Source: Chrysophaeum taylorii
Taxonomy: Eukaryota; Sar; Pelagophyceae; Pelagomonadales; Pelagomonadaceae
Direction of reading: 5' to 3'
Length of the DNA: 64,000 nt
NCBI GenBank assembly: GCA_029834535.1
Contig: JAQMWT010000524.1
Span: forward strand, 496,001 to 560,000
A program made the position numbers and the translations under genes. The notes beneath the pieces are model-generated. The model worked only from the letters and a program-made list of their open reading frames with translations. It did not search any database and was not told where the DNA came from. How positions within the stretch are numbered: the first letter of the stretch is position 1; each line of letters opens with the position of its first letter. This document shows, one piece after another, positions 1 through 64,000 of the stretch.

Positions 1-3000
1 GTCGGTCGTTGTTTTCGACTCTTGGTCGTCGATGTGGCGCGCGTCCGACGAGTCGCGCCTCTTCTTGTCGAGGAAGAGGTCCTTGAGGAGGAGGAGGGTG
101 GGGGAGAGGCTCACGACGGAGAGGCCGATCGCGACGACCAGGAAGAAGCCAAAGCAAATCTCGAAGGCGGTCGAGGCATCGTCGTCGACGCGGACGACCA
201 AGACGAAGGAGAGGAAATCGGTGACGACGTCGGCGACGGTGAAGACGAGGCCCACCGTCAACCGAAGCTCCGGGGCCGTGAGGGCATTGATAAAACGCAC
301 GAGCTCGAGCTTGGTCGAGTGCTTTTGGAGCGCGTAAAAGCCGACGGCGACGATCGCGGCGCCGCCGGCGACGAGGATGCCCGTCGCGAGAGCCGCAGGG
401 ATGTCGTCGGCGGCGCTCGAGGTGTCGTCGGATTCTCGGGGTACCCCCGGAACGCGAACGTAGACGTGCGCGACGCTCTGGCCTGTCGCGTGGAACGCGG
501 CGTCGCAGGCGGTGACGGCGTGGGTGATCGGGATCGTTTCGCCCGCGTCGAGACGCGGGCCCGAAAGCTTCACGAGGACGGTTTTTCGCGGCGCCGTGGC
601 GTTGTTGGCGTAGTACACGAGGCGCGCGGGTTGGAAGGAGACGTCGAGTCCCGTCGAATAGCCCGCGGCGAGGGCGGGCTCGATCCAAACCGCCCCGCGG
701 CGAGGGAGGCTCGCGATCGAGAGGTCGTAGGTAACGGTGTCCGTCGCGGCCACTACCGTGCGCGGCGCTGCGAAGACGAGGTCGCCGCGCTCGGAGGCGC
801 GCGTGCGGCTCGGAATGCCCGAAATCCAGCCGGGCGTCGCGAGCGCGGGGTCGGCGTAGTCGTCTGGTTTCGAGTTGACGTAAAATTCGCGGCCGCGTTC
901 GGCGAGCAAGAAGCAGGTCGGTTCGGTTTCCTTCCATCGCGCGTCGTAGCTAAAGTACCTGCACTCCGTCACGAGCTCGCAGTACTCGGCACACTTGTTG
1001 GCCGACTCGGCCGCCTCGTACATCAAAGAGCTCGAGGGGCTTATTCTCGCGATCGCTGGCGAGAAGCCGTATTCGACGAAGGGGTAAAACTCGGCGTCGA
1101 TCCCGGGGGTATGGTAGCTCATCTCGCAAAAATACCACGTCTTGCCGTCGTCGTCGTCCCCCCCCCCACCAAACGCGGGGCCCGAGAGCGTCGTCTGGCC
1201 GATGCCGCAGCACGCGTCGCCGAACGACGCGGAAGAATTATCGATCAAGTTCAGAACGGGTCCCTCGTCGACCCCGAGATGCCGCAAGGTCGGGGCTTCG
1301 GAGAAGATGGTTGGCGCGATAAACCGCACCGGTGACCCTTCGAGCAACAAGACGTCGAGGTTTGGGATCCCTTGGAGAGCACCGGGAGCGACGATCGAGA
1401 GCCGCGGGTTACCGCGAGCGTCGAGCTCGCGGATGTCTTCGTGGAGGACCGAGGGCGGGAGCATCGGGAGGTCGCGGTAGGAGCAGTTTGCGACGTGGCC
1501 GGTACTACAGTCGCACACCTCGCAGAGCTCGTTAAGATGCTCGGGCACCCAATAAACAGCCTTGTTTTCGTAGTCGTACGACGACGCGAGGAGCGTCACG
1601 TTCTCGGGCGGCACCGCCGTCCCGAGATAGCAGTTCTTCTCCAAGGTCGCAAAAAACACGCAGCTCGGATCCTCGCGGCAGAGATCGCAGCACGACTGCC
1701 GCTTGAACTCGATCAGCACGAATCGATCCGTGTGCCAGTCGAGCAACGGCACGAGCTCGCATTTTGAAGAAGAAGAAGAAGAAGAAGAAGAAGAAAGGTT
1801 GTTTAAACCTCCGACACGGATCGACGAGAGCGCGACGGTCCCCGACGTGAGGCTGCCGATCTCGCCCTGGGAGTCGATGTTCAGCTCGAACCGATATCCC
1901 TTGAGTCGATCGACGTCGAGCTTCCGGTTGCCGCTCTGCCCGACCCAGCCCGCGAGCCAGAACGGCGAATCTACGTCGTCGTCCCCGACCAGCGCGACCT
2001 CGAGGTGCGAGAGGCCGAGGTCGTCGAGGAGGTAGTGGAAGCTGTAGTATTGTTCGAGGGCTTGCGCTTCCTCGCACTCGACCCCAACGCACTCGCTCGC
2101 GTCGAGCAACACGACGCGGAGATGGGCGCGCCGAGTTGCGCTCTGGATCGCGGTCACGAGGACGTCCACGGCAAGCGCCGCCGAAACCGCCGCCGTGCTG
2201 CTCGCGTTGCTTCTCCTCGAGACGTCGTAGTAACTGACGCCGGGCGCGATGTGGCGAAAGTCGACGAAGCCACCCCAGCTCTCGGTCATCTCGACGGTGA
2301 AGTTGAGCTCGAGACTGCCGTTCGCGAGGCAGGCCACGGTTCGCCGTTCGGCGAGGCGCTGCAGGCCGTAGTACTCCTCGACCCACGCGCCCTTTACCTC
2401 GACCGCCTGCGCCCAGTCCTCGACCTCGAGGGCCGCACCGAGGAGCGCGCTACCGCGACACGCGAGCGCGTCGAAAACCGCCACCGCGGCCGTATCTTTT
2501 TCCGCAGCAAACGCAACGCGCCAGCCGACGAGGTGGCCGGTATCGAGGCGGCCATCCCCAAGCTTCGTCGTTCCGACAAGGGTCCATGACGTCCACGGGA
2601 CTCGGATTGTGCGCCACGATAGCGCTTCCAAAAAAAAGTTCTCGACGACGTACGAAAACGTCTCGTTGTCCGAGCCGTCGAGGAGCTCTATTGTCAAGGT
2701 CCCATCGCTCCCCGCCACGTAGTAGTCGAGGCTCAGGACCTCCGAGGCCGCGCACGCGACGTAGGCTTTGCCGGGGCCCAGCCTCGTGCCGAAAGCGACG
2801 GCTTCATTATTCTCGATTGAAGAAGCAACGACCATCGCCGACCCGTTGAGGGATAACTCGTTGGTGGGCAGCGAAGAGGGGGTGTAGACCATGGTGGAGG
2901 TGGGTTTTCCCCAGACGTCGAAGGGCTCGATGACGAAGACTTCCTCGGCGGCGACGACGACGACGACGACGACGAGGAGCCAGCCCGCGACGACGAGAAA

Positions 3001-3012
3001 GAATTTCCGCAT
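1..3012 (-). CDS. Large secreted/type I membrane glycoprotein with PAN-like and LRR-like ectodomain (3' end outside window)
   Basis: The minus strand is open from ATG at 3012 to base 1 with no stop (1004 codons), so the C-terminus lies outside the window. The product starts with a signal peptide whose hydrophobic core is a run of eight valines. A beta-rich, lectin-like stretch follows (about residues 25-420), with several N-x-S/T sites and a serine run near residue 410. Next come a cysteine-rich PAN/Apple-like patch (CCDLCREDPSCVFF), a short leucine-rich stretch (IRELDARGNPRLSIVAPGAL) and a second PAN-like patch (CAEYCELVTECRYF). Three hydrophobic segments near residues 868-891, 916-941 and 945-975 place the end in a membrane. 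A cell-surface adhesion or sensing role is inference. It is divergent from the small gene at 3104, with 91 bp between the starts. The domain names rest on motif resemblance only. Confidence 0.8.
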   Translation of the reverse strand, partial: MRKFFLVVAGWLLVVVVVVVAAEEVFVIEPFDVWGKPTSTMVYTPSSLPTNELSLNGSAMVVASSIENNEAVAFGTRLGPGKAYVACAASEVLSLDYYVAGSDGTLTIELLDGSDNETFSYVVENFFLEALSWRTIRVPWTSWTLVGTTKLGDGRLDTGHLVGWRVAFAAEKDTAAVAVFDALACRGSALLGAALEVEDWAQAVEVKGAWVEEYYGLQRLAERRTVACLANGSLELNFTVEMTESWGGFVDFRHIAPGVSYYDVSRRSNASSTAAVSAALAVDVLVTAIQSATRRAHLRVVLLDASECVGVECEEAQALEQYYSFHYLLDDLGLSHLEVALVGDDDVDSPFWLAGWVGQSGNRKLDVDRLKGYRFELNIDSQGEIGSLTSGTVALSSIRVGGLNNLSSSSSSSSSSKCELVPLLDWHTDRFVLIEFKRQSCCDLCREDPSCVFFATLEKNCYLGTAVPPENVTLLASSYDYENKAVYWVPEHLNELCEVCDCSTGHVANCSYRDLPMLPPSVLHEDIRELDARGNPRLSIVAPGALQGIPNLDVLLLEGSPVRFIAPTIFSEAPTLRHLGVDEGPVLNLIDNSSASFGDACCGIGQTTLSGPAFGGGGDDDDGKTWYFCEMSYHTPGIDAEFYPFVEYGFSPAIARISPSSSLMYEAAESANKCAEYCELVTECRYFSYDARWKETEPTCFLLAERGREFYVNSKPDDYADPALATPGWISGIPSRTRASERGDLVFAAPRTVVAATDTVTYDLSIASLPRRGAVWIEPALAAGYSTGLDVSFQPARLVYYANNATAPRKTVLVKLSGPRLDAGETIPITHAVTACDAAFHATGQSVAHVYVRVPGVPRESDDTSSAADDIPAALATGILVAGGAAIVAVGFYALQKHSTKLELVRFINALTAPELRLTVGLVFTVADVVTDFLSFVLVVRVDDDASTAFEICFGFFLVVAIGLSVVSLSPTLLLLKDLFLDKKRRDSSDARHIDDQESKTTTD

Positions 3013-3103
3013 GTTTGTCGTAGAGAAGAATTTGTGTGGAGGGCCGAAAGTGCCCTCGAGATACGTAGATTCGTTGCACTTCAAGAAGGGGAGGGGGGGA
3101 ACG

Positions 3104-3556
3104 ATGTTCTTTGTGACACGTTTGGTGATCACCGGGATTTTCCACCGCCACAGATGCCTCCCCCCGCGCGCCTCGAAGGACGACGCCGACTTCGAGGACC
3201 TGATGCGGCGCGCCAACGAGCTCCGGCGCGAGGCGCGCGAGGCGGAGGCCGAGCTTCCACAGCCTTTTGTTGATAATACGTCCTTTATTATCCAGGAGGA
3301 GGAACGGAAACGCGAAGAAGAAGAACGACGCAAGGTGAGGCGCCAGGTGGTCAACGCCTTCGACAACCTGCCCCCCCCCGAGGCGGAGGCCTTGTTCGAG
3401 AAGCTGCGCGGCGACGATCTCGAAAAGGTCGCCGCTCTCGCCGCGGAAGCCGACGACGTCGAGGCCGAATATTTCGCCGGGGGAATGCCTCCCGAGGTCG
3501 CCGGCGACAAGATCCGCGTCCTCCGGTCGCGAATTCGCATGCTCGCAAAAGAGTAG
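3104..3556 (+). CDS. Small charged coiled-coil protein, unknown function
   Basis: A 150-residue product if translation starts at the ATG at 3104. The frame is open further upstream to 2891, but that part overlaps the N-terminal coding region of the divergent gene (start 3012), so the internal Met was chosen. The N-terminus (MFFVTRLVITGIFHRHRC) is basic and hydrophobic and could be an organelle-targeting sequence. Residues about 30-80 are rich in Arg and Glu and look like a helical coiled coil. The rest is an acidic helical stretch ending in MLAKE and a TAG stop. No known family was recognised. A mitochondrial assembly or ribosome-associated role would be a guess. The third-position GC bias matches the neighbours. 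Confidence 0.5.
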   Translation: MFFVTRLVITGIFHRHRCLPPRASKDDADFEDLMRRANELRREAREAEAELPQPFVDNTSFIIQEEERKREEEERRKVRRQVVNAFDNLPPPEAEALFEKLRGDDLEKVAALAAEADDVEAEYFAGGMPPEVAGDKIRVLRSRIRMLAKE

Positions 3557-3639
3557 TAGTTACTATATATAGTATGGTGGGTTTTTTGTTGGACCGGTTT
3601 TGTTGCTAGAGCGAGCAGCCTGACTGGCTGACTGACGGA

Positions 3640-4575
3640 CTACCAGACGACGTCACCGAGGACGTCGTCGACGAAGGAGGCTTCGTCGTCTTCGGAGCGG
3701 GGAGGGGTACGCGCGTTGTCGAGGTGTTCGAAGGCGTCATCGGGGACCACCCCGACAGTCCACGTGTTGAGTTGCGCGTCGGGCTGGGCTACCGTGAGGT
3801 GCGCCAGCTTGGCGGGGCCTCGCGTGGTCTCGTAGAGGGTGTCGACCAAGTCGAGGATCGCCTGGGGGCCCCAGGGATTGTCGGCAAAAAATTTGTAGCG
3901 GGCCCTGGCGTTGGCGTCGCGCGAGGACGACCACGAGGAATCGAAGATCTTATCCACGTGGCCCTGGCCGCTCCACCAAACGGTCCAACCTCTCGGGATT
4001 TGTTGGTCGGCGACGTTCTTGATATAGTCCGAGGGTGCCCCCCCCAACACCCTCGCGAGCTGCGCGTCGACCGAGCCGCTGTCGTCGACCCTCTTGAAAC
4101 ACGAGACGCACACGTCAAAGTCGCACCGTTCGCACCTGTACCCGATCCCCGCGTCCCGGCAAAAGGCGCACCACCCTTGTCGCACCGCTCGGGTCAGGGG
4201 GCACGGGTGGAGCTGCGGCACGATTGCCCTGCACGCCTCCCTCCGCCAGGCGGCGGCTTCCTCGATGATCATCGCGTGCATCTCCTGGACGGCGCGATAC
4301 TCTCGCGTCGCCGAGACGTGGATCGACCCGACCCCCAGCGTCGCCAACAGCGTCTCCCTATCCATCGTCGTGTACCCGTCGACGCCGCCGCGCGCCTTGG
4401 CCTCGCACTTGAGCGCCGAGTGAGACGTATGCCGCCCTATCCGCGGCAACTTGGGCCGTTCCCCCGGCGGCACGTTCTCCAGCTGCTTCTTCGGATTCAG
4501 CGGACACGACGCGTGCGTCACCCGCGAGTGGCTCGTCGACCCGCATCGACAAGGTTTCTTCGCCTGGTGGGACAT
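3640..4575 (-). CDS. Zinc-binding protein with N-terminal CxCGS knuckle and DC1/C1-like finger
   Basis: 311 residues from a clear ATG at 4575, single exon. The N-terminus carries C9-x-C11-GSTSH16-x4-H21-x2-C24-PLN, a small zinc-knuckle form that recurs in protist proteins. Residues 123-160 form a cysteine-histidine finger (C125, C136, C139, C148, C151, C156, C159) spaced like DC1/C1-type or ZZ-type zinc fingers. The C-terminal third (about 185-311) is acidic and Trp-rich with no family recognised. There is no signal peptide or membrane segment. Nucleic-acid or protein binding is the plausible role; the ligand is unknown. It converges on the small coiled-coil gene, with 83 bp between the stops. 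Confidence 0.7.
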   Translation of the reverse strand: MSHQAKKPCRCGSTSHSRVTHASCPLNPKKQLENVPPGERPKLPRIGRHTSHSALKCEAKARGGVDGYTTMDRETLLATLGVGSIHVSATREYRAVQEMHAMIIEEAAAWRREACRAIVPQLHPCPLTRAVRQGWCAFCRDAGIGYRCERCDFDVCVSCFKRVDDSGSVDAQLARVLGGAPSDYIKNVADQQIPRGWTVWWSGQGHVDKIFDSSWSSSRDANARARYKFFADNPWGPQAILDLVDTLYETTRGPAKLAHLTVAQPDAQLNTWTVGVVPDDAFEHLDNARTPPRSEDDEASFVDDVLGDVVW

Positions 4576-7500
4576 TGCCTAGGGGATCCGCCGCAATGCT
4601 AAGGTAACTATAGGAAACTGTCGACCGTTGGATTAATTATCGAAACTGCCCGTTTGACTCTGACGACAAACTACCAAATTTCGAACTCTTTGAAATTCTG
4701 TTTTCCGACGTGACACAAACCAAACGGGCACCCCTCCACCAATAACTACTACGAGAACAACAACAACAACAACAACAACAAACGCAAAACCTGACGCGAG
4801 CGCAAGGCCGCCCGACCAGACTTGGGGCACCTTCCCAATTCCCATGCTTGCTCCCATCACCCCCACGCAGCGTCAGTTTGGGCTTCATCTCTTGTCGAGA
4901 AGTTCCCCCCCCCAATATGCAAAGGCACCTGGCTGCCCATTGTTTGCCGGAACTTTCTTCTTCGGTGCAAGTTCGAAAACTACACTCGATTCAGTATGTC
5001 ATACTTCTTAATAAGCTCTCTATGTATGACCTCGTCACGCCACGTCGACGACGATGACGCGCTACCCGTCGACCGTCGTCGTGATTTTCGATGACTGACT
5101 TTCCGCATCACGCGCGCACACACCACCACCAAGGAAGGATCTCTCTCCCCCCCCCCCGCGCGAATCGACGACGACGATGCTTTGAGCAGCGATGATCCAT
5201 CATGTGTGGTGACAACGAAAAACAGATGATATTGTTGCGCTACATGATGATGACGCCAGGGCCTGCGTCCTGTAGCGTTCTTCCAATAGCTGCACATCGG
5301 CCGCGTTCCACCACCGGCAGACCGCCAGGATTCATCCCGTGCCGCGATTCGACCTTGAATTCGCTGGCCCCAGAATTATTACGCACCTCCGCTCAATCTC
5401 ATCTTCATCATCCTCAGAACTGGCTTTATTTAGTTCGACGTACTCTACTTTGCCGCGACCCACCATGCAAAAAATGGCTAATAAAAACAGGAGTATTCTC
5501 TATCTAAGCAACTCGAGACTCGGAACTGATGACGGTATTCTTCAAACCGACTTTCCGCCGGGCGCCCTTGGGCATATGGCCGAGATGAGGGGTAGCGTAT
5601 CGGCGAGATGACGCGAAGAGATGTATGTCTGCGTGACTGTTTTTGGGAACCGCCGATGATTCAGCTCGACGTTGGACCTCGGTCTGTGGCTTTGTTCGCA
5701 CCGGTGCAGCTGGGGCATCTGAGCCTCCTGTCCCGGCTGCCGTCGACACATCGGACCAACAGGCCACACGGCGACGAGCATGCTCTCCACCGCGGAGGCT
5801 CTGCATAATATCATGGCCAATCGAGGGATATATTGCAGTATTGGCATCGCTCGCGTACCAGACGTCGTCGGCCCTTATTACCACGGACGCAGCCGAGAAA
5901 CACCCGGAGGGTGTCTGAGCGTTCGTCAGATTCGGAAAAAAATCCCGGAGCTGGGTCTTATGGCCCCGATGGGGCATGCATCGGCGGCACCGCCAGAACC
6001 CGTGGACACCGTCTATAACTACTTAACTGCCAAAAGCGCATCCACAACTTTTCCCCTAAAAAAGAGGATCAGGTTTCTAGGAATAATTCGACAAAGTACG
6101 AAAGTACTAATAAGTCTTTCTTTCTATCTAGGAATGATTCTGTGTTCAGGATGTAATCATAATCCCCGCAAAAATCTCCAACATATTGAAAAAGCGCCAC
6201 TTACCCAGAGCCGGCGATGGAACTTGGGAGATCTTAGTGCGTTCCATCGAATCCTCCTCACATCTCAAGTTCATTTCTGAGGTGGCGGCTTCCATTCATG
6301 ATAATGCAGTCAACTTCCGCGACGTCAAGTTCCACGTCAATCACCACTGATCAATACTTTATATTGGAGGAGGCATTTCCTCCTGACTATTCGTGAGTTT
6401 CGGTCCCATACCTCTGCGTGGAGAGCCGGCCATCTTGACCACGAATTTGGGGTTTGAAGTTGGCACTCTATTTCTTTCTTGGACTATATACACAAGGTAG
6501 GTGGTACGGCACGCCGTGCCATGGAGCTCAAGCCCGACCTCGATCAACCACAATACAGATGTCGGTGCTGCAGTCGACGCATACGGGTGTCGGTGCTGCG
6601 GTCGAAGCAGAAGTACGGCGCTTTTGTGTTATGTCGGACACAGCGCGCGCAGTTTTTAATCGAGGCAGTGAGTGGCCTGTTGTTCACTACTCATCGGTGC
6701 GTGCTCTCCCTCGATCTTCTCAAAACAACCATAGCTCAGGCCGAAGCGACCAAAGTCGAGAGGAGGGAAGGTGGATCCTTCCGACATCTCCTTTTTCCAG
6801 TATTTGCGGCGACCCCCACTGACGTCCTGAAGCGACATGGAATGAAAAAACTAATACTCTGCAGATTTCACCCTTCCGCCGCCGTCGTCGTACGCGAGGG
6901 TGAAGTAATCTGGCAGCGACAGATCTTCTCCGATGTTGACGACCCAGAACAGCTGCGTTGACCATGGATGCGCTGTACCCCTGTCTTCCGGCACGCTCCA
7001 GGCTGCGTCTTCCACTCGATCCGGTACGTAGCTACCCGTCCTCAACGACGACGATGTTCTTTCTCGCATCCAGCTTGTCCTCCTTGCTGCGCTCAGCATC
7101 CGGCGGGGGCTCGTCTACAGACTCCTCATCGTCTTCGTCATCATCATCGCCGCCCGGTTCCTTTCTTCTATCCTTCTGCGCACGTAGGCAATCTTGGAGC
7201 AACATCCGCGAGTGACCTCCGTCACGAACGTTGAGTCGCTGATAATCCACTCCACTCTACGCTACAACAAACTCGGACAAATTTTTCCCAATATCAGCAG
7301 CTTCCCTTTCACCCCCTGTTTCTTCCACAAGCGGCCAAACGCCTTCGAGCGGGCCATTTTCCTCCCGCGTTTGGAGTTGATTTTCCCGGCCAAGGCCTAG
7401 AGACCGCCTGGCACATACATCCGGCGGGCCATTTTCGCGTGGTGATAACTCGGCCGCTACAGCAGCTAGCGACAAGCAGAAACAAATAAGAACATGTAGA

Positions 7501-8504
7501 AATCATGCTCTTTCACACGGTGCGGCATACCCAGGTGTTCAAGATCGTGCGGAGGTTATGGTTAAAATTCGACTGTCAGTGGTAGCGAGTGGACACAGTG
7601 AGGAAGGAGGGGGTGGTTCGCGGAACAGGCGCGATTGAATCGACCGTCGGGGCACCCATTCGGACCTCGAGGTCGCTGGAATGAGCTTCCTCGAGCACAG
7701 TGCGGGTCTCCGAGGGGGAATGGGCGCAGCTATAGCACGAATCCATCCATTCGCGTTTGCCGTCCAGAGCTGGCCGGTTAGAGCGAGCTGCCCCAATTGC
7801 TTGCCGTTTTCGTCCTATAAACAACAGATTTCGCCCTCTCATTATCGCTAGCCGACTAGAGCGGTGCACCAGCTTCACCGAGACAGCAGTGTTGTTGATA
7901 CGGAGGAGCCAGCCGGCCCAGTAGATGACGCCGATTCTATTCCATGGGCAATTCTTCGCTTCACTTGGGAAGCGCGCCCGCCTGCGCGCGATGAGGAAGC
8001 ATCAAGTTGCTGTCGATCCCGAAGTAGGGCACGATCGCCTTGTCCAACTCCCTCGCGTCGTACTTGGCGCCAGTCTTATCGAAGGCGTGGGCATCTTTAC
8101 CAGAAGTGCGCGACCTCTGATGCGCTTTCCGGGTGAATATCGCTGAGCCTTCGCCCCAGCGTGTAACTGGAAGGGCTGGCGGCAACTCCCTATTGATTGC
8201 AAGCGCCTTCATGGGCCAGTGTCCCACTCACACGACAAAGCAAGGATACAAATCGCAGCACCACGAACACGAGGAACCCAAGGAAAGCACGCTTCCGGCG
8301 ACGACACAGACCGGAGCGCACATATCCTTCATATATACTAGTTCCCGCCAATCTACGGTAGAACGCCCTGCGCTCCCCGGTGACCATCCTCCCGAGAGTG
8401 CTCACTGTCTCTCCCACGTACGATACCTCGTAGCCCCGGGCCGCTTCGCCCTCGCGCGTTGCTGGCTACCCTCGACGTTAATACTGAGAAAAGACTTTAC
8501 AGAC
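4576..8504. other. Gene-poor, decayed stretch
   Basis: About 3.9 kb with lower GC and many stops in all frames. No protein family could be recognised. It has a (CAA)n microsatellite near 4754-4783, poly-C runs near 5147-5158 and short ORF pieces with no consistent codon bias. A minus-strand acidic ORF (7032-7250) followed by a frame-shifted piece (6851-7099, with the motif AYDDGGGRV) may be a dead gene. Nothing firmer can be said. Confidence 0.5.
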
Positions 8505-8791
8505 TTAGTCCTCCTCTTCCTCCTCTTCATCTTCATCTTCGTCCTCGTCTTCTGCTTTTGCCTTGGCCGCGAGTTTGGCGTCACGTTTGGCTGTCCACTC
8601 GAATTCACGCTGCAAAAGAAAGTGGTGATTGAGCTTCTGGCGTTGCTTCGTGGTTATCTTTCCGCGGAGCTCCTGAGAGACAGTCACGCTGTCAACAAAA
8701 CACTCACGTTGCGGTCCATGATGTACTGGATGTGCGGGGGGATAATCCCGAGGCCGACCTTCTTCACGGGCTTCTCCTCTTCGTCCGCCAT
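8505..8791 (-). CDS. Small acidic-tailed protein, two exons with a 35-nt intron
   Basis: Exon 1 runs from ATG 8791 to 8708 (28 codons, MADEEEKPVKKVGLGIIPPH and so on). It is followed by a consensus donor GTGAGT at 8707 and an acceptor ending CTCTCAG at 8673. Exon 2 (8672-8505) continues in phase 0 with ELRGKITTKQRQKLNHHFLL, then a basic helix and a C-terminal tail of Asp/Glu, and stops with TAA. The spliced product is 83 residues. The intron (35 nt, not a multiple of three) is needed to join two reading frames that each look coding. The basic helix plus acidic tail suggests a nuclear or ribosome-associated small protein, but no family was recognised. It stands alone in a decayed region. Confidence 0.6.
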
Positions 8792-8850
8792 CGGCGATCT
8801 CAAGAAATCCTAGGGTAAGGTTAAGATTTGCCACGACAACAAGCGAGGGG

Positions 8851-9087
8851 TTTCTAAAGATCGACTGCGTCGGGTGCTTGAAGGTTTTGGTGCGGGGGCA
8901 TTAGGGATGTGCCTGGACCACAAAGCGAGCGTTTTCAACAAAAGCCGACTGCTAAGAGGCGGGGGCGTTGCGGGGCTTTGCGTTGTGTGGGGACGTGAGG
9001 GACGCGTGGGTTTTTAAAGGTCGACTGCTCTAAGTGGGGGAGTGCGGCGAGCCGGGGTTTTTACAGTCGACTGCTAAGAGGGAGGGG
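8851..9087 (+). repeat. Cluster of four copies of a TCGACTGCTAAGAGG-type motif
   Basis: Four related copies lie in about 240 bp, beginning near 8851, 8941, 9011 and 9054. Each has a T/A-rich lead (TTTTTAAAG or similar), a core CGACTGCTAAGAG with small changes, and a G-rich tail. Single or inverted copies recur at 17971-17997, 27591-27621, 30645-30690, 30990-31030 and, degenerate, near 34030. This makes it a dispersed repeat family of this genome. Confidence 0.65.
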
Positions 9088-9490
9088 ATGCGAACGGGAG
9101 CGCGGGCGTTTATCGCGCTAGGCCAGGCCAGTTAGTAAGGCAGGAATTATTGGCGTCTACCTCGGCGCCGCGGCCTATAGCAGCGCCCCTAGTTACTCAC
9201 GGAGGCCCAAGATAAGGCTATATGTTCCTTAGCTAGGTAGCTGAATGTGGCCTTTCGCGCTGTTGCATAGAAAACAACAAGGGGAAGGAAGGGAGGCGAG
9301 AAAGCTAGATAGAAGAGAAGGGGCGAGCAGAAGTCAGTGGAAGTGAGCTAAGCAAGAAAAGGGGGGAATATCATACACGTGACTCGTGTTTGCCGTCCTT
9401 CCCTTCTTGTAGCTCATTAAAAAACTAAGCAGCCATCGTACAGACTTGATAAACCATCGTTAATACCACAAATTAGCGTCGAAGCGATTT

Positions 9491-9800
9491 AGCAACACAG
9501 GCAACAGCATCACGTCGCCATTCTAAGCTATCGTCGAAATACGTAGCCACGCAACTATGTGCTGAGAGGTGAGCCACACAGGCAACACCATAACGGGTGT
9601 CAAAACGCAACGACTAAAGCAGGGTCGTAACGTAGAGCACACACGCAACACCATCTCATCAACATTGTTAACCATCGCCGAAACGCTGAACCAAATAGCG
9701 CGGTGATCTACACAGGCAAAACCAGCACGGCGCAATCATAAACTAGCTTACCAAATCATCGCCGTGATGTCAGCCACGCAGGCAACACCATCACGACGGT
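9491..9800 (+). repeat. Degenerate tandem array, unit about 65-80 bp
   Basis: A consensus CAGGCAACACCATCACG recurs five times, near 9496, 9578, 9641, 9714 and 9780. Between copies are partly conserved pieces such as AACTATCGTCGAAA. Spacing is irregular and identity is moderate, so this is an old minisatellite-like array rather than a CRISPR array or a coding repeat. Confidence 0.5.
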
Positions 9801-10226
9801 ATCGTAAACTATCGTCGAAACAAGTAATAACCAAAGCAGTGCTCTGGTGTAAGGACACTATGACGAAGAATCGTACATCACTGTCGAAAAATAGAATCCA
9901 AACCAGCAATCGAACCCAGCGTCCAAACCAGCTTTCACGCGCACCATGCAGCCGAACTCCTCCTCACGGACCCAAGTAGATAGACGTATCGCCGACACCA
10001 CCGAATGCGAGCCCGCGACCAGGCAGTCCACGCGAGCTTCCACGGGCGGTAGCGCGCTACGGTCCCAATCCGCTGTTGCTTAGGTGAAAGTGGTCACGGA
10101 GTACAGCAACTTGGCGAACTCATGTCCACTAGGTAGCACAGTCGCTCACAATACGGAAGGCCACCGTGCCATCGTCCACGTCGCCATCGTACTCATCGCC
10201 CACCAGCGGCACACATCCTAAGCAAG
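9801..10226. other. Non-coding stretch, nothing recognised
   Basis: AT-richer sequence continuing from the tandem array, with fragments of the same short words. No coding potential or RNA gene was recognised. Confidence 0.4.
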
Positions 10227-10661
10227 CTAAATAAGTATCGGCAATCCCCTCATAATTCCATCAGAACTTGGCGCTCTAGAATCCGCATCAGTGCACGCTC
10301 CATCACCTGCTCGTAAAACAGCCACCGAGTAGTGTGTGCAGGACAAGAGTAAATCTCGCAAGGTCTCAGGGTCGCTCCGCTGATGACAACACCGACAAGT
10401 GCGATCATTTTCCACAACGGCTAATCGCAGACCGTGCAGCGGCGTACATCTGTGACTACCAACTGTTTCATTGCAACCTTGGAATGCATCGGTGAACGTT
10501 TTCGGTGCCTCTAAAAAAAAAATCGCCGCGCCGCCTGGCGTTCGGTGATAGCGGGCGAATTGGTACCCCCGTATTCGGGCATAGATTGAGCGTCTACTAG
10601 CTGGTAGAGGAGCGCCCGCCCAGTGTCGAAGCGCCGACGCCCGAAATAAGTCACGCGCCAC
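10227..10661 (-). pseudogene. Remnant of a non-LTR retrotransposon C-terminal zinc-knuckle domain
   Basis: A 144-residue open frame contains RTCRCCHQRSDPETLRDLLL followed by SCTHY. That fits the C-terminal zinc-binding segment after reverse transcriptase in many LINE-like elements (C-x2-C, then E-T/S-L-x-H/D-L-L-x2-C). No intact polymerase motif was seen upstream on the same strand (10.7-12.9 kb), so only a tail fragment remains. The same motif type recurs on the plus strand near 28.3 kb. The assignment rests on a short motif. Confidence 0.35.
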
Positions 10662-12969
10662 CTTCTGCCGTGATTTAAGACACCATGTTCGCCGAGGTCA
10701 CTTCCGCAGAGATTTCCAAGCGCCCGCGCACGGCCATCTCAAATTCTGTGGGCACTCCAGTGACGACGTGAATTGTGCGCGCGGTGTCGACTGCTCAGAA
10801 TAACACCGAAGCCAACAATGCGTCGACCCAGCCAGCCATGCGCACTCTGGTTGTCCGCAATCACGACAGCAGGCAATAGTGAGGGCTTCTGCAGGCATTG
10901 CATCCAGCAGCTCAACAGACTGAGTATCACGTCGATGACCTCGGTACCTAGCGAGACGATACATGTGTCGCGTAGGTAAGATCAAATACCATGACACCGG
11001 CGTCACCAAGCCCCAAGCTCTTTAAGGCATCACTCGCTGCGTGGATCTGGTCTGAACGCGTGTCCGTATCAAGACAACGGCTATCCTATCTGGAAAGCGA
11101 CATCGTCGAAGCACGCTAACCAAACTACATTACCCGAGGAGTATTCGTCGGTCACGGAAAGAAACGACGACTGCGCATAGCGCGCGGAAGAGGCATCGCG
11201 GTTGATTACGTCCAGGAATCACACATACACAACATAATTCCGCAAGCAAGTTACCGCGATCCCAATCCTTGGCGATGAAATTCCCCATCCGTAGTTTTGT
11301 GTTGGATGGGCACGAGTCGGGACTCGGTCAGCGGTATCTCGGTTCGTCGCAACGCAGGTATTAATGCTGCTTTCTCGTCCGACTCGTCGTGCTTCCGCTG
11401 ACATTCTGGGTCCCGACCACGGCACGTTTGCGTTCAAAGCGTCTCAGAGTCGCCGAATATTTTTTTGTTGGTGTTCTGCACTGCTTTGTTGGACATGCAT
11501 GTCGATTATGTGCCGGGGGACGTGTCGCGCAAACCGGCGCCGGATTACGTATACCACCAGCGGCACCCAGCCACGTGACATATCTCTGGCTTGTGCTTCG
11601 TTGACGACGCTCTTTGGAACAGCATATCAAGATAATAATCGCGTTGAAAATGCTAGGTCTACTAGGAATTTTTGGGGTGCGGTTCAGTGTGTCAAGGACG
11701 CTCGCGTGCCCCGAGTACCTTTGGAGGACGTTCGATCGTGGGTACATGCAACGGACGTCATGTTTGCTTGAGCGCGTCCTGCATGACAGACAATGGTGTT
11801 TGGACAAGGTGCCGCGCCTTCCGCATCACAACGCGACAAGTGCTCTTAGTGCTCACAGGCTTCGATGCGAATAAACCGGATAGATGCGAGAGGACATCAC
11901 TGCGTGCTACATCACCACCGACCTGTGCAGAGGTTCGGGGCGTGATGGCGCGGTAGCTATCGTTCGACGGCTTGATGTTGCTTGCCATTAGTTACCCACT
12001 CCGACATGCAGTGTGGCGAACGGAATTATGGTGTCTCGAAGAGGGAATGCCTCTCCAAACGACGGGATGAGGCTTTTGCGCGTGGCTTTCGGCAGGGAGG
12101 CACAGATCTCACATTCTCGGCGAAATCGGGTTCAAGAAACTCACTTCCGTTTACAGATTTTGTACGCTGCAATGATCTGGGCGGCTTGATTCAAGCCGTC
12201 CGTTTGCCAAATGTACCGGATAATATCATTAGGCACTTCACATCGCCGCAGTGCCGATCCCTCACCTGCAAATCATTCTGAAGTGTCTTGTGTATACTGG
12301 AATCCGCGTTTGCTAACTCAGATAGCGACACTGCGATGGACACCGGCGTTTGTACGCCTACAGTTCGCGAGTCGTACTGTCTTGCATTGAAGAATGAAGT
12401 CCTGGCATTCCCACGCGCGAAAAGACCCAACTTTGTATCGAGCAGTGTGATCAGCCTGGCAACATTCGTCGTATCCTCAGGACCTTCGACACAACTGCGC
12501 GTAGCCTAATCGTGATACTTTCGAGGTTCGCGCAACCCGGTCGCGTTGTTGAAGAGAGAGCGATATCAACAGTCAAGCCGGGAGGTGCTTCGCCCAGCAT
12601 CATCTCCAAAATTTCCCGTTTCATGGGATAGCATGGATACATATTCTGTCGAACATGCGGTTAGCACATCGGGAGTTTGAAAACAGGCGCGAATTTCCGC
12701 GGCTTTAAGGTCGAAGTCAGCACCAACAAAGCACGTGAATGGAGTCCTTATCAAACATCGTGTCCTCGTGACAAAACTGTCGATCTCCATTGTTGAATTA
12801 AGTTCGCTGGGGCACCGATTAGGGGTCAGAATGGTCAGCAGGCCGCTCTCTATCACCGCCGTCGTCGCTGCGATATGCGCGCACTTTCGCGTTACTGTCT
12901 CCTACGATCGTGCGTACCGAGTCGCGAGTACGGACGCGGCCGCTTTCGCGTGCTCTTTCTCGGCCTTCT
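10662..12969. other. Decayed stretch, nothing recognised
   Basis: Short ORFs in several frames with no consistent codon bias. It could be the eroded upstream part of the retroelement whose tail lies at 10.2-10.7 kb, but no YxDD-type polymerase motif or endonuclease motif was found by eye. Confidence 0.4.
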
Positions 12970-13330
12970 TTACTGCTTCGCCATGACCGCCGTCGTGAAG
13001 GCCCACGCCGTGTTGGCGAGCTCCTTCGGATTGAATTCGCCCAACCACGAAGGAGCCACGCCGGCGATCGCCGCGAAGAGCTCAGTTGCCGCGATGCGCG
13101 CCTTCGCGAAGGCCCACGCCGTGTTGGCGAGTGTTGGTGGCGAGGTTCTGCGGATCGCATTCTCTAGTGCGGAGCCCAGAAGCGCCTGCGAGGGCCATGA
13201 CCCGGCGATCACGTTGCACATTGAGGTTCCGGCCCCCAGACTTGGCCAACACGGTGTGCAGCAGTCGACAAGTTGCGAGGGCTGAATTTGTTGCCTTGAA
13301 CCACGAAGAGTGAGAGAATCGTCTCGGGAG
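12970..13330 (-). pseudogene. Fragment of an OPR/FAST-like helical repeat protein (ANTAWAF repeats)
   Basis: The minus strand encodes two consecutive helical repeats with the hallmark LANTAWAF: TLANTAWAFAKARIAATELF, then AIAGVAPSWLGEFNPKELAN and TAWAFTTA, followed directly by a stop. Upstream in a shifted frame, FSPRNLSTAAHRVGQVW looks like a third, eroded unit. Repeats of this type (about 38 residues, related to octotricopeptide/FASTK families) bind organelle RNA and are very abundant in algae and dinoflagellates. Full proteins have many repeats, so a two- to three-repeat frame-shifted piece is a dead fragment or an isolated exon. Confidence 0.5.
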
Positions 13331-13984
13331 TCGCACCGCGGTCCGTCATCTGCTTCCCCCACTTGGTTTGTTGCCATCGCGGTGCCTCGGCACTGGTGGC
13401 TCGCGTGCGGATTGAGCAAGCGTCGGCGCCGCATGCGTCGGTGCGGGCGTTGCCGCGATGCTGTGTCTCACCCTTTCGTCGTCGCCATTTCGGCGTCTGA
13501 CAACGGCGCGAGTCTCGACAACCGCGCAGACGGTCGTTGAGCGCGCAAGGTTGTCTTCGCCTTGGCGATCGAGAACGGTACAAGTCTAGACCACACCGCC
13601 AGTCCTCGACGCACCGGTAACTTGCGTGTCGGGGATTGGTCGTATCGGCCGTTGCGAACGGCGCCGATTTGCGCGCCGTACGGTCGTCTTGCTATCGATC
13701 AGCTTGGTGAAGCCACGACGGCTTTGGCCGCTGGCGCCGCTCATAGTTTCGTCGCGTCGCCTCCAGGTTGTGGTTACCTCCTAGTCCCTCCTCATGGGTG
13801 GCCATCATCCCTGCGCCGCTGGCGCCAGTCGATATTCTGTCGACGGCGAGGCGGTGACTTGTCGACGATGTGTCAGTCCCGATCGTTGTCGTGGCCCCTT
13901 TTTTTCTTTGCGAGGCGCAGAACAGGCGGTAAGGGTTAAATTCGAGAGATTCAGCGTCAGAATCTGAGGTCGACGTGTAGGCCG
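13331..13984. other. Spacer upstream of the GAF-RING gene
   Basis: About 650 bp with no supported gene. ORFs in it overlap in opposite strands and resemble no family. Confidence 0.4.
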
Positions 13985-14896
13985 ATGAGCGTGGAGGCCG
14001 CGCGGGAGGACCCCGGGTTCATCGAATGGCTGGCCCGATCGATGGTCGGGGCGACCGAGGGCACGGAGACGCCGTGGTCGGTGTGCGAGATCTGGCGCGC
14101 GGGCGGAAGTGTAGTGGTGGATCAGAAGAATACGACGGCGATTTCGCTGACGCTCGCGGCGAGTAACGGACGGGAGTGCTTCTCGACGATGCGCGCCCCG
14201 CGGGGTCACGCGTGCGCGCGGTGCCTGTCCAACCCACTGGCCGCGATGCTGCGACGGGCGGTGACGTGTACGTTCGCGCCGGGCATCGCGTTGGTCGGTC
14301 GGTGCTGGCTGCTCGGCCAGGCTGAGGTCATCGACGTCGCGACAGCCGAGATCGCTACGTACGCGAGGGCCAAGATCGCCGCCAAGGCCGGCCTCGCGAC
14401 CGCCGTCGCGGTACCCGTGGTCTACTGCGACCGAGTCACGGCCGTCGTGATCGCGTACTTCGAGCGACGCGTGGCTAACACGTCAGAAGCAAACCGCCTC
14501 CTCGCCGCCATGCTCCTCGCCGAAAACCAGGCTTCGCGCGCGATCGACATCGAGGAGGAGCTCCCGGCGTCGCCGAACTTTGTGCCGTCCGTCAGTCTCT
14601 CGCCCGCCGACGAGAAGTGCACCGACAAGCGCATCGCCGCGAAATTGGAGCGCCAGCAAGCGCGCCGCGTCCCGGCCGACTGCTACCCATGCCCCATCTG
14701 CTTTTCGACCATCGAGCGCGCCGTCAAAATTAGGGCCTGCGCCCACGCTGCCTGTGCGGACTGCCTCGCTCGCTGGGGCGTCTTGTCTCCGGACTGCCCA
14801 TCCTGCGGCGGCTTCATCGACCGCGTCCTCCGCGACACCGACCTCGACCGGGAGATCGCCCGCGCTCTAGCTCTCACGACTTACGACGACCCCTGA
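13985..14896 (+). CDS. GAF-like domain plus C-terminal RING finger (putative E3 ubiquitin ligase)
   Basis: 303 residues, single exon, ATG at 13985. Residues about 25-180 resemble a GAF domain: PGIALVGRCWLLGQAEVI, then a helix and LATAVAVPVVYCDRVTAVVI, a strand order typical of small-molecule-binding GAF folds. A linker leads to a C3HC4 RING at residues 236-274 (C236, C239, C252, H254, C257, C260, C271, C274). RING domains recruit E2 enzymes for ubiquitin transfer. Putting one behind a sensory GAF suggests ligand- or redox-controlled ubiquitination, which is inference. No membrane segment is present. The GAF call is by pattern only and the ligand is unknown. Confidence 0.75.
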   Translation: MSVEAAREDPGFIEWLARSMVGATEGTETPWSVCEIWRAGGSVVVDQKNTTAISLTLAASNGRECFSTMRAPRGHACARCLSNPLAAMLRRAVTCTFAPGIALVGRCWLLGQAEVIDVATAEIATYARAKIAAKAGLATAVAVPVVYCDRVTAVVIAYFERRVANTSEANRLLAAMLLAENQASRAIDIEEELPASPNFVPSVSLSPADEKCTDKRIAAKLERQQARRVPADCYPCPICFSTIERAVKIRACAHAACADCLARWGVLSPDCPSCGGFIDRVLRDTDLDREIARALALTTYDDP

Positions 14897-17800
14897 TGGT
14901 GTACATACCGCCGCTGTCTATACGCACCCCCCCACGAAAAATACAACTGCCACACATATTGACGTTGGGATTCCCACCAACCTTGGCCACAGACGTTTTC
15001 GTAACGTTGATTATATTTAACCTCAAATTGGTGTCAAGGGTTGAGGTTCTCTTCAAGTCTAGGTCAAAACGGGTCGACGGGTCGAAAGGCATCAATTAAT
15101 TTTTTTCATCGTCGTGAGAATTAATGAGGGTGTGGTTTGAGCGCAGAGAGTCTAGAGAACACGACGGCGCGCTGGATGGCGCCAACTCTCCGAGCTGGTG
15201 CATGGAGTTGACTCGAGCCAACAAGAAGGCCTCTCTGATGCGCCCGATGGAGAGGTCGTTGGCGGCAAGATGTCGGAATTTCTCGCGCATGTCTTCGCGC
15301 GGCGTCCTGAGCTGCGCGCAGTCGTGCGTCGAGTGGAACACCATCCCGGCAACTCGTGAACGGCACGATCCCTCAAGTTTATGGAACCCGACGACACCGT
15401 ACCGCGACGGCCGAGACAACTTCGTCTGGAACTACGAGCGCTTTTGCTCGCACCCGAACGCGTCGACGGGCAAAACCAGAAGGCGCGAGAAGCAGGCCAA
15501 GTATCGGGGGATTTAGCCCACCATTACCACAACTGCGCAGAGGCAAGCCAATCGCCTCTACGACGAGAACAACAAGGACGCCGGCGGCGTCCCCAAGTAG
15601 CGAAAGCTGCTCGTCGACCCCGAGCACTCTGGTCAGCTTCGATGAGTCGGCCCGTGGCGGCGGCAACCAGGGCCGCTCCGAGCGAATGGTCCGCGTCGGA
15701 GACATCGACCGCGGCCAGAGCATCGCGCTCTACGTCGGGTATCCGGCTGAGTGCGATCGGCGGCAGCCCGCGAGGGGCTCCCCTTTGACTGCTGAATCGC
15801 GGCGGAGGCGCTCGTGCGGATCGTGAAAAACAACAAGGATATCCGCGTCTACCAAGCAGCAGCGCCTCGCCACCTTCTTCATTGAGGACGGGACGACGAA
15901 CCTGCGACGTCGTGGACTGCCTGGCTCAATGGCTTCTCGGAGAGAGAAGTCCAACCGCAAAGCCTGGCCTCTATCTTTTTACCACGAGGCCGCTGTGAAA
16001 ATTTTGGGCTGAAAAGACGCGGGCCTAAAGACCGACACCACGGCCGATTTCACGGGAGAGACCAACTCCGCTGCTCTCACCATCTTCGTGCGTGAGCCTC
16101 TCTCGCGAGACCGCTGGGTCTGGGCTGGCATCCAAAGACCGGAGCGCTTCTGAACCTCGGGCTGCCTGCAGCTCGTTGGCGGCTCTGTGGTTCAAATAGG
16201 CGGAGGGGCATGAGGACAATTGCCTTCTTCGAGAACGACATCTCGATTATTAAGACCGCCACCGCCGTGGACCTCAAGAAGGCCTGCGCCTTGCCCAAAT
16301 TCAAAAAAAATGAGACTGCCGAAGATGCCGAGGTCGCCTTGATGCGCGCCATGAAGGTCGCAGGAGCATCCCCATCTCATGGATCTCCTACGAGCTCAAG
16401 CGCAAATTCGGTGGCGACTTAGCCGCAACGGCGAGACCAACCAAGAAAAAGCAGAGGTATTCCCACTTCGAGATCGGCTGTGCGGGGGAACGCTGCGGGA
16501 GCGCCCCCAACTAGTCACCCTCTACAGCGATTGGCTCACCTTTAGCAGGACATCCGCAGCTCGGGAAATTTAACACCTGGTTGGTGTTTTGGTGTTTTCG
16601 CTACACCCTGTTGTTTGTTGTTACGGCTGAACACGCTTTGTTGAAATGCGTCCGTCCAAAAAGATCAGTGACCGTTAGTTTACACAATGCTGAGTGACCG
16701 TTATGTTACAGTAAGCCCTTCGGTTCTTTTTGCCACATGACGTCATGTTGCTGACGTGACCCCAGGGCTTCAGAAAACTCCCCATCATGACGCGCGGATG
16801 TTGGGCGATCATGGCGTCCATATTCACGAGATTATTACATGCTTTGCGCTAGATTCTGTTGATCTTCACGGGTTCCTAATAGAAGGTGCATGGGCCATCA
16901 TGGTTCTTACTTGGAAGAAGCCACGCGATGCGACTGAGAGATACGTACTTCTGGCGCGAGAATGCGGACGGCCCCGAAGCCGCCAAGATTATTATGACTC
17001 GAGATGTTGTTCCGTAATGCGAGCGCTTGTTAGGTAGATCGATGATGACCCGCATACCAGCACGAACGAAGTATGAGCCTAAGTCGAGGCCGCAACGCGA
17101 AATCTTTAAAGACGACGAAGAATCGCACCTACGTCAACGAATGTCCCATAAGATCGCGTTGTGCTACCTACCACCCGCGCATCGATCGACTCCGATCTAA
17201 TGCCTGAACAATTTCTCGATCTCGGCGCGACCGCGCGCCAGTTTGTGAATTTTCGCAGGGACGGACCTCCTGTGTAGAGCTTCCCGTCAACCTCCGCCGA
17301 GAGAAGAGACCGCTTGCTTCCGGAGGAGGACCTTGTGTTTGCACGGATGTATGCTCTACCACAAAAATGGTCGGAGCGGCTGACGCAATTATAATAGACT
17401 CGGTGCAGCAAAGGCGACCAGTTCGTTCGGAGCAGCCATCAAATGAAGACTCAGGGCGGACTTATTTTCAGAAAGTGGTTTGTGTTCATCTCGGGCAAAC
17501 ACCCATGTCAGGTCAAACTCGAGCTTCTTGTCGACCGGTGGCGGCGAATGTATCACGAACTCGAGTTCTCGTCGACATCCGTCAGCAGCGACTGGTTCCG
17601 ATGCACGCGCAGCTCGACATTCTTGTCGAACGACACTTTCCCTCTGATCATCGAGCTGCCGCCACGAGATCCGTTCAATCCACTCAAGGTTCTTCGAGGC
17701 GCACTTCCTCGCTCCGAATCTTTCCTCTCGGTAGTTAGTATTTCAAGGCCGCCGAAAAAGTCTGTTTGCTGTTTCCGCTTCGTCCGCGTCGCCCCTTGTC

Positions 17801-17970
17801 GAAGGACCGCCGCTTTGTGGGTGCGTCCTTCGGGGCCTGGCGCTTCCCTCGCGGGGCCCGGTCTTTTCGCGCTTCGAGCCGGTGGGCGGCGGCAGCGTGT
17901 CGCCCGCGACAGACACACGCCACTGAGAGCCTGCGGTCATTACTGACTCATTTTCATATGCACCACACGC
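14897..17970. other. Gene-poor stretch with decayed coding-like pieces
   Basis: Between 15.1 and 16.6 kb there are short plus-strand pieces with coding-like composition in alternating frames, for example around 15400-15515 (FVWNYERFCSHPN), 15877-15960 (FFIEDGTTNLRRRGL) and 16210-16480 (KKACALPKFKKNETAEDAEV, then WISYELKRKFGGDLAATARP). They need several frameshifts to join, so this is most likely a dead gene or transposon of unrecognised family. From 16.6 to 17.97 kb nothing was recognised. Confidence 0.4.
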
Positions 17971-17997
17971 ACCCCCCCCTCTTAGCAGTCGACCTTT
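17971..17997 (-). repeat. Single inverted copy of the TCGACTGCTAAGAGG motif
   Basis: On the minus strand it reads a T-rich lead, GTCGACTGCTAAGAG, then a G-run. This is the same family as the cluster at 8.85-9.09 kb. It lies about 315 bp upstream of the BCCT gene start, in opposite orientation. Confidence 0.6.
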
Positions 17998-18311
17998 CAT
18001 TATTATTAGTGGCGACCATCATAGTACCCCATGTAGCGTTTTTTTTTTTTTTCCTCGAAACGTGATGATGATGATGTTCTTTCTGGTTGAGGATTTTTGA
18101 GGTGCAACGGAAGGGGATCTTGATTGGTTGGCGGGAGAAAATTGTATCTCGGGCCGTTAAAGAAGGTGGGTATTCTTTTTGTGTTGAGGTTTGAATAGTT
18201 GTCTCGTATAGTAGTAGTAGTCTCTGCCCGAGCGGAAAGAAGAAAGAAAGAAAAAATCTCGTGGCGTCGTGCCGACAGGTGGTGTGGTGACAGCAGAAGA
18301 AGTTGTTGAGG

Positions 18312-20639
18312 ATGTCGCTGAGTTTCAACGATTCCAAGCTGGGGCTCGCCCTGTTCGAGGCGTTCCCGAGCGTGCGGTTCCTGCACATGAAGTTTAACCC
18401 GAAGGTGACGTTTTTCGCGGCCGCGATAATCTGGGGGTTCATCGCGTTCACGTCTGGTCGGCAGAAGGAGGCGTACAACGAGTTCACGAGCTGGGGCGAC
18501 TGGGTCGGGGACGAGTGGAGTTGGTTCTACATCGGATCGCAGGACATCTGGGTCTTCGTGCTTCTGTACGTGTGCGTATCTAAATACGGTTCGCTCAAGT
18601 TAGGCGGGGACGACGAGGCGCCAGAGTTTAGCCGCGGTTCGTGGTTTGCGATGCTGTTCGCCGCGGGGGTCGGGGTCGGGTTGTTTTATTACGGGGTCGC
18701 CGAGCCGATGTGGCACTACAACGGGTACGGAGGGACGAGGTGGAACGAGATGAACGACAACGACCGCGCGCAACACTCGTTGATGGTTACGTTCTTCCAC
18801 TGGGGCTTCCACGGATGGATTCCGTACACGACGATCGGGGCGCTTTTGGGAATCGTCTCGTTTCGAAAGGGATACCCCTGCACGATCCGGTCCTGCTTCG
18901 TGCCGCTTCTCGGGGAAGACGTGCTGAGGGGAGCGTTGGGAGACGCGATCGACGTCGTTTCTATCTGCTCCACGCTGTTCGGGGTCTGCACGTCGCTGGG
19001 GCTCGGGGTCCAGCAGCTTAATAAGGCGTTAGTGCGGCTGGACAAGGGGACCTACATGGGCATCAACCAGCGCGACGAAGGCCGCCTCGACATCACGTAC
19101 TCGACCAAGTCGCAGATCGCGATCATCTGGGTCGTGACCGCGCTCGCGACGGCGTCGGTGGTTTCTGGGCTCGGCTCCGGCATCAAGTTTTTGTCGAACA
19201 TGACCTTTGTGGTCGGGTGTCTGCTGATGATCTTCGTGCTCTTCGCGGGCGACACGGTCTTTATCCTCAACGCGATCACCTCGGCCTTTGGCTACTATCT
19301 CTGGTACCTGCCCAAGATCTCGTGGCACACGGACGCGTTCGAGATGCTCGACGAGCTCAACCAGGCCGACAACAGCGCTCCTGGGGCTCCGGACGAGCGC
19401 GGCGGCTCGGCCTCCTGGATGGGCGCCTGGACCATCTTCTACTGGGGGTGGTGGATCTCTTGGGCGCCTTTTGTTGGAACGTTTATCGCGAAAATTTCGC
19501 GCGGTCGCACGCTCCGCGAGTTTATCGCCGGTACGCTCATCATCCCGACGATGTACTGCGTCCTGTGGTTTGGGGTGTTTGGGGCCGAGGGTCTGCGCCT
19601 CGACCGCCAGGCCGAGGCCGCGGGCTTGGATTGCGGCGACGGCGGCACCTTCTCGAGCCACGTCTCCACCCGCATGGCCGGCACCTTTTCCGCCGAGCAC
19701 AACCAAGCCTACAAAGTCCGCCTCTGGTGCCTCTCGACCGAAGACATCTTGTTCGACACCCTCTCTACCTACGGCTCGAGGACCATGATGTACGCGACCT
19801 CCACGTTGACCGCCCTCTGCCTCTTGTTCTACTTCGTCACTTCCTCCGATTCTGGGTCTCTCGTGATCGATTCTCTCGCGGCCAACGGCGACGAGGACCC
19901 CCCCATCCTCCAGCGCGTCTTCTGGGCTGTTACCGAGGGCGCCGCCGCGACGGCCCTCCTCTCGACGGGCAAGGAACGCTCTCTCCGCGCCCTCCAGTCG
20001 GTCTCCATCGTCTGCGGCCTCCCCTACACCTTCATCCTGTGCTACATGTGCTACGCGCTCGTTCTCGTCTGCAAGGAAGAAAAAGGCGAACTCTCCCCCA
20101 CCCGCAACCAGTTCCGCGTCCAGCTCCTCAACATCAACGCCTATTTTTTCAAGGATGGCATCGCCGCGGGCGTCGCCACTTTCCTGCTCAACGCGTGCGT
20201 CCCGACGATCGCGATCAAGCGCGTCATGACCAAGACCGCCGCGACCCGAGGCGAGACCTGCCCCCGATTCCCGGTCGTCGCCTCCTTCTGCGTCTTCCTC
20301 GCGGCCATCGTCTTCCTCGCCCTGACTCCCATCGAAGCCAACCTCCGCATGGTCTCTGCCACCTGCTACCTCGCGTTTGCCGTCTTCGTCACTATGGCAC
20401 GCTGGGAGACGCGAGTCTCCGTCAAATGCGAGCGCGGCGACGTCTGCACCGACTACATCGCGGCCTTGATCCTCTACCCGCTCGTCCTCGCCCACTGCGA
20501 AGCCGAGCTCGACTCGGGTCCTATCATCGGCGTCGACGTCAAGGACCTCAAGGAGGTCGAGATGCTCGTCGACAAGACAAAATCCATCCAAGAAGAAAAA
20601 GATAACGCCGCCGCCGCCGCCGCCGCCGAGAAGGCCTAA
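18312..20639 (+). CDS. BCCT-family betaine/choline/carnitine-type osmolyte transporter
   Basis: 775 residues, intronless. The ATG at 18312 was chosen over an in-frame TTG at 18303 because this is a eukaryotic gene. Twelve or so hydrophobic segments are spread over the length. Family landmarks are clear: a glycine-rich TM (GVGVGLFYYGVAEPMWHY, about residues 119-136), the Trp-rich TM (FHWGFHGWIPY, 162-171), the BCCT signature FYWGWWISWAPFVGTFIAKI plus SRGRT (about 375-400), and SSDSGSLVID. In bacterial BetP the matching tryptophans form the cation-pi box that binds trimethylammonium substrates. Uptake of glycine betaine, choline or DMSP for osmotic balance at the plasma membrane is the likely role; the exact substrate is unknown. 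The C-terminus ends in an alanine run encoded by a (GCC)n tract. Confidence 0.92.
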   Translation: MSLSFNDSKLGLALFEAFPSVRFLHMKFNPKVTFFAAAIIWGFIAFTSGRQKEAYNEFTSWGDWVGDEWSWFYIGSQDIWVFVLLYVCVSKYGSLKLGGDDEAPEFSRGSWFAMLFAAGVGVGLFYYGVAEPMWHYNGYGGTRWNEMNDNDRAQHSLMVTFFHWGFHGWIPYTTIGALLGIVSFRKGYPCTIRSCFVPLLGEDVLRGALGDAIDVVSICSTLFGVCTSLGLGVQQLNKALVRLDKGTYMGINQRDEGRLDITYSTKSQIAIIWVVTALATASVVSGLGSGIKFLSNMTFVVGCLLMIFVLFAGDTVFILNAITSAFGYYLWYLPKISWHTDAFEMLDELNQADNSAPGAPDERGGSASWMGAWTIFYWGWWISWAPFVGTFIAKISRGRTLREFIAGTLIIPTMYCVLWFGVFGAEGLRLDRQAEAAGLDCGDGGTFSSHVSTRMAGTFSAEHNQAYKVRLWCLSTEDILFDTLSTYGSRTMMYATSTLTALCLLFYFVTSSDSGSLVIDSLAANGDEDPPILQRVFWAVTEGAAATALLSTGKERSLRALQSVSIVCGLPYTFILCYMCYALVLVCKEEKGELSPTRNQFRVQLLNINAYFFKDGIAAGVATFLLNACVPTIAIKRVMTKTAATRGETCPRFPVVASFCVFLAAIVFLALTPIEANLRMVSATCYLAFAVFVTMARWETRVSVKCERGDVCTDYIAALILYPLVLAHCEAELDSGPIIGVDVKDLKEVEMLVDKTKSIQEEKDNAAAAAAAEKA

Positions 20640-20915
20640 GAGACGTACCACATCATGTTGCTGCTGGTGGGGTGTTTTTCTCCCCAAACAAAAAACGAAG
20701 TGGTGGACGGACAGCAAGAAGCTTATGCTATATACTCGTTTATCATATACGCTGCGCGTTGCTCGCTCGCTCGCTCGCTCCTTGGACATTTCTTCTTCAT
20801 TCTGCCTGGTGCTAGGACCAACCTCTCCCGTCCCACCACACTGTCATCATCACCATCATCGTCATTTTCGGGGGGCGGCCGCGCGAATCCTGACCGCGGG
20901 GTCGCCCCGTTTCGA

Positions 20916-21452
20916 TTATTTAATAATACTCTCCTCCCGCGCGCGCGTTGATACTCCGAGGTGGTAGTGTCGGAGAATAGAGTCGAGCTGCGCCGTGACG
21001 GGCGGACCCTGCGCCGCGTACTCGACGACGGGATCATCCGAGGTAATCTCGAGCTGCGCGCGCATCGCAGCACCCAAATTGTCGTCGACGAGATTATCAC
21101 CTCGGCCAAGTCTGCGCGACAACTCGTCGGCGTCGGCCTCGACCCTTACGAAGAGGAGCGAGGGGTGGGCCTTCTTGATGCTCTCGCGGTGTCGCACTTT
21201 CAAAAGGGCCTGCGCCACAACGAGCGGCCGCGGGTCCTCCTCGAGGGCCTCGCCGACGCGCTCGATGATTACCTGCGCGAAGCGGTCTCTCTGCTCGGGC
21301 GAAAAGCCCTCGCCCCGCGCGAGGCTCGCGACCATGTCCGCGGGAAGCCACGCGTCGCCGTCCTCGAACCGAAACCCGTGAGTCGCGGCGAGGTACTTGC
21401 CCAGCGTTGATTTGCCCGCGCCCGGCGGACCGTACAAAAACAATCCCCTCAT
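20916..21452 (-). CDS. Gluconokinase-like P-loop small-molecule kinase
   Basis: 178 residues, ATG at 21452, single exon. The Walker A loop is GPPGAGKST (residues 8-16), followed by FRFEDGDAWLPADMV, which matches the substrate/Mg region (F-x-D-G-D-x-x-H/P) of gluconokinases and shikimate kinases. A later RVEADADELSRRLGRGDNLV is the usual R-rich lid segment, and an aromatic-acidic C-terminal stretch follows. Size agrees with GntK-type gluconokinases (160-190 residues), which phosphorylate D-gluconate to feed the pentose phosphate pathway. The substrate is inferred; a related sugar acid or shikimate is possible. It converges on the BCCT gene with a 276-bp spacer carrying a (GCTC)n microsatellite at 20757-20781, and lies 33 bp from the 3' end of the next gene. 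Confidence 0.75.
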   Translation of the reverse strand: MRGLFLYGPPGAGKSTLGKYLAATHGFRFEDGDAWLPADMVASLARGEGFSPEQRDRFAQVIIERVGEALEEDPRPLVVAQALLKVRHRESIKKAHPSLLFVRVEADADELSRRLGRGDNLVDDNLGAAMRAQLEITSDDPVVEYAAQGPPVTAQLDSILRHYHLGVSTRAREESIIK

Positions 21453-21485
21453 TATCTAATCATTATTACGGAGTGTTTGTTTGTT

Positions 21486-23273
21486 TTAAGAAGAAGAAGA
21501 AGAATATTCCCAGTCGCACTCAAAGCCCCAGGTCCAGGTGCCGGGAGCAGCGGGGGCGAGGTGGTGGTAGATGAAAAGCTCGGATTCGGAGAGGCGCTGG
21601 GACCAGACGAGGGTGTCGCGGTGTGAGGTGGCGTTGCGGGAGGTGGAGCAGTCCATGGTGACGCGGACGGGGCGGTCGCCGGCGAGGACGGCGAGGGTGG
21701 CGCCGTTGCCGGCGGCCGCCGCGAGGATGGAGAAGGCCTCGTAGTCGACGCGGTCCGCCACGGCGAGCATGGCGCGGCGCTTGAGGTCGGCGAGATTCAA
21801 GGCGGCGGCGGCGTCGTCGTCGTCGGGCGCGTCCCGGATCTCGAGGCAATCGTCTTTCGAATGGATTTCGACGACGACGTCGGAGGAGGAGTTGGAGGGC
21901 GACCAAATCACGAGGTCGGCGCCGGTAGGCGGGAGGAAGAGGGGTTTGAGGGCCGTCGTGACGCGGCGGTCGCGGGTCGGGAAGACCGCCGCCAGGACGC
22001 GGTCGTCGTCCCAGAGGATAAAGGCGAGGTCTCCAGGTTGTGACGGGTGGTGCAGCGTCGCGCAGACCTCCGCGGGTTTTCCGGCGGTAAGGCGAAGGCG
22101 GCACGCGCGGTTGTCCTCCTCGACGAGGGAGACTGGGCGGCGGAGGACGGCGGGCCAGGGGCCGCACCGACACACGGCGAGGGACGCAAAGTGCGAGTCG
22201 AAGGCGGCCCACGGCATCCAGAACGCGTCGTCTCCGTCGTCTCCGAGCGGGCCCCAAGCGTCGCGGAGACGGACGTTCGAATCGACGACGTCGAGGACCG
22301 CGTAGGCGCGGCCCGGGGCCCGCGGATCGTCCTCGGGAAGTACCGCCGCGACGATCGTGGTTGTTTCCTCCAGCCATAATCTGAGTTGGTCGCAGTTTTT
22401 GACGTTCGTCGCGTCCGCCGGAAACCCTAAAACTGCGAATCCGTCGTCTACGGTGCCGTAATTTTCGATCGCCGCGTACGAGCCGAGGCCCCGCGCGACG
22501 CCGCGCTCTACGACCTGGACCCAGCTCTCCTCGGGGTCCGCGCAGGCCGCGAAGGCGACCGCGTCGCCGAGGCAAGGAAAGGTCGAGTCGTCCAGCGGGC
22601 TCGGGACGCCCGCGATAAATATTTCCTTCCGCGGAAACAACTCGGGCCGCTCGGCGAGCGCGGCCATCGCGCCGACGAGCCACGCGTCCCTTAACACCCC
22701 CTCCCGGATCCCCCGGGGCCGCGGCTCTCCGAAATTTAGGCACTCTCTCCACTCCAACGGGACGCGCCACTCGACGTCGTATCGCAACTCCCAAGGCATA
22801 CCCGTTTGCCCGATATCTGCGATCACGACGCGCCGAAATGGCGGCACGATGCTGTCGTAGGTCCGCTCGACCTCGACGTTCTTTCCGTTCAACTCCAACC
22901 GTATCTCGATCGTCTCTCCCGACAGGTTCTCCGCCTCGAACCGCCACGCGTTCCGCTCCTGCCCTCGGTTCCGGTGCTTCGCGTACACGAACACCCGCGA
23001 CGACACCTCGTCCTTCTCGAGGACCGTCGGGCTCCCTTCGAGCAAGGCGTACGACGTCTCGAGCTCGCCGCGCCACCATTTCAAAAATTGCCTCGAGTCC
23101 AACGGGTCCCCGGCGATTTTTAGAATCGACGCCACCTCGGAGGCCGTGTACTCCCCGCCCATCCCCCGCAGCAGCGCCGACAGCTGCCCGGGCCCCGCGA
23201 CCACACCCTTTTCGGCGAAGGCATCAAAGTACAATCTCACAGCTTGGCTCTCCTCGTCGTCGTCAACCGCCAT
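21486..23273 (-). CDS. Calpain-like protein (family C2) lacking all catalytic residues
   Basis: 595 residues, ATG at 23273, no introns. Residues 8-70 form an EF-hand-like helical region. About 85-170 is a beta-rich domain. The calpain-like protease core runs from about residue 180 to 360: LRDAWLVGAMAALAERPELF aligns with the calpain active-site helix, but the catalytic Cys is Ala197. GRAYAVLDVV has Arg322 where calpains have the catalytic His. RLRDAWG has Asp338 where they have Asn (usually RNPWG). So the fold is kept and the triad is gone. The rest (about 375-595) looks like two beta-sandwich C2-like domains and ends in a serine run from a (TCT)n tract. A regulatory or scaffold role is inferred. 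The gene is divergent from the B-box gene, with only 18 bp between start codons. Confidence 0.8.
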   Translation of the reverse strand: MAVDDDEESQAVRLYFDAFAEKGVVAGPGQLSALLRGMGGEYTASEVASILKIAGDPLDSRQFLKWWRGELETSYALLEGSPTVLEKDEVSSRVFVYAKHRNRGQERNAWRFEAENLSGETIEIRLELNGKNVEVERTYDSIVPPFRRVVIADIGQTGMPWELRYDVEWRVPLEWRECLNFGEPRPRGIREGVLRDAWLVGAMAALAERPELFPRKEIFIAGVPSPLDDSTFPCLGDAVAFAACADPEESWVQVVERGVARGLGSYAAIENYGTVDDGFAVLGFPADATNVKNCDQLRLWLEETTTIVAAVLPEDDPRAPGRAYAVLDVVDSNVRLRDAWGPLGDDGDDAFWMPWAAFDSHFASLAVCRCGPWPAVLRRPVSLVEEDNRACRLRLTAGKPAEVCATLHHPSQPGDLAFILWDDDRVLAAVFPTRDRRVTTALKPLFLPPTGADLVIWSPSNSSSDVVVEIHSKDDCLEIRDAPDDDDAAAALNLADLKRRAMLAVADRVDYEAFSILAAAAGNGATLAVLAGDRPVRVTMDCSTSRNATSHRDTLVWSQRLSESELFIYHHLAPAAPGTWTWGFECDWEYSSSSS

Positions 23274-23291
23274 AATAATACTAATAATAAT
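23274..23291. promoter_or_regulatory. 18-bp AT-only spacer between two divergent start codons
   Basis: The spacer consists only of TAATAATA-type sequence between the calpain-like ATG (minus) and the B-box ATG (plus). Any promoter or 5' leader must overlap the neighbour's leader or coding region. AT-rich TAA/TTA patches also mark other gene borders here (for example 21457-21465 and 24680-24696). Confidence 0.4.
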
Positions 23292-23864
23292 ATGACGTCA
23301 TCTGATTACGATATGATACGCTGTGATTCTTGTTCGAGTCCTTCGGCCACGCTCTGGTGCCCCGACCAACGCAGGCCATACTGCGTCCTCTGCTGGGACC
23401 GCAAACCCGGCCACGTCCCCCACCGACTCAAGCTCAGACGCGACGACGACGACGACGACGACGATATTACGACGGCGGCGGGGGCGGTACGACCAAATCT
23501 TTCCGCACCACCGACGACGACGAGGACTTCTCGAAAACAAACAACGGCCAAGACGACGAAGACTAGATTAAAGAAAGGCCGCCTCGCCTCCTCGAGCAGC
23601 AAATGCGGACGCGAGGAAACGGCGGCGGCGGTGTGCCTCGAGCCCAGCGCCACGGGATTGATCGGATCGGCCAACCGACGAAAACAACGTTCTCTTGTCC
23701 TCTCTCCCGTCTCGGTGCGCCCCCCTCTTGCTCCTCCTCCTCCTCCGTTCAGGCGGCTCGCGGGCTTCGGCGTGGAACCTTCCCACAAACCCCCGGAATT
23801 TTCCGTCGCCGCCTCGAACTACGCGACGATTCTCGAGCTCGAGGCCGTCTCCCCCCTACCTTAA
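23292..23864 (+). CDS. B-box zinc finger protein
   Basis: 190 residues from the ATG at 23292; an upstream in-frame TTG would lie inside the divergent gene. Residues about 10-50 fit a B-box: IRCDSCSSPSATLWCPDQRR, then PYCVLCWDRKPGHVPH (C-x2-C-x7-C-x2-D-x4-C-x2-C-x4-H-x2-H). An aspartate run follows, encoded by a GAC tract, then a long basic, Ser/Thr/Pro-rich tail with no fold visible. B-boxes mediate protein-protein contacts in TRIM-type ligases and plant transcription regulators; the tail here lacks RING or CCT motifs, so the partner is unknown. Its TAA stop is 3 bp from the stop of the convergent gene downstream. Confidence 0.65.
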   Translation: MTSSDYDMIRCDSCSSPSATLWCPDQRRPYCVLCWDRKPGHVPHRLKLRRDDDDDDDDITTAAGAVRPNLSAPPTTTRTSRKQTTAKTTKTRLKKGRLASSSSKCGREETAAAVCLEPSATGLIGSANRRKQRSLVLSPVSVRPPLAPPPPPFRRLAGFGVEPSHKPPEFSVAASNYATILELEAVSPLP

Positions 23865-23867
23865 CTA

Positions 23868-24421
23868 TTAAAAACCGCCTCCCAGGAAGAAGCGTGCCAT
23901 CTCGATTCCGGAACCAAATGGCACCAGCGAGGCGCGTCCGTGGATGGACGATCGCCGCGAACACCATCCAGGCCAGATTGATTCTCGTCCGAGACGCGAG
24001 CCCAATTCTGCGCGAGAGAGAGCGCGGAAGAGAGTGACCGAGCCGCCGTCGATCGGCGCCGAAAGATCCTCCTCCGCCTCCCACATCGTGTACCGCGCGC
24101 CCGAGTCGTCCGTCAACGGATCGTAACCCGCGGAACTCCCGTAATCCACCCGTATAGACAACAACGCGGCCCTTCTTGGACACCACGAAACGTACCGCAG
24201 CACCGCGCGGTTCACATTTTTGAGCGTCACCCCGCTCCCCTCCTTCGACACGCCCGCCCACACGTACCTCACCTCGCGACCGAAACCCTCCAGTTTCGCG
24301 CACGGCACGAACGGCGCAGTCTCAGAATGCACCGTCCTGTCGAGATGGTGCAACCGCCGCTCCAACACACACAAAGTGCCACCGGTCTCTTCATCCAGAA
24401 GAAACAGAACGTGTTTCAGTA
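23868..24421 (-). CDS. Unknown protein, 3' exon (5' end not resolved)
   Basis: The minus strand is open in one frame from about 24587 to a TAA at 23868, with coding-like composition (for example GREVRYVWAGVSKEGSGVTL, then RYTMWEAEEDLSAPIDGG). No in-frame ATG exists near the 5' side. A good 3' splice site (CTAGTTTCAG, ending at 24422 on the minus strand) would make this the last exon, with the start in an upstream exon not identified. No family was recognised. The gene is convergent with the B-box gene at a distance of 3 bp. Confidence 0.4.
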
Positions 24422-25326
24422 CTGAAACTAGAGACCCTAGTTCCCACGTCAGTGGAAGCTCGGGAAAGTGGGCCCGTAGAAGTCCAAGGGGCCACGCTCT
24501 CGGGGTGGGCGGTGCCGCTGGCGGCCAAGTCAACTCGGTTTTTTGCCGGCATTGAGGTCGGGTTGCTATTTTTGGTGGCAGCGCCACTTGGCAGACTTGC
24601 TCTCGGCGCTATGTTTGACCGTGAAGTTTGTCCGGACCCGAGTCAGGACAGCGTTCGTGGTTCGCCATTCGGTGTCGTAATAATAATTATTATTATTGCA
24701 CTGCGAACGACCCAGGTCGGGCACACGAAAATTGTCGACTTGCGCCCCGTAGATGCAAGCGGGGGGGGTGTCACTCACTCACCACCATCAGCTCCGACAC
24801 GCGCGTCTCGGCTTCTGCTACAGGTTTGCTTCCGAGAAAGATGTCGCTGGCCTAGCGTGGAGGTCCGACGCTAAATCGACTTTGGCTGGCCTTTCGGTCT
24901 CGAGCAGCTCGGCGTCGCTTTTATCCAGGGGACGGACAGACACACATACCGTCATCATCATCGTCGTGTCGGCGCTTCTGGTCAGTCACCCAGGAGGGAC
25001 AGTTTGCAAATACGCGCGGTCTACGGAAGTGTGCAGTCAGACGAGTGTGTGTAAACTAACTAAACTAACTTCATCAGACCTCTCCCGAGCATGGGAGCCA
25101 GGCCGGACCGACAGGAGCCAGCCCGGAATCACGGGCCTGTAGACGACGAGGAGCGCCGAAAGGTCGGTCGGCGGAGAGTTGACCATCAAGCTTGTCGCCA
25201 TGCGACGAGGAGACCTCGATGTGACTGACAACCAACTCGTCGATAACCTTCCGTATTCGCGCCCCTATACGTGTGTAAAAATACTAGCTGTAATCCAGAG
25301 CCAATATTCAAAAGTTTCGGATTCAC
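24422..25326. other. Spacer, possible upstream exon of the preceding gene
   Basis: Includes a TAATAATAATTATTATTATT palindromic patch near 24677-24697. No supported coding region. It may hold the missing first exon of the minus-strand gene ending at 23868. Confidence 0.35.
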
Positions 25327-25560
25327 GAACAGGCCGGCAAGCATCTTCGGAAGCAGCGAACGCTCTTGGAAGGGTGTAGTATATTATTAGGCATAATACA
25401 TCCTCAAAAAAAGAAAGAATACAAGGAGTTCTGTGAAGAAAAAAGTTAATTGGAACAGGCCGGCAAGCATCTTCTTCGGAAGCAGCGAACGCTCTTGGAA
25501 GAGCCTCTGTTGTGTAGTATATCGGGCATACATCCTCAAAAGAATACAAGTTCTGTGAAG
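25327..25560 (+). repeat. Tandem duplication, two copies of about 110 bp
   Basis: Copy 1 (25327-25438) and copy 2 (25453-25560) both start GAACAGGCCGGCAAGCATCT, share GGAAGCAGCGAACGCTCTTG, a GTAGTATAT word and an ATACATCCTCAAAA word, and end TTCTGTGAAG. They differ by several small indels. The pair ends about 170 bp before the ABC transporter start, so it may lie in its promoter region. Confidence 0.75.
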
Positions 25561-25728
25561 GTTCCTTGAAAGAGCTTGCCATTGTGTAGGGACCATCTTT
25601 CGACATCTCAAAACTCTAATAAATCGTTCATCGTTGCATAGAAGACGAAAGTCGTTGTACGCCCAACAAAAACACAGCAACACCGTCGAGAAGAGAAAGG
25701 ACGAGCAGAAGGACAATCAAGAAGGAGG

Positions 25729-27460
25729 ATGACGGCGACTAGTGGTTTTGAGAAGGAGCTCGAGTCGGTAGTGGCGTCGCACCAGGCATTCATAGTTCGT
25801 GGCGCCACCGGGAGCGGCAAGACGTGGTTCGTCCAGAAACTCACCGAGCTTTTGGGAGATGGCAACGTCGTGCTGATCCCTCAGTATCCGATGTTCAAGC
25901 CGCAGCTCCCAGTCAAAACATTCATCAACATGCTGCCCCTGCACGCGCCGGCCCGCGAGAAGCTATTTGCCGACCTCGAGGCCATGGGCGTGCCGACCGA
26001 CAAGCGAATCGGCGGCAAGCTGATGGGAATGCTCGACGTGCCCGGGTTAAGTGGCGGTCAGCGCAAGAAGATGCTGTTGGCGCTTGCCGTGCAGCTCGCG
26101 ATGACCCGCAACGCCAAGGCCATGGTGCTAGATGAGCCTTTCGCTGGCATCGACGCTGCTAGCATGGATACCGTGCTCACCGTGCTCAAGGAGGTGCAGG
26201 AGTTCCGCGCGATCAAGCTGTTCTTGGTGACCCACGACCACTTCCGGCTCATAGAAAACGCGTTTGTCGGGACGCCACACCTCAACATCGATAACCGCAT
26301 CCTTCAAGTCGGTCAGTCGAGCAACTCGGGAGACACGTTCACGGCGTCGCGTGCGATCACGCGCCAGATCAAGACGCTTCCCAAGCATGAGAAACCCGAC
26401 GCTGGGCCGTGGATCGACACGTATGTCGTCAAGCGACACTTCATCGAAGGCGAGCACATGCTGCCGACGTTTACGATCATCGTGTTTGGCATCCTCTGCG
26501 GCGTCATGGCGGGCAACTACAAGGGTGGCGACCAGAGTCTGGAGCTATTTTGTTGTTGCTTTCTGGTTTCAGTCTGCGCGTGTGTATGTGTGGTGTTCTG
26601 GCGTCTTCGTGCGAAGGCTCGACCCCCCCAGGTCGCGGCGAAGGCATCGAGCCTTTCTCGTCGATCTTCAGCTTCTTGAAGGTGTTTATGCTCGAGTACA
26701 GTGAGTCGTCTCGCCACGTGGCGACGTACTGAGTGTTCTTTTGCGCGCCGCGCAGTCCACTTCGGGTCGATCCTCAACTATTGTTTCAAGCGCGGCCAGC
26801 ATCTCGAGGATGTTGGGCTCTTGCTCACGCGCAAGCGAGACGCGATCGTCGAGACAATCGTCATCGCGGCCATCCAGTCGGTCACGCTCGGCTTCTTGCT
26901 CAACGGACTCCTCATCGCTTTGGCGCCACGGTTTTGGTGGATCAACTCGAACGTCATCTTTGTCGACGTCTACTACGCGCTCCAGGTCCAGGTCGCCTAC
27001 ACGCTTCTGCCAGTCCTCCAGTCCTTTCCAGTGTCAAATGAGACTCGCGCTCGAATGTTCGAGTAGTGACGCTTTTTTTCGATGCAGGCCCAACCCGCTC
27101 GTCACCATGGCGAGCATCTTTCCATACGTCGCGGTTTGGGGTTTCGCCAACGGCACACTGCTCCCGCGCGACATAGCCCTCAAGAACGCTCGCTGGCTGG
27201 CATTTTTGAGTCCGATGTACCACTTTGGGTGTGCCGACGTCAAGGCGGCCAACGGCGAGCTCTCGCTCCCGGGGAGCAATTGCAAGACGACCGGCATCCA
27301 CCTCGCCTTCATCAGCCCGCTCCTGATTTTCGTTATCGTCGCTATGGCTTACGTTCAGATTAAAAAATGCATCAAGACCTGCCGCAGCAAGAATCACCCG
27401 AGCGAGACGAACCGCCGTGCCGAGGCCCGCATCGAAGACCAAGGCGAGGAAGCCGCCTAA
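25729..27460 (+). CDS. ABCG-like ABC half-transporter, four exons
   Basis: Proposed exons: 25729-26524, 26632-26700, 26756-27020 and 27088-27460, giving 500 residues in frame. Intron 2 (GTGAGT...CGCAG) and intron 3 (GTCCTT...TGCAG) are fixed by frame. The donor of intron 1 is less certain; GT at 26582 would also keep the frame. The order is nucleotide-binding domain first: Walker A GATGSGKT (25-32), Q-loop region PQYP (51-54), signature LSGGQ (107-111), Walker B MVLDEP (132-137), H-loop VTHD (167-170). About six hydrophobic segments follow, which is the ABCG/PDR layout. It would export lipids or other hydrophobic compounds as a dimer; the substrate is unknown. The protein is shorter than the usual 600-700 residues, mainly at the N-terminus. 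Confidence 0.8.
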
Positions 27461-27590
27461 GACCCTGCTCTAGATGTCCTATTCCACACGATGTTTTTAG
27501 ACGATGTACCAACGTGCCACGGGGATACCTCCACCTTCCGGCATCCCTCACGTCTCCACACACAACCCACCAACGCCCGCGCCCCTGCTC

Positions 27591-27676
27591 GCCCCCCCAC
27601 TCTTAGCCGTCGAAACTTTCAAATACCCGCGTGACACATGACGTTTTTTCTTGTCTCATGACGTTTTTTCTTGTCT
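27591..27676 (-). repeat. Repeat motif copy plus a 20-bp direct duplication
   Basis: 27591-27621 is a diverged inverted copy of the TCGACTGCTAAGAGG family (C-run, then CTCTTAGCCGTCGAAA on the plus strand). Just after it, CATGACGTTTTTTCTTGTCT occurs twice back to back (27637-27656 and 27657-27676). Both lie about 130-220 bp past the ABC transporter stop. Confidence 0.55.
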
Positions 27677-28264
27677 CATAGAGAGCCAGAATGCATGAGC
27701 ACGCGCCGGGAGGCTGGGTACTTGTAACCAGGATATAGACGCTAGGTTTGCGGATAGCTTGGTCCCTCGGCTTGGATGTTTTTAGGAGTCTTGCGGTTCG
27801 TGACGGAGTATTATCTAGGACCCCTCCTCGCCCCATTCGATTTGTGCCGACACGAGCTCCCAGTGACTCCTCGAGTGGACTACGGCACGCCCTTCGAAAT
27901 CCGATTACTTCGGCAGCGGCTTTCGGTACGCTCCATCATTTCGTTTTGCCTCGAGATACGTCTCTGCTCGATCCAAGCGAACTGCCCGCGTCGGTCTCAA
28001 CCTTGCCATTTTCCCTCCAAAATGTGGAATAGTGCCTATCCGAGGTTGTCTGCAGTCAGTCGCCTACGATGCTTTCACGCCCATGCTGCGACAGTGGAGA
28101 CTTAGAGGAATTAGCACGCCGAAGATGGACACGTGGAAAGAAATGTCAGCGAAGACAGCCGGTAAGAAAATAAAGCTCAACCTTCTCATCTCCTACCTGA
28201 TTATCTCCGATATCGACCACGCTGGACACAGTTTTTCTGATGTTTTCGTTAATCTCCTTCGATT
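27677..28264. other. Spacer, nothing recognised
   Basis: About 590 bp with no supported gene, RNA or repeat. Confidence 0.4.
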
Positions 28265-28500
28265 ATGATAAGAAAAAATAAGCGTGCCATGCAGGTTAAG
28301 TTCCTCATGGCGCAATTAGCCACCCGACAGCGCTCTGCTGCTGCCTGGGGATTGGTTGTCCCTGATCACACGCGTCGCTGTTGCCGTCGCCATCCTGGTT
28401 CTTCTTCCGAGTCGCTTCACCATCTTCTGACTACTTGCCCACATCCTACTTCGACGACGCCGAGACAGAGTTTTGTGGCTACTCTGCTGCTCCATCCGCT
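28265..28500 (+). pseudogene. Second remnant of a retroelement zinc-knuckle tail
   Basis: The plus strand reads CCRRHPGSSSESLHHLLTTC followed by PH, preceded by a basic helix (MAQLATRQRSAAAW). This matches the post-reverse-transcriptase zinc-binding tail of LINE-like elements and resembles the minus-strand remnant at 10.2-10.7 kb. The frame stays open to 29059 but turns into T/C-rich low-complexity sequence. No polymerase motif is present. Confidence 0.35.
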
Positions 28501-29518
28501 TGTACTCGCCAGCTTGACTTTACAGGACTGGTTGACTTCCCGTCACTCTGCTTCCCACACTACCCTTGTACTTGATCTACGACCACGAAGTTCGTCTGTC
28601 CTCCCCGTCGCATATGGCACCGACGCTGCTTATCAGACTTCGTGTGCGGTCGTTTGCCGGCGGCGCCGATTGAGCTCCGTATTGCTTGTGACGTCGGTGC
28701 AGATGACGCGTGGTTCCGTCATAGAGTTCTCGCGACATTTGGCCGCCTCGAACTGGCCAAAAATTATGGAGGCCTCTTTGGGGGGTCTGGCATCATGCTC
28801 CGACCATCGTTTAGCGTTGTCTCCTCATTCTTCATCACCACGCGCCTGCCGCTACTCTCTCTTCTTCTTTTCTTCCCCCTTGCCCTCTTTTCGAGCTCTT
28901 TGCGCCACTCCTTGCCTTGGTCCCTTCTTCCTACCTTTGCGCTCTTGCTTCTTAACCCTTGTTACCCTCTGCGCGCATCTCCTTTGTATTTTTGCTGCTT
29001 CCTTGTTTCCCTGCGCTCATCCATTCTGGCTCTTTGAGCCTGGGAGGTGCGCACCATAATAATAACTGTAAGACCGCCGCTTCCTTGGTCTAAAGGATCT
29101 CATCCTCATCCAAAACTCCCTCTTCGGCCAGCAGCCCCACTTGGTGGCATAACGTCGAACTGAACTCGTAGAGCCGGGATGTCTCGAGTGGGTCGCCCAC
29201 ATCGATATCCTCGCACCTGCTGGCCAACATCAACATGGAGTACCACCAACTCGGGGGGCCCACGCGCACCCCGCATTATTATCGTGGCCGGCTTTTTTGT
29301 ATTCGTTGACGGATTCGGGTGTGCTCGCTGAGCTTCAAGTCGTTCCTTTTCGGCTGCAGACGCGCTCGGTAAATAAACTCGCACTTGATTAATGTCAGTG
29401 TTGTATGCCTACGGTTTTTGTAGAATGCGGTCGCGTTAAACTTTTTCAATCCAATCCCGGGGAGGCCCTTTTGGGCGATTCCGCGAGAAATATAAAGGGT
29501 CTGTGACAATTAGAATTG
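28501..29518. other. Pyrimidine-rich spacer
   Basis: From about 28850 to 29030 the plus strand is strongly C/T-rich, giving apparent hydrophobic ORFs in two frames at once. That points to composition rather than coding. Nothing else was recognised. Confidence 0.4.
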
Positions 29519-29695
29519 TTACGCTTTCGCCTTGCCCGGCTTGTTAGGGTCGATGCCGAGAGTGATGAACAGTTTTCTTCGTGTTGCCGGAGTGTCGTCG
29601 TTATCTAGGCGCTTGCCGGATAGGATTTCTTGCGGGTCTGTTTCGGTGCTCTTCAAACTTTCGCGGGCCACATAGAAGCTCCCTTTGGGCAAATC
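29519..29695 (-). pseudogene. Orphan coding-like C-terminal fragment
   Basis: The minus strand reads LPKGSFYVARESLKSTETDP, then QEILSGKRLDNDDTPATRRK and LFITLGIDPNKPGKAKA before a TAA at 29519. The upstream frame is broken by stops (TGA just before LPKG), so this is either a last exon or the end of a dead gene. Family not recognised. Confidence 0.35.
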
Positions 29696-30644
29696 TCACT
29701 TGTTGACGAGGAGTGCCCTGCTTGTAAGCGCGGGCATCCATTGGGTGGCTCAAGTCATCGAAGACGGGACAGGGTTCCTGCCTTTGCTTTCAGCCAGCGC
29801 GCTCGGCGGCACATTCGCCGGTCGGCCACCCCGGTCTCAGCCAGTCGTAAAATGGCGGCGGTATCCGGAAAAACTAGGTCGGGGCCTAATGGAGGAGGCC
29901 ATTCAGCCCACCCAAAGGCTTTGCCAAAGCTTTGAAAGGCCATAGTTTGTCGGCTAGATAGGTGGACGCTAATGGGGAAAAGCGTTAGGTAGAGTTACGA
30001 CCCCGTTTTGGGTTGAGGCGGCGCCGTCGACGGACGCTAGGAGGCGAGAGCGCGGCTCGCGCGCTCAATCGCTCATTTCGCCGTCATCACTCTCGCTCTC
30101 AAGCTCACTTTCACTGTCGGCGTCGACTTCTGGGTCGTCTCGGAGCTGTTGAAGAGAAACTCTGATGACCCCGAGCAAGTTCGTCGTCATACATCCTCGC
30201 TGTCGTTCCACCGAGATATCGGAGCTTCGCGGCGTCGACCACCTTGAGCCCCGTGACACGAGTGTAGAAGTCGTCCTGCGGGATATCGGCGCGGTGACAC
30301 GGCTCCCGGCGTGAATAGGCGTTTCCTTACTTGCTGCACGCCAGTGGTCATCACACCGAGCCAGTAGCTCGCGGCCACCTACCCTCTTCTTCGTCCAAGT
30401 GGTCTTTCGAGCCCCTCCGGCGGTTGCGCTCATCTGATGAGGTAGCCGGGCGCCGGATTCGCGATGCCCAGTCGCGGCCGCCATTCTGGATTGTTTGCCA
30501 ACTGTTCCGAGTACAGGCACCTCCGATGCTGGCCAGAAGCGCATATAGACATACCCTGCACTTGTGCTCGGCAGGAAATTCGAGCCTGGCACAGGTCGCC
30601 GGGCGGCGCGGCATCGTTCTTCTTCATGAAGCGGGCGATCGGGT
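29696..30644. other. Spacer with short decayed ORFs
   Basis: No supported gene. Frames are broken on both strands. Confidence 0.35.
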
Positions 30645-31036
30645 GGTTTTTAAAGTTCGACTGCTAAGAGCGGGTGGGGGGGGTGCGTGTGGGTGCTTGA
30701 ACGTTTGCTACGCCCACGTTGCCCGCGACGAACCATGCCGCGGAGGCGCGAGCGACGCCTCCGGCGTGCGAGCAGACATCACCGCAGCCATCGGGGACGC
30801 TCCAGAGAATGGCGAGGATCGCGTCGTGCCCCCCCCCTTGCCGCTGCGGTGGCCGTGCCGCGCGCGAGCACCAGCGATGAGGACGGCGCTTGGTACCGAC
30901 GACCAAATCCTCGAACTTCGGCAACGAGAAGGTTCTTGGTTGGACCAGAAAAAATCTATGTGTTCAACTTCATACTGACAAAACTGTCCCCACACACACC
31001 CCCCCCCTCTTAGCAGTCGACATTTAAAGACAAAAC
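30645..31036. mobile_element. MITE-like element bounded by inverted copies of the TCGACTGCTAAGAG motif
   Basis: The left end reads TTTTTAAAGTTCGACTGCTA, then AGAG and a G-rich tail turning into GTGCGTGTGG. The right end, read on the minus strand, is TTTAAATGTCGACTGCTAAG, then AG, a G-run and GTGTGTGTGG. The arms are inverted and span about 390 bp without a transposase. Clear target-site duplications were not found, so the exact ends are approximate. The interior has no convincing coding frame. Confidence 0.5.
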
Positions 31037-31951
31037 TGTTCGAGTCAGAAAAAGGATTTGCAATCCATATCTTCCGCAAACAAATCCTGAAGGAGGTTCT
31101 AAATCTTCTCGTAAGAAAAAACGTCGAAGGGCGAAAAACCGCTGACTACCCACTGACCGGGGGGGCTGGAGAGAATGGCCCATTGCTATTGCGCCATTTC
31201 TTCAAAGTTGAGCTGTTGGCGCACGCTGGCTTCGACCCAAGATTTCATTGCTTGTGTTGGTGCTTTGCCTGCAGGTCACCCACCACGCGTGGCAAAATCC
31301 CTCGGTGACAAATCCCGCTCCGGGGAGTGCGGCCCCGGCGCTTTCAAGAAAGGAAGCGCCAGAGTGGCGACTCACAGAGGTGGTCGAGCTGGTGAGGTCA
31401 GAGACTCACTCGCTCCTGGGAGCACGCAACCGAAAGCGAAAGGTAAACGGAGCGGACGGTCGTCGTCTGTTGAAAGCGGCCGGCGAAAGTGTCTCGCGAG
31501 ACGCGCGATATGAAGTTGTCGGCTCGGAACCATTGCATGAGGTGGTCGACGATGCGGCACGGGCCAGCATCGACAACAATAGGCGGCCACCACCTGCACA
31601 TACTGTGAACTACGACGACTCCCCGCCTAGAGAATTAGTGGCCGGCGCAGCAGGGCCTTTGGTTGAAAGTATACAAGAAACTATGAAACACAGCGTTCAA
31701 GTCAGAAGCGCTTCGAGGTCAAGGTTCGCCTGCGCGGGCGATGGCGACGCCTTCGGCGTGGCGGAGCGCAAGCGGGACGGCGAGGCGCGGGTTCGGTTCG
31801 GCGATGGGCGGCGAGTGGTCTCCCGCCTCGCTGACTGCCGGACGGTTTGTCTCGTCATCCCGAGCCTCGCTCGCCACGAAGGCGCGAGCCATGACGCGGT
31901 TGGATTATCGCTAGAAAAGTCGGAAGACGTCCGAAGCAGTCTTGCGTCCTA
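31037..31951. other. Upstream region of the orphan gene, possible exons
   Basis: A plus-strand frame from about 31275 to 31952 is open for over 200 codons, with a basic patch (LGARNRKRKVNGADGRRLL) and no in-frame ATG near its start. A TTTGCCTGCAG acceptor-like site lies at 31265-31275. It could be an exon of a gene that continues downstream, but no family or firm splice chain could be fixed. Confidence 0.3.
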
Positions 31952-32070
31952 ATGGTAATTTCTCTTTCTAGCAAGTAAAAAGAAAATACGGAAGAACGCC
32001 CAGAAGAAGCAGTTTACAGGTAATTTTTTTTTCTCTTTCTAGCAAGTAAAAAAAAAAATGCGGAAGAACA
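31952..32070 (+). repeat. Duplicated splice-site-like block
   Basis: Two copies of GGTAATTT...TCTCTTTCTAGCAAGTAAAA followed by an A-rich stretch and CGGAAGAAC lie at about 31952-31996 and 32018-32067. Each looks like a tiny donor-to-acceptor unit (GTAATTT...TTTCTAG, 17 and about 23 nt) and then a short exon-like piece. The first follows an in-frame stop of the preceding open frame. Confidence 0.5.
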
Positions 32071-32269
32071 TCAGGTTTCGGGACGCACATTGAACTTCCC
32101 GTTACTGCGATCCGCTGAGTGTCCAACATCGAGAAAATCTGTGAGCTGGCGACGACGGTTTCGCAACAACGCTCGGAGCGTCAACACCTTCTCTTCTTCG
32201 TCGAGAGGGCTAGTTTTTCAACCAAAGAAAGGTTTTTTGTTTACAGGTAGGTCCACCGGAAAAAAAGAA

Positions 32270-32292
32270 ATGTCCGGTATTATTATGGAGGC

Positions 32293-32326
<34 letters not shown>

Positions 32327-33652
32327 ACGAGTTGTGAAGTTCCGACGGAAGACGACAGCGCCCGCGCCGCAAGATATTGTGAAGAGATCGGCGACCTCAC
32401 CGATGAGGCACTCCGTTGCAGCGGATGTGAGAAGGTCGAGAAGCAGTCCCAGATCGTTGAACGGTGGGCTGCCATCGTGTCGTTAACCAAGGAACCAGCG
32501 GACGAGGCGAAAGCGATGGAAAAGCTGTACTGTGCGCACATCATGCTGTTGCAAACACGGGAGCTCCTTGGCCTACCGCAGCTTGTGTCATCGAAGGAGT
32601 ACATGGAATGGTACAAGCGGCGTCGCGAAGCTACGAGCGAGGCGAACGACAACGCGCCGTGCGAGAAGCGGGCGCGAACGTTGCCGAGTGACTTTCTAGA
32701 AGAAGAGCACATGGTCGACCACTCGGCGCAGCGCGACTCGGGCTCGTGGCTCATCGAGCTGCGCATACGACGAGGTCCGACGCTCACCGCGCTCCGAAGG
32801 AGGTTGTTCGACTGGGCGCAACAGTCGTGCGCTTACTATGGAAAAGACGGACGAATTGGCTACGAAGGTGACGCCACGGCGGAGAGCAGTCTCGAAGCGA
32901 AGCTTAGCTTTGAGACCGAAGAAGCAGCGGAATCTTTTCGGAAGCTCGTCGCGGGAGGGCTCCATATCTGGCAGAACGCAAATCAACCGCTCGCTGGGGA
33001 CGCTGTTTTCCGAGCAGGCGAAGAGTTGCACGCGGATAGTCGTGTTTTGGCGCACCATTACGACCGCGGTGATTCGCCGTCTCAACCCCCGTTGGAGCAA
33101 AAAAAAACGGTAGAGACGTCCGACGATCCTCCGACTCTCGTCTCGGACGCTCGCGTGATCGAGCTAGAGAGCTGGATCGACCCCGCGTTGAATCATCTTC
33201 CATTTCATGAGTGCCGTATTGACGAGTCCATCAAGAGAACCACCAACGCGAAAGACAAAGCTGGCGAGATGGTCGTCCCCTATCCAGAACTGGACGACGA
33301 CGCTGCCGGCAACAAAATCCCGCTTCCTGAGGATTGGCACTTGCTCTACGACAGGAAGCCAGCCGACAAACCCACCACCTCCGTATCTTTTATAGCCAAG
33401 CCGCCGGACCATGAAACCCCCAAACTCGAGCCCGTATGGCACCGCGGCGAAATTTTCGAGCCACTTCAAGTTGAAATCCACTTCAATTCAGATCTGAGTG
33501 AATCGCAAATGAGATCGTTGCTCGACTCGGCAAAATATCCTCCTCTGCATCTCGGTGGCCGTGTCTATCGCGTTGCTATCCGTAAGCGGCAGGCGGAGAA
33601 ATTTATCGAGAAAACCACCGCGCGACACAAGTCGACTTTGGCTACCTGGTAG
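32270..33652 (+). CDS. Orphan protein with poly-alanine tract
   Basis: 460 residues from the ATG at 32270 (the frame is open further upstream but without ATG). An alanine run near residue 9 is encoded by (GCT)n. About residues 20-135 are helical with conserved-looking Cys and Trp. A basic NLS-like patch (CEKRARTLP) follows, then an alpha/beta region (SGSWLIELRIRRGPTLTALR, ending near EEAAESFRKLV), an acidic linker, and a second compact domain at the C-terminus (EPLQVEIHFNSDLSESQMRS, then YRVAIRKRQAEKFIEK). No family was recognised and there is no signal peptide or membrane segment. Codon bias supports a real gene. Confidence 0.65.
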
Positions 33653-34548
33653 AAGAAACTCTAAGTTGGAGGGAGACGACGCACCAACCGTTCTGGTTTC
33701 ACACATACAGGTGGTGAAACTTGATCTGTCTTCTTGCAGGCGTGCCAACGCGGACGGAGTCCGCAATACGCGGGAAATTTCCGTTGTCGAATTGCGCTCG
33801 CACGAAAAAAGATCTTTTTCGTCCGGTGGTACGCTTTTTTCGCAGTGTGCGCCGCGGAGTGTCCTCCTGACGCAAGTATGTATATTTCACAGCAATTTTT
33901 TTTCATCGGGATCATTCATAGCTGGCTGATCAGAGAGCTTGCTTGGCACCCCAGGTGGAGTCGCCGCGCCGCGATCAAGGGTAGACTTGTCGACTGCTGA
34001 CGGTAGGAGGGCAGAAGAGTGCCGATCATGGTAAATACCGACTGCTATAAGTTTGGGAGAAGCCTTGGTTTGTTTTGTAGTACGTAATAATAATATAGCC
34101 TACGCCTTTATTTAATTTATTATGAGAGGGTCTTTCGTGAAACAAACATCATCGTGCTGGTCGGGAGAATATCATTACTTTCTTTGAGGCGGAGCCTGGG
34201 AGTTTTTGAAGCAAACCACAATAATTCGGCCACGCCCTGGTGGTTGAGCAAAGTGCTTAGCTATGCACGCCTTCTCGCCCATTATCTCCGATCAGATAGA
34301 GTCCCACTACTACTACTAAGTCGGCTTCGTCGGCCGTCAGTGGGCGCTTCTTTGTTTGGGAGCGAAGCACGCGCGACCAACCGCCGACTCCGTGTGCCTA
34401 GCCGCCGCCCAAAAGAAACTCCGCCAGCCTTTTTCTACTACTACTTTTGTTGAGTGGTACAAAATTTCCAGTATGTATGTACCGGTAATTTTTTTCCAAT
34501 AACGGTAATAAACGTTTCGTTGAGGAGATAGATATATATAATAACGCG
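33653..34548. other. Spacer with a diverged motif copy
   Basis: Near 34030-34060 there is a degenerate relative of the dispersed repeat (CCGACTGCTATAAG). TAATAATAATATA occurs at 34085-34097 and again, as ATATATATAATA, shortly before the next gene start. No coding region is supported. Confidence 0.4.
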
Positions 34549-34953
34549 ATGCGGCGCGCCCCTTCCGTTTCGCCGCCCCTGATCCTGAGCCCGTTCGGCG
34601 CGACATCCAAGGACATTTCCTGCGTACGGACGGCGACAACGACCGAGCTCTTGGGCGGCGAGTTCCCCGAGGATGTGAGGGTCTCGCTGTGGTGCGAAAG
34701 AGCGACTCGCGACGATGAGCCGCCTCGTGATCTGCGGACGAACCTCGCGCTCCTCTCGGGCCATTACGAAGAGAAGGTGGCCTCCTTTGCTCTCCTCGTG
34801 CCCGTCCGGGCCGCGGAGCTCATCCAGACAGTTTACCGTCGCCACGCGAGCCTCCGTCGCTCGACCTGGCGCAGACTCTGCCTCGAGCATGCCGCCGCAC
34901 TCGTTATCCAGGCTTGGCTTACCGCGACCACTTATTATTATTATTATTATTAG
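34549..34953 (+). CDS. Small IQ-motif protein with poly-tyrosine C-terminus
   Basis: 134 residues, ATG at 34549. Residues about 88-125 contain two IQ-like calmodulin-binding helices: ELIQTVYRRHASLRR and ALVIQAWLTATT, each with the I-Q-x3-R/hydrophobic pattern. The N-terminal part (PSVSPPLILSPFGATSKD) is proline- and serine-rich. The C-terminus is six tyrosines encoded by a (TAT)n microsatellite right up to the TAG stop. Calmodulin or myosin-light-chain-type binding is inferred from the IQ motifs; the rest of the protein is not recognised. Confidence 0.6.
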   Translation: MRRAPSVSPPLILSPFGATSKDISCVRTATTTELLGGEFPEDVRVSLWCERATRDDEPPRDLRTNLALLSGHYEEKVASFALLVPVRAAELIQTVYRRHASLRRSTWRRLCLEHAAALVIQAWLTATTYYYYYY

Positions 34954-35130
34954 CAGGGATTGAGGGAGGCCGAGAAGATGGGGAGATGTAATGGAGACAG
35001 ACGCCTTGATTGATAGAGTTTAGGCGTAAACTCTCAAAAAGGGTACTACTAATAACTAGAAAAAAAGCTCCGGAACAATAGGGACCAAGAAAATGAAACA
35101 TTCTTCGAACGTTATACTTTTTTGCTCTCG

Positions 35131-36219
35131 ATGATGACAGTGCTCGAGATGATGATGTGCCTGCGGGCCAAAGTGGAGGATGATGAAAAGACGCGGTCGA
35201 CGGTCGCTCCTTCTTCTTCGAAAAACTCCGACGCGTTGGCGCCGCTGCAGAAAAAGTCGCCCGACGTCGACGACGCTGACGAAGGCATGAGGTGCGAGAA
35301 CGATCCGCCGTCGCCGACGGGCGTTGCTGACTTCTTGAAGCCAGCGGAAGAAGAAGAGGAGGGGGTTGTCGAGCCCGAAGCGGTCGCCGATGCGTTGCGG
35401 CCTCGAAGCGTCGCGCGCAACGAGACGTTTCCGGCGGCGACAGAGCTCGACGCTCGGCTCGGCAGGAAGAAGAAACTCCTCGGGTTTGGGACCTTTGGCC
35501 AGGTTGCGTTGCAATTTCTCGACGGCCAGCCGGTGGCCGTGAAGCGCCACCGCGAAGAGTGCGGCGAGGCGAGAACGCTCTTGATGCTCGAGCATCCCAA
35601 CATTGTTCGGGTCGTCGACTTCGCGCCGGGGCTTCTCGTCATGGAGTTTGGCGGCCGATCCTTGCGCGATTTGTTGTCTACCGACGATGACTTGCCCCTG
35701 AACGTGCTAACGGACCTCGCTTCGGCTGTCGCTCACGTTCACTCCAAACGCGTCGCGCACTGCGATTTAAAGCCGGACAACATTCTCGTCGACGACGAGA
35801 AGCGCGTTCGCGTCTGCGATTTCGGCGAGGCCCAGGTTGGCACTCTCAACTGCGCGAGAGTGCGAGGGACCCCGGGCTTTTTGGCGCCCGAAGTCGTTCG
35901 ATTCAAACGGAATCTTATACCTTACGATCCAAAGCCCGCCGACTGCTGGTCCCTCGGCCTCGTCTTGGTGTGCATCTTGTCCTGGAATGCAGACCCGTGG
36001 GCTCCCTACAACCTCGACAACGACAGTCTCGAGAGCTACGTCGGCGACGGCCAAATAAAGCCGTTGATCCCGACCGAGTCTGCCTTTTACGCTCTCTTCA
36101 GACTCGACTCGACCCTCCGACACCTCTTCGACGCGGCGCCCTTGAATCGACCGACGGCCGTCCAGATCGCCGCGGCTCTCGACAATCTCTTTCGCGACGA
36201 TGAGGCGCCAGTCGTCTAA
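35131..36219 (+). CDS. Serine/threonine (or dual-specificity) protein kinase
   Basis: 362 residues from the ATG at 35131 (an upstream in-frame TTG was not used). The first 110 residues are acidic and disordered. The kinase domain has the glycine loop GFGTFG (118-123), the ATP-anchoring lysine in VAVK (Lys138), the catalytic loop HCDLKPDN (210-217), DFG (230-232), and GTPGFLAPE (246-254) closing the activation segment. The HCD form of the catalytic loop in place of HRD is less usual and may loosen phospho-regulation. It resembles TKL/NEK-like soluble kinases; the subfamily is not fixed. No regulatory domain follows the kinase. The 3' flank carries a (CTT)n tract at 36238-36264. Confidence 0.88.
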   Translation: MMTVLEMMMCLRAKVEDDEKTRSTVAPSSSKNSDALAPLQKKSPDVDDADEGMRCENDPPSPTGVADFLKPAEEEEEGVVEPEAVADALRPRSVARNETFPAATELDARLGRKKKLLGFGTFGQVALQFLDGQPVAVKRHREECGEARTLLMLEHPNIVRVVDFAPGLLVMEFGGRSLRDLLSTDDDLPLNVLTDLASAVAHVHSKRVAHCDLKPDNILVDDEKRVRVCDFGEAQVGTLNCARVRGTPGFLAPEVVRFKRNLIPYDPKPADCWSLGLVLVCILSWNADPWAPYNLDNDSLESYVGDGQIKPLIPTESAFYALFRLDSTLRHLFDAAPLNRPTAVQIAAALDNLFRDDEAPVV

Positions 36220-36515
36220 CATCGCCGCCGCCGGGCTCTTCTTCTTCTTCTTCTTCTTCTTCTTCCATTAAAATAATAAGCCGCCTGCCTGGCAAGGTGG
36301 AGTGCCGTGGGAATCGCATGCTCGTCGGCGGCGGCGGCGACCAAGCGAACACCCCCCCAGTCTCAGAGTTAGCCCAAGAGCCTCCAGTCCAGAGAGAGAG
36401 AGGTTTAGGAGTAAAGAAGACACTCAAAGGTGGCTGGGTGGTGGTGGTGGTTAGCGCGAACTGAGGCACCTCCTCCAGAGAGGTTAGTATTGATGAGGAA
36501 AGATAAGTAGTAGTA

Positions 36516-37808
36516 ATGCCGCGAGCTCGGAACGTGCCGACGGTGCCCGTGTGCGCTTACGGCGCCGGGTGCAACCGCAAGGGGTGCGTGTATCGGCACC
36601 CGAAGAACAGCAGCATAAAGAAGTCGTCGGTAATTTGCGTCCACTTCGTGGGCGGCAGCTGCACCTTTGGCGACAAGTGCGCGAACCGCCACCCGGGAAA
36701 ACGCGAAGCCGAGGAGTTTCGCGCGCAGTGTTCGCGCGTCCCGTGTAAATTTGGCGAGGCCTGCCAGAACGCGAGCTGCCTATACTCGCACGGAAGGGAG
36801 CGCCCGCGGCGCGTCGAGGTCGTAAAATGGTGGGCGGACGTAGCCGAAGAGTTTTGCGATCCTATAAGCCTCGAGCCGCTGCGGGAGCTGGGGTACGAGC
36901 CCTTCGAGCTCGGGGGGCACTGGTTCGACGGGGCCGTCCTGGCGACATACGTGGTCTCCTCCGGGTCCTTCCTCAATCCGATGACGCGCGCCTCGATGGA
37001 CCGCGACGATTGTCGGGCGCTCGACGATTACCTCGCTCGAAACGACCTTTTCGACACTTCGAGGAGACCGCGCGTCACGGAGGCCTTCGACTTGATGCAG
37101 CGCAGCGAGGGCACGGCGCTTCAGCGGGAGGCGACGACGCTCTTGCACGCGCTCTTCGGAAACCAGCAGTATCATCAACCTCGAACCCTCGCCGACGCGC
37201 TCGACGAGCACCACCTCGAAGAAGAAGAAGAAGAAGACGACGTCGTCGTCGTCGACCAAGGGGAGGCCTTCCCGGCGCTGGGTGCCACGGCAACGCCGGT
37301 CCCGAGCGCCTGGGATCACACTTCTTTCGCCGACAAGCTCCTCGCGCCCCCGACGACGACGACGACGACGACGTCTCCCCCCGCCGCCACTTCTTCTTCT
37401 TCTTGTTCCCAAAGTGAGGTGGTCTCGAGGGCGACCCGTACCGTCCGAGTCCCGCCAGACATCTGGGTCCCGATTCGAAACGCGCGGGTTTTCGAGATCC
37501 GGGACCCGCTGGAAAGGTACCGACGGGTTGCCGAAGGTCAACGACCTGACGTGGTGGACCTCCACTTCCAGTCCTCTCGCACCGTGGCCGGCGTCCTCGA
37601 CGCCGTCCTCCCCGCCGCCCTCCGAGCCAATCCCCGGGGGGTCTGGGTCGTCACGGGCTCGGGACACCACACCCCCGACAACTCGCACCAAAAACGCAAG
37701 GGCCACCTCCACGCCTGCGTCCACGCCTATCTCGACGCCAACGCTTGCGACTTCGCCGTCGCCAAGGACGTGCGCGGCCACGCGGGCGCATTCTTCGTTA
37801 TGGCCTAA
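36516..37808 (+). CDS. CCCH zinc finger / U-box-like / Smr-domain protein
   Basis: 430 residues, single exon, ATG at 36516. Three CCCH fingers: C13-x5-C-x4-C-x3-H28, a longer one C41 to H59, and C77-x5-C-x4-C-x3-H92, all typical of RNA binding. Residues about 111-175 (EFCDPISLEPLRELGYEPFE, then FLNPMTRASMDRDD) match a U-box-like fold (E2 recruitment). A low-complexity middle with Glu, Val and Thr runs follows. The C-terminus (345-430) is an Smr domain: VVDLHF, then VWVVTGSGHHT and the closing GHAGAFFV strand. Smr domains are RNA or DNA endonucleases, often acting on stalled ribosomes. An RNA surveillance factor that both ubiquitinates and cleaves is a reasonable inference. Confidence 0.85.
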   Translation: MPRARNVPTVPVCAYGAGCNRKGCVYRHPKNSSIKKSSVICVHFVGGSCTFGDKCANRHPGKREAEEFRAQCSRVPCKFGEACQNASCLYSHGRERPRRVEVVKWWADVAEEFCDPISLEPLRELGYEPFELGGHWFDGAVLATYVVSSGSFLNPMTRASMDRDDCRALDDYLARNDLFDTSRRPRVTEAFDLMQRSEGTALQREATTLLHALFGNQQYHQPRTLADALDEHHLEEEEEEDDVVVVDQGEAFPALGATATPVPSAWDHTSFADKLLAPPTTTTTTTSPPAATSSSSCSQSEVVSRATRTVRVPPDIWVPIRNARVFEIRDPLERYRRVAEGQRPDVVDLHFQSSRTVAGVLDAVLPAALRANPRGVWVVTGSGHHTPDNSHQKRKGHLHACVHAYLDANACDFAVAKDVRGHAGAFFVMA

Positions 37809-39100
37809 TGGCTCCCTCCGAGAGGTAAAACAGATTGACCTCGCGCAATGTCCACGCCGTCCCCTCGGGGGGCAAGCTCACGCTAGAAGAAGGAGACCGC
37901 CGCGCGAGCCACCTCAGGTACTCGGCGGGCGCCGGTTCCTCGTTGTTCAGCACGCGCCCGTCGGACGCGACCACATTATTGCACGCGATCTTGTACTCCA
38001 TCATCGCGGCGGGGAGGGGAGGGGAGGGTTTCAGGTCGGTCGACACATGCCACGTCACCGAATGATGATCGAATGAATGATGACGTCGGAGGAGCTTCGA
38101 TGAGCTTTTGGTTGCGCGCTCGATGATGACGTCGCTCGCTCGCTCGCCCTGGGGACGATTCGAGGGACGAGCTGCTGGTTGAGTGAAGAGAGGGCGGCCT
38201 AACTTTTTGTCGGCGGAGTTTTCGTCGTGATGACCTCCGAGCGAGCGAGCACACTCGGTCTACCAGCCTGCCGTACTACCTTGCCCGTGCCAGCGACCAA
38301 CAATAATGCCTGCGTCGGCTGCCGCGCGCGTGTGCTCCTCGGAGAAATGGGAGGCGGTGCTCGGCCGGCTCTTCCGGATCTTGCACCCGTGCGTGATCGA
38401 GCAGCCCGGAGACGAGCACGGAGTGGAGCCAGAACGAGCGAGTCCCGCCTGTTTCGATGCGGTTGATGTTGACCGCGCCGAGTAGCTCGTGAAGGTCGGC
38501 GAAGCTCGTGGCAGTGGAAGAAATTCAGCACGAAGCGAGAAATTTCAGCACGAAGCTGCGACCAGCGATGCGCGCGAAAGCCGTGAGAAACTGCGGCTCT
38601 TGATTAACTTGGTGAAAAAAAAAAATATGCGGAGACAGATGTCGACGATGGCCTCCTAATCGGGGATATTAGCGAGGTCCTCGTAGGTCGAAGGAGTGCG
38701 CAACGCAGCCCATCAGGAAGAGGCTTGGGGGCGAGTGCGAGAAAAGCGGCTGCGACTGACGTTGTCCGCGGTCGACGATGCCGGTTTAGACACCTTCGAC
38801 ATTCTTACCTCGGGCGAGTGCTCGCTGATTGCAATCTCCGCATACAAGTCGCCAACTTCGGTTGGGAGGCGGAAGTTGCGGACCCCCACAACGGCAAAAT
38901 TACGGTCGATATCTCTGTTGCCTCGTCCGCTGCGCAGTGATCGTGGACCTCAGCACGCCAATTTTCCCCGAATTCTCATTCGTCGAACACTTCTCTGCGA
39001 TCTTCCTTTTGATTTCCTCCAACAGGCGAACACACTCGACCACATAGTCGTTTGCCCACAAGCATGCTCTGAACTTCTTCTTGGAGAGGCGTAAGCAATA
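37809..39100. other. Decayed spacer
   Basis: Short GAGC-type microsatellites occur at 38131-38148 (minus sense) and 38238-38250. A minus-strand ORF at 38900-39121 (LRLSKKKFRACLWANDYVVE) has coding-like content but is short and abuts the dispersed repeat. No gene is supported. Confidence 0.4.
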
Positions 39101-39621
39101 AACGACAGTGTTCTCGTGCACAACTTCGCGAAGAGAAAAAGTCGGCGCTCTCGTGGACGTTGATCACGATGACAAGAGGCGCGCGGGCGGAGGCGCCCGG
39201 ATACAGTGGGCCAGAATCGCGAGCACAAGCGCACGGCGGCGTCTGATGTTTCCCCGCGCCGTACCTGCCTTGGCGCGAACGCGCTCGCAGGTGACAACGG
39301 CACGGCGCGGCGAGCGCTCGACGAGCAAAATAAAGGCTTGATGCGCCAAGGAGCTTGACTGCATTGCGCCGCCACGCTGGGTGCGATATAGTGCGCGACG
39401 CGTCTCGCCATGGCCATTGGCCCGCCGCGATGCACTCGAAGCCCCGACATTCTTCATGGCGAGCGACGAGATCCTGGCTCACAAAGCTGCGCAGAAAAGG
39501 AAGTGCGCCGGACGCGCGTCTTGAGCGACGACAACGGCGTGGTCGATGTGGAGAGCACGAACACGCACTTCTTATGCGACGAGTGCGTCGCTGGCCTGCC
39601 CGCGCACAAGAGCCTGCGCAC
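39101..39621. repeat. Dispersed repeat, copy A (long form)
   Basis: 39101-39429 matches 43110-43433 almost base for base over about 325 bp (first bases AACGACAGTGTTCTCGTGCA), apart from a 6-bp indel near 39384 and a few substitutions. The match resumes at 39591-39621 against 43434-43464. Copy A therefore holds 161 bp (39430-39590) absent from copy B. In the minus strand both copies keep an open frame (APLVIVINVHESADFFSSRS). The family was not recognised. Confidence 0.8.
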
Positions 39622-40147
39622 GAATGACGCGCGAGCGGGACAGAGGCGGAATGAGATGGTACCACGCGGACACGGGGGTGTCGTCGCTCGTGCCCCGGGG
39701 CGCGTTTGCGGCGTACTACGCCAAGCAGCAGCGCGTACTACGCCAAGCAGCAGCGCGTACTACGTCAAGCAGCAGCTAGGTGAGCGGAGGATTGTGGCCG
39801 AGCTCGAAACGAGGTTCTTGATAGGCGCGTCCAGGCAGAAGCTCAGCGGACCGCGGTGCTGCACAACAGAACCTGGCGGGAGACTGCAGGCTTGATGGGC
39901 CAGTACGGACGGCAGCTGCTGCCCGAGCCTGGCGCGCAGACCGGCCGCTCAGTCTCAGACATCTCTCCTTTTCTGACTAGGCAACTAGAGACCCCCACAG
40001 ACACAGTCATTTCGCTGAGTCGCTTATTAAGTAAGATTCACGCCGACGTGCAGTCTGCGTCGAATGCGTGAGCTCGGGACTGCTCAGCAGAACCCGGCGG
40101 TGTGTGTGTGTGTGTGGTTTGCTCGTTGTTTTTGTTTGTTTCCGACG
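39622..40147. other. Decayed coding-like stretch with a 22-bp tandem repeat
   Basis: GCGTACTACGCCAAGCAGCA is repeated three times with a 22-bp period (about 39707-39775), shifting the frame each time. Downstream, a plus-strand frame reads RTAVLHNRTWRETAGLMGQY and continues to a stop at 40071. It looks like a dead or spliced gene; the family was not recognised. Confidence 0.4.
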
Positions 40148-41014
40148 CTATCGGCGAGGGGGGGCGACGGGGAAGAGGGCATCGAGTGGCTTCTCGGTTG
40201 TGACGAGCTCAGACTCCACGTCGTTGTCCATCGCCGCCTCGCCCGATGGCGATTCGGCGACGAGCGGCTCGCGTTGGATACCGTCTCGTCGGTGGCATCG
40301 GCCGTCTGGCGCGTCCGTCGCCTCGGGTGCGCGTTTCGCGGCTGTGCGTTGCGCTGAGATGCTGACCGTCATCTCGGCGAAGAAGGTTTCGTCATCGTCG
40401 TCCGTGAGGATCCTCTGCTGCACGCAACACGGGCAAACGTAGGTATTGCCCTCGCGCGGGTCGCAGAGGCACGAAAGGCAGAGGGCCGCTTCGCAGCACG
40501 TCGGGCGACGCGCCGACTCGTCGAGGTCATCAAAGCAGACGGCGCATTTCAGAGGTTCGTCGGCCGCATCTTCGGCGTAGGCGGTCGTCGCCTCGACGGG
40601 CGGCGCAACCATCTCGCAGCACGTGCGGCCGAGCGTCGCGCGCATCTCTTCGATCTGAGCTCGGGTATCGGCGAGCGCGGCCTCGGCTTGGAGGCACGAT
40701 TCCGTCTTTCGGTCGACCTCCTCCTCGAGGCGAACGAGGTCCTCCATCAGTTGGTCGTTCTTTTTTTGCTGGCCGCGGGCGTGCTCCTCGGCGTCGCGCA
40801 GGAGCTGCTTGAGATGCGCGTTTTCTTCTTTGAGAGCGCGCACGTCCGCGTCGTCGACGCCGTAGTCGTCCGAGACAAGTGGCACGAAGACTCCGAGGCC
40901 GGCGCGGTCGCCGTTCTCGAAGCGGACCGGAGAACGGCGCTTGCTCTGCTGGCGGATCGCAGCGGCGTCCTTGGTGGTACCGAAGCGCGCGATGAGTTCC
41001 GAGACGTTCGGCAT
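40148..41014 (-). CDS. Coiled-coil RING-type zinc finger protein
   Basis: 288 residues from the ATG at 41014; the frame is open further upstream but without coding bias. Residues about 56-130 are a heptad-rich coiled coil (VRALKEENAHLKQLLRDAEE and onward). A cysteine-only RING-like finger follows: C157-x2-C160, C173-C174, C179-x2-C182, C194-x2-C197. The tail is acidic and disordered. The order coiled coil then RING is typical of oligomeric E3 ligases. The N-terminal SELIARFGTTKDAAAIR is a conserved-looking short motif of unknown meaning. Ubiquitin ligase activity is inferred. The C4-type spacing is not quite standard, so a structural zinc finger is possible. Confidence 0.75.
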   Translation of the reverse strand: MPNVSELIARFGTTKDAAAIRQQSKRRSPVRFENGDRAGLGVFVPLVSDDYGVDDADVRALKEENAHLKQLLRDAEEHARGQQKKNDQLMEDLVRLEEEVDRKTESCLQAEAALADTRAQIEEMRATLGRTCCEMVAPPVEATTAYAEDAADEPLKCAVCFDDLDESARRPTCCEAALCLSCLCDPREGNTYVCPCCVQQRILTDDDDETFFAEMTVSISAQRTAAKRAPEATDAPDGRCHRRDGIQREPLVAESPSGEAAMDNDVESELVTTEKPLDALFPVAPPRR

Positions 41015-43109
41015 GGTTTTGCGCGGGATCTGGCTGTTGTTGTTTTTGTTTGGACTACCTAGTGTAGTTGCCTTGACGTCAAAGAAGAAGTTTACGAACA
41101 TACTGCCTTCCATACAAAGTAATATAGGATTTCTCGTAACACTAGCACTTCGGAACATTGAACATCCCTGTTCCAGAAAGTCCTGCGTCCAACGGATCGA
41201 ACATCTCTCTCGACCGTGCTTCTTTGGGCTTGGTCGATGGCGCGCGCCAGGCGCCGCGTAGGCCAAGCGCCACATAGGCCAAGCGCCCTTGCGCGGGCTA
41301 TCTTAAAACATAAATATGTTGTCTGAGAGATGTTGGCAGGCCGCGCGGTGTGATGTTGAGAGATATGAGCATATTACGCTCTTATGACGCACCCGGTTCG
41401 CTCCTCTCCGTTCACAATGCAGGTTCCATCTTGCAGAACTCTGAGCCCAACAGCCGCCATTGCGATTCGCACCCAGTCGACACCTTCCGTAGCACCCGCG
41501 AGGATAACCCCCAATCTCCACAGGTTGGACACGCGCTCTGCTATCAGCATTCTACCGGATGTCATTGCCGCACACCGCCAGCCCCACCCAGCTGTGTTAC
41601 GAATCAAGGGAAGTTAACTGCCATGTCTATCCATTTCTTCATTCCCGCACACTCGCTGCTAGCCACAGTCTCGCATGACTCATTGTCGGACAGTTCTCGC
41701 ATTATGGACTCGGACGGCGGGCGCGGCCGACACTCGGCGATGCCTTTTCGAGCGGTTCGTCGAAGTGCGTCCCTGGCCACAAGAAGTTCGACACGAGTTC
41801 TCTGCGTCGGTCCACGAGCTTTGGGACGTCGCTGTTCGCTGTTCCGAGTCCTTGTGCCCAGATTTGTCCTGGGCTTCGTCGTGCTTTCGATTTGGACGCG
41901 TCGCGGTAGAGGACATGGACGCGCGAGGCGCTCGTTGCTGGGAACTCTGCGCCCTCGAGGCGCTCGAGGGTCTAGTCCGCGGCGCCTTGATCAATGGAGA
42001 ACCATTTGCTCACGAGAGTCGGGCTTTGAGGCCGCGCACCTCGTCGACGCGCGCTCTCCCCCGATTCGAACGATCATCGCGGAGATCGGGACGATCGAGC
42101 GCAAGCGCTGCGCACGATGCTCGATGGTAGAATTCTGGAAACAGACGCGCTCAAGACCTGATCGATCGGTCTGCTCGTCGGCGGTGGAGGCAGCTTTATG
42201 TCGAGGCTGCGACCGCTTTAACTCGGTTCGTCGATCGAAGCGCGTGGCCGCTTCGGAATGTGCAGGTGCTCGATTAAAAAAAAATGTTGGCGACGTCGCG
42301 ACTCGTGGGGTTTCGCTGTCCAGGCGTTGCTTTGTACTCTGGCCCCTTCTTCCACACGATCTGTAGCCTGCTGCGGCCTGCGCCGTTGCTGTTTCAATGC
42401 TTCCACGCGACGCGCCAGAGCTCAATTGTCGGAGAAGACGTCATGCGCCCGCGATTTACGACGACGACTGCTAGACCAAGCCTGCGATCTCGGGGCTCAC
42501 GGAGATACCTCGCTTGCACCGAGAGTGCGTCGAGCCGCTCTTGCGCAGAGACGAGACTCTGGCGGACGAGTTCCGTGGGCACTTTGACGACTACCTCTGC
42601 GTCCCACTCTCGAGTCCGCAACACGATGGCGCGTGGCTCCTTAGCTTCGTAGCTAGATGTGACCTACCACGCGCTACGATAACAGATACTAAAACGTGGC
42701 TAGGCATAAGCGCAGGCCGGTCTGACGCCGCTATCCTGGCACATACGAATTTCATTTCCGTCGGCCGAGAGTCGAAGATTGGCGGCGGCAGTCGGTTGTC
42801 TTCCAGTGGCCCAGCTCTTTGGGGACCCGAGCGACCGACGTACAGTGCCCGGAGGCCACCTCCTCTTGGGAACCCCGCGGGAGAGTCGACCGAAGAAACG
42901 GCATAGAACAGATCTCCGTGGCAAGATTGCATCCAGGTCGTCGCGCGTGCGCGCGGCGACTTCAGACCGCGAGCACCACTGACTGCGACGTTCGCCGCCA
43001 AGGGACGTACGATGGCAGCGCGGCTTCTTTCTCGCGCAAACGTGACTGCGACGACCCTGATGATCGATCCTCCGAACACCCAACCACTGCGCATTGCGGC
43101 AAGGCCATG
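41015..43109. other. Decayed stretch with coding-like pieces
   Basis: Plus-strand fragments such as FSASVHELWDVAVRCSESLC (about 41.8 kb) and MHRECVEPLLRRDETLADEF (from 42514) look like eroded exons in different frames. No family was recognised, and splice sites could not be chained. Confidence 0.4.
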
Positions 43110-43464
43110 AACGACAGTGTTCTCGTGCACAACTTCGCGAAGAGAAAAAGTCGGCGCTCTCGTGGACGTTGATCACGATGACAAGAGGCGCGCGGGCGGA
43201 GGCGCCCGGATACAGTGGGCCAGAATCGCGAGCACAAGCGCACGGCGGCGTCTGATGTTTCCCCGCGCCGTACCTGCCTTGGCGCGAACGCGCTCGCAGG
43301 TGACAACGGCACGGCGCGGCGAGTCCTCGACGAGCAAAATAACGGCTTGACGCGCTAAGGAGCTTGACTGCATTGCGCCGCCAGGTGCGATATTGTGCGC
43401 GACGCGTCTCGCCATGGCCATTGGCCCGCCGCGCTGGCCTGTCCGCGCACAAGAGCCTGCGCAC
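43110..43464. repeat. Dispersed repeat, copy B (short form)
   Basis: Direct-orientation partner of 39101-39621. It lacks the 161-bp segment of copy A; the junction is GCCGCG then CTGGCCTG. Identity elsewhere is very high. The flanking sequences differ completely on both sides. Confidence 0.8.
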
Positions 43465-44088
43465 CTCTTTGGTGTCAAACATGGGTGCGCCTTGGCGCTG
43501 CAGTCGTCGTGCAGTGGTAGAGCACAGACGTCATTCATGATGTGCACAAAATTGTTGGGGGACTTACGTGTGCATTCCGACCATTTTGTCTGACGGCGGT
43601 TTCGTCGGCGTCAAAACCAGACAGGCCTCGGGCGCGACAAAGTTGAGAACTGCGTCCTCGAATCAACGATTTGTCGAAAAGCTCGACCTCAGCGACGCCA
43701 TACTCGACCACGCACAAGATTGTCTTGGCGACAGACTTTGACCCTCGACGGGCGACGGCAAATCCTATTTTGTCGAACACCCGCCATACTTCCAGACTGA
43801 GGCTATCGCTCGCGTTGACCAAGCCGCCGGGCTCAGTATTGTGCGAGGAACTCGATGAGAGCCGCGACATCGTCCTTCCACCCCATATGCCCCTTCCTCC
43901 ACCTGACCTCACCGCTCGCACTTGGAGGCGGTATCACTGACGACGCAATCGAGTCCACCACCTTCCTGCGTGCAACCTCCTCCGACCGGGACCTCGCCCA
44001 CTCCACGCAATGTACATGATGATGACCTCTGTCGTTTCCAAAGATGGGAATAAAATAGTAATATAGGGTAAAGTAAAATGCCTTTACT
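43465..44088. other. Spacer, one minus-strand coding-like ORF
   Basis: A minus-strand ORF near 43535-43840 (SLEVWRVFDKIGFAVARRGS, then VAEVELFDKSLIRG) has plausible protein-like composition but no recognisable family or start context. Confidence 0.35.
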
Positions 44089-44789
44089 CTGAGGTGTGGC
44101 AAGGGTCAACGTTCAAAGTAAAGTCAAGTGGACACTAGGTTATCGAGTCAAGGATAAAGCAAAGTAAAGTATAATGGGCATGTGGTCTTTTTCGTATCCG
44201 CCGAATACATGGCTCTCGCAAGCCGATTAGCCTACGCCCCAAGCACTGGGCAGGCCTCTCGTTCGTTCATTACTTAGTTAGTTTAGTTAGTTAGTTAGTA
44301 AGCCGTCGCAAGCCGTCTACACATCTGGCGAGTCCGTGTCGTCCTCTTAGGTTTCTTCGGCGGGGATCGTGGTCTCGTCGGCGACGTTGGCGATCTTGCC
44401 GTGTTTGCCTCGGGTCCACTCCATGAACTCGCGGTTCGTGCGCAAGAGGACGAGCATGTCGCATTCTTCGTCGCCAAGCAGCGAGCTACCCTCGGTCAGA
44501 ACGATGTTGCCGGCCGAGATGATTCGTTCGCAGAAGCTTTAGGCAGGAAGCGTGCCGATGGAGCCGCGTATGATCTGGCGAGCTTGGGGAGGAAGCCGTA
44601 CTTGTAGTGCTGTTGTTCTCGTTCTTTTTTTGGAGCTTGCCCACTTCACCTCAAGAGTAAAGTAAAACCCTTGACTCCGGCACAACAGGGGTAAAGTAAA
44701 AAGAAAAGTAAACAAAAACGAGGTTTTTTTGCCCTATTATTTTTCCTCTGTAGAGTAAGGTGCAGTGCTGCAAAAGAAAGACACCTCTG
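44089..44789 (-). mobile_element. Internally deleted hAT-type DNA transposon remnant
   Basis: On the minus strand, 44610-44347 encodes the C-terminal hAT dimerisation segment in two frames: KYGFLPKLARSYAAPSAR, then after a frameshift RIISAGNIVLTEGSSLLGDE and CDMLVLLRTNREFMEW, ending at a TAA. This matches the usual L-A-x2-Y-L...S-x-R-x-F-S-x-A-G-N-I...L-x-P-E...L-x-F-L-x-x-N pattern. The ends resemble terminal inverted repeats (CAGAGGTGT at 44789 reading minus, CTGAGGTGT at 44089 reading plus). AAAGTAAAG words cluster just inside both ends. No target-site duplication was confirmed. Most of the transposase is missing. Confidence 0.6.
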
Positions 44790-44942
44790 CCGAACCATTC
44801 TACTCGCGAAAGGAGCGACGAGGTCGTTGGTGCGGTGAGTGAGTGAGTGACAGCGCACTCGGCGTGGTTACTTTATTCGGCAGACGACGCTTTATATGTT
44901 TCCACGAATGGGCGCGCCCGCTAGTGCAATCGAGGATGCGTT

Positions 44943-46253
44943 TTACTCGTCGTCCCACGGACACCCGTTGGCGCGCGCCCAATTGAAGACCTCGAGATGG
45001 CCTTCCTCGGCTGCGCAAACGCAGGTTTCTTTGTCCCACGGACACCCGTTAGAGCGCACCCACTTGAGGAGCTCGAGATGGCCGCCGCTCGCTGCGCTGG
45101 AGCACGTTTCTTTGTCCCACGGACACCCGTTGGCGCGCGCCCACTTGAGGAGCTCGAGATGGCCATTCCGAGCTGCGTCGCAGCTAAAGTCGTCGCTCCA
45201 CGGACAGCCGTTCGCGTGCGCCCACTTGATGACCTCGAGATGACCACCCAGAACTGCGTCCGCGCACATTTCTTTGTCCCACGGAGACCCGTTGGCGTGC
45301 GCCCACTTGATGACCTCGAGATGACCACCCAGAACTGCGTCCGCGCACATTTCTTTGTCCCACGGACACCCGTTAGAGCGCGCCCACTTGATGACCTCGA
45401 GATGGCCGGCCTCGGCTGCGAAGGTGCACGTTTCTTTGTCCCACGGACACCCGTTGGCGCGCGCCCACTCGAGGAGCTCGAGATGGCCGCCGCTTGCTGC
45501 GCGAGCGCACGTCCACGCGTCCCACGGACACCCGTTGGCGCGTGCCCACTTGAATACCTCAATGTGGCCACCCCGAGCTGCGTTGGATCACGTTTGTTCG
45601 TCCCACCGACACCCGTTGGCGCGCGCCCACTCGAGGAGCTCGAGATGGCCACCACGAGCTGCACCGGAGCACGTCTCTTCGTCCCATGGAGACCCTTCAG
45701 CGCGCGCCCACTTGAGAATCTCGAGCTGGCCGTTCTGAGCAGCAACCGGACATAGGCGACCCCGGAGATACTCGCGTCGACGGAGGAACCAGTCGATCCA
45801 CTCGATGACGCCGAGCACGACAAATTCCTTCAGTTCCTCATCGTTACCCCGCGCGTTAAACCGGGCCCAACACCACTCGGTAACTGGACGTTATCGTCGA
45901 TCTTGGGGTCGTAGCAGCCGCTCGAGGGCACCATCATCCGCAAGGAGGTATTTCGCGTGGTCGACGCCGACCTTGTCGAAGAGTCTCGAGACTTCGACGA
46001 CCAGGGTCTGGGATGTGATGCGCCTCCGAGCCAGCGCGTCGAGGGCGGCCTCCGAGATATTGCCGTCGTCTTTGCCCTCCTCGAGAAAACTGTAGACCCA
46101 ATCCACGTTGGCGTCGACCATTTTGTGTAGCTGGGCGCGCTTCGTCGCCAGGTCGTCGTCGTCGTCGATACCGTTGTTGAGAAGCGCGCCCATGTCGACG
46201 AGCATCCGCAAGACCTCAGCGCGTCGCTTTGACGATGCGTCGTCATTCTCCAT
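44943..46253 (-). pseudogene. Ankyrin-type 27-residue repeat array gene with a premature TGA
   Basis: Exon 1 46253-45932 (ATG at 46253, helical N-terminus), a likely 48-nt intron 45931-45884 (GTGCCC...GTCCAG) that removes an in-frame TAA, and exon 2 45883-44943. The product would be 420 residues. Ten consecutive repeats of 27 residues follow the pattern TCxxAAxGGHLELLKWARAN then GCPWDE. This is the short ankyrin-like form that is common in algae, amoebae and giant viruses. Repeat 3 has TGA (45588-45590) where every other unit has a Cys codon or similar, so one base change truncates the array. Repeats 6 and 7 are nearly identical in DNA. Function would be protein binding. It may be a young pseudogene, a recoded stop or a sequencing error. 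The divergent PLC-like gene starts 108 bp away. Confidence 0.6.
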
Positions 46254-46361
46254 CCTGGCTCGCTTCAGCTTGATATTTTTTTTGCCAGAGTAGACAGACA
46301 GACAGACAGACAGAGAGACAGAGAGACTGGGCAAGTTTTTTTATGGTAAAAAGGAGCGATC

Positions 46362-47693
46362 ATGACATTGTTGTTGTTGTTGTTGTTGATAGGCCCAACG
46401 GTTGGGAACGCATTCATGCTGTCCCAGTGGATGGGCGAGCTCCGAGGCGTGATCGGGTCGCGGTCCCTCCTCGACTTGTGCCTTCCGGGAACCCACGACT
46501 CGATGACGAAGAACTTGAGCCTGACAGTCGCTGACAACGCGAATTCGATTCCTAGCCGATTCGCGTGGGTGCTGCACGAGTTTTTTCCGGTGGTTGATCG
46601 AGTTGTCGGCAAGCTGCTGCGGGAGCAGGCCCAGACGCAGACCTTGGGGATGCGCGAGCAGCTGGACGGTGGGGTCCGTTTCGTGGACTTTCGCGCGACG
46701 TTCACCGCGCCGCCGGACAAAAGGTCAAGGGCGCCGCACGATTGGTACTGCCTGCACCTCCTCCAGTCCGCGCAGCCCGCGATGTCCTATCTGCTCGAGC
46801 TCCGGGAGTTTTTGGACGCGAACCCAACGGAAATCGTCGCGTTGTGGATCTCGAGACACGGCGACGCTTGCGCGACCGGTACCGACCAGTACCCCAACGC
46901 GAGCCCCCAAGCCCAGCAGGCCTTCTGGGGTCAGATCAAGAGTCTCTTCGAGGGCCTGTTGTTTTCGGGTCTCCTCAACGAGACTTCGATCGACGCGATG
47001 ATCGACGCGAACGAGCGCCTAGTCGTCTTCGCGGCCAACTACGAGGACTTTACGGGCGGCGGAGACGCTTTTGCGACCGACTGCTGCGTCGGAATATCCA
47101 ACACCCTCAAGGGTGGCACCATCTCGAACTTTTCGAAGACGGTCGACGACTGGGGCCAGACACTCCGAGCCTCGGAGGAGCGCCGCGCGGACCTCAAGAG
47201 TCGAAACGTTCTCGACTTGGTCTCCTTCGCGGGATCCCCTCCCGATCAGGTCGTCGCCGCCGACGTCGCGATTTACTACGGCGCGGGAGGACGTTGGGCA
47301 ACGGCACTCTGCGCGGCATCTCTCGGGATTCCCAACGTCACCGAATTTTGCCCCCTTACCCTCCTCGACTCCAGCCGCCTCCGCAACTACTACCTCCAGC
47401 CCTCCCTCGACCTTCCCATATCCAACCCCGGAGACTATGCGCTCCCGGGCGCGATTTACATCGATTCTGTCGACCTCAACGGCACCATCCGCACCGGAAC
47501 CCTCGACGGAAAACGCGTTGGCTACGCCTACGTCGACACCGTTCTCCTCTGGAATACCCGCTCCTCCTGCGCCCTCGACTACGTCCAAGCCTGCGACCGT
47601 CTCGACGCAATCCTCACGGCCCGCCGCGACGCCATCGGACCCACGTCCAAATGGTACGATCCTGCGCACGGCCGTCTCGCCGACTGGCCCTAG
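46362..47693 (+). CDS. Secreted PI-PLC X-domain-like phosphodiesterase
   Basis: 443 residues, ATG at 46362, single exon. The signal peptide is a leucine run (MTLLLLLLLIGPTVGNA) coded by a (TTG)n tract. The X-domain landmarks are present: LPGTHDSM with His45, GVRFVDFR (105-111), and the second active-site His in YCLHLL (His132), followed by YLLELREFLDANPTEIVALW. These are the two general acid/base histidines and metal/substrate positions of GP-PDE/PI-PLC folds. No EF-hand, PH or C2 domain exists, as in the bacterial-type or atypical secreted PLC-XD proteins. It would cleave phosphoinositides or GPI-type lipids outside the cell or in the endomembrane lumen. Substrate unproven. Confidence 0.82.
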   Translation: MTLLLLLLLIGPTVGNAFMLSQWMGELRGVIGSRSLLDLCLPGTHDSMTKNLSLTVADNANSIPSRFAWVLHEFFPVVDRVVGKLLREQAQTQTLGMREQLDGGVRFVDFRATFTAPPDKRSRAPHDWYCLHLLQSAQPAMSYLLELREFLDANPTEIVALWISRHGDACATGTDQYPNASPQAQQAFWGQIKSLFEGLLFSGLLNETSIDAMIDANERLVVFAANYEDFTGGGDAFATDCCVGISNTLKGGTISNFSKTVDDWGQTLRASEERRADLKSRNVLDLVSFAGSPPDQVVAADVAIYYGAGGRWATALCAASLGIPNVTEFCPLTLLDSSRLRNYYLQPSLDLPISNPGDYALPGAIYIDSVDLNGTIRTGTLDGKRVGYAYVDTVLLWNTRSSCALDYVQACDRLDAILTARRDAIGPTSKWYDPAHGRLADWP

Positions 47694-48121
47694 GACAGAC
47701 GTCGTGCCGATCAATTTTTTTTACTATCATCTTCTTCTTCTTCTTCTATGTTGTTGTTGTTGTTGTTGTTGTTGTTGTGGGAGCCACTGTCCAGGAGCGA
47801 CGCGGCGGTTTCTTGATGTAGAAGTCTCATCCCTCCGCCCGCCCAGTAGAGAGGGAAAAAAGGATGCAAAAAAAAAAAATTATATATAGCCTCGACGTCA
47901 AAGAAGAAAAAAAATCTTGTGTTGTTGATTCAGATGATGTCGCGATTCCTTCCTTCCTTTTCTCCCGCTATTTTTTTTTTTTTGCCACTAGTCCGGGCCG
48001 CAGGGACAGGGTATCGGCCCAAAGGTTGTAATAAGGTGCGACACGTCATATGAGCGAGCGAGCGAGCGAGCCGATGCGGTGGCGACGTCGACGAGGAATG
48101 GAATGGCGGCATCTCGGTAAA
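47694..48121. other. Convergent 3' spacer with microsatellites
   Basis: The space between the PLC-like stop and the giant LOV gene stop holds (TTC)n and (TTG)n tracts at about 47728-47776, a poly-A run near 47867-47880, a poly-T run near 47971-47983 and (GAGC)n at 48051-48072. No gene is supported. Confidence 0.6.
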
Positions 48122-51100
48122 CTACGAAAAGTCGAGGAGTGCAGACGAATGTTGGAGGCCCGTCTCTGTTGGCGGTTTCCAGTTGGTTTGGAGGTCGGCA
48201 TCTCCGAGAACGTTGATGTTGACGGGATCGCAGTCATCGGGATCGGCGTCCGGAATAAAGGCCGCGGCGAGATTGGCAGACATGGTGCCCCTGATATCCT
48301 TCTCGTCGGGTTCCTTCTCCTTGCCGACCGTGTTGGCGTGCGTCCCCATCTCCTCCCCGGCCTGCGTGACGGCCTGCTTCTTCATCTTGTAAAAGGCCTT
48401 GGCCCTCTCGCACTCGAGCACCCGCTCGAGGTTGCTGATCGCACTCTTGTGACTGAGCGACATCTGCTCGACGGTCGTCGCGTGCTTTTGCTTGAGGCTC
48501 TTGCTCGCCTTCTCCTGACGCTCGATTAGCTGCGGCAGTTGCGTCCGCAACGCAAACTCCTGGACCCGCTTCGTCCACGCGATGCTCTCGCGCTTGTCGA
48601 TGAGGTCGGCCTTCTCCTCGAACTCCATCGCCTCCGAGGCGCGCCGGTTCTTCCGGAGTTTGCGCGCCGCGTTCCGGTAGCGCACGACGAGCGGGTTCTG
48701 CTTCCGGAGCTTGTAGCTCGCCGTCTTGTTGTGGTGGCACACGTACCGGTGCTTGCAGTTGCACTTGGTCGCCGAGATGTCGTTGCACGTCGCCGTCCGG
48801 ATCGTCCGCTCGACGAAAGCGTCGCGCTCCTTGCGGTGCATCTCGGCGAGGTGCTCCTCGCGCTCGTTCTGGCGCTCGCGTACCTGGTTGATCTGCTCGC
48901 CGAGCTCCTCCCGGAACTGGTCCATCCGCCGCTCGTGCTGTGCCTGCAGCATGCGCATGCGCCGCTCGATGTTCTCCTTCTGCCGAATCTCGATCTCCTG
49001 CTGCTTGCGCGCCTGCGTCGCCGCGATGCGCTCGTCGAGCGCGTACACGTGCTCGACGAACCCGAGCCGCTGCATCAGCAGGCGCTCGTTCTTCAGCGAC
49101 TTGAGATCCATCGTCTCCGAACGCATCGAGGACCTCGTTCCGATCGTCTCCGAGTCGTTCCGCTGCATCCCCGTCTCCTGAACGATCGAACGATACGCCG
49201 TAAGCTCGTCGTCGATCATTTCCTCGAGAACCCGTTGCATCTTGGCCGCCATCTTTCCCGAGACCAACTGCTGCCCGAGCTCGTTCGCCCCGTACTCCTC
49301 CATCATCTCCAACACCCTCGGCGACGTCTGCATCTCTTCGCCGTGATGCCCGATCGACGCCGACTTTGGCCGTTTCTTGCGACCCGACGAAAAACGTTGC
49401 TGCTGCTCGAACGGCATCGAATCCAGGTTATCGACCGCGCCCTGGTTCACGCGCGGCGACGCCGTCTGCGGTCGCTGCGGCGCCTTTTGAAACTGCTGCT
49501 GCTGCTCCACGGGCTGGGGTTTTATGTCCCACACGTGAACCGGTCCCGCGCGCTCCGCCGTACCCGGATTACTCTCGGCGCCCTTCATCACGAACGTCCC
49601 GTCGACCCCGATCGTCCCCATGCCCTTGAGGTCCGCAAAGGTCATCATACCCTTTCCCGCGCCATCGTAGTCCTCGTCCTCGTCCTCCTCGTCCTCCTCG
49701 GGCCGCTCGTCCGAGTCGTACCCGTCTTGCCACGCCGCCGACGTCAGCCGCGCCTCCCTCGGGGGGTACGCACCCCCCTTGGATCCTCTCGACTCCGCGG
49801 GCCGTCGCGGCGAAAAATCGTCGTCCGACATCCCGTCGAGATCGCGCGACCCCATCTCGTCCTCCTCGCTCCCCTCTTGTTCCTCAGAATCCACGTCAGC
49901 TTGCTGCTCCTCGAAAATTTCTTTTTTCGCCGGCACCGGAGCGAACGACACGCCCTTCTTCTTCGGCGAAACGTTATTCCGAGCCGGCTCCGACGGCTTC
50001 ACCGGCAAAAGGGGCTTGCTTGGCGGCGCCGACGTTGGACGCCGCGGGAGCTTCGCGGACTCCTCCTCGGACCCCGCTTCGGACTCCTCGTCCTTCGACG
50101 CCTGCCTCCGAGGCGCCCGTTTGCGAGGAGGCGCGGACGTCGGTCGCTGCTGTGGCTGCCGCCGCTTCGGTGGTGTTTCATCTTCTTCATCCGACGACGA
50201 AGACGACGACGACGAGTCGTCCGACGACGGCGCCAGCGCCGGGGCCGGCTTGGTCGCCGCCGCGCGCTCCTCCTCGTCGTCCGACGACGGCTTCGGCGGC
50301 CGTCTTCTCGGCGGTGCCGGCGCCAGCGCCGGGGCCGGCTTGGTCGCCGCCGCGCGCTCCTCCTCCTCGTCGTCCGACGACGGCTTCGGCGGCCGTCTTC
50401 TCGGCGGTGCCGGCGCCAGCGCCGGGGCCGGCTTGGTCGCCGCCGCGCGCTCCTCCTCCTCCTCGTCCTCCTCCTCGTCGTCGTCTTCAACTCGTGGCTT
50501 ATTCTTCGTCGGGTGCGATTTACTCTTCGGCGGTGATGCTTTTCGTCGAGGAGTCTCGTCTTCCTCGTCTTCCTCCTCGACTTGCTTATTCTTTCTATTG
50601 GACGACGATTGCTGCTGCCTCGGGGACGCGTCCGCGTCAACCTCGGGCTCGGGCGGGTCTTCCAGATCAATCTGGCTCGCGTCGACCTCCGGCGCCACGT
50701 TTGCCGGTCTCGATGAGGATGCCTTCTTCTGGGATTGAGGCAGAATCGAACACTCGCGGCGCACGCCGACTTTCTTGCCAGGCTTGGGGGGCTCGACAAT
50801 AATTTTGTGCGCGGTTACGCCAATCGCGTGCCAAGGAACCACGTTCGTCGCCGTCGCCGTCGTCTTCGGCTGAAGGAACACCCGCCCCAGCGTCGCGAGA
50901 GCACGAAGACTCGCAAAATGCGCCTCGGAGTCGATCGCGTAGTCGCTCACATTCATCTGCATGCCAATTTGATAGCGATATTCGTCGTTGGTGTCGTATA
51001 TCGGACTGAGGGTAAACATGCACTCGAACTGATTCCCGTCCATTTTGTAGTTTATCAGTCGAATGACGAGAGGCTCGCCGTGGCGTAGCGAGTCGACAAT

Positions 51101-54100
51101 CTCGTCGTTCAAGTATGGTTCGGTGTCCTTACCCTGTAAGAAGCTGCATTTCTTCCCGATTTGCTCCTGGCCGTAGCCAGTCGCGTAACGAAAGCCGGGG
51201 TCGTTGATGTGCACGAGAGGAATACCAGGCACCCGCATGTCGGACACGACAATACCGACGTCCTTCTGTTGCTGGCTCATGATTCGAACCATGTCAAGAT
51301 AGAAATCGTCGCTCCGCTCGTTGAGGCCACGTGCGCATGTGGCGAGGCGAGGCACTTTGGACGACTTGCCAGCGACTTCGCGGTCACGAAGCGCGTATAC
51401 AAGCTCTGCCCCGTAGGCCGAGTCCAGCAGCGGGACGAGACAACCATGAGCAAATACCTTGATTATGTTTCGATGCCACGTCTCGATGAGATCCGAGAGG
51501 CCGGCGAAATCCTGCTCGTCCAGCTCGCCCACGATGATCTCGATCGTCGAGTAGTAGCAAATCATGTTCTGATACATGGGAAGGATCGCCTTTCGAATCA
51601 AAGGCTTGCGCTTCGACTTGGACTTGGACACGATGCCGGATGTAATCTCGAAAAAGGTCAGCGCCTGCTTCGCAACCGGCGAGGCCGACGCCTTGACCCA
51701 CTTGGAAAATATCGCCATCGACTCCTTGTCCTCGACCAGTGCTGCCATCGTCTCCTCTGCACGCGAAAGCCACATAGTCTTCGTGAAAGCAAAGATAGAC
51801 CGAGAATACGCCCCGCTACCTCCGCCACTTGATCCACCCTGCTCGTCGTCCTCCTCCTCCTCCTCCTCACGCCTGCCCTTCTTGCTACCTTTCTTGACCA
51901 GCGCGTCGTTCGCGCTGAAGTCGGTCCGCGCGGCTTTGGCACCCTTCTCGCGCGCCTTGTCGTTACTCTTGAAAGGAAGCTTGCGCGGGAGCATCTTGAG
52001 TAGCTTGTCGAGCTGCGCGAGGCGGGGGGGCAGGTTCTCGTCGTCGATGACCTCGAACTGGACACCGATAACGTAGCGGTAGATGCCGTCGGCGTCGAAG
52101 ACCGGTCGCATCGACAACAGATTCTTGAACTTGGTGCCGGTCTTCTTGTAATTGGTCAGGAGAACGTGGCAGTCCTCGCCCTTGGACAACGTTCGCTGAA
52201 TGACGCCAATCGACTCGGGCTCGGTGTCTGGCCCTTGGAGGAAGCGGCAGTTCCGCCCGCATGCCTCCTCGCGCTCGTACTCGGTCACTCGCGAGAATTC
52301 GGGGTTGACGTAGACCATCGGTGCGCCTGGGATGGTCATGTCGGAGACGACGATGCATGCCGGCCAGGTATCTGCTATTTGGATAAAGGCGCTCAGCCAC
52401 TCGTCGGCGTCCTGCGGCAGACACGAGCCAGCTTTTTGAAGCGCCTTGTCGAGGTTGGACGAGCTGCCGCCGCCGCCGCCACCCGTCACCTTACTAAGTT
52501 TTTTGGCGAAGTCGCTCTGGAGGAACCGCGGGAAAGTCTCGACGGCGAGCATCTTGAAGGTATCTCTCGACTCCTTCTGGAGGGTGGCGAAGGGATTCTT
52601 AGTCTTGCGAGAAGCTTTGCCCCCCGACGACTTCCAGAGCTTGTCCGTAGCCGCGGTGCGATCTTGTTGGCCGATACCCTTGGAGCCACCCTTGCCCGAT
52701 GTGCTCGTTCCGAGGAAGTCGTTCATCAGTTGTTGTGCCTGCTGGTCTCGATCCGCGCTCTTGCCTGCCTTCTCGAGCTCCTTCGCCTTGATGTAGAAGT
52801 CGAGCGATGCCCGATTGTACTCGGTATCGAGGAAGTCGCCGAAGGCGCTGCGGCCCTCCTCTCGCTCGAGGATCATGGACAAGGAGCCCTCGACGTCGAC
52901 GAGCCAGGCGTTTGTGGTGAGCTCGTGCAGCGCGTCCTTGTGCTTCTTGCCGAGACGCTTGCCGTAGGGGGTCTTGTTGGCACCGTGTCCCGTCTCGACG
53001 ACCGGACCGGAATCCGCGTCGGGCTCGGGCTCTCGCGAGGCGATGGGTTTGGCCTTTTTTCTAGATTTCGCAGGTTTCGCCGTCGGGTTCGCAGGGTCGA
53101 CCTCCAAAGAGGCATCACCCAGCGCGCTCACCGGCATGACGCGGTGTTCGTCTTCCTTCGTCGAACACAGGATGCTTGTGGGCAGCAACCGAAGTAGCTC
53201 CTCCAGATCCGCAAGTAGACGGCAGACCTTTGCTTCTTCGAGGTCCATGTTGATTTGAGCACCAAGCATGAAGACGTACTCGCCCTCGGGCCCGAAGATT
53301 GGCTGCAGGACAAGGTAGCACTGAAAGGCGTCGCCATTGCGTTTATAGTTGATGAGTTTCACGACCAACGGCTTGGCCTCTCGAAGAGCCTCGACAATCT
53401 CGTCAACTAGGTAGCTTGGCGTGTCGGGACCTTGCAGGAAACTGCACTTCTTGCCGATTTGCTCTTGGCCGTAGCCAGTGACGGCCTTGAAACCATTCTC
53501 GTTTATAAAACACAACGGGATGCCTGGTACTCGCATGTCTGACATGACGATACCGATATCGTCGTAGGACCAAAGAGCATTAGCAAAAAGATTCATCCAG
53601 TATTTGTCACTGCTGGATGGCTCGACGCCAAAGGCGACGGTGTGTGCTCCAACGTGCTCGGTACCGTCGGTGACAGTTTCGAGTTTGCGCACGCAGTCGA
53701 CAAGATTCGGCCCGGTCGTCGAGTGCAACAGGCGCGGCAAAAGATCCGTGGCCAGCAGTCGTACTGAAACCTCGCGTCTCTCAACAATGTCGGCCAGAAT
53801 CGGTCCAAAATCAGCCTCGGGCAACGTGCCAATCTCTATCGTCGGAAAGTTCGTGCAGTACCACATGGGGTTATGTTCCATGCGTCTGATCAAGCGCTTG
53901 AGCATCGACTTCAACTTCGTCTTTGGAGTGTTCATAACAGCCGTAGCTTCGATGGCGAACTGCAAGTGTGTTCGAGTGAGTGGCGAGCAGGTTGCGGCTG
54001 CAAAATCCTCGAGGATCTTCGACGTCTTCTGGCGCTGCAAGAGCCCGTCTATGGCCTTCTCGGGCTCGCGCAGCCAGGCGATCCGCGTGAGCGCGAAAGT

Positions 54101-57100
54101 AGTCTTAGTCCAGTCTCGCGGAATATCCTCGTCCGACGTTGCTTTTTTGATCTCCTCGTCCGTCAGCGTGGCATTGGCTTCACCGTCCACGCGAGCGGCT
54201 CGGAGACCACGCGTACGGGCTTCTGGCGCACTCTTTAACGGTAGCTGCCTCGGCAAAAGCTGCAGGAGCTTGTTGAGCTGAGCGAGGCGTGACGGATCGT
54301 CGCTCTCGTCGATCTCGAACTGGACTCCAATGGTGTACCGGTAGAGGCCGTCGCCGTCGAACACCGGACGCATCGAGAGCAGGTTTTTGAATGTATCGCC
54401 ATTCTTCTTGTAGTTCGTCAGCAGAACGTGGCAATCCTCACCTTTCGCCAAGGTTTGCTGGATCACTGCGATCGACTCGGGCTCCGTCTCGGGGCCTTGG
54501 AGGAATCGGCAGTTGCGGCCAACGGCCTCGTCGCGTTCGTACTCCGTCACTTTGCAAAACTCAGGGTTGACGTAGACCATCGGCGCGCCTGGGATAGTCA
54601 TGTCGGAGACGACGATGCAGGCCGGCCACGTTTCGGCCATCTGCATGAAGTTGGCAAGCCACTGGTCGGCGTCCTGTGGCGCCATCGAGCCGGCTTTCTC
54701 GAGCGCTGCTGCGAGCTTGGCCCCGCCACTCGAGGATCCGCTGCCCTTCATGGCCTTGAGCGCCTTTTTGCAGAGTTCCGTCTTGACGAAGCGAGGGAAT
54801 GCATTGAGTGCGAGGCCTTTGAGCGTCGATTCAGCCTCGCGCTGGACCGCATCGCGGACCTTCTTAGTGTTGAGCTGCTTGGGCTTTTTCTTCTTGGCTG
54901 TTTGATACAGTTTTTGCGTCGCCTTGGTGCGCTGCTGCTGGCCAATGCCGTCGCCGACGCTCGCAACGTAAGTCCCATACAGCGACATGTAATGTTCCTC
55001 CGCCTTTTGTTCGTCGAGTTGCTTGGCTTCGAGGAACGCCACGTAGAACTGGAGCTCGGCGTCGCCTTGTTCCATTTTCAGGAAGTACTCAAAGGCCTTG
55101 CGGAAAGGCCCGGCCGTGTCGAGGAGCCTGCGAAGCGAGGTAACGCCGTCGGCGAGCCACATCTGGGACGTGAGATCTTGTTGCTCTACAACAGCCATGG
55201 CCTGCGCGTTCTTCTTGGATTTGACCACTTCTCTCTTCTTGTTGGTGATTTGTAGTCGGAGAGACGGGTTCTGCGACGTTGCTGGTTGCTTGGCCTCGGC
55301 GGCCACGGCGTCAAGGCTCTTCGATTTTCCGCGCTTTGATTCCGCACTCGACTCCTGAGGTGCAACGTACTTGGGCCACTTCTTTGGAGGGGTCTTCTTG
55401 ACAGGTTTGGGTTCGACAATCAGGTTGTACGCCGATTCGGTGAGTAGCCTCGAAACCCGGGCTTTTCCAAACTGACCAGACGTGTGGGCAGGCATGAAAA
55501 CGCGACCAGCATCGGCGAGCGCCTTGAGGCTGATCAAGTGCTTGTCTGACATTGGTGCCTCCGCCGTCTCGTCCATTTGCAAGCCAATTTGATACCGGTA
55601 CTCGTCGTGCTGGTCGAATATCGGACTGAGTGTGAAGACGCATTGAAAGAGAGTGCCGTTCTTCTTGTAGTTGGTGATCTTGATCACAAGCGGCTCGGCG
55701 TGACGCAAAGAGTCAACAATCTCGTCGATAAGATAACCCTCGGTGCCGTCACCTTGTAGGAAGCTGCACTTCTTGCCGATTTGTTCCTGGCCGTAGCCGG
55801 TCGCATACAGGAAGCCAGGGTCGTTGACATGCACCAGAGGAATCCCGGGCACGCGCATATCGGAAACTACGAGACCGATGTGCTTGAGCTTAGCGCTCAT
55901 CACACGAACCATGTCGAGGTAGAAGTCGTCGCTATCTTTGAGACCGCGCGCACAGGTCGCCAGCCGGAGCTTCTTCGTCTTACCAGCCACTTCTCGCGAC
56001 CGCAGTGCATAGACGAGCTCAGCACCCTGGACCGAGTTCATGAACGGGAGGAGACAAGAGTGAGCCATGATGTTGATCCACTTCTTGCTCCAGAGCTCGA
56101 TGTTGTCGATGAGTTCGGTGAAGTCCTGTTCGTCGATTTCGCCGACAACGATCTCGATGGTCGTGCAGTAGCAAATCATATTTTGGTACATCTTCATGAT
56201 GGCCTTGCGAGCGATGGGCTTACGCTTCGACTTACCCTTCGACAGAATACTCGTTGATTGGTCTAAGAAATCGAGAGCACCCCGAGCGACGTGCGATCCC
56301 GACGCCTTCACCCACTTGGTGAAGATCGACATCGAGTCCTTGTCTTCGACTATCGCCGCCATGGTGTCCTCCGGGGTCGTAAGCCAGCTTAACCGAGTTA
56401 TGGCGAACATGGACGCGGCACACGCAGTGTTCGTGCCAGAGCCCGACGACTCGTGTCCCTCGTCTTCTTCCTCGACATCGTCGTCGCTTGCCTTCTTCTT
56501 CACCGTTTTTCCATTTTTGACCAGCGCATCGTTCGCGCTAAAGTCGGTCCGCGCAGCTTTGGCACCCTTCTCGCGCGCCTTGTCGTTACTCTTGAAAGGA
56601 AGCTTGCGCGGGAGCATCTTGAGTAGCTTGTCGAGCTGCGCGAGGCGGGGAGGCAGGTTCTCGTCGTCGATGACCTCGAACTGGACACCGATGACGTAGC
56701 GGTAGATGCCGTCGGCGTCGAAGACAGGTCGCATCGACAACAGATTCTTGAACTTGGTGCCGGTCTTCTTGTAATTGGTCAAGAGAACGTGGCAGTCCTC
56801 GCCCTTGGACAACGTTCGCTGAATGACGCCAATCGACTCGGGCTCGGTGTCTGGCCCTTGGAGGAAGCGGCAGTTCCGCCCGCATGCCTCCTCGCGCTCG
56901 TACTCGGTCACTCGCGAGAATTCGGGGTTGACGTAGACCATCGGTGCGCCTGGGATGGTCATGTCGGAGACGACGATGCATGCCGGCCAGGTATCTGCTA
57001 TTTGGATAAAGGCGCTCAGCCACTCGTCGGCGTCCTGCGGCAGACACGAGCCAGCTTTTTGAAGCGCCTTGTCGAGGTTGGACGAGCTGCCGCCGCCGCC

Positions 57101-59863
57101 GCCACCCGTCACCTTACTAAGTTTTTTGGCGAAGTCGCTCTGGAGGAACCGCGGGAAAGTCTCGACGGCGAGCATCTTGAAGGTATCTCTCGACTCCTTC
57201 TGGAGGGTGGCGAAGGGATTCTTAGTCTTGCGAGAAGCTTTGCCCCCCGACGACTTCCAGAGCTTGTCCGTAGCCGCGGTGCGATCTTGTTGGCCGATAC
57301 CCTTGGAGCCACCCTTGCCCGATGTGCTCGTTCCGAGGAAGTCGTTCATCAGTTGCTGTGCCTGCTGGTCTCGATCCGCGCTCTTGCCTGCCTTCTCGAG
57401 CTCCTTCGCCTTGATGTAGAAGTCGAGCGATGCCCGATTGTACTCGGTATCGAGGAAGTCGCCGAAGGCGCTGCGGCCCTCCTCTCGCTCGAGGATCATG
57501 GACAAGGAGCCCTCGACGTCGACGAGCCAGGCGTTTGTGGTGAGCTCGTGCAGCGCGTCCTTGTGCTTCTTGCCGAGGCGCTTGCCGTAGGGGGTCTTGT
57601 TGGCGCCGTGTCCCGTCTCGACGACCGGACCGGAATCCGCGTCGGGCTCGGGCTCTCGCGAGGCGACGGCCTTGGCCTTTTTGTTCGATCTCGCAGGCTT
57701 TGCCGTGGGGTTAGCCGGGTTGACTTCGGAGGCCAGGTCACCAGTGAGGCTGGTTGGCATGATGCGTTTCTCGTCGTCGTCGCCCGAGCAGAGAACAGTC
57801 GACGGCAGGAGTTGCAGGAGCTGTTCCAGTGCAGCCATTTGGCGACACACTTTCGTCGGATTAACATCCATGTTGATCTGTGCTCCGACCTGGTACAAGT
57901 AGTCGCCATCCGCGCCAAATATTGGGTGCATGGCGAAGTAGCACTGGAATGGATCCCCGTTCCTCTTGTAATTAAAGAGCTTGACGACGATCGGCTTGGC
58001 CTCGCGTAAGGCCTCGACGATTTCGTCGATCAAGTAACTCGGCGTCTCTGGTCCTTGCAGGAAGGTACACTTCTTGCCAACTTGTTCCTGGCCGTAGCCC
58101 GTAACAGCCATGAAGCCCTTTTCGTTTATCCACGTCAACGGGATGCCGGGAACGCGCATGTCCGAGATGACCAAGCCGATGTCGTCGTAAGACGCCGTGG
58201 CGTTGGCAAACATGTGCAGCCAGAATTTGTCGCTCGTCGTCGTTTCAACGCCAAAGGCGACTGTGTGAGCCCCCACGTCCTCCGTTCCGTTCGTCGCCTG
58301 CTCGAGCTTGCGCACGCATTCGACCAGCGTAGGTCCGGAGGTCGACTGCAGGAGACGCGGCAGCAGATCGGCCGCGAGTAGCCTGATAGATGCTTGGCGA
58401 CGTTCCGCGACTTCGACGGCCACGGGGTCCCAGTCGGTGCGATCGAGGTGGCCGATGACGATTTCCGTCGAGGTGCAGTAGAACATGGGGTTGTGTTCCA
58501 TGCGTTTGTGCAAGGTGCGAAGGAGGTTGTCCCGCTTTGAACCGGTGGACTGCATAACGGCCGTGGCCTCGATGGCGAACTGCAGGTGCGTTTGGGCGAA
58601 GGGCGAGCAAGCGGCGGCGGCGTACTCCTCGAGGATCTTCGACGTCTTCTGGCGCAATAGAAGACCATCCACGGCCTTCTCGGGTTCTCGCAACCAGGCG
58701 ATCCGCGTCAACGCGAAGATGCACTTAGACCAGTCGTGCTCCGGCTCGGCCTCGACCTCCTCGTCCGCTTCGGTGGCGGTGGTGTCCTCCGTCGCCGCCG
58801 CAGGGGTGGCCTCGCCGTCCACGCGCGCCGCGCGCATACCGCGCTGTCGAGCCTTTGCCGCGCTACGCAAGGGGAGCTTTCTGGGCAGGAGCTGCAGGAG
58901 CTTGTTGAGTTGGGCGAGGCGCGACGGGTCATCGCTTTCGTCGATCTCAAACTGGACGCCTATAGTGTACCGATAGAGGCCGTCGCCATCGAATACAGGG
59001 CGCATCGAGAGCAAGTTTTTGAAGGTATCACCGCTCTTCTTGTAATTTGTCAGCAGCACGTGACAATCCTCCCCTTTGGCCAATGTTTGTTGAATGACCG
59101 CGATCGATTCGGGCTCCGTCTCGGGGCCTTGGAGGAAGCGGCAGTTGCGGCCGACAGCCTCGTCGCGCTCGTACTCAGTCACTCTACAAAACTCGGGGTT
59201 AACGTAGACCATTGGCGCGCCGGGAATGGTCATGTCGGAGACGACGATGCAGGCCGGCCACGTCTCGGCCATCTGCATGAAACTGGCTAGCCACTGGTCC
59301 GCGTCCTGCGGTGCCATCGAGCCGGCCTTCTCTAGTGCAGCGGCCAGCTTCGCACCACCGCCCGCAGATCCACCGCTGCCCTTGATCGCCGCGAGCGCCT
59401 TCTTGCAGAGGTCGCTCTTCACAAAACGCGGGAAGGCATTAAGCGCAAGGCCTTTGAGTGTCGCCTCGGCCTCTCTCTGGACCGCCTCGCGCACCTTCTT
59501 CTCGTTGAGTTGCTTTGGGCGCTTCTTCTTGGCTGTCGTGTAAAGCTTCTGCGTCGCCTTGGTGCGCTGTTGCTGGCCAATCCCGTCGCCGACGCTCGCA
59601 ACATAGGTCTCGTAGAGCTCCGTCAAGCGTTCCTCGTCGTCTTTGGCGTCGAGGGCTGCGACGTAGAAAGCGAGTTCGGCGTCGCCTTGTTCCATCTTGA
59701 GGAAATTTCCGAAGGCATCGCGAAACGGACCCTTGGTGTCGAGGAGCCGGCGAAGCGAGGTGACCCCGTCGGCGAGCCACATCTGCGACGTGAGATCCTG
59801 CTGCTCGGCCATCTCCGCCGCGGCGGCGATCTTTTTTGACTTTGTTACTTTTGGTGGTGCCAT
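48122..59863 (-). CDS. Giant octa RGS-LOV blue-light receptor with coiled-coil tail
   Basis: One ORF of 3913 residues, ATG at 59863, TAG at 48122. It carries eight modules, each an RGS or RGS-like helical domain and then a LOV (PAS-type flavin) domain, as two sets of four. LOV cysteines fall near residues 241, 599, 998, 1366, 1785, 2140, 2539 and 2906. Domains 1, 3, 5, 7 have the classic GRNCRFLQ motif and NYKK...FKNLL; domains 2, 4, 6, 8 read GKKC(S/T)FLQ. The Gln of the last strand (IGVQ, VGAQ) is kept. RGS 1 shows both ends of the fold (SLRRLLDTKGPFRDAF and NAFPRFVKSDL). Residues about 3040-3400 are acidic and repetitive; about 3500-3800 are coiled coil with a CNCKHRYVC patch. RGS domains act on G-alpha and LOV domains sense blue light, so light-gated G-protein or membrane signalling is inferred. 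Confidence 0.93.
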   Translation of the reverse strand: MAPPKVTKSKKIAAAAEMAEQQDLTSQMWLADGVTSLRRLLDTKGPFRDAFGNFLKMEQGDAELAFYVAALDAKDDEERLTELYETYVASVGDGIGQQQRTKATQKLYTTAKKKRPKQLNEKKVREAVQREAEATLKGLALNAFPRFVKSDLCKKALAAIKGSGGSAGGGAKLAAALEKAGSMAPQDADQWLASFMQMAETWPACIVVSDMTIPGAPMVYVNPEFCRVTEYERDEAVGRNCRFLQGPETEPESIAVIQQTLAKGEDCHVLLTNYKKSGDTFKNLLSMRPVFDGDGLYRYTIGVQFEIDESDDPSRLAQLNKLLQLLPRKLPLRSAAKARQRGMRAARVDGEATPAAATEDTTATEADEEVEAEPEHDWSKCIFALTRIAWLREPEKAVDGLLLRQKTSKILEEYAAAACSPFAQTHLQFAIEATAVMQSTGSKRDNLLRTLHKRMEHNPMFYCTSTEIVIGHLDRTDWDPVAVEVAERRQASIRLLAADLLPRLLQSTSGPTLVECVRKLEQATNGTEDVGAHTVAFGVETTTSDKFWLHMFANATASYDDIGLVISDMRVPGIPLTWINEKGFMAVTGYGQEQVGKKCTFLQGPETPSYLIDEIVEALREAKPIVVKLFNYKRNGDPFQCYFAMHPIFGADGDYLYQVGAQINMDVNPTKVCRQMAALEQLLQLLPSTVLCSGDDDEKRIMPTSLTGDLASEVNPANPTAKPARSNKKAKAVASREPEPDADSGPVVETGHGANKTPYGKRLGKKHKDALHELTTNAWLVDVEGSLSMILEREEGRSAFGDFLDTEYNRASLDFYIKAKELEKAGKSADRDQQAQQLMNDFLGTSTSGKGGSKGIGQQDRTAATDKLWKSSGGKASRKTKNPFATLQKESRDTFKMLAVETFPRFLQSDFAKKLSKVTGGGGGGSSSNLDKALQKAGSCLPQDADEWLSAFIQIADTWPACIVVSDMTIPGAPMVYVNPEFSRVTEYEREEACGRNCRFLQGPDTEPESIGVIQRTLSKGEDCHVLLTNYKKTGTKFKNLLSMRPVFDADGIYRYVIGVQFEVIDDENLPPRLAQLDKLLKMLPRKLPFKSNDKAREKGAKAARTDFSANDALVKNGKTVKKKASDDDVEEEDEGHESSGSGTNTACAASMFAITRLSWLTTPEDTMAAIVEDKDSMSIFTKWVKASGSHVARGALDFLDQSTSILSKGKSKRKPIARKAIMKMYQNMICYCTTIEIVVGEIDEQDFTELIDNIELWSKKWINIMAHSCLLPFMNSVQGAELVYALRSREVAGKTKKLRLATCARGLKDSDDFYLDMVRVMSAKLKHIGLVVSDMRVPGIPLVHVNDPGFLYATGYGQEQIGKKCSFLQGDGTEGYLIDEIVDSLRHAEPLVIKITNYKKNGTLFQCVFTLSPIFDQHDEYRYQIGLQMDETAEAPMSDKHLISLKALADAGRVFMPAHTSGQFGKARVSRLLTESAYNLIVEPKPVKKTPPKKWPKYVAPQESSAESKRGKSKSLDAVAAEAKQPATSQNPSLRLQITNKKREVVKSKKNAQAMAVVEQQDLTSQMWLADGVTSLRRLLDTAGPFRKAFEYFLKMEQGDAELQFYVAFLEAKQLDEQKAEEHYMSLYGTYVASVGDGIGQQQRTKATQKLYQTAKKKKPKQLNTKKVRDAVQREAESTLKGLALNAFPRFVKTELCKKALKAMKGSGSSSGGAKLAAALEKAGSMAPQDADQWLANFMQMAETWPACIVVSDMTIPGAPMVYVNPEFCKVTEYERDEAVGRNCRFLQGPETEPESIAVIQQTLAKGEDCHVLLTNYKKNGDTFKNLLSMRPVFDGDGLYRYTIGVQFEIDESDDPSRLAQLNKLLQLLPRQLPLKSAPEARTRGLRAARVDGEANATLTDEEIKKATSDEDIPRDWTKTTFALTRIAWLREPEKAIDGLLQRQKTSKILEDFAAATCSPLTRTHLQFAIEATAVMNTPKTKLKSMLKRLIRRMEHNPMWYCTNFPTIEIGTLPEADFGPILADIVERREVSVRLLATDLLPRLLHSTTGPNLVDCVRKLETVTDGTEHVGAHTVAFGVEPSSSDKYWMNLFANALWSYDDIGIVMSDMRVPGIPLCFINENGFKAVTGYGQEQIGKKCSFLQGPDTPSYLVDEIVEALREAKPLVVKLINYKRNGDAFQCYLVLQPIFGPEGEYVFMLGAQINMDLEEAKVCRLLADLEELLRLLPTSILCSTKEDEHRVMPVSALGDASLEVDPANPTAKPAKSRKKAKPIASREPEPDADSGPVVETGHGANKTPYGKRLGKKHKDALHELTTNAWLVDVEGSLSMILEREEGRSAFGDFLDTEYNRASLDFYIKAKELEKAGKSADRDQQAQQLMNDFLGTSTSGKGGSKGIGQQDRTAATDKLWKSSGGKASRKTKNPFATLQKESRDTFKMLAVETFPRFLQSDFAKKLSKVTGGGGGGSSSNLDKALQKAGSCLPQDADEWLSAFIQIADTWPACIVVSDMTIPGAPMVYVNPEFSRVTEYEREEACGRNCRFLQGPDTEPESIGVIQRTLSKGEDCHVLLTNYKKTGTKFKNLLSMRPVFDADGIYRYVIGVQFEVIDDENLPPRLAQLDKLLKMLPRKLPFKSNDKAREKGAKAARTDFSANDALVKKGSKKGRREEEEEEDDEQGGSSGGGSGAYSRSIFAFTKTMWLSRAEETMAALVEDKESMAIFSKWVKASASPVAKQALTFFEITSGIVSKSKSKRKPLIRKAILPMYQNMICYYSTIEIIVGELDEQDFAGLSDLIETWHRNIIKVFAHGCLVPLLDSAYGAELVYALRDREVAGKSSKVPRLATCARGLNERSDDFYLDMVRIMSQQQKDVGIVVSDMRVPGIPLVHINDPGFRYATGYGQEQIGKKCSFLQGKDTEPYLNDEIVDSLRHGEPLVIRLINYKMDGNQFECMFTLSPIYDTNDEYRYQIGMQMNVSDYAIDSEAHFASLRALATLGRVFLQPKTTATATNVVPWHAIGVTAHKIIVEPPKPGKKVGVRRECSILPQSQKKASSSRPANVAPEVDASQIDLEDPPEPEVDADASPRQQQSSSNRKNKQVEEEDEEDETPRRKASPPKSKSHPTKNKPRVEDDDEEEDEEEEERAAATKPAPALAPAPPRRRPPKPSSDDEEEERAAATKPAPALAPAPPRRRPPKPSSDDEEERAAATKPAPALAPSSDDSSSSSSSSDEEDETPPKRRQPQQRPTSAPPRKRAPRRQASKDEESEAGSEEESAKLPRRPTSAPPSKPLLPVKPSEPARNNVSPKKKGVSFAPVPAKKEIFEEQQADVDSEEQEGSEEDEMGSRDLDGMSDDDFSPRRPAESRGSKGGAYPPREARLTSAAWQDGYDSDERPEEDEEDEDEDYDGAGKGMMTFADLKGMGTIGVDGTFVMKGAESNPGTAERAGPVHVWDIKPQPVEQQQQFQKAPQRPQTASPRVNQGAVDNLDSMPFEQQQRFSSGRKKRPKSASIGHHGEEMQTSPRVLEMMEEYGANELGQQLVSGKMAAKMQRVLEEMIDDELTAYRSIVQETGMQRNDSETIGTRSSMRSETMDLKSLKNERLLMQRLGFVEHVYALDERIAATQARKQQEIEIRQKENIERRMRMLQAQHERRMDQFREELGEQINQVRERQNEREEHLAEMHRKERDAFVERTIRTATCNDISATKCNCKHRYVCHHNKTASYKLRKQNPLVVRYRNAARKLRKNRRASEAMEFEEKADLIDKRESIAWTKRVQEFALRTQLPQLIERQEKASKSLKQKHATTVEQMSLSHKSAISNLERVLECERAKAFYKMKKQAVTQAGEEMGTHANTVGKEKEPDEKDIRGTMSANLAAAFIPDADPDDCDPVNINVLGDADLQTNWKPPTETGLQHSSALLDFS
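50229..50459 (-). repeat. Coding minisatellite in the giant LOV gene
   Basis: GGCGCCAGCGCCGGGGCCGG recurs at 50229, 50319 and 50412, giving units of 90 and 93 bp. They encode acidic-proline repeats (EERAAATKPAPALAPAPPRR, then RPPKPSSDDE). The length differences are whole codons, so the frame is kept. Confidence 0.8.
51893..53038 (-). repeat. Near-identical module copy 2 (RGS7-LOV7)
   Basis: Matches 56516-57661 at a constant offset of 4623 bp. The encoded residues (about 2276-2657) are the same as 735-1116 over roughly 380 residues. Only scattered silent changes were seen, for example near 52735, 52960 and 52983. The flanking modules of the two sets differ much more. Confidence 0.85.
56516..57661 (-). 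repeat. Near-identical module copy 1 (RGS3-LOV3)
   Basis: Partner of 51893-53038. The borders of the match lie in the linker before RGS3 (REPEPDADSG) and in the linker after LOV3 (DFSANDALVK), which suggests a recent duplication or gene-conversion tract inside the gene. Confidence 0.85.
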
Positions 59864-60458
59864 CGTTCCCTCCCTCCCTCTACGTTGCTGCTGTCATCAT
59901 CGCCGACTCGTCAGCTTGGCCTGGAGCCCTGTCTCCAGCCCTTGCTGCTGATGCCCAGCTCGACGATCCCACATCGTTGCGGCGTCGGCTGCCTTAGGAT
60001 ACGGATACACACCGCGCGTAACTCCTTCTTCTGAAGATATTATCATCCAAAAGATACGGATCGCATCATCCACGTTACGTTTTTTCCTTGCTGAGGTGGT
60101 CGCTCGAAGGTTCCCCCACTCGATGGGGGGGTGTCTCCGGTTGTAGATCTCACGCGGGCGACGACAGAGTTACTTTTGTGCGGTTTTTGCGGTTGCCAGC
60201 GATGCGCAACGAAGAGGACACTTCGAGTTTCCTCCGCACCCCCCAGCTTTGTTGTGGCCGCGGGCACCGTGGGGACCGAGCCGATCTCGCGCGCGGACCC
60301 AGCAAAAAGCCACAAGCTGGCGTTCTAGAACACAGTGGTCTCGGGGTCCGTCCTCACGAGCGCGGAGACCTTGTCGCGCTGCGACCCCACAAACAGGAAG
60401 AGTTTCGAAGATCCAACCGCCGCCCCCCCCCCATCCGGCGCGAGAAGCCCCCCCGCGT
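59864..60458. other. Upstream region of the giant LOV gene
   Basis: About 600 bp between the LOV gene start and the 3' end of the GYF-ankyrin gene, the only space for the LOV promoter. A pyrimidine-rich CCCTCCCTCCCTC stretch lies just upstream of the ATG (59868-59880, plus-strand reading). C-runs occur at 60422-60431 and a G-run at 60124-60131. No coding region is supported. Confidence 0.45.
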
Positions 60459-61151
60459 CTACTCGACGTGGCGTTGGACGAGGCGGATTAGGAGGTTCTT
60501 GGTGTCGGCGTCGGGGTAGTTGAGGGCAAACATCGCGGGGGTCCAGTTGTGGTAGTCGCGGACGCAGGTCGAGACCCCCCGGGACACGAGCTCCCGCAAG
60601 GCGGCCGCGGAGCCGTTCTTGCAGGCGAGATGGGCTGGACGAGCCCCGTCGTAATCGACGGCTTCGATGTCTGCGCCGAGGTCGACCAGCGCGGCGACTG
60701 CGGTCGGCTGGTCAGCCGCGGCGGCGTCGTGGAGCGCCGTCTGGTTCCAAATGTTCCGGGAGTCGACGCCGGCGCCAGCCCTCGCGAGCGCCCGGCATAG
60801 GGGCGCGTCGCCCGCCATCGCCGCCACCGCGAGACACGCGACGCCGTTTCGGTTTTTCCAGCCCGCGTCCGCCCCAGCGTCCAAGAGCGCGTACGCCTCG
60901 CGCCGCCGCCCGGCGGCGCAGCACGCGAACAGCTCGTGCCCGAGAGACTCGAATTGTTCGCGCTTCTTCGAGGCTTGAGGTGCGGCCGGCGGAGGTTGCT
61001 TGCGCAACCCCAGCAACGTGAACGGACCCTCGGGCCGCGTCGCAACCGGCGTCATAGCCTCGAAGTACCCCTGTTCCAGCCACGCCCGCATCTGCGCCGC
61101 GGGAAAGGGCCCCTGGACGCCACCTTGAGGGTCAAGAAAGTAGTACGTCAT
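60459..61151 (-). CDS. GYF-domain plus ankyrin-repeat protein
   Basis: 230 residues, ATG at 61149-61151, single exon. The N-terminus (YYFLDPQGGVQGPFPAAQMR, then AWLEQGYF) is a GYF domain pattern (W/Y-x-Y...G-P-F/Y-x3-M-x-x-W...G-Y-F), a binder of proline-rich peptides. Residues about 75-225 hold four ankyrin repeats (for example NQTALHDAAAADQPTAVAAL, then VDLGADIEAVDYDGARPAHL). Both parts are protein-binding, so this is an adaptor. GYF proteins often act near splicing or translation factors; the partner here is unknown. It is the only gene between the giant LOV gene and SPB1. The GYF call is strong by pattern. Confidence 0.82.
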   Translation of the reverse strand: MTYYFLDPQGGVQGPFPAAQMRAWLEQGYFEAMTPVATRPEGPFTLLGLRKQPPPAAPQASKKREQFESLGHELFACCAAGRRREAYALLDAGADAGWKNRNGVACLAVAAMAGDAPLCRALARAGAGVDSRNIWNQTALHDAAAADQPTAVAALVDLGADIEAVDYDGARPAHLACKNGSAAALRELVSRGVSTCVRDYHNWTPAMFALNYPDADTKNLLIRLVQRHVE

Positions 61152-62493
61152 ATCATCATTACCCTAGCACCAAATTCGTCTGATGATGATGTCAGCCCTT
61201 TCGGCATCGGCACCGTCCGCCGCCTCGTGCGTGTGGCATGCTCGACATCTCCGAGGCGTTGTATCCCGTTGCGGTCGGTGGCCCCACGCGTCCAATCGCA
61301 GTTCCTGCAATGAGTTCAAGCGGCGGACAGTCGCGGACTAACACGACGACGTCAATGCTAGTAATTAATAATAAGCTGCGGGCCCACTTGTTGTTGAACG
61401 GCTGGGTGGCGTCCCGGGTGGCAGTCTACCCGCCTCGCTCGCGCCACCTTGGACTCTCGCGAGGGCGACCAGCAAGACGATCTAACTTGCCTGCTTGGCG
61501 ACGCTCGAGGCTGGTACGCGCGTTTTGGAATGCTATCTCTGGTTGGGCTATCGACGCTCGATATCCAATCTAGCGGCGAGGACCTTCGCCTGCTGAACAA
61601 GTGCGTTGGGTCTGTGTCTCGTCGATCACCCCACCGCATCCAGTCCCCCCTTGCCGGCATCCCAGTTGACCCCGACAGCCTCGTCATCCGCAAACGGCGA
61701 GCCCGTCGGGTCTACCGGGGGCACCTATCTACTTCCCCGCCTCGGTCCTCGGTTCTACCGACTCCTGCATCTGCGCGAGGTGAGCCACCACCTCCGTGGC
61801 GCGGGCTGCTCTCGAGGAGGATGCACGGGGCGAAATCACCGGTACGACGCTGGCTTACCCCGACTCCTCTGACCAGCTCGTCGACGTTCCTCTCGTCGTC
61901 CGCGACTTCGTCTCCAAGCGCTGACCCCACCCCTCCGACACCAGTGCTCATACCCCAGCTCCAACGTGCCGCGAAGCATCTCGGGTCGCGGCGTCCCCGT
62001 GAGATCATCGCTTCTCCTCCACTTTGTCTCTTTCTGTGCTGCTCGCATTAATTAGGGGCACCGACGACACCATTCTTGACGCATACCTGCAAGAAAGATC
62101 CTCCGCACCCACGGCCGTAAAATTAGCAGCACGGGCCGTCTGGCGCGATGACATGCTCGGCCACCCTCCTCCGCGAGGCCGGCATCAAACCAATCCGAGG
62201 TCTTCTTCGGTCGTCGCCCCTGCCGTCTGCTCGCGCTGGTATCGAAAGCCGCCCGCGCCCAGCGGGATGTGTCGCAGTCCCGCACGCGTGCGGCAGGACG
62301 CGTTGTTGCCCTGCGGGCGTGGCCCCGGGGCCCTCTCTTCGTCCGCCCCACGGCTCGGCGACGACCCCGGTTAGGAGGTCTCCTCGTAGTACACGCGAGC
62401 TCTCTCGACCGCGCAACCCCTCCTACTAGAGATCCGATTCGATTTCCCCGTATCACCGAAACACCCGCGACGTAGCTTTTTTTTTTTCGAGCG
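61152..62493. other. Divergent spacer upstream of SPB1
   Basis: About 1.3 kb between the divergent GYF-ankyrin and SPB1-like starts. No gene is supported. A T-run (TTTTTTTTTTC, 62477-62488) lies directly upstream of the SPB1 start. Confidence 0.45.
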
Positions 62494-64000
62494 ATGGGAA
62501 AGAAGGCGAAGCGGATCGACCGCAACGACAAGTGGTATGTGCTCGCGAAGGAGCAGGGGTACCGGTCGCGCGCCGCGTTCAAGCTCGCGCAGATAAACAA
62601 GGAGTTCGGAATTCTGTCGGAGAAGACGCGGTTGGTGCTGGACCTGTGCGCCGCGCCGGGGGGTTGGTCGCAGGTGGCTGCCAAGTGCGTGTCGCGGGAG
62701 TGCGGTGTGATCGCGGTGGATCTGCTGCCGATCCGGGCCATCACCGGGGTGCGGACGATCGTGGGGGACATCACGTCGAAGGAGACGCACGACGCGGTGA
62801 AGCGCGAGGTGCGGTCGATGGTCGGCAAGAGTCGGTCGGTAGACGTAGCTCTGTGCGACGGCGCTCCCAACGTCGGTGCCGCCTACAACAAGGACGCCTT
62901 CGTGCAGAACGAGATCTCGCTGCTTGCCCTCAAGTGCGCGGTGGAGTGCGGCCTTTCGCAGGGCGCCGCGTTCGTGACCAAGGTGTACCGCGGCAAGGAC
63001 TACAACGCGCTCTCGTGGGCGTTCGGTCGGCTCTTCGAGCGCGTGCGGGCCTTCAAACCCCCGGCCTCGCGGGCCCAGTCGGCGGAGATTTTTGTGGTCT
63101 GCGAGAATTATCTCGCCCCCAGGGTCGACCCCAAGCTCCTGGACCCCAAGTCGGTCTTTGGAGACCTCGACCGTCCGGCGCCCTCGCTCAGCGTCGCGCA
63201 CCCAAAATACGGCCAACGCCGGCGCCAGCGCGACGGCTACGACGGAGAATTGCTGGCCCCCAAGGAAGCGACCGCGCGCGACTTTATCGCCGCGGCAGAC
63301 CCGGGCCGCTTCTTGGCCGAGCACGCGTGCTTGACGGACTTGCCCGACAATACGTCGGACGAGGTTCGCGATTTGGCCGCCGATCTGAGGTTGCTCGGTC
63401 GTGCCGACATGCGCGTCCTTCTCAGGTGGCGCGACAAGCACCACCGCAAGGCGCCTGCTGTTGTTGTTGTTGGTCCTGAGGAAGAGGAGGAGGAAGATGC
63501 CTCGGTGGACTCGGAGGGCGAGGTGGAGGCTTCGATCGGCCGCGAGAAGGCGCACCTCGCGGCCGTCGCGAGGCGCGACGACAAGCGCCGGCGGCGCCAC
63601 GACGCCAAGCAACGCGCGCGGGCGGCCGTTGGGATCACCGAAGAGTCGGCGGTGGAGCTCGAGGACCAGGAGGTCTTCGCGTTTAGCGCTGTCAACCAGC
63701 TCGACACCCTCGGCCAGGCCACGCTCGAGGAGGAGGAGGAAAACGAGGCGACGGCCGAGAAGAAGAAGAAGAAGAAGAGCGACGAGAAAAAAGTGCAGCG
63801 GTTCGCGGAGTACGAAACGGAGGGTGCGCGGGCGCTGGAGATCGAGGAGCAGCTGGATGGGGCCTTCGAGGCGTACCTCGAGCGCAAGGGAGGCAAGGAA
63901 CACTCGCGGCTCGCGAAGAAGCGCAAGAGGGACGCGATCGCCGCGGAGAAAATGGCCGACGACCTCGCGGCGGCCGACGGCGACGTCGGAACCTACGTCG
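62494..64000 (+). CDS. SPB1: Spb1/FTSJ3-type rRNA 2'-O-methyltransferase (5' part)
   Basis: The frame is open from ATG 62494 to the window end (502 full codons), so the C-terminal Spb1 domain is outside. The N-terminal FtsJ/RrmJ fold shows motif I LDLCAAPGGWSQ (49-60) and the K-D-K-E catalytic set at about Lys30, Asp122, Lys163 and Glu198 (RSRAAFKL, CDGAPNVG, TKVYRG, SAEIFVV). After it come LLGRADMRVLLRWRDKHHRK of the middle Spb1 region and a lysine/glutamate-rich stretch. Yeast Spb1 methylates a universally conserved guanosine in the A-loop of the large-subunit rRNA during nucleolar 60S assembly. The length and order fit Spb1/FTSJ3 rather than the short mitochondrial or bacterial RrmJ. No intron was seen in this part. 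Confidence 0.93.
   Translation, partial: MGKKAKRIDRNDKWYVLAKEQGYRSRAAFKLAQINKEFGILSEKTRLVLDLCAAPGGWSQVAAKCVSRECGVIAVDLLPIRAITGVRTIVGDITSKETHDAVKREVRSMVGKSRSVDVALCDGAPNVGAAYNKDAFVQNEISLLALKCAVECGLSQGAAFVTKVYRGKDYNALSWAFGRLFERVRAFKPPASRAQSAEIFVVCENYLAPRVDPKLLDPKSVFGDLDRPAPSLSVAHPKYGQRRRQRDGYDGELLAPKEATARDFIAAADPGRFLAEHACLTDLPDNTSDEVRDLAADLRLLGRADMRVLLRWRDKHHRKAPAVVVVGPEEEEEEDASVDSEGEVEASIGREKAHLAAVARRDDKRRRRHDAKQRARAAVGITEESAVELEDQEVFAFSAVNQLDTLGQATLEEEEENEATAEKKKKKKSDEKKVQRFAEYETEGARALEIEEQLDGAFEAYLERKGGKEHSRLAKKRKRDAIAAEKMADDLAAADGDVGTYV

Follow-up and report, generated by a model that had tools for sequence, protein, structure and literature searches.

The window considered here, a stretch of 64,000 nucleotides from contig C524 of an assembly of 70.8 Mb in 697 contigs, contains a gene that I read, with a probability of about 0.72, as encoding, in an ochrophyte alga, a doubled receptor of the helmchrome type in which the unit RGS-LOV-RGS'-LOV' occurs four times and which works by the light-driven mechanism proposed below. 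As far as sequence can show, this gene for a receptor of eight RGS-type and eight LOV-type modules is real and unusual. I will refer to modules by their order from the amino terminus, to modules 1-4 as set A and modules 5-8 as set B, and to the first and second pair of each repeat as odd and even, respectively. The coordinates of all features are collected in Table 1.

Table 1. Features of the eight-module gene, in the order of the protein. Positions are those of the window.
Feature	Position	Strand	Basis
Whole frame (8 RGS-type and 8 LOV-type modules, linker, tail)	48122..59863	-	Frame, Pfam, Cys motif
RGS1 (canonical, odd)	59348..59800	-	Pfam; odd profile against solved RGS domains
LOV1 (canonical, GRNCRFLQG; checked flavin contacts kept)	58934..59281	-	Structure matches, pocket comparison
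RGS2 (divergent, even)	58229..58735	-	No Pfam RGS match; homologous to odd RGS by profile
LOV2 (variant, GKKCTFLQG; Asn to Lys, Arg to Thr, last Asn to Cys)	57854..58207	-	Structure matches, pocket comparison
Nearly identical tract, copy A (around module 3; ends approximate)	56564..57664	-	Codon comparison
RGS3 (canonical)	57074..57550	-	Pfam
LOV3 (canonical)	56660..57010	-	Cys motif, pocket comparison
RGS4 (divergent)	55928..56422	-	Profile comparison
LOV4 (variant, GKKCSFLQG)	55544..55906	-	Cys motif, pocket comparison
Junction of set A and set B	55184..55543	-	Searched stretch 55064-55546: full-length genome match here only
RGS5 (canonical)	54716..55180	-	Pfam, profile
LOV5 (canonical)	54302..54649	-	Pfam, Cys motif, pocket comparison
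RGS6 (divergent)	53594..54115	-	Profile comparison
LOV6 (variant, GKKCSFLQG)	53231..53584	-	Cys motif, pocket comparison
Nearly identical tract, copy B (around module 7; ends approximate)	51941..53044	-	Codon comparison
RGS7 (canonical; amino acids identical to RGS3)	52451..52927	-	Pfam, codon comparison
LOV7 (canonical; amino acids identical to LOV3)	52037..52387	-	Pocket and codon comparison
RGS8 (divergent)	51299..51808	-	Profile comparison
LOV8 (variant, GKKCSFLQG)	50924..51286	-	Cys motif, pocket comparison
Low-complexity linker	49544..50776	-	Composition
Tail rich in E/K/R/Q, with C-x-C-x5-C-x-H-N motif, common to four-module paralogue	48125..49543	-	Composition, paralogue comparison

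The Reading Frame

The frame lies on the minus strand (the initial annotation had given no strand), encodes 3913 amino acids from its ATG (I estimate about 430 kDa for a single chain), and is the longest of the 34 frames of at least 300 amino acids in the window. That it is single and open, as claimed earlier, is borne out by the absence of any stop in the 3923 codons from stop to stop. The locus might instead give rise to several shorter proteins, through internal starts or splicing, and two relatives in the same genome, on contigs C484 and C5, do look as if they were split by introns, their matches falling into several pieces. This I give only a slim chance, in view of the uninterrupted frame and of the GC content by codon position, which in seven sampled stretches covering amino acids 1-3500, the linkers between modules included, is like that of coding sequence (0.71-0.78 at third positions and 0.38-0.52 at second positions).

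Elsewhere in the window, other frames (18291-20639 and 21486-23297) match a BCCT betaine/carnitine/choline transporter (E 2.1e-147) and, in part only, calpain (E 4e-10).

Two Kinds of LOV Modules

The earlier count of eight LOV domains, made from the sequence alone, was recovered by an HMM search, in which the Pfam model PAS_9 matched eight stretches of the frame (whole-protein E 2.5e-91). When the stretches were scored singly, in a search of the genome, seven of them exceeded the curated cut-off of 27 bits, and the eighth (26.7 bits) passes only together with its neighbors. The reactive cysteine is present in all eight, within the motif G-x-[N/K]-C-x-F-L-Q-G, starting at amino acids 238, 596, 995, 1363, 1782, 2137, 2536, and 2903. 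Among LOV proteins of solved structure, LOV1 is closest to a histidine kinase (9vf7, E 1.1e-27), with aureochrome and phototropin next, and the best match of LOV2 is EL222 (8a5r, E 2.1e-20).

The pockets fall into two classes. The residues compared (Asn, Cys, Arg, and Gln) are those with roles in flavin binding, and the reference was the core of oat LOV2. By this comparison, all four odd LOVs combine the motif GxNCRFLQ, with its Asn-Cys-Arg, with the further flavin-contacting Asn, Asn, and Gln, a combination found in none of the four even LOVs. Each of the latter keeps the Cys, one Asn, and the Gln, and in each the first Asn is replaced by Lys, the Arg by Thr or Ser, and the last Asn by Cys. 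Since the even LOVs have lost two Asn and one Arg, the standard photoswitches are probably the four odd LOVs and not all eight.

The initial annotation had treated the eight LOVs as equivalent, a view that is not supported, given the loss, in all four even LOVs, of two flavin-contacting Asn and of the Arg beside the Cys, and the divergence of the even RGS domains. I reject eight equal photoswitches on the strength of these changed pocket residues and of the divergence of the domain pairs.

One may imagine that all eight LOVs nonetheless bind flavin, in two photochemical classes (the four standard switches and four Lys/Ser(Thr)/Cys pockets with altered lifetime or chromophore), and that the array counts blue light with eight sensors working at two speeds, binding sites for G-alpha being released from it stepwise. 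I regard this as a rather unlikely elaboration.

Canonical and Divergent RGS Modules

Only half of the eight RGS domains claimed earlier are recognizable by themselves. The Pfam RGS model matches four stretches of the frame, the odd domains, all above the cut-off, and when the four even regions were scanned singly against Pfam (E<=5), none gave an RGS match. The other half of the claim is supported by homology, since the profiles of even and odd domains, each of seven rows (the even with paralogues), align by hhalign over 129 columns with a probability of 92.8 and a score of 47.7. The highest score among 100 column-shuffled controls was 19.1, and the alignment in reverse scored 14.2. The odd profile, made for this search from six of the seven odd rows (RGS7 omitted), finds 34 distinct sequences in PDB at E<=0.001, the best being RGS16 (E 1.7e-10). 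The even profile finds no RGS domain in PDB at E<=10, its single match being a ribosomal protein (E 1). Because the even and odd profiles match one another so far above the shuffled controls and the odd profile matches RGS16, I conclude from these comparisons that four RGS domains of the protein are canonical and that the other four, RGS-type but divergent, are of common descent with them.

The GAP activity of RGS domains depends critically on a Glu and on an E-N pair. Aligned to RGS16, the odd domains keep the Glu after FL and lack the E-N pair before LEFW, and their GAP activity is for this reason uncertain.

Doubling of the Array

Sets A and B are 77% identical in protein over 1501 aligned codons, in agreement with the two sets of four described earlier. 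In six of the eight A/B domain pairs dS is about 0.8-2.5, values that are near saturation and rough (with the NG86 method of Biopython, LOV4/8 comes out at 2.39 and LOV2/6 has no value). The two exceptions, RGS3/7 (0.01) and LOV3/7 (0.04), owe their low values to a tract of near identity, about 1.1 kb long, in which 7 of some 369 codons differ. This pattern is most simply read as the outcome of a tandem doubling, long ago, of a gene with four modules, followed by gene conversion. Within the nearly identical tract itself an assembly error is conceivable as well; the number of modules is the same either way. A very recent duplication is contradicted by the dS of 0.8-2.5.

Near identity of DNA over 1.1 kb, such as that of modules 3 and 7, can confuse assembly, and so it might be supposed that a four-module gene was counted twice through a false join. 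But the halves are not one sequence read twice, because outside the tract they differ by the dS just given and overall they have only 77% of residues in common. Moreover, no stop interrupts the frame at the junction, and the genome contains a single full-length match to the stretch that spans it (the one further match falls at the start of set A and covers 123 of 483 bases at 82%). The chance of such an artefact is therefore very slight.

Outside the tract, the most conserved pair is LOV1/5 (dN 0.007, dS 0.79); values for other pairs are 0.138 and 0.9 for RGS1/5, 0.173 and 2.52 for LOV2/6, and 0.299 and 1.55 for RGS4/8. In all six pairs dN is far below dS, from which the array is judged to be under purifying selection. 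The ratio dN/dS within set A, about 0.085 for LOV1/3 and about 0.22 for LOV2/4 (LOV6/8 is without a finite dS), points the same way as the lower dN of the odd LOVs. Gene conversion could explain a part of that low dN, since the dS values of LOV1/5 and RGS1/5 (0.79 and 0.9) are below those of the even pairs (1.55-2.52).

These values bear also on the supposition that the gene is real but its LOVs are mostly insensitive to light, the protein serving as a scaffold in which PAS domains dimerize and RGS-like domains hold partners. Such a scaffold would suit the lost Asn, Arg, and Asn contacts of all four even LOVs, and the Cys itself is lost from two LOVs of paralogues, C484 LOV2 (GQEFGFLNG) and C166 LOV1 (GGNLGVLQG, read in translation), which represent a natural series of probably dead LOVs. 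It fits poorly with the retention of the Cys in eight of eight LOVs here, with the intact checked contacts of the odd LOVs, and with the dN of 0.007 in LOV1/5, and I consider it quite improbable.

In a tree of LOV domains, LOV1 pairs with LOV5 (96/89) and LOV2 with LOV6 (96/93); LOV4 and LOV8 are not placed, the even LOVs group together only weakly (76/81), and half of the inner branches (9 of 18) are open. The fact that canonical LOVs still alternate with altered ones after the doubling suggests that the two have separate jobs.

Relatives in the Same Genome

PAS_9 finds 33 matches in the genome. The paralogue on C594 has a frame of 2172 amino acids with four LOVs and two stretches matched by Pfam RGS, and its tail shows 43% identity with that of the eight-module gene. 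Its LOV2 has the K-K-C pattern of the even LOVs, and its LOV4 keeps the Arg and the last Asn. Further RGS-LOV relatives lie on C484, C5, C493, and C166, those on C5 and C493 having tails related to that of the eight-module gene. The RGS-LOV genes of this genome form a natural series, with eight, four, and fewer modules, and this makes it possible to test how the number of modules relates to light sensitivity and whether action is through G-alpha or through membranes.

Two other loci encode single LOVs. At L016:4666-6231 a canonical LOV stands behind repeats that look by eye to be of the ankyrin type, a frame in which Pfam (E<=0.01) recognizes PAS models only. At L014:5254-6597 a C-terminal LOV follows a basic leucine-rich stretch that has no Pfam bZIP match, perhaps a divergent aureochrome. 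In viral contigs, 600 stretches fit the peptide patterns used and none was confirmed by tblastn, a weak test, with six patterns of which five are different.

Linker, Tail, and Basic Stretches

The linker and tail described in the initial annotation as disordered and coiled-coil are both present and of the expected composition. In the linker, hydrophobic residues make up 2-3% of three stretches of 60 amino acids, consistent with disorder. In the tail, E/K/R/Q reach 62% in one stretch of 60 amino acids, consistent with a coiled coil; searches with the tail against Pfam (E<=5) and against solved structures (E<=1) gave no match. The motif C-x-C-x5-C-x-H-N is found in the tails of the eight-module gene and of its relatives on C594 and C493, and is absent from that of C5. 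The motif may bind metal, though this is guesswork.

Inside the linker is a tandem repeat of 93 bp (50228-50468, 2.6 copies, 97% matches), whose copy number may vary among strains.

Each of the four odd LOVs is followed by a basic stretch with a net charge of +6 to +9 per 30 amino acids. The idea that these act as polybasic linkers is weak and offered as a lead only, because stretches of +3 to +6 occur within 70 amino acids of the even LOVs and because the corresponding stretches after LOVs 1-4 of C594 are uneven (+6, -3, +2, and +6).

Comparison with Known Systems

I judge the closest known kind to be the helmchromes, which combine several LOV and RGS domains, and the eight-module gene to be most likely a doubled variant of the helmchrome type rather than a new kind of receptor. 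The likeness consists in the union of RGS and LOV domains in one chain, as found here, and in a photosynthetic stramenopile as the source, which the bZIP-LOV proteins, light-harvesting genes, and rbcL of this genome indicate. Helmchrome is an RGS-LOV protein of stramenopile flagella, in brown algae of the posterior one, and probably a receptor by which swimming algal cells orient to light; the comparison made here is with a four-module gene with a related tail in the same genome, from which the present gene differs in having eight modules. The available part of PMC10967245 classes helmchromes, which are stramenopile proteins, among the RGS-LOV proteins; the initial annotation did not name this family. 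The comparison should not stop at single-module RGS-LOV proteins, given the multi-module paralogues of the same genome. The database name of the brown-algal helmchrome CBJ26132.1 mentions a histidine kinase, whereas Pfam finds no kinase in the eight-module protein. The name may reflect LOV similarity only, since NCBIfam models of LOV kinases match the eight-module protein through its LOVs.

Phototropins have more than one LOV domain per chain, and they resemble the present protein in this and in the canonical LOV pocket. They differ in that it has no kinase (Pfam) and that its LOVs alternate with RGS domains. Aureochromes are likewise LOV proteins of stramenopiles, and three bZIP-LOV genes are present in this genome, but each has one bZIP and one LOV; in the LOV tree they form a starred group of their own, on a long branch, beside LOV1 of C594 (92/85). 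BcLOV4, the RGS-LOV protein of the fungus Botrytis cinerea, shares the adjacency of RGS to LOV and the basic stretch after the LOV. It has an N-terminal RGS and a LOV, according to the available part of PMC8993538, in contrast to the alternation of two kinds of module, eight of each kind, and the different tail found here. The same part of that paper describes a polybasic linker beside the LOV, unmasked by light and speculated to bind lipid or membrane.

The literature searched, which lacks most subscription journals, yielded no paper on a receptor with eight LOVs, and among its papers on multiple or tandem LOVs none concerns RGS-LOV proteins by title. The term RGS is absent from the available part of a 2025 review of algal photoreceptors (PMC12558739).

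Proposed Mechanism

In the doubled helmchrome-type receptor, blue light would produce a cysteinyl-flavin adduct in the odd LOVs, and the adduct, by loosening the neighboring RGS domains and basic helices, would allow the array to bind G-alpha, the membrane, or both. The even LOV'-RGS' pairs would be mainly structural or tuning partners. The tail would assemble or fix the protein, probably in the flagellum, and the receptor may in this way help to steer swimming. The effect of the doubling would be more light sensors and more G-alpha sites per molecule. The RGS and LOV modules might also find use as parts for optogenetics.

The available part of PMC2781859 provides the physiological setting. 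The hind cilium of phototactic heterokonts, which steers, often has a flavin-like fluorescence, and a flavoprotein, Old Yellow Enzyme, had earlier been purified from it. The hind flagellum is thought there to carry the flavin receptor on which phototaxis in the brown lineage depends, and the mode of signalling is called open.

The Host Genome

Matches to G-alpha in the genome are two of full length and one split over several pieces; G-alpha proteins are encoded on C244 and C350. There are 22 matches to dynein heavy chains, several of which are fragments of the same gene. The host probably makes flagella, though not all dynein heavy chains are flagellar. The genome encodes three bZIP-LOV proteins of the aureochrome type, has 84 light-harvesting matches, and carries rbcL on C697, and because of these three features I take the host to be an ochrophyte alga, a photosynthetic stramenopile, though they do not point to a class; aureochromes are not known outside photosynthetic stramenopiles. 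On four contigs (C88, C539, C390, and C533) the light-harvesting matches are clustered, with equal or nearly equal scores within each contig, as if recently duplicated.
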